The position numbers and the translations under genes were made by a program. From Candidatus Tectimicrobiota bacterium (GTDB lineage: Bacteria > JACPSX01): a stretch of 15,180 bases of DNA. Of this stretch, positions 1-15,180 are shown one piece after another. How positions within the stretch are numbered: position 1 is the stretch's first letter; every line of letters starts with the position of its first letter. The stretch covers positions 1-15,180 of the forward strand of contig JACPSX010000202.1 of the NCBI GenBank assembly GCA_016193065.1, in the 5' to 3' direction. The notes beneath the pieces were generated by a model that did no database searches, was not told the origin of the DNA, and saw nothing but the letters and a program-made list of their open reading frames with translations.

Positions 1-1592
1 AGGCGGTGGCCCGCCACGTTGATGACGTCATCGACCCTGCCCATGAGCCAGAAGTAGCCGTCCTTGTCCTTGCGGGCTCCGTCGCCGGTGAAGTAGACCC
101 CCGGGATGCGGGTCCAGTACTGCTGCTTGTAACGCTCCGGATCTCCATAAATGGTGCGCAGCATCCCCGGCCAGGGCTGCTTGATGACCAGGTAGCCCCC
201 GTGGTGGTCATGGACGGATGTACCGTCCTCGCGCACCACATCGGGGACTACGCCGGGGAAGGGGAAGGTGGCCGATCCCGGTTTCGTGGGGATTGCCCCC
301 GGCAGCGGCGTGATCAGGATGCCGCCGGTCTCGGTTTGCCACCAGGTGTCCACGATGGGACAGCGCTTCTGGCCGATGACCCGGTAATACCACATCCAGG
401 CTTCCGGGTTGATGGGCTCCCCGACCGTACCCAGGAGGCGCAGGCTCTTCAGGCTATGCTTCTTGGGCCACTGCTCGCCCCACTTCATGAAGGCCCGGAT
501 GGCCGTGGGGGCGGTGTAAAAAACGTTGACCTGGTATTTGTCCACGATTTCCCAGAAGCGGTCCGGGTTGGGGTGATTGGGGGCTCCTTCGTACATCAGG
601 CTGGTGGCCCCGTTGGCTAGGATTCCGTAGACGATGTAGCTATGGCCCGTCACCCAGCCGATGTCCGCTGTGCACCAGTAGGTGTCCTCATCCTTGAGAT
701 CGAAGATCCACTTGCTGGTCAGCGTGCAGTGGAGAAGGTAGCCGGCGGTGGTGTGGACGACCCCCTTTGGTTTTCCTGTGGTGCCGCTGGTGTAGAGAAT
801 GAAAAGGGGGTGCTCCGAGTCCAGTGGTTCGGCGGGACAGATGGGGGAGGCGTGTTCCATAACCTCGTGCCACCACATGTCACGCCCTGCGGCCAGATGG
901 ACGGGCTTTCCCGTGCGCTGGACTACGATCACCTTTTCAATGGTGGGGGTCTCCTTGAGGGCCTCATCCACGTTTTCCTTCAACGGTACGATGCTCCCGC
1001 GCCGGTAGCCACCGTCGGCCGTGATCACGATCTTTGCCTGCGCGTCGTTGATCCGGTCTTTGAGGGCCTCGGCGCTGAACCCTCCAAAGACAACGTTGTG
1101 CGTGGCGCCGATCCGGGCGCAAGCCAGCATGGCGATGGGCAGCTCAGGGATCATAGGAAGGTAAATGGCCACCCGATCCCCTTTTTTCACCCCCAGGCTC
1201 TTCAAAACATTGGCAAACTTGCAGACTTCCCGGTGCAGGCTCTGGTAGGTGTAAGTCCGGCTGTCGCCGGGCTCCCCTTCCCAGATCAAGGCGGCCTTGT
1301 TCTTGCGCCAGGTCTTCAGGTGCCGGTCCAGGCAGTTATGGGAAATGTTGATCTTACCCCCCACGAACCACTGGGCGAAGGGGGACTTCCAGACCAGGAC
1401 TTTCTTGAAGGGTTTGAACCACTCGAGCTCGGCGGCCATCCGCTTCCAGAAGCGTTCCGGCTGGGTCACGGATTCCTTGTAGAGCTTGCGGTATTGCTGC
1501 AGGCTCTTGATGTGAGCCTGTTTCTGGAACTCCTTGGGAGGGACGAACTTCCTTTTTTCCCGCAGGACGGATTCGATACTCGGGGCAGCCAT
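1..1592 (-). CDS. acs: Acetyl-CoA synthetase (AMP-forming), C-terminus cut by window edge
   Basis: Activates acetate with ATP to acetyl-AMP and then forms acetyl-CoA in the cytoplasm. About 530 codons are visible; the family is usually near 650, so roughly the last 120 residues, including the catalytic PKTRSGK-type lysine loop, lie beyond the left edge. The ATG at 1592 follows an AGGAGG ribosome site with a 9-nt gap and gives [10 protein letters not shown]. Seen in the translation: the AMP-binding P-loop [11 protein letters not shown] (from about residue 267), the adenylate motif [11 protein letters not shown] (plus-strand 321-353), and the hinge and C-domain entry [13 protein letters not shown] at the extreme left. 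These are diagnostic of Acs rather than a generic acyl-CoA ligase. The 122-nt leader upstream separates it from the EamA gene; I see no convincing promoter there, and a short CCTGT/ACAGG hairpin touches the ribosome site. Confidence 0.96.
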
Positions 1593-1714
1593 TTGGAGAT
1601 TTCCTCCTGTTGTACAGGTTGAAAAATAACTTATGGGAGACGCGTGTTTTGAGTGCAATTTCCCTTTGAAGGTACATTTAGATACCACAGAAGTGCCACC
1701 CCTTGCAACCATTC

Positions 1715-2575
1715 TCAGCGGCCCAGGGCGATCCCGACGCCGCCCAGGACCACGAGCACGGCTCCCAGGATGACCCGCGCTGTGACGATCTCTATGTCTT
1801 TGAGGAAGATCATGGAGAGGAGAGCGGAAAACAGAGGGGAAGCATAAACCAGGGGGGTGACCACCGCCACCTCCCCGGTCTTCAAGGCCGAGAACATGAA
1901 GATGTAGGACAGTCCCCAAAACAGCCCTGAAGCCGCCAGGTCCCAAAAGCTCTTCCGGTTGCAAGAGAGGGTTCCGTGTCTGTAAAAAACTCCTGTGATG
2001 GTCCACAGGAGAACGGCGGAAGTCGTGGCGGCCACAGCTCCTCCCAGGACAGGTGGAACGCCCTGGGTCAACCCTACTTTTGCCACTACGTCTCGACCTG
2101 CGAAGAGCAGGCCGGCACCCAGCGGGTAGATCAGGTCCTTCTTTTGCCACTGTTGTTCCCCCGTGCGGCTTTGGGAGAGAAGAATGAGACCCGCGACAAT
2201 GGAAACAGCTCCCAGCAGGACGAGCGATGTTGGCCTCTCTCCCAGGAGCGCAATGGCTAGAAGGGTGGAGAATAGGGGACTGGTGGCAACCACGGCCTGG
2301 GAACGAGAGACTCCGATCCGGCGGATCCCGGCCACTGCGAAAAACCGGGAAACCATCGGAACGAAGAGGCCGATCGAGCCAAAAATCAGCAGTGCAGCCG
2401 GCGGAAAGCGGATCGAAATCAGGTGCGGGATACTGAAAGGCAGGAGAACGAGGGAATTGACCGTGATATTGACCAGGGTTCCCGTGTACGTGTTGGAGGC
2501 GAGAATCCCCCTGCGCATGAAGACCCCGCCGATGCCGAAGCAAGCGGCCGACAGGATTGCGAGCAGGACGGTCAT
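1715..2575 (-). CDS. EamA/DMT-family permease, 10 TM
   Basis: A 286-residue integral membrane protein of the drug/metabolite transporter superfamily. It is almost entirely hydrophobic, with about ten helices arranged as two EamA repeats (roughly residues 1-137 and 150-285) joined by a polar linker ([13 protein letters not shown]). The repeat hallmarks are visible: the N-terminal [14 protein letters not shown], the first-repeat end [19 protein letters not shown], and the second-repeat counterpart [18 protein letters not shown]. The ATG at 2575 has a GAGG five nucleotides upstream. It lies 60 nt after the HMA gene in the same direction, so it may be the last gene of the Rieske-HMA-EamA transcript. 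The substrate cannot be deduced; family members export amino acids, nucleotides or other small metabolites. Confidence 0.88.
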
Positions 2576-2634
2576 GTATCCTCATTTCCGGGAAAGGGAT
2601 CGATGGTTCAAGGCCGGTTAGATTGGAAAATGGA

Positions 2635-2916
2635 CTACCGGCCTACTGTTTTTACGGCATGGGCAAGTCGGCCCAGAAGATGTCTCAGATTTTTCAGAAT
2701 GACCCGCCGGCGGATGGCTTTGTCCAGATCTTCAAACGTGATCTGACCCGGATCATACCGTCCCCGCACAGACCCTGTCTTCAGGTCAACATCGATTTCA
2801 CGGATTCCGAGCTCTTCCAGAGCCCGCTGCACCCGCAGGGCTCACAGGCCGCAAACCATCCCGGAGACGACCAGTTCGAGATTGTGCCGGGACGGGCTCT
2901 GGGCTTCTTCAATCAT
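2635..2916 (-). CDS. HMA-domain metallochaperone-like protein, candidate selenoprotein (CxxU)
   Basis: Read through one in-frame TGA (2842-2844), this gives a 93-residue protein with a ferredoxin-like heavy-metal-associated fold. The first strand LELVVSGM is followed by the metal loop C22-G-L-U25, then [38 protein letters not shown] and DKAIRR. Homologues carry Cys-x-x-Cys in this loop, so the TGA replaces exactly the second metal-binding cysteine. A SECIS-like hairpin follows (see 2808-2844). The ATG at 2916 is chosen because the HMA fold begins just after it and an AAAGG lies five nucleotides upstream. The reading frame stays open further upstream, into the Rieske gene. The C-terminal tail ([14 protein letters not shown]) departs from the usual AGY-type ending, and one extra base would restore AIRRAGHSEK, so a small frame error is possible. 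The alternative is a pseudogene created by TGC to TGA. It sits between the Rieske and EamA genes and is probably co-transcribed with them. Confidence 0.68.
2808..2844 (-). promoter_or_regulatory. Candidate bacterial SECIS element after the in-frame UGA
   Basis: On the minus-strand transcript the UGA (2844-2842) is followed 23 nt later by an apical loop GGA (2818-2816). The loop closes an 8-bp stem, CGGGCUCU with AGAGCUCG (2826-2819 with 2815-2808, one G-U pair). This fits the published bSECIS description: stem of at least 4 bp, loop of 3-14 nt with a G in the first two positions, and 16-37 nt between UGA and loop. A competing hairpin, GAGCCC/GGGCTC (2843-2838 with 2825-2820), starts inside the UGA itself. 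The fit is by eye; no folding energy was computed. Confidence 0.55.
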
Positions 2917-2922
2917 CTCAAC

Positions 2923-2940
2923 CTTTGGGGTTACCCAAAG
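2923..2940 (-). promoter_or_regulatory. Hairpin covering the ribosome site of the HMA gene
   Basis: CTTTGGG and CCCAAAG form a perfect 7-bp stem with a 4-nt loop, ending six nucleotides before the ATG at 2916. The 3' arm contributes the AAAG of the presumed AAAGG ribosome site, so folding would hide it. It could tune translation of the HMA gene relative to the upstream Rieske gene. The structure is directly visible; the function is inferred. Confidence 0.35.
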
Positions 2941-3004
2941 ATTTCTCCAGTTCCACTTTGACACGGACACGATCCCTTCCGGGGGGAGATCAGGAAAAGA
3001 TTTT

Positions 3005-3310
3005 TCAGGCGGACACCAGGACGTCTTCCCCCTCAACTTTCACCTGGAAGCACCTGAGTTCGGCGTCGGGATTCGTGATGCAGGCGCCGGTCGTGATGTC
3101 GTACTCCCAGCCGTGCCAGGGGCACGTAACGGTGGCCCCGTCCAGAGAGCCTTCCCCCAAGGGCCCTCCCCGGTGGAGACAGGTGTTGTGGATGGCATAG
3201 AAGGTCCCATTGGTGCGGAAGAGGGCGATCTCCTCCCCGTTGGCGCTGACGACTTTCCCCGTTCCCTCCGGCACTTCGCTCACCCGGGCAACCCTGACAA
3301 AGTTTCCCAT
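3005..3310 (-). CDS. Rieske [2Fe-2S] ferredoxin
   Basis: A 101-residue soluble protein made only of a Rieske domain. Both cluster-binding boxes are present: C44-L-H46-RGGPL and C63-P-W-H66-GWEY, so the 2Fe-2S cluster would be held by Cys44, His46, Cys63 and His66. It resembles the small ferredoxins of aromatic-ring dioxygenases and NirD-like proteins, which carry electrons for a partner oxygenase or reductase; no such partner is encoded nearby. The ATG at 3310 follows a strong GGAGGGGG ribosome site. It is the first gene after the promoter at 3374-3403, with the HMA gene 88 nt downstream. The pairing of an Fe-S electron carrier with a metal-binding protein suggests a metal or redox role, but this is inference. 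Confidence 0.93.
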   Translation of the reverse strand: MGNFVRVARVSEVPEGTGKVVSANGEEIALFRTNGTFYAIHNTCLHRGGPLGEGSLDGATVTCPWHGWEYDITTGACITNPDAELRCFQVKVEGEDVLVSA

Positions 3311-3373
3311 GATCCCCCTCCGTAGAATTTTTCACCCCCTCCCTTCCCCTCCCACACCCAAAGGGTATGAACG

Positions 3374-3403
3374 ATTATAACGAATCGCCCGCGTCATTGC
3401 CAA
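3374..3403 (-). promoter_or_regulatory. Sigma-70-type promoter for the Rieske-HMA(-EamA) operon
   Basis: On the minus strand TTGGCA (3403-3398, five of six matches to the -35 consensus) is followed after 18 nt by a perfect TATAAT (3379-3374). Transcription would start near 3367, leaving a leader of about 55 nt before the Rieske ATG. It lies between the palindromic element after livF and the Rieske gene, so it separates this operon from the liv operon. Confidence 0.72.
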
Positions 3404-3441
3404 CTGCCGACCTACAGGTTTACCGCGCCAACCCTGGATGT

Positions 3442-3540
3442 AGGGGCACCTCTATGCCTGCCTGTGCCGACACGGCAGACAGGTCCGCACCTGCCTACCG
3501 CCCCAGCGGGGCAGGCAGGCGCAGACAGGTGGGTGCCCTT
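3442..3540. repeat. Nested palindromic intergenic element
   Basis: About 100 nt of nested inverted repeats ending one base before the livF stop codon. The outer ends are AGGGGCACC (3442-3450) and the complement of GGTGCCCTT-like sequence at 3529-3540. Inside are two hairpins: TGCCG-ACA-CGGCA (within 3465-3478), flanked by CCTG/CAGG, and GCCCC-AGC-GGGGC (3500-3512), flanked by CCTGCC/GGCAGG. The decamer GCAGACAGGT occurs twice (3475-3484 and 3521-3530). It has no coding capacity. It resembles a REP/MITE-type dispersed element and may also end livF transcription. Confidence 0.6.
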
Positions 3541-4245
3541 TCACAGTCCCAGGTAGGCGCGCTTGACGTGGTCCGATTCCAGAAGTTCCTGACCGGTGCC
3601 GTTGAGAACGATGCGGCCGTTCTCAAGAACGTAAGCCCGATCCGCAATCGACAGGGCCCGGCGCACGTTCTGCTCGATCAGGAGCAGAGTGACCCCTTCC
3701 TCGTGGATGTGGCGAATCGTGTCGAAGATCTGCTGGACCAGGATCGGTGCCAGGCCCAGGGAAGGCTCGTCCAGCAGCAGCAGCCGCGGGCGCGCCATGA
3801 TCCCCCGGCCGATGGCCAGCATCTGCTGTTCGCCGCCGCTCAAGGTTTCCGCCATCTGCACCTCGCGCTCCTTGAGGCGGGGGAGGATCTTGTAGACTTG
3901 CTCCAGCGTCTCCCCCCGGTGCTTCTTGGCTTCCGAAATCATGGCACCCATCTCCAGGTTTTCCTTGACGGTCATCAGGGGGAAAAGACGCCGCCCTTCC
4001 GGGACGTGGGCGATGCCCCGGCTCGCCATCTCGTGGGCGGGTTTGTCATCGATCCGCTCCCCCTCAAACTCGATGCTTCCCCGGGCGGCTTTCAGGAGGC
4101 CTGAGATGGTCTTCACGGTGGTCGTCTTTCCGGCCCCGTTGGCCCCCACCAGGGTGACGATCTCCCCTTTGTTTACTTGCAGGGAAACGTTCCAGAGGGC
4201 CTGAACGTCCCCGTAATAGACGTCGATTCCCCCGATCTTAAGCAT
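3541..4245 (-). CDS. livF: Branched-chain amino-acid ABC transporter ATPase LivF
   Basis: One of the two nucleotide-binding subunits that power uptake of branched-chain amino acids or a related substrate. 234 residues, the normal LivF length. Seen: Walker A GANGAGKT (34-41), signature LSGGEQQ (135-141), Walker B LLLLDEP with the catalytic Asp-Glu at 159-160, D-loop SLGLAP, and the LivF-typical IEQN in place of the usual switch histidine. The reading frame is open further upstream, but the ATG at 4245 (MLKIGGIDVYYG) matches the family start, has a GGAG ribosome site, and overlaps the end of livG by 8 bp, implying translational coupling. It is the last gene of the liv operon; the palindromic element follows at once. 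Confidence 0.95.
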   Translation of the reverse strand: MLKIGGIDVYYGDVQALWNVSLQVNKGEIVTLVGANGAGKTTTVKTISGLLKAARGSIEFEGERIDDKPAHEMASRGIAHVPEGRRLFPLMTVKENLEMGAMISEAKKHRGETLEQVYKILPRLKEREVQMAETLSGGEQQMLAIGRGIMARPRLLLLDEPSLGLAPILVQQIFDTIRHIHEEGVTLLLIEQNVRRALSIADRAYVLENGRIVLNGTGQELLESDHVKRAYLGL

Positions 4246-4963
4246 AGGCTTCTCCGAGATAGGCTTCGATGACTTTGGGATTCCGGGAGATTTCGGCCGG
4301 GGAGCCTTCGGCAATTTTCTCGCCAAAATTTATGACGACGATGCGGTGGGAAATGGACATGATCACGCGCATGACGTGCTCGACGCCGGCCACAGCGGAG
4401 ATCCCCCGGTCCCGCAAGCGCTGGATGAGGGAAATCACCTCCTCGGTTTCCGTAGGGTTCAAGCCGGACACCACTTCGTCCAGGAGAATGAGACTGGGTT
4501 TCGTGGCCAGAGCCCGGGTAAGCTCCAGGCGTTTGCGACCGGCCAAGGTCAGATCCTTGGCGAGCATGTCCTTCTGGGGCAGGAGGCCGGTAAACGAGAG
4601 GAGTTCCAGGGATTCCTGGCGAGCGCTCTCCTTGCTGCCCAGGTGGGCAAAAGCGCCCACCATGACGTTTTCCAGGACTGTCATTTTTCCCAGGGGTTTG
4701 ACGACCTGGAAGGTGCGGGCGATCCCCCGGTGGCAAATGGTGTGGGGCTTGCGGCCCACGATGTTCTCCCCGCGAAAGATGATCTCTCCCGAAGTGGGGT
4801 GGTAGAAGCCTGTGATCAGGTTAAAGAGCGTTGTTTTTCCGGCCCCGTTGGGGCCGATGAGGCCCAGGATCTCCCCTTCCTCCAGCGTGAAATTCAGCCC
4901 TTTGACGGCCCACAGCCCTCCGAACTGCTTGCTCAAGTTTCGCACTTCCAGCAAGGGCGCCAT
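4238..4963 (-). CDS. livG: Branched-chain amino-acid ABC transporter ATPase LivG
   Basis: The second nucleotide-binding subunit, 241 residues from the ATG at 4963 (MAPLLEVRNLSKQFGG). That start has GGGAGG eight nucleotides upstream. An ATG two codons earlier (4969) makes a 4-bp ATGA overlap with the livM stop but has its ribosome site too close. Seen: Walker A GPNGAGKT (about 37-44), LivG-type GIARTFQ Q-loop, Walker B LILLDEVVSGLNPTE and switch GVEHVM. The ABC signature is unusual: LTLAGRKRLEL stands where most ATPases have LSGGQ. I recall similar divergence in some LivG relatives, so it need not mean loss of function. It lies between livM and livF and is translationally coupled to both. Confidence 0.94.
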   Translation of the reverse strand: MAPLLEVRNLSKQFGGLWAVKGLNFTLEEGEILGLIGPNGAGKTTLFNLITGFYHPTSGEIIFRGENIVGRKPHTICHRGIARTFQVVKPLGKMTVLENVMVGAFAHLGSKESARQESLELLSFTGLLPQKDMLAKDLTLAGRKRLELTRALATKPSLILLDEVVSGLNPTETEEVISLIQRLRDRGISAVAGVEHVMRVIMSISHRIVVINFGEKIAEGSPAEISRNPKVIEAYLGEAYA

Positions 4964-4965
4964 CT

Positions 4966-5919
4966 TCATGCCCTCCCGGTAGCGGCCCCGCGGCTGGGAC
5001 GCAGGCGCTTCTGGAGGCTCCCCACGATCCCCTCGGGCAAGAAGAGGATGACCAGGATGATGAGAATCCCGTAAATCAGCAGATTGGCCGCGGCAAAGAC
5101 ACTTCTCATGATTTCGGAGGCGATGACGACGATGAATGCTCCGACGACGGGGCCTCCCAGAGTGCCCACTCCTCCCAGGACGGCGACCAGGATCATGGCA
5201 ATAGACACATCGACGATGGAGAACACAATGGGAGGATCGATGTAGCCCATGTAGTTGGCGTAAAAGCTCCCGGCCATGCCCGTGAAGAAGGCACTGATGA
5301 TCAGGGCCTTGATCTTTGTCCCCGTAGTGTTGATCCCCAGTGCTTCCGCCGCATCCTGGTCTTCCCGCACTGCCACCAGGTAGAACCCTAATTTGGAACT
5401 CGTTGCCACGGAAATCACCCAAAGGGTGATGAGGACGATTCCGAGGCCGATGTAATAAAAGGGGACTTTGCTCAGGAATACCGGTGGAAGCAGAATTCCC
5501 ACGGCTCCCTCGGTGAGGGATCTCCAGTTCAAAGCCACCAGGCGCAGGGCCTCGGAAAGGGCAAGAACCGAAAGAGCGAAGAAGGGCCCGCGCAGGCGGA
5601 AGCAGATCCAGCCGATGGGAATGGAGAGGAGCGCCCCCGCCACACCTCCCAGGACCATGCCGATCCAGGGAGAAATCCCTGCTTTGACGAAGAGCAGGGA
5701 AGAGGTATAGGCACCGACGCCAAAAAAAGCAGCGTGACCGAAGGATACCTGGCCCCCGTACCCTCCCAAGAGATTCCAACTGCTGCCCAGGATCACCCAC
5801 ACGAAAAAGAAGATGGCCATATGGAGAAAATAGGGGTCACGCACTGCAACGGGAAAGAGGAGAACAACGGCCAGGAAGACCAGCAGCGGGATCTGAGCAG
5901 GTTCGATTTTCCCCTTCAC
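4966..5919 (-). CDS. livM: Branched-chain amino-acid ABC transporter permease LivM
   Basis: An inner-membrane permease half of the transporter, 317 residues, normal for LivM. Helix-rich throughout, with the family signature [20 protein letters not shown] near the N-terminus, the ATPase-coupling loop [14 protein letters not shown] and the C-terminal [16 protein letters not shown]. The start is a GTG at 5919 that overlaps the livH stop as GTGA and has GGAGGG about six nucleotides upstream. The same frame stays open far upstream into livH, but that longer product would join LivH N-terminal sequence to out-of-frame residues and is not a real protein. Confidence 0.93.
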
Positions 5920-6753
5920 ATGCGCGCCCTCCCCGCCAAGCCTGCGGGCCGGAAGATCAGGAACAGGACGAAGATGATGAAGCCGATGGCGTCCTTGTAC
6001 CCGGTGGAAACGTAGACGGCTCCCAGGGACTCGGCGATTCCCAGGGTGATTCCGCCAAGCAGAGCCCCCAGCGTGCTTCCCAATCCTCCCAGGGTCACCA
6101 CGATGAAAGCCTTCAGCGTGAAGATCCCCCCCAGGGCTGGGAAGAGGTAGTAAACCAGGATCAGCAGGGAGCCGGCTGCCCCTTCCAGAGCAGCCCCGAT
6201 GCCGAAGGTCACTACGGAGGTTCTCTCGACGTTGATCCCGACCAGCTTGGCGGCCTCGCTGTCCTGGGCCGTGGCCCGGATCGTCTTGCCCAGGTCTGTT
6301 TTCATCAGAGGCCAGGGTCAACGGGAAGCTGATGTCGAAAAGACCCAGGGAGATGACCCTGGCAGAGTAGGTGGTGCTGACGGTGCGGTAATTGGAGGTG
6401 AACAACAAAAGGGCGGCGTTGGTGAGCACCAGTCCCACCCCCACGGTGAGCAAGATCTGGTTCTCCGCGGGAGCCTTGGCGCGATTGAGAGGGGTCAAGA
6501 GAAAACGGTGAATGAGGACCCCCAGGATAAAGAGGAAGGGAATGGTGATCACAGGGGAAAGCAAGGGGTCCATTTTCAACAGGGTGAAGAGCCAGAAGCA
6601 GACATACATGCCGATCATCAGGAGCTCACCCTGGGCCAAATTGATGATCCGCAGGACCCCGAAGTTAATGGCCATTCCCATACCGATGAGCCCGTAGAGC
6701 CCTCCGACCATGATCCCGGCAACCAGCGTCTGCAAAAAGATCGTCCAATCCAT
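5916..6753 (-). pseudogene. livH: Branched-chain amino-acid ABC permease LivH, internal deletion and frameshift
   Basis: The second permease half. The ATG at 6753 has AAAGGA seven nucleotides upstream. The first 146 codons are good LivH: VAGIMVGGLYGLIGMGMAI, then VLRIINLAQGELLMIGMY, ending [10 protein letters not shown]. From 6305 leftwards the rest of LivH continues in another frame ([21 protein letters not shown], then [17 protein letters not shown]) to a TGA at 5916 that overlaps livM. Intact homologues have a further helix of about 20-25 residues between these two parts. That helix is absent, so a deletion of roughly 60-70 bp with a net frameshift lies near 6305-6325. Either the gene is broken, which should disable the transporter, or the assembly lost bases here. 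The rest of the operon looks intact, which favours a recent event or a sequence error. Confidence 0.82.
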
Positions 6754-6807
6754 TCTCGGATCCTTTAGATAGCAGGGTCAGGCTTGGGTTGAGAGCTGGA
6801 TAAACCA

Positions 6808-6836
6808 AGGCAGCCGGGGCCCTGCCCCGGCTGCCT
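6808..6836 (-). terminator. 13-bp perfect hairpin between livK and livH
   Basis: AGGCAGCCGGGGC and GCCCCGGCTGCCT (6808-6820 and 6824-6836) pair perfectly around a 3-nt loop, 22 nt after the livK stop. On the transcript only a poor T-tract follows (TGGTTTA), so it is better read as a partial terminator or an mRNA-stabilising stem. Such an element would leave livK more abundant than the downstream membrane genes, as is common for binding proteins of ABC importers. Confidence 0.6.
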
Positions 6837-6858
6837 CAATCACAGGTTTGGCCCCCGG

Positions 6859-8067
6859 CTACGGCTTTGTTCCCGGATACACATAGGGGGCTGCGGCATA
6901 CTCTTTAGGCCATACAGTAACCAGCTTCCCCTTCAGGATCTGCACAAGGAGAGTCGGAAGGCGATTCTGATTCGTGTGTTTCCCGTAGGCCACGAACTTA
7001 ATGGGGCCAAAGGGGGTCATGAGGTTGGTTTCCGAGAGGACCTTGCGCAGGTCTTCATTTTTCAGGGAAACCGTGCGCTCCAGGACGTCCCGGAGGACGT
7101 ACGCTGCCGCATACCCTTCGGTCGAGTGATATTCCGGGTGGACCTTGTACTTCTGGTTATATTTCTCGTAGAACTCCTTGGTCCCAGGGTACTTTACGTC
7201 CGGAGCCCAGAGAGTTGCCGAGACCAGGTTCTCGGCTGCTGCTCCGGCTCCCTGGACGAACTCGGGCATAGTGAAACCCGCGGCCCCGCCCGCGAAGAGC
7301 TTCGGGGCCAGTCCCACCTCGCGGGATTGCTTCATAAGCTGCAGAGCGTCGAGCAGGTAAGAGACCATGTAGACCACATCGGGGTTCTTGGCCTTTACTT
7401 TCAGGAGCAAGGGTTTGAAGTCAATGCCACCCGCCTCGTAAGGCTCGAAATTCGTGATCTCCACCTTTTGTTGATCGGCCCACTCTTTCATGGCCTTCGA
7501 GGTGCTGGTTCCAAACAACGTATTCTCGAAGATGATCGCCATGCTCTTGGGCTTGACCACCTGGAAAAGGAACTCTTGCAAGGCCCCGGCGTATTCACTG
7601 GCCGGGGGGTTGATCCGGAACACCCATTTCCATCCTTGCTGGGTGACGTTGTCGGCCGCCCCGGTCTGGGTGAGATAGGGAATTTGATAGTTGTTAATGG
7701 TCCCGGCCACCGCGTACACGTTGGAGCTGCTATATTCGCCCACAATCATGGGGACTTTGTCCCTGGTAATCAGCTTTTCCACCGCCGCCTTGGCCACGTC
7801 CGGTTTGCTCTGGGTGTCCTCGATAAGGAACTCAATTGTCCTGCCTTTATAGGGACCCTTGCGGATTCCTCCCTGGGCGTTAATCTCCTCAAGGGCCATC
7901 AGGTAGGCGTTGCGGATCGCCTCGCCAAACTTGGCGTGAATGCCCGTCAACGGCAAAGGAAGCCCGATCTTGATTGATTCGGCCCCCCACGCGGCAGGCA
8001 CGAGCCCTTGAAAGCCGATCAAGCTCACGACCGCGAGCCCTGCCAGGCACCATTTCCATCTCTTCAT
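6859..8067 (-). CDS. livK: Periplasmic branched-chain amino-acid (or related) binding protein
   Basis: The solute receptor of the LivHMGF importer, 402 residues, type I periplasmic binding protein (peripla_BP_6 style). It has a Sec signal peptide: basic MKRWKWC, then a hydrophobic stretch LAGLAVVSLIGFQGLVPAA, with cleavage likely near residue 28 (AWG-AES). The mature protein starts with the classic ESIKIGLPLPLTG and continues with NAYLMALEEINAQGG and MIVGEYSSSNVYAVAG, the ligand-pocket serine region. The ATG at 8067 follows a strong AGGAGGTG seven nucleotides upstream. It is first in the operon. The ligand is not certain: this family also binds amides, short acids and aromatic acids. Confidence 0.92.
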   Translation of the reverse strand: MKRWKWCLAGLAVVSLIGFQGLVPAAWGAESIKIGLPLPLTGIHAKFGEAIRNAYLMALEEINAQGGIRKGPYKGRTIEFLIEDTQSKPDVAKAAVEKLITRDKVPMIVGEYSSSNVYAVAGTINNYQIPYLTQTGAADNVTQQGWKWVFRINPPASEYAGALQEFLFQVVKPKSMAIIFENTLFGTSTSKAMKEWADQQKVEITNFEPYEAGGIDFKPLLLKVKAKNPDVVYMVSYLLDALQLMKQSREVGLAPKLFAGGAAGFTMPEFVQGAGAAAENLVSATLWAPDVKYPGTKEFYEKYNQKYKVHPEYHSTEGYAAAYVLRDVLERTVSLKNEDLRKVLSETNLMTPFGPIKFVAYGKHTNQNRLPTLLVQILKGKLVTVWPKEYAAAPYVYPGTKP

Positions 8068-8239
8068 GACCGCACCTCCTACAAAAAGGGGAAAGTTTTG
8101 TTCCCCTCCATCCTTGATGAAATATAGGTCCCCTCCGGGGATGTGCGCTAATCCATCTTTTTATATCATAAGACAGGCCCATATTTCCAGAGTTTTAGCC
8201 CCTTTTTCCTGTGGTCCCGGCCCAAATCGGATGCCGTTT
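8068..8239 (-). promoter_or_regulatory. Leader and presumed promoter region of the liv operon
   Basis: 172 nt between the RND gene and livK. The only promoter-like feature is an AT-rich patch reading TATGATATAAA on the minus strand (around 8160-8170); no good -35 box lies at the right distance. A small TCCCC/GGGGA hairpin lies in the leader near 8130-8141. No clear terminator for the RND gene is visible. Confidence 0.25.
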
Positions 8240-11200
8240 TCAGGGCCGCAGCGGTGCGGGCTTGTGCGTCCTTTCTTCCGGGCTCTTCCGCTCGCTCATG
8301 TAGTAGAGGACCGGGACGGCCATGCGGGAAAGCAGCGTGGAGGCCACTTCGCCGGCCATGAGAGAGATGGCCAGGCCCTGGAAGATCGGGTCAAACAGGA
8401 TGACGAAGGCGCCCACCACGACGGCTGCGGCCGTCAGCAGCATGGGCCGGAAGCGCACGGCCCCGGCGTCAATGACGGCCTCCTCCAGGCTCATTCCCTG
8501 CTCCCGGCGCAGCTTCACGAAGTCCACCAGGATGATCGAGTTGCGCACGATGATCCCGGCCCCGGCGATGAAGCCGATCATGGAGGTGGCGGTGAAGAAG
8601 GCCCCCAGGAGAGCATGGGCCGGCAGGATGCCCACCAGCGTCAGGGGGATCGGCGCCATGATGACCAGAGGGGTCTTGAAGGAGCGGAACCACCCCACCA
8701 CCAGGACGTAGATGAGGATCAGGACCGTGCCGAAGGCGATGCCGAGATCCCGGAAGACTTCGTAGGTGATCTGCCACTCGCCGTCCCACTTCATGGCGAT
8801 TTTCTCGGTCAGGAAGGGCTGCTGGGCGCTGTAGCGCTTGATCTCGTAGCCCTCGGGGATCTTCAGGTTCTTGATGGCCCGGTTCAAGTTCAGAATCGCG
8901 TAGACCGGGCTCTCGTCCTTTCCCGCCACGTCGCCGGTCACGTAGACGACCCGCTTCAGGTTCTTGCGGTAGACCTGGGGGGGTTGGGTGGTCTCCTGAG
9001 TCTGGACTAGTTCCCGCAAGGGGATCATGCGGCCCTGGGGGGACAGGATCTGCAGGGAGCTGAGGTCGGCCACACTGGAGCGCTGCGGGCGGGCCAGCCG
9101 CACCCAGATGGGGACGTCTTCTTTTTCTTCGGGGATGTGAGCCAGACCCGCGGCTTCCCCTTCCACGCCGATCTTCATGGCCCCCAGGATCTGCTCCGTG
9201 CTGATGCCGTTCAGTGCGGCTTTCTCCTTGTCCACGATCAGGCGGACCTTGGGCTGTGGGTCTTCCACGTACCAGTCCACGTCCACGACCCCGGGAGTCT
9301 TCTCGAAAACTTCCTTGATCTGTCCGGCCACCTCGATCTGCCTCTGGTAGTCGGGGCCGTACACTTCGGCCACCAGGGTCTGCAGGACCGGCGGGCCCGG
9401 CGGGATCTCGGAGATTTTCACCCGGGCCCCGTAGGGGCGGGCGATCCGGTCGATTTCCGGGCGCACCCGCTTGGCGATGTCGTGACTCTGGAAAGAGCGC
9501 TCCCCTTTCGGCAGCAGGTTCACCTGAATGTCCGCCGTGTGCGGGCTCTGGCGCAGGAAGTAGTGACGCACGAGGCCGTTGAAGTTGTAAGGGGAAGAGG
9601 TCCCCACGTACATCTCGTAGTCGGTGACCTCCGGCACGCGGCCCAGATAGTTCCCGATGGCGCGGGTGACCTGCGCCGTTTCCTCCAAGGGAGTTCCTTC
9701 CGGCATGTCGATGATCACCTGGAATTCGCTCTTGTTGTCGAAGGGGAGCATCTTCACGGTAACGACCTTGGTGAAGACGAGGGCAACCGCGGCCAGGAGC
9801 AGCACGACGACCCCAGCCAGAAACAGGAGGCGTATCCCCGGGCGCTCCAGGAGCGGAGTCATCAGACGGCGGTAGAGTCGTGTGGTCCAATCTTCTTTCC
9901 CTTCGTGCCCGTGTTCCCCGTGAGGGCGCAGGACCCGGCGCGCGGCCCAGGGGGAGATGACGAAGGCGATGAACAGGGAGAACAGCATGGCCATGGAAGC
10001 CCCCACCGGGATCGGCCTCATGTAGGGACCCATGAGCCCGCCCACGAAGGCCATGGGGAGGATGGCGGCAATGACGGTCCAGGTGGCCAGGATCGTGGGG
10101 TTGCCCACTTCCGCCACGGCTTCCACGGCCACGTCGGCGGCGGGCCGGCCCTTGTTCTCCGGCAGGTGGGAATGGCGGGTGATGTTCTCCACCACCACGA
10201 TGGCGTCGTCCACGAGAATGCCGATGGAAAAGATGAGGGCGAACAGGGTGACCCGGTTCAGCGTGTATCCGTAGATGTAGTAAATGAAAAGGGTGAGGGC
10301 CAACGTCACAGGGATCGCAATGAGCACCACGAGGGAAGATCGCCACCCCAGGGCGAGCGCGATCAGAATCGTCACCGAGATCGTGGCCAGCAGCAGGTGC
10401 TCCAGAAGCTCGTTGGACTTCTCCTGGGCCGTCTCCCCGTAGTTGCGGGTGATGGTCACCTGGAGATCGGAAGGAATTAAGCGGCCGCGCAGGTCGTTCA
10501 CCTTCTCCAGCACGTGGTTCGCGATGACGACAGCGTTGGTCCCCTTGCGCTTGGCCACCGCGAGGGTCACGGCCGGAAAAGCTTTATCCTGCGATGCGGT
10601 CAGGCGCACGCCTTTTTTCGCGGCGGCGGGTCCCAGACCCAGCAAAACGTAGTTCCTGGGTTCCTCGGGCCCGTCGACCACCTGGGCCACGTCCCGCAGG
10701 TACACGGGCCGTCCCGAGGAAGAGCCCACCACCAGGTTTCCGACCTCCTCCGCGCTTTTCAGGAAGATTCCGGTCTCTACCAAGACCTCCCGGTTTCCCG
10801 ACGTGAAGCTCCCGGTGGCCACTTCGCGGTTGGAGGCCCCGAGGGCGCCCACCACACGTAGCGGGTCCAGGTGGTAGGCGGCCAGGCGGGCCGGGTCCAG
10901 CAGGACCTTCACCTGCCGCCGCTCGCCGCCGATGATCCGGGTCTCGGAGACGTCGGCAATGTTCTTGATCTGGTCGTCAAGCTGGGCGGCCACGCGGCGC
11001 AAGGTGCTCCCGTCGTACGCGGGCCCCCACAGGGTCAGGGACAGGATCGGCACGTCGTCGATGGAGCGCGGCTTGATGAGCGGCTGGGAAGCCCCCTGGG
11101 GGATCAGATCGAAGTTCGAGTACATCTTGTTGTAGAGGCGCACCAGGGCGTCTTCTTCCTTTTGCCCCACGTAGAAGCGGACGATGGCCATGCTCATGCC

Positions 11201-11479
11201 CGGGCCCGTGGTGGAGTAGACGTATTCCACGCCCGGAATCTCCCAGAGCTTTTTCTCCATGGGGATCGTGACGCGCTCCTCCACTTCCTTGATGCTCGCC
11301 CCGGGCATCTGTACGAAAACATCGGCCATGGGGACGACGATCTGGGGCTCCTCCTCCCGCGGGGTGCCGAGAATGGCGAAGACGCCCAGAAGAAGCGAAG
11401 CTACGATGATCAGGGGAGTGAGCTTGGATTCGATGAACGCGTGGGCGGTTTTTCCCGCCAGTCCGAGTTTGCCGCTCAT
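8240..11479 (-). CDS. RND-family efflux pump, inner-membrane subunit (AcrB/HAE1-like)
   Basis: A 1079-residue proton-driven exporter, close to the usual 1030-1080. It has the RND layout: TM1 ([17 protein letters not shown]), a periplasmic porter domain with the typical FVQMPGAS and [18 protein letters not shown] motifs, a central helix group, a second porter domain, and final helices. The TM4 proton-relay pair is present ([12 protein letters not shown], Asp424-Asp425), which points to the HAE1 drug/organic type rather than metal-exporting CzcA. The TM10 lysine of AcrB is an arginine here ([12 protein letters not shown], Arg979). The ATG at 11479 overlaps the adaptor stop as ATGA, so the two are translationally coupled. 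It works with the adaptor and TolC-like proteins encoded upstream. Substrate unknown. Confidence 0.95.
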
Positions 11480-12690
11480 GGCAGGGCCTGCACGCGGCCG
11501 CCGTCTGCGGCCCTGGAGACCTCGCTCGTGAGGATTCGCTCACCGGCGGCGAGCCCGGAGAGAATTTCGATCCGGCCGTCGTACGTCGCGCCTGTCTTGA
11601 CCAGCCTCAGGCGGGCCGTATTTTGGCCGTCCACCACGAAGACCCCCTGGAGTTGTCCCCGGGTGACCAGTGCTCCGGCGGGGATCAGCACGGCTTCCTT
11701 CCGTTCCCGGGGAAAGCTGGCCGTGCCGTACAGCCCCGAGCGCAAAGAGGGGAGCGGGGGGAGATCGATCTTCACCGTGAAGGTGCGGCTGGCGGGGTCT
11801 GCGGCCGGGACGATCTCGGCCACCCGGCCCGAGAGATTCTTCTCTCCCAGCGCATCAATTTGAACCGCGACCGCCTGTCCCCGCCGGACGGTGGCGATTT
11901 CCGTTTCTCCCACGCCGGCTTCCAGCCGGTGATGTCCCGTCTCTTCCATGACGATCAAGGGACGGCCGGGAGCGGCCATGTCCCCCACCTCGGCTTTCTT
12001 CTCCAGAATCTGCCCGCGAAACGGGGCCACGACTGTGGCGTAGCCGAGAGCCACGCGCGCCGCGCCGGTCTCCGCCTGGGCCTGGGCGATGCGTGCTTCC
12101 ACCTGCTTCTTGCGGGCTTCCAGGGAGAGAATTCGCGCCCTGGCCTGTTCCACCTGCGCTTCCGCGGCCCGGGCCTTGGCCTGCACTCCTTCGTATTCAT
12201 GCGGGCTCACCGATTTTTCCTGGAAGAGCTGGCTGTAGCGTGAGAGTGTAGCGGCGGCATACTGGCGGTTCGCTTCAGTTCCGCTGAGGGCGGCTGCAGC
12301 CTCGCGCAGGGACTGGTCCACCTCATCGATTCCCCGGCGGGCCTCATCAAGCGCTGCCTCGGCTCTGCGAACTTGGGCCGCCAGGTCTCTGTCGTCAATC
12401 ACCGCCAGCACTTCTCCGGCGGAAACAATGGCACCTTCCCGGGCCCAGAGTTCCTTCACGGTGCCGAGAATCCGGGAGGAGACCTCGGCCGTCGTCCTGG
12501 CCTTCACGGTTCCCACCGCCCAGAACGCATCGGGGACGGAGGTTTTTGCAACTGTCTCCACTCGTGCTTGCAGGGCCGTAGAGACCTGGGGCTCCGGAGG
12601 CCGCGGCTCCTCCTTACGGCACCCGAAGAGGGTGAGGATGAGCACAGCCAGGAGGAAAACGTATGAAAGATTCCGGTATGAGGGACGCAT
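11476..12690 (-). CDS. RND efflux membrane-fusion (adaptor) lipoprotein, HlyD/AcrA family
   Basis: The periplasmic adaptor that links the RND pump to the outer-membrane channel. 404 residues from the ATG at 12690, with AGGAG six nucleotides upstream. The N-terminus is a lipoprotein signal: hydrophobic [14 protein letters not shown] with a lipobox at Cys24. Next come a first lipoyl half (about 60-100, [17 protein letters not shown]), a long Ala/Glu/Arg-rich coiled-coil hairpin (about 101-212), the second lipoyl half ([18 protein letters not shown]), a beta-barrel, and a membrane-proximal domain. The frame is open 69 codons further upstream to the tolC stop, but that stretch is translated repeat DNA and would bury the signal peptide. 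It is coupled to the RND gene by ATGA. Confidence 0.94.
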
Positions 12691-12728
12691 CCTCGTCTCC
12701 TGAGTCGGAATTCCCCGCACTAAAATCC

Positions 12729-12840
12729 CCTCTCCCCCGTGGGGGAGAGGATTAAGGTGAGGGGGCGCTCCGACTGTGTCTACCCCCTCTCTCGAGGGAG
12801 AGGGAATCCGAACTCTTTCCTCTCCCCCACGGGGGAGAGG
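12729..12840. repeat. Three palindromic repeat units between tolC and adaptor genes
   Basis: Units 1 and 3 are near-identical hairpins, CCTCTCCCCC and GGGGGAGAGG, with loops GT (12729-12750) and AC (12819-12840). Each is followed by a related tail (GGTGAGGGGGC, GGTGAAGGGGC). Unit 2 (about 12783-12804) is a variant, CCCTCTC with GAGAGGG. This sequence type is a widespread dispersed intergenic palindrome in proteobacterial genomes, known from its spurious PLPHGGE-type translation. It fills most of the 203 nt between the two genes and may stabilise or partly terminate the transcript. Confidence 0.8.
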
Positions 12841-12893
12841 GCCAGGGTGAAGGGGCAAGAACGCCCTTGCGGATAAAGTTGAGAGGCGTGACA

Positions 12894-14246
12894 TCACAGT
12901 TCCTCCCCGACCGCCAGGTCAATCTTGGCCTTGGCCACCGCGTAGTCGTACAGGGCCTGCAGCGTGCGCATCCGGGCCTCCGTGAGCCGTACTTCACCAT
13001 CCAGAAGTTCGACGATCGTGGTGAGACCCGAGTTGTAGCGGTTCTGCGTGATGCGCAGGCTCTCCCGGGCCTGATCCACGGCTTTTTCACTGGCTTGAAT
13101 CCGTCCCCGGGCCGTCAGGAGATCCAGGTGCGCCTGCCGCACCTGCAAGGAAATCCCCTGTTCCAGGCGCTCCTGGAGGGCCTTCACCCGCAGGACTCCC
13201 GCTCGGGCCTCCTCCACGCGGGAGCTCGTTCCCAGCCCGTCAAAGAGGTTGATGCTCAGCGTCACCATGCCCGTCCAACTCTCCCCACGGGTGCCCAGGA
13301 AGTGCTCCTCGTTGAGGTCATAGCGTCCGCCCAGGTTCAGGCGGGGCAAGTAGTCGGAGCGGGCCAATCGAACCCCCTGTTCGGCGACCCGCACCTGGAC
13401 ACGCAGGGCTTCCAGATCGGCGCGGGAGCGCAGCGCCCGTCTCTTCAGTTCCTCCGGGTCCTGCTTGAACTCGAAAAACTTGAGAGCCTCCGTGACGCGG
13501 AAGGCTCGGGCCTCGTCAACCCCCATGATCGTGTTGAGAGCGGACCGGCTCAGAGTCAGGCCGTTTTCCGCCGCGATGAGGAATTCCCGCACCTGGGCCA
13601 GGCGCACCTCGGCGCTGAGCACGTCGGACTCCACGACCAGCCCGGCCCGGAAAAGGGAGCGGGCTTGAGCCTCGTGAGCTTCGGCGGTTTTCAGCGTCTC
13701 CCGGGCCACCTGAAGCTGCTCCCGGCCCAGGATCACGCCGTAATAGGCCTGCGTCACGTCGAACCGCAATTGATCGAGCGTGCGACGGTCTTCCCTTTGC
13801 TTGGCCTCGTGAGCCAGCCGCGACTGGTTCAGGCCGGTCCACTCCTTGCCGCCGTTGTAGACGGGCTGCGTGATCTCCAGATAGGTGTTGAAGTTGGAAA
13901 TCGCGGCCGGATCATTGAGCCGGCGGGGGTCGAAGTCGCCCGTCGTGACTCGTTCCTGATTGAGCCGGTCGCCGAAAGCCATCAAGGGGCTGGTGGTTCT
14001 GTGAAAGGATGTCCCCACGTCGATCCGCGGCAAAAGCTGCGCCCGCGCCTGCCCCACTTTCGCCAGGGCCATGGCCACCTCCTGCTCCGAGGCCTTCAGG
14101 AGCGGGGAGTTTTGCAGAGCCACCGAGAGGGCCTGGGTCAGGGACAGGGGTTCCGCCTCAGCGGCGGGCTTGACTTCCTGGGCAAGCAGGGGGTGAGAAA
14201 ACAAAACCACAACAAGCACCGTGAGAATGAATTTCAAAATGTTCAT
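12894..14246 (-). CDS. TolC-family outer-membrane efflux channel
   Basis: A 450-residue outer-membrane factor of the tripartite pump. It has a signal peptide (MNILKFILTVLVVVLFSHPLLA) and then two OEP repeats of long alpha-helical hairpins. The first has the typical opening LSLTQALSVALQNSPLLKASEQ and QARAQLLPRIDVG; the second begins SRADLEALRVQVRVAEQGVRLARSDYLPRLNLGG. The C-terminal helix carries RYNSGLTTIVELLDGEVRLTEA, a family hallmark. The ATG at 14246 follows GGAGGT seven nucleotides upstream. It is the first gene of the efflux operon, followed 203 nt later by the adaptor gene. A TATAAA at 14275-14280 on the minus strand could be a -10 box, but it lacks a clear -35. Confidence 0.94.
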   Translation of the reverse strand: MNILKFILTVLVVVLFSHPLLAQEVKPAAEAEPLSLTQALSVALQNSPLLKASEQEVAMALAKVGQARAQLLPRIDVGTSFHRTTSPLMAFGDRLNQERVTTGDFDPRRLNDPAAISNFNTYLEITQPVYNGGKEWTGLNQSRLAHEAKQREDRRTLDQLRFDVTQAYYGVILGREQLQVARETLKTAEAHEAQARSLFRAGLVVESDVLSAEVRLAQVREFLIAAENGLTLSRSALNTIMGVDEARAFRVTEALKFFEFKQDPEELKRRALRSRADLEALRVQVRVAEQGVRLARSDYLPRLNLGGRYDLNEEHFLGTRGESWTGMVTLSINLFDGLGTSSRVEEARAGVLRVKALQERLEQGISLQVRQAHLDLLTARGRIQASEKAVDQARESLRITQNRYNSGLTTIVELLDGEVRLTEARMRTLQALYDYAVAKAKIDLAVGEEL

Positions 14247-14400
14247 GGGCTGACCTCCCCGATATTGCTTCTAATTTATACAGTTCCCCAAAAGCCTCAC
14301 GGCCTCATTTCCTCCCTTTTCCCCCATAAAGAGCCCGTGGGCTCCAGAACGTTTCCGGCAAATTGCTTTCCCGGTCGGGTTCGAACGCGCGCCCTGCGAA

Positions 14401-14429
14401 GTGACTATTTCGTGATCACGGCGTATTAT
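14401..14429 (+). promoter_or_regulatory. Promoter with embedded palindrome ahead of the DUF2283 gene
   Basis: GTGACT (14401-14406, TGAC core of a -35) and TATTAT (14424-14429, five of six -10 matches) are separated by exactly 17 nt. The spacer contains a perfect 10-bp palindrome, CGTGATCACG (14411-14420), in a position where a dimeric repressor could block RNA polymerase. The start codon follows about 30 nt later. The bases are directly visible; the regulation is inferred. Confidence 0.5.
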
Positions 14430-14458
14430 ACGGACACGAGAAAAGAGGGAGAGGTCCT

Positions 14459-14842
14459 ATGGGAGAAGAAATAAAGATCTGGTACGACAAAGAAGGCGAC
14501 TACTTGGAGGTCCTCTTCGAGCGCAAAGCAGGGTACTTCAGGGAGACGGCAAATCATGCTGTAATGGAGAAAGTCGATACCGAGGGGAACCTTATCGGCT
14601 TTTCGATCCTGGGGGTCAGCGCTTTGAGCGGGCATCCCCCTCTGTCTGTAAGCCTCAAAAGACGTTCCGCCGGACGTGGAAGAGTATCCTTCCTATCCCA
14701 AAGGTCCTTGCGTGCTGGTCCTCCAGCGGGATGCCCAGGGTCAGCCGATTCATGTTGTCTGGGGTATCCCCCGGGGAACTGTCTCGCCGGCTGTCGTGGT
14801 GACTGCGTACCGGCCGGATCCGGTGGCAGAAGGTCCCGATGA
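14459..14842 (+). CDS. DUF2283 protein with an unnatural C-terminal extension
   Basis: The first 65-70 residues are a typical DUF2283 protein: [50 protein letters not shown], ending about PLSVSLK (14659). DUF2283 proteins are small (60-75 residues), of unknown function, and often paired with DUF4258 proteins in toxin-antitoxin-like two-gene units. Here the expected stop is missing and the frame runs on for some 60 residues of Arg/Gly/Ser/Cys-rich sequence ([12 protein letters not shown] onward). That sequence is simply DUF4258 coding DNA read in the wrong frame. The ATG at 14459 has GGGAG seven nucleotides upstream. Probably a truncated fusion relic; the N-terminal domain could still fold. 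Confidence 0.72.
14661..14822 (+). pseudogene. DUF4258 gene remnant (5' end missing)
   Basis: In a frame different from DUF2283, 14661-14822 encodes [20 protein letters not shown], then QPIHVVWGI and [11 protein letters not shown], the recognisable C-terminal half of a DUF4258 protein. The N-terminal half (the usual helix with an RxxERGI-like motif) is absent, and a stop (14649-14651) lies just upstream in frame. After AYRPDP the similarity ends and unrelated sequence begins. It looks like a deletion that joined the end of DUF2283 to the middle of DUF4258, and then a second break at about 14823-14842. Confidence 0.55.
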
Positions 14843-14879
14843 CCAGCAGTGGGTGGTCCCAACTGCACAGACTCAGCAA

Positions 14880-15180
14880 CGAGCCGCTAGGCCTAGTTGG
14901 TGAGAGGCATGGGGATTGGCCCATCAGGCCGTGGTAGCGATGAAGAGAGGGTAATGCCTCTCGAGCGAAGGGCCTGTGGGTACCGCAGCGCTACCTGTTC
15001 AGTCAGCAGGGTCCGGGTGACACCGGTATAGAACCGCTGCCCCGGTTGGTAGCTATTCCGCGTGGTGAAGTTCAGTCTGGCGAGGGGATGCGGACCACCG
15101 CTTAAGCTCGCCATGCTGGAGGAAGGCCCGTGGGAGAGAGAATTGTCTTGCTGCGGCCCCGAACCGGACTCGGGAAACCC
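14880..15180 (+). ncRNA. Candidate large structured RNA, possibly the 5' part of a mobile element
   Basis: No credible protein is encoded here, but complementary segments are dense: GAGAGGCAT/ATGCCTCTC (14902-14910 with 14954-14962), GCAGCG/CGCTGC (14985-14990 with 15035-15040), GCTACC/GGTAGC (14990-14995 with 15048-15053), AACCG/CGGTT (15032-15036 with 15043-15047), GCGTGGT/ACCACCGC with a one-base bulge (15060-15066 with 15094-15101), GGCGAG/CTCGCC (15079-15084 with 15107-15112) and CCCGA/TCGGG (15158-15162 with 15170-15174). Two pairs are in crossing order, as in pseudoknots. The strand is assumed. The position, just after a broken gene, fits an inserted element such as an IscB/HEARO omega RNA or group II intron domain I. 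It continues past the window, and neither family is confirmed. Confidence 0.4.

Follow-up and report, generated by a model that had tools for sequence, protein, structure and literature searches.

A predicted selenoprotein subfamily with a Cys-x-Leu-Sec motif in a stand-alone HMA domain

Introduction

The closest described relatives of the protein analyzed here are the HMA-domain metallochaperones CopZ and MerP (NF033795, TIGR02052) and a few metal-related proteins that contain selenocysteine (Sec, U). The known Sec-containing kin are NF041115 (UxxU), a cation-transporting ATPase (UxxC) and a mercuric transport protein (C/SxxU) (PMC13188914), and MerP with Sec has been found in marine metagenomes (PMC2398784). 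The statement in the initial annotation of this locus that HMA-type selenoproteins were already known is borne out by NF041115 and others. A stand-alone CxxU HMA family is absent from the list of 119 families in a 2026 review (PMC13188914).

We analyzed a stretch of 15,180 nucleotides (the window) from Candidatus Tectimicrobiota bacterium, which carries a gene for a predicted HMA protein with the motif C-x-L-U. Like this protein, NF041115 (UxxU_metal_bind, a metal-binding (seleno)protein earlier called "putative mercuric reductase") has an HMA domain with Sec in the metal motif, and both UxxU genes compared (L156 and L176) have a hairpin at the same distance as that of the window gene. However, NF041115 has two Sec residues (UxxU rather than C-x-L-U) and its model, at 74 positions, is shorter than the window protein, which scores 37.2 bits against a cut-off of 95 and, as a CxLU protein, is not a member. 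NF045683 (MerT_CopZ_Se, a MerT/CopZ fusion-like heavy metal transport selenoprotein, listed as "putative mercuric transport protein", C/SxxU) is also a selenoprotein with an HMA-like part; it has a MerT membrane part that the window protein lacks, and the window protein is not a member (16.1 bits, cut-off 375). CopZ and MerP share with the window protein the HMA core and the GMxCxx(C) motif, but they have Cys in place of Sec and lack the terminal extensions; the match to CopZ NF033795 is 40.5 bits against a cut-off of 91, with CxLU instead of CxxC, which again excludes membership. The cation-transporting ATPase E1-E2 selenoprotein (UxxC) also has Sec in the motif of a metal-transport protein, although at the first position and within a P-type ATPase, unlike the window protein (PMC13188914, Table 1). 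None of the NCBIfam cut-offs tested was passed by the window protein or by the two copies from genome G278 described below, the other members being judged by E-value. CxLU appears to be a selenium-only HMA subfamily, found here in eleven genomes and unnamed in the NCBIfam and PMC13188914 lists compared, although GenBank may contain entries for it that neither list covers.

Results

Gene structure and reading frame

The minus-strand frame 2964-2635 contains one in-frame stop, the TGA at 2842-2844, before the TAG at 2635-2637. Read through this TGA, the frame matches Pfam HMA (PF00403) with an E value of 2.2e-10 (41.2 bits, gathering cut-off 24.8). The TGA coincides with the column of the second Cys in CxxC, giving the motif C38-G39-L40-U41 when counted from the GTG at 2964. 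The frame and the Pfam match confirm the earlier placement of this TGA at the second Cys of an HMA CxxC motif. The gene has no lesion besides the TGA, and the downstream HMA frame is intact. The features of the gene are as follows:

2635 to 2964, minus strand: predicted HMA-domain selenoprotein gene of the CxLU subfamily, 109 aa, GTG start, TAG stop, with a single in-frame TGA, Pfam HMA and a full-length alignment with 11 homologues
2842 to 2844, minus strand: TGA, predicted to specify selenocysteine (U41) at the second metal-binding position of C-G-L-U
2974 to 2980, minus strand: Shine-Dalgarno-like GGAAGGG, 9 nt before GTG 2964, read from the sequence and of putative function
2808 to 2826, minus strand: bSECIS-like hairpin CGGGCTCT[GGA]AGAGCTCG, its loop beginning 23 nt past the TGA, assessed by covariation and a codon-draw test

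The start of the gene is more likely GTG 2964 than ATG 2916, which is possible, because of the GGAAGGG upstream and because the N-terminal RNLWV is kept in homologues: the additional N-terminal residues KWNWRNLWV align with KWRNLW, RLRNLRV and IQWRNL. With this start the Sec is residue 41 rather than 25, so the motif described earlier as C22-G-L-U25 stands, with its numbering changed to C38-G-L-U41.

Homologues and conservation

Eleven homologues were found in ten other genomes. Nine of these homologues come from the phylum of NC10 bacterium CSP1-5 (now named Methylomirabilota), and a single genome from a second phylum contributes the remaining two. In the first phylum, a full-length relative whose motif contains a single TGA is present in 9 of the 95 genomes. 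When 297 genomes from the phylum to which a Binataceae MAG belongs were searched with a profile, one of them (G278) gave two copies, scoring 88 and 85 bits; the hits below these, none above 64 bits, span the HMA core and no more than a few extension residues. In a domain-wide sample of 386 genomes there was no full-length member besides the window's own gene, and a contig scan with the HMA protein, whose patterns put Cys codons at the Sec site, returned no relative.

The 12 proteins align over their whole length, the homologues being 33-41% identical to the window protein, and share an N-terminal RNL motif, the HMA core and a C-terminal VxLPxxRR tail. Residues N8, V33, G35, C38, L40, U41, A42, V45, L49, G53 and R94 are invariant. 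The U41 column is TGA in all 12 full-length members from 11 genomes, the conserved UGA that is looked for in a selenoprotein. The exchanges between U and C that had been expected at this column do not occur within the subfamily: no Cys form was seen in about 960 genome scans, and CxxC is present only in more distant HMA proteins, namely CopZ-like and ATPase domains. Seven pairs were compared for dN/dS past the TGA: four give about 0.26-0.36, two closely related ones that differ at few sites give 0.7-0.8, and the last lacks synonymous changes. In-frame TGA codons were also observed in a gene for a MerP-like CxxU protein with a repeated domain (L219:3102-3293) and in an HMA frame of ATPase size, which has one (L226).

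The hairpin downstream of the UGA

RNA folding past the UGA predicts the hairpin CGGGCUCU-GGA-AGAGCUCG at 2826-2808, with 8 bp including one G-U and a loop that begins with G. The hairpin, the G in its apical loop and its fixed distance past the UGA together correspond to a predicted bSECIS element. The initial annotation had the GGA loop 23 nt after the UGA, the 8 bp and the leading G right, and only the position needed correction to that given here. In a codon-draw test, in which the amino acids were fixed and synonymous codons were taken from neighboring genes, 0.35% of draws produced as many Watson-Crick pairs at this position, a share that rose to 1.0% when the whole bSECIS range of +13 to +32 was allowed. 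For other subfamily members the figure ranged from 0.7% to 32%, weak alone in several, so the hairpin on its own is not decisive. Its conservation is also partly due to protein constraint, because it overlaps the codons of the conserved RALEGL (RALEEL in the window protein).

Each of the eleven homologues has a hairpin downstream of its TGA. In a comparison of TGA-bearing HMA genes, all 12 (10 CxLU genes, the window gene included, and 2 UxxU genes) have a stem of six or more pairs at +23, closed by a 3-nt loop whose first base is G. Only 3 of 52 CxxC homologues have any stem of at least six pairs at +23 (Fisher 1.4e-10, relatedness ignored). Four of the eight stem pairs are changed on both sides among 10 sequences, and the covariation score was matched by none of 500 shuffles and was lower in slid controls. 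The hairpin at +23 is also present in L177, a UxxC gene with the TGA at the first Cys and Cys at the second. The subfamily member L218 has a 6-bp stem (GGAGCC-UGGAGC-GGCUCC) one nt earlier.

Sec-decoding machinery

The genome of the window contains an intact SelB of 639 aa (370-371 bits) and two SelD genes (410 and 382 bits), each with one in-frame TGA at the known Sec position. These are two different SelD genes in one genome, at G000:C175:8424-9350 and G000:C120:3960-4886 (L050 and L051), and the C175 copy sits after ABC transporter genes (binding protein, ATPase and two permeases). Neither SelA nor tRNA-Sec was found in the assembly, which is 86% complete and in 294 contigs. The matches to RF01852 that were checked are ordinary tRNAs, three matches to a tRNA-Sec pattern are not tRNAs, and no SelA remnant was seen upstream of SelB. 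The complete lack of sel genes that the initial annotation named as evidence against its reading is not what we find, although of the sel genes it listed only selB and selD were found in this incomplete assembly.

SelA is encoded by each of the nine CxLU-carrying relatives that share a phylum with NC10 bacterium CSP1-5. Of eight relatives scanned for tRNA-Sec, six have it, with anticodon TCA; among the same-phylum relatives carrying the CxLU gene the figure is three of four scanned. In two relatives tRNA-Sec and selA are no more than 3 kb apart, and a single assembly gap could therefore hide both here. In the window itself TGA is a normal stop, ending six of seven clear neighboring genes.

Genomic context

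The gene immediately upstream is on the same strand:

3005 to 3310, minus strand: Rieske-type ferredoxin (Pfam Rieske E 4e-24), 40 nt upstream of the HMA gene

The two genes are perhaps co-transcribed. The adjacency reported earlier is correct, while a conserved partnership is not seen: a scan of 78 Rieske loci found an HMA gene alongside in none, the closest Rieske relatives included. No conserved, metal-related operon partner of the CxLU gene was found among the genomes compared, and the neighbors vary by clade, with Rieske here, GroEL in one clade and PgsA and Der in another (PgsA and Der read from ORFs). In G278, the stretch L217:1769-15570 is a metal-resistance stretch with an ArsP-type permease, CusF, TlpA-like, MerB-domain, DUF302 and SCO1 proteins, and it carries two HMA selenoprotein genes, UxxU at 5393 and CxLU at 10563. 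Elsewhere in the window, positions 8240-14246 hold a same-strand efflux system composed of a TolC-like outer membrane protein, a membrane fusion protein and an RND pump.

Discussion

The comparison of sequences establishes a conserved UGA, a conserved hairpin, selection on the post-UGA protein in most pairs tested, and SelB together with SelD. Strong support for the selenoprotein reading first put forward as a candidate comes from the TGA shared by 12 of 12 members, the hairpin, the SelB and SelD genes of this genome and the SelA of all nine relatives tested; we infer that Sec is actually inserted and that the window gene very probably encodes a selenoprotein. SelB would carry Sec-tRNA to the UGA, helped by the hairpin just downstream, yielding a small HMA-fold protein with the metal motif Cys-x-Leu-Sec.

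The absence of both SelA and tRNA-Sec from the assembly would also be expected if Sec decoding had recently been lost in this lineage, so that the gene now yielded a stub of 40 residues and the selenoprotein was made in relatives only; this we consider improbable, given that SelB, the two TGA-containing SelD genes and the downstream HMA frame are all intact. The same absences could point to an ordinary CxxC gene damaged by a nonsense mutation or misread in sequencing, which is very improbable when the TGA recurs at this codon in eleven homologues from ten further genomes, the hairpin is kept and there is no other lesion. Genome-wide decoding of TGA as an ordinary amino acid is the least credible of these possibilities: it would account for the in-frame TGA of both SelD genes, but that codon sits at the known Sec position, and the neighboring genes that end in TGA contradict it.

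A different question is what a selenoprotein of this kind does. The motif C-G-L-U might form a selenenylsulfide, making the protein a thiol/selenol oxidoreductase rather than a metal carrier. Other selenoproteins (SelW-like, GrdA) use CxxU as a redox motif, the CxLU motif is invariant, and the loop-5 Gly-Tyr of the metallochaperone CopZ is not kept in CxLU proteins, so that a copper role in particular is not established. Against this, the profile matches are to metal-binding HMA domains: those in the PDB are to CopZ, MerP and ATPase domains. A single-sequence AlphaFold model is weak (pLDDT 62); its best PDB matches are CopZ-like, none reaching E 0.001. Because the profiles match soft-metal carriers and one member lies on a metal-resistance stretch, we favor soft-metal binding and regard the redox alternative as rather unlikely. 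Binding of a soft metal (Hg/Cu) is probably the role of the protein, and is the most likely of the putative roles. The selenol beside the thiol would bind Hg(II), Cu(I) or Ag(I), and this binding may serve trafficking or sequestration.

Automatic annotation can be expected to split this gene or drop it: the part before the TGA would be called as a stub of 40 residues and the remainder as an orphan ORF that lacks the metal site. We tentatively suggest that these genes define a stand-alone HMA subfamily with an obligatory Cys-x-Leu-Sec motif, in which selenium is essential and is likelier to be a soft-metal ligand than a redox center; selenium would be essential to CxLU function because no Cys version was seen in the genome scans. 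To our knowledge, Sec has been little studied as a metal ligand other than in Mo/W and Ni enzymes. A soluble Cys-x-x-Sec protein of small size, of a fold whose CxxC affinities are well measured, would make a direct comparison of selenol with thiol possible.
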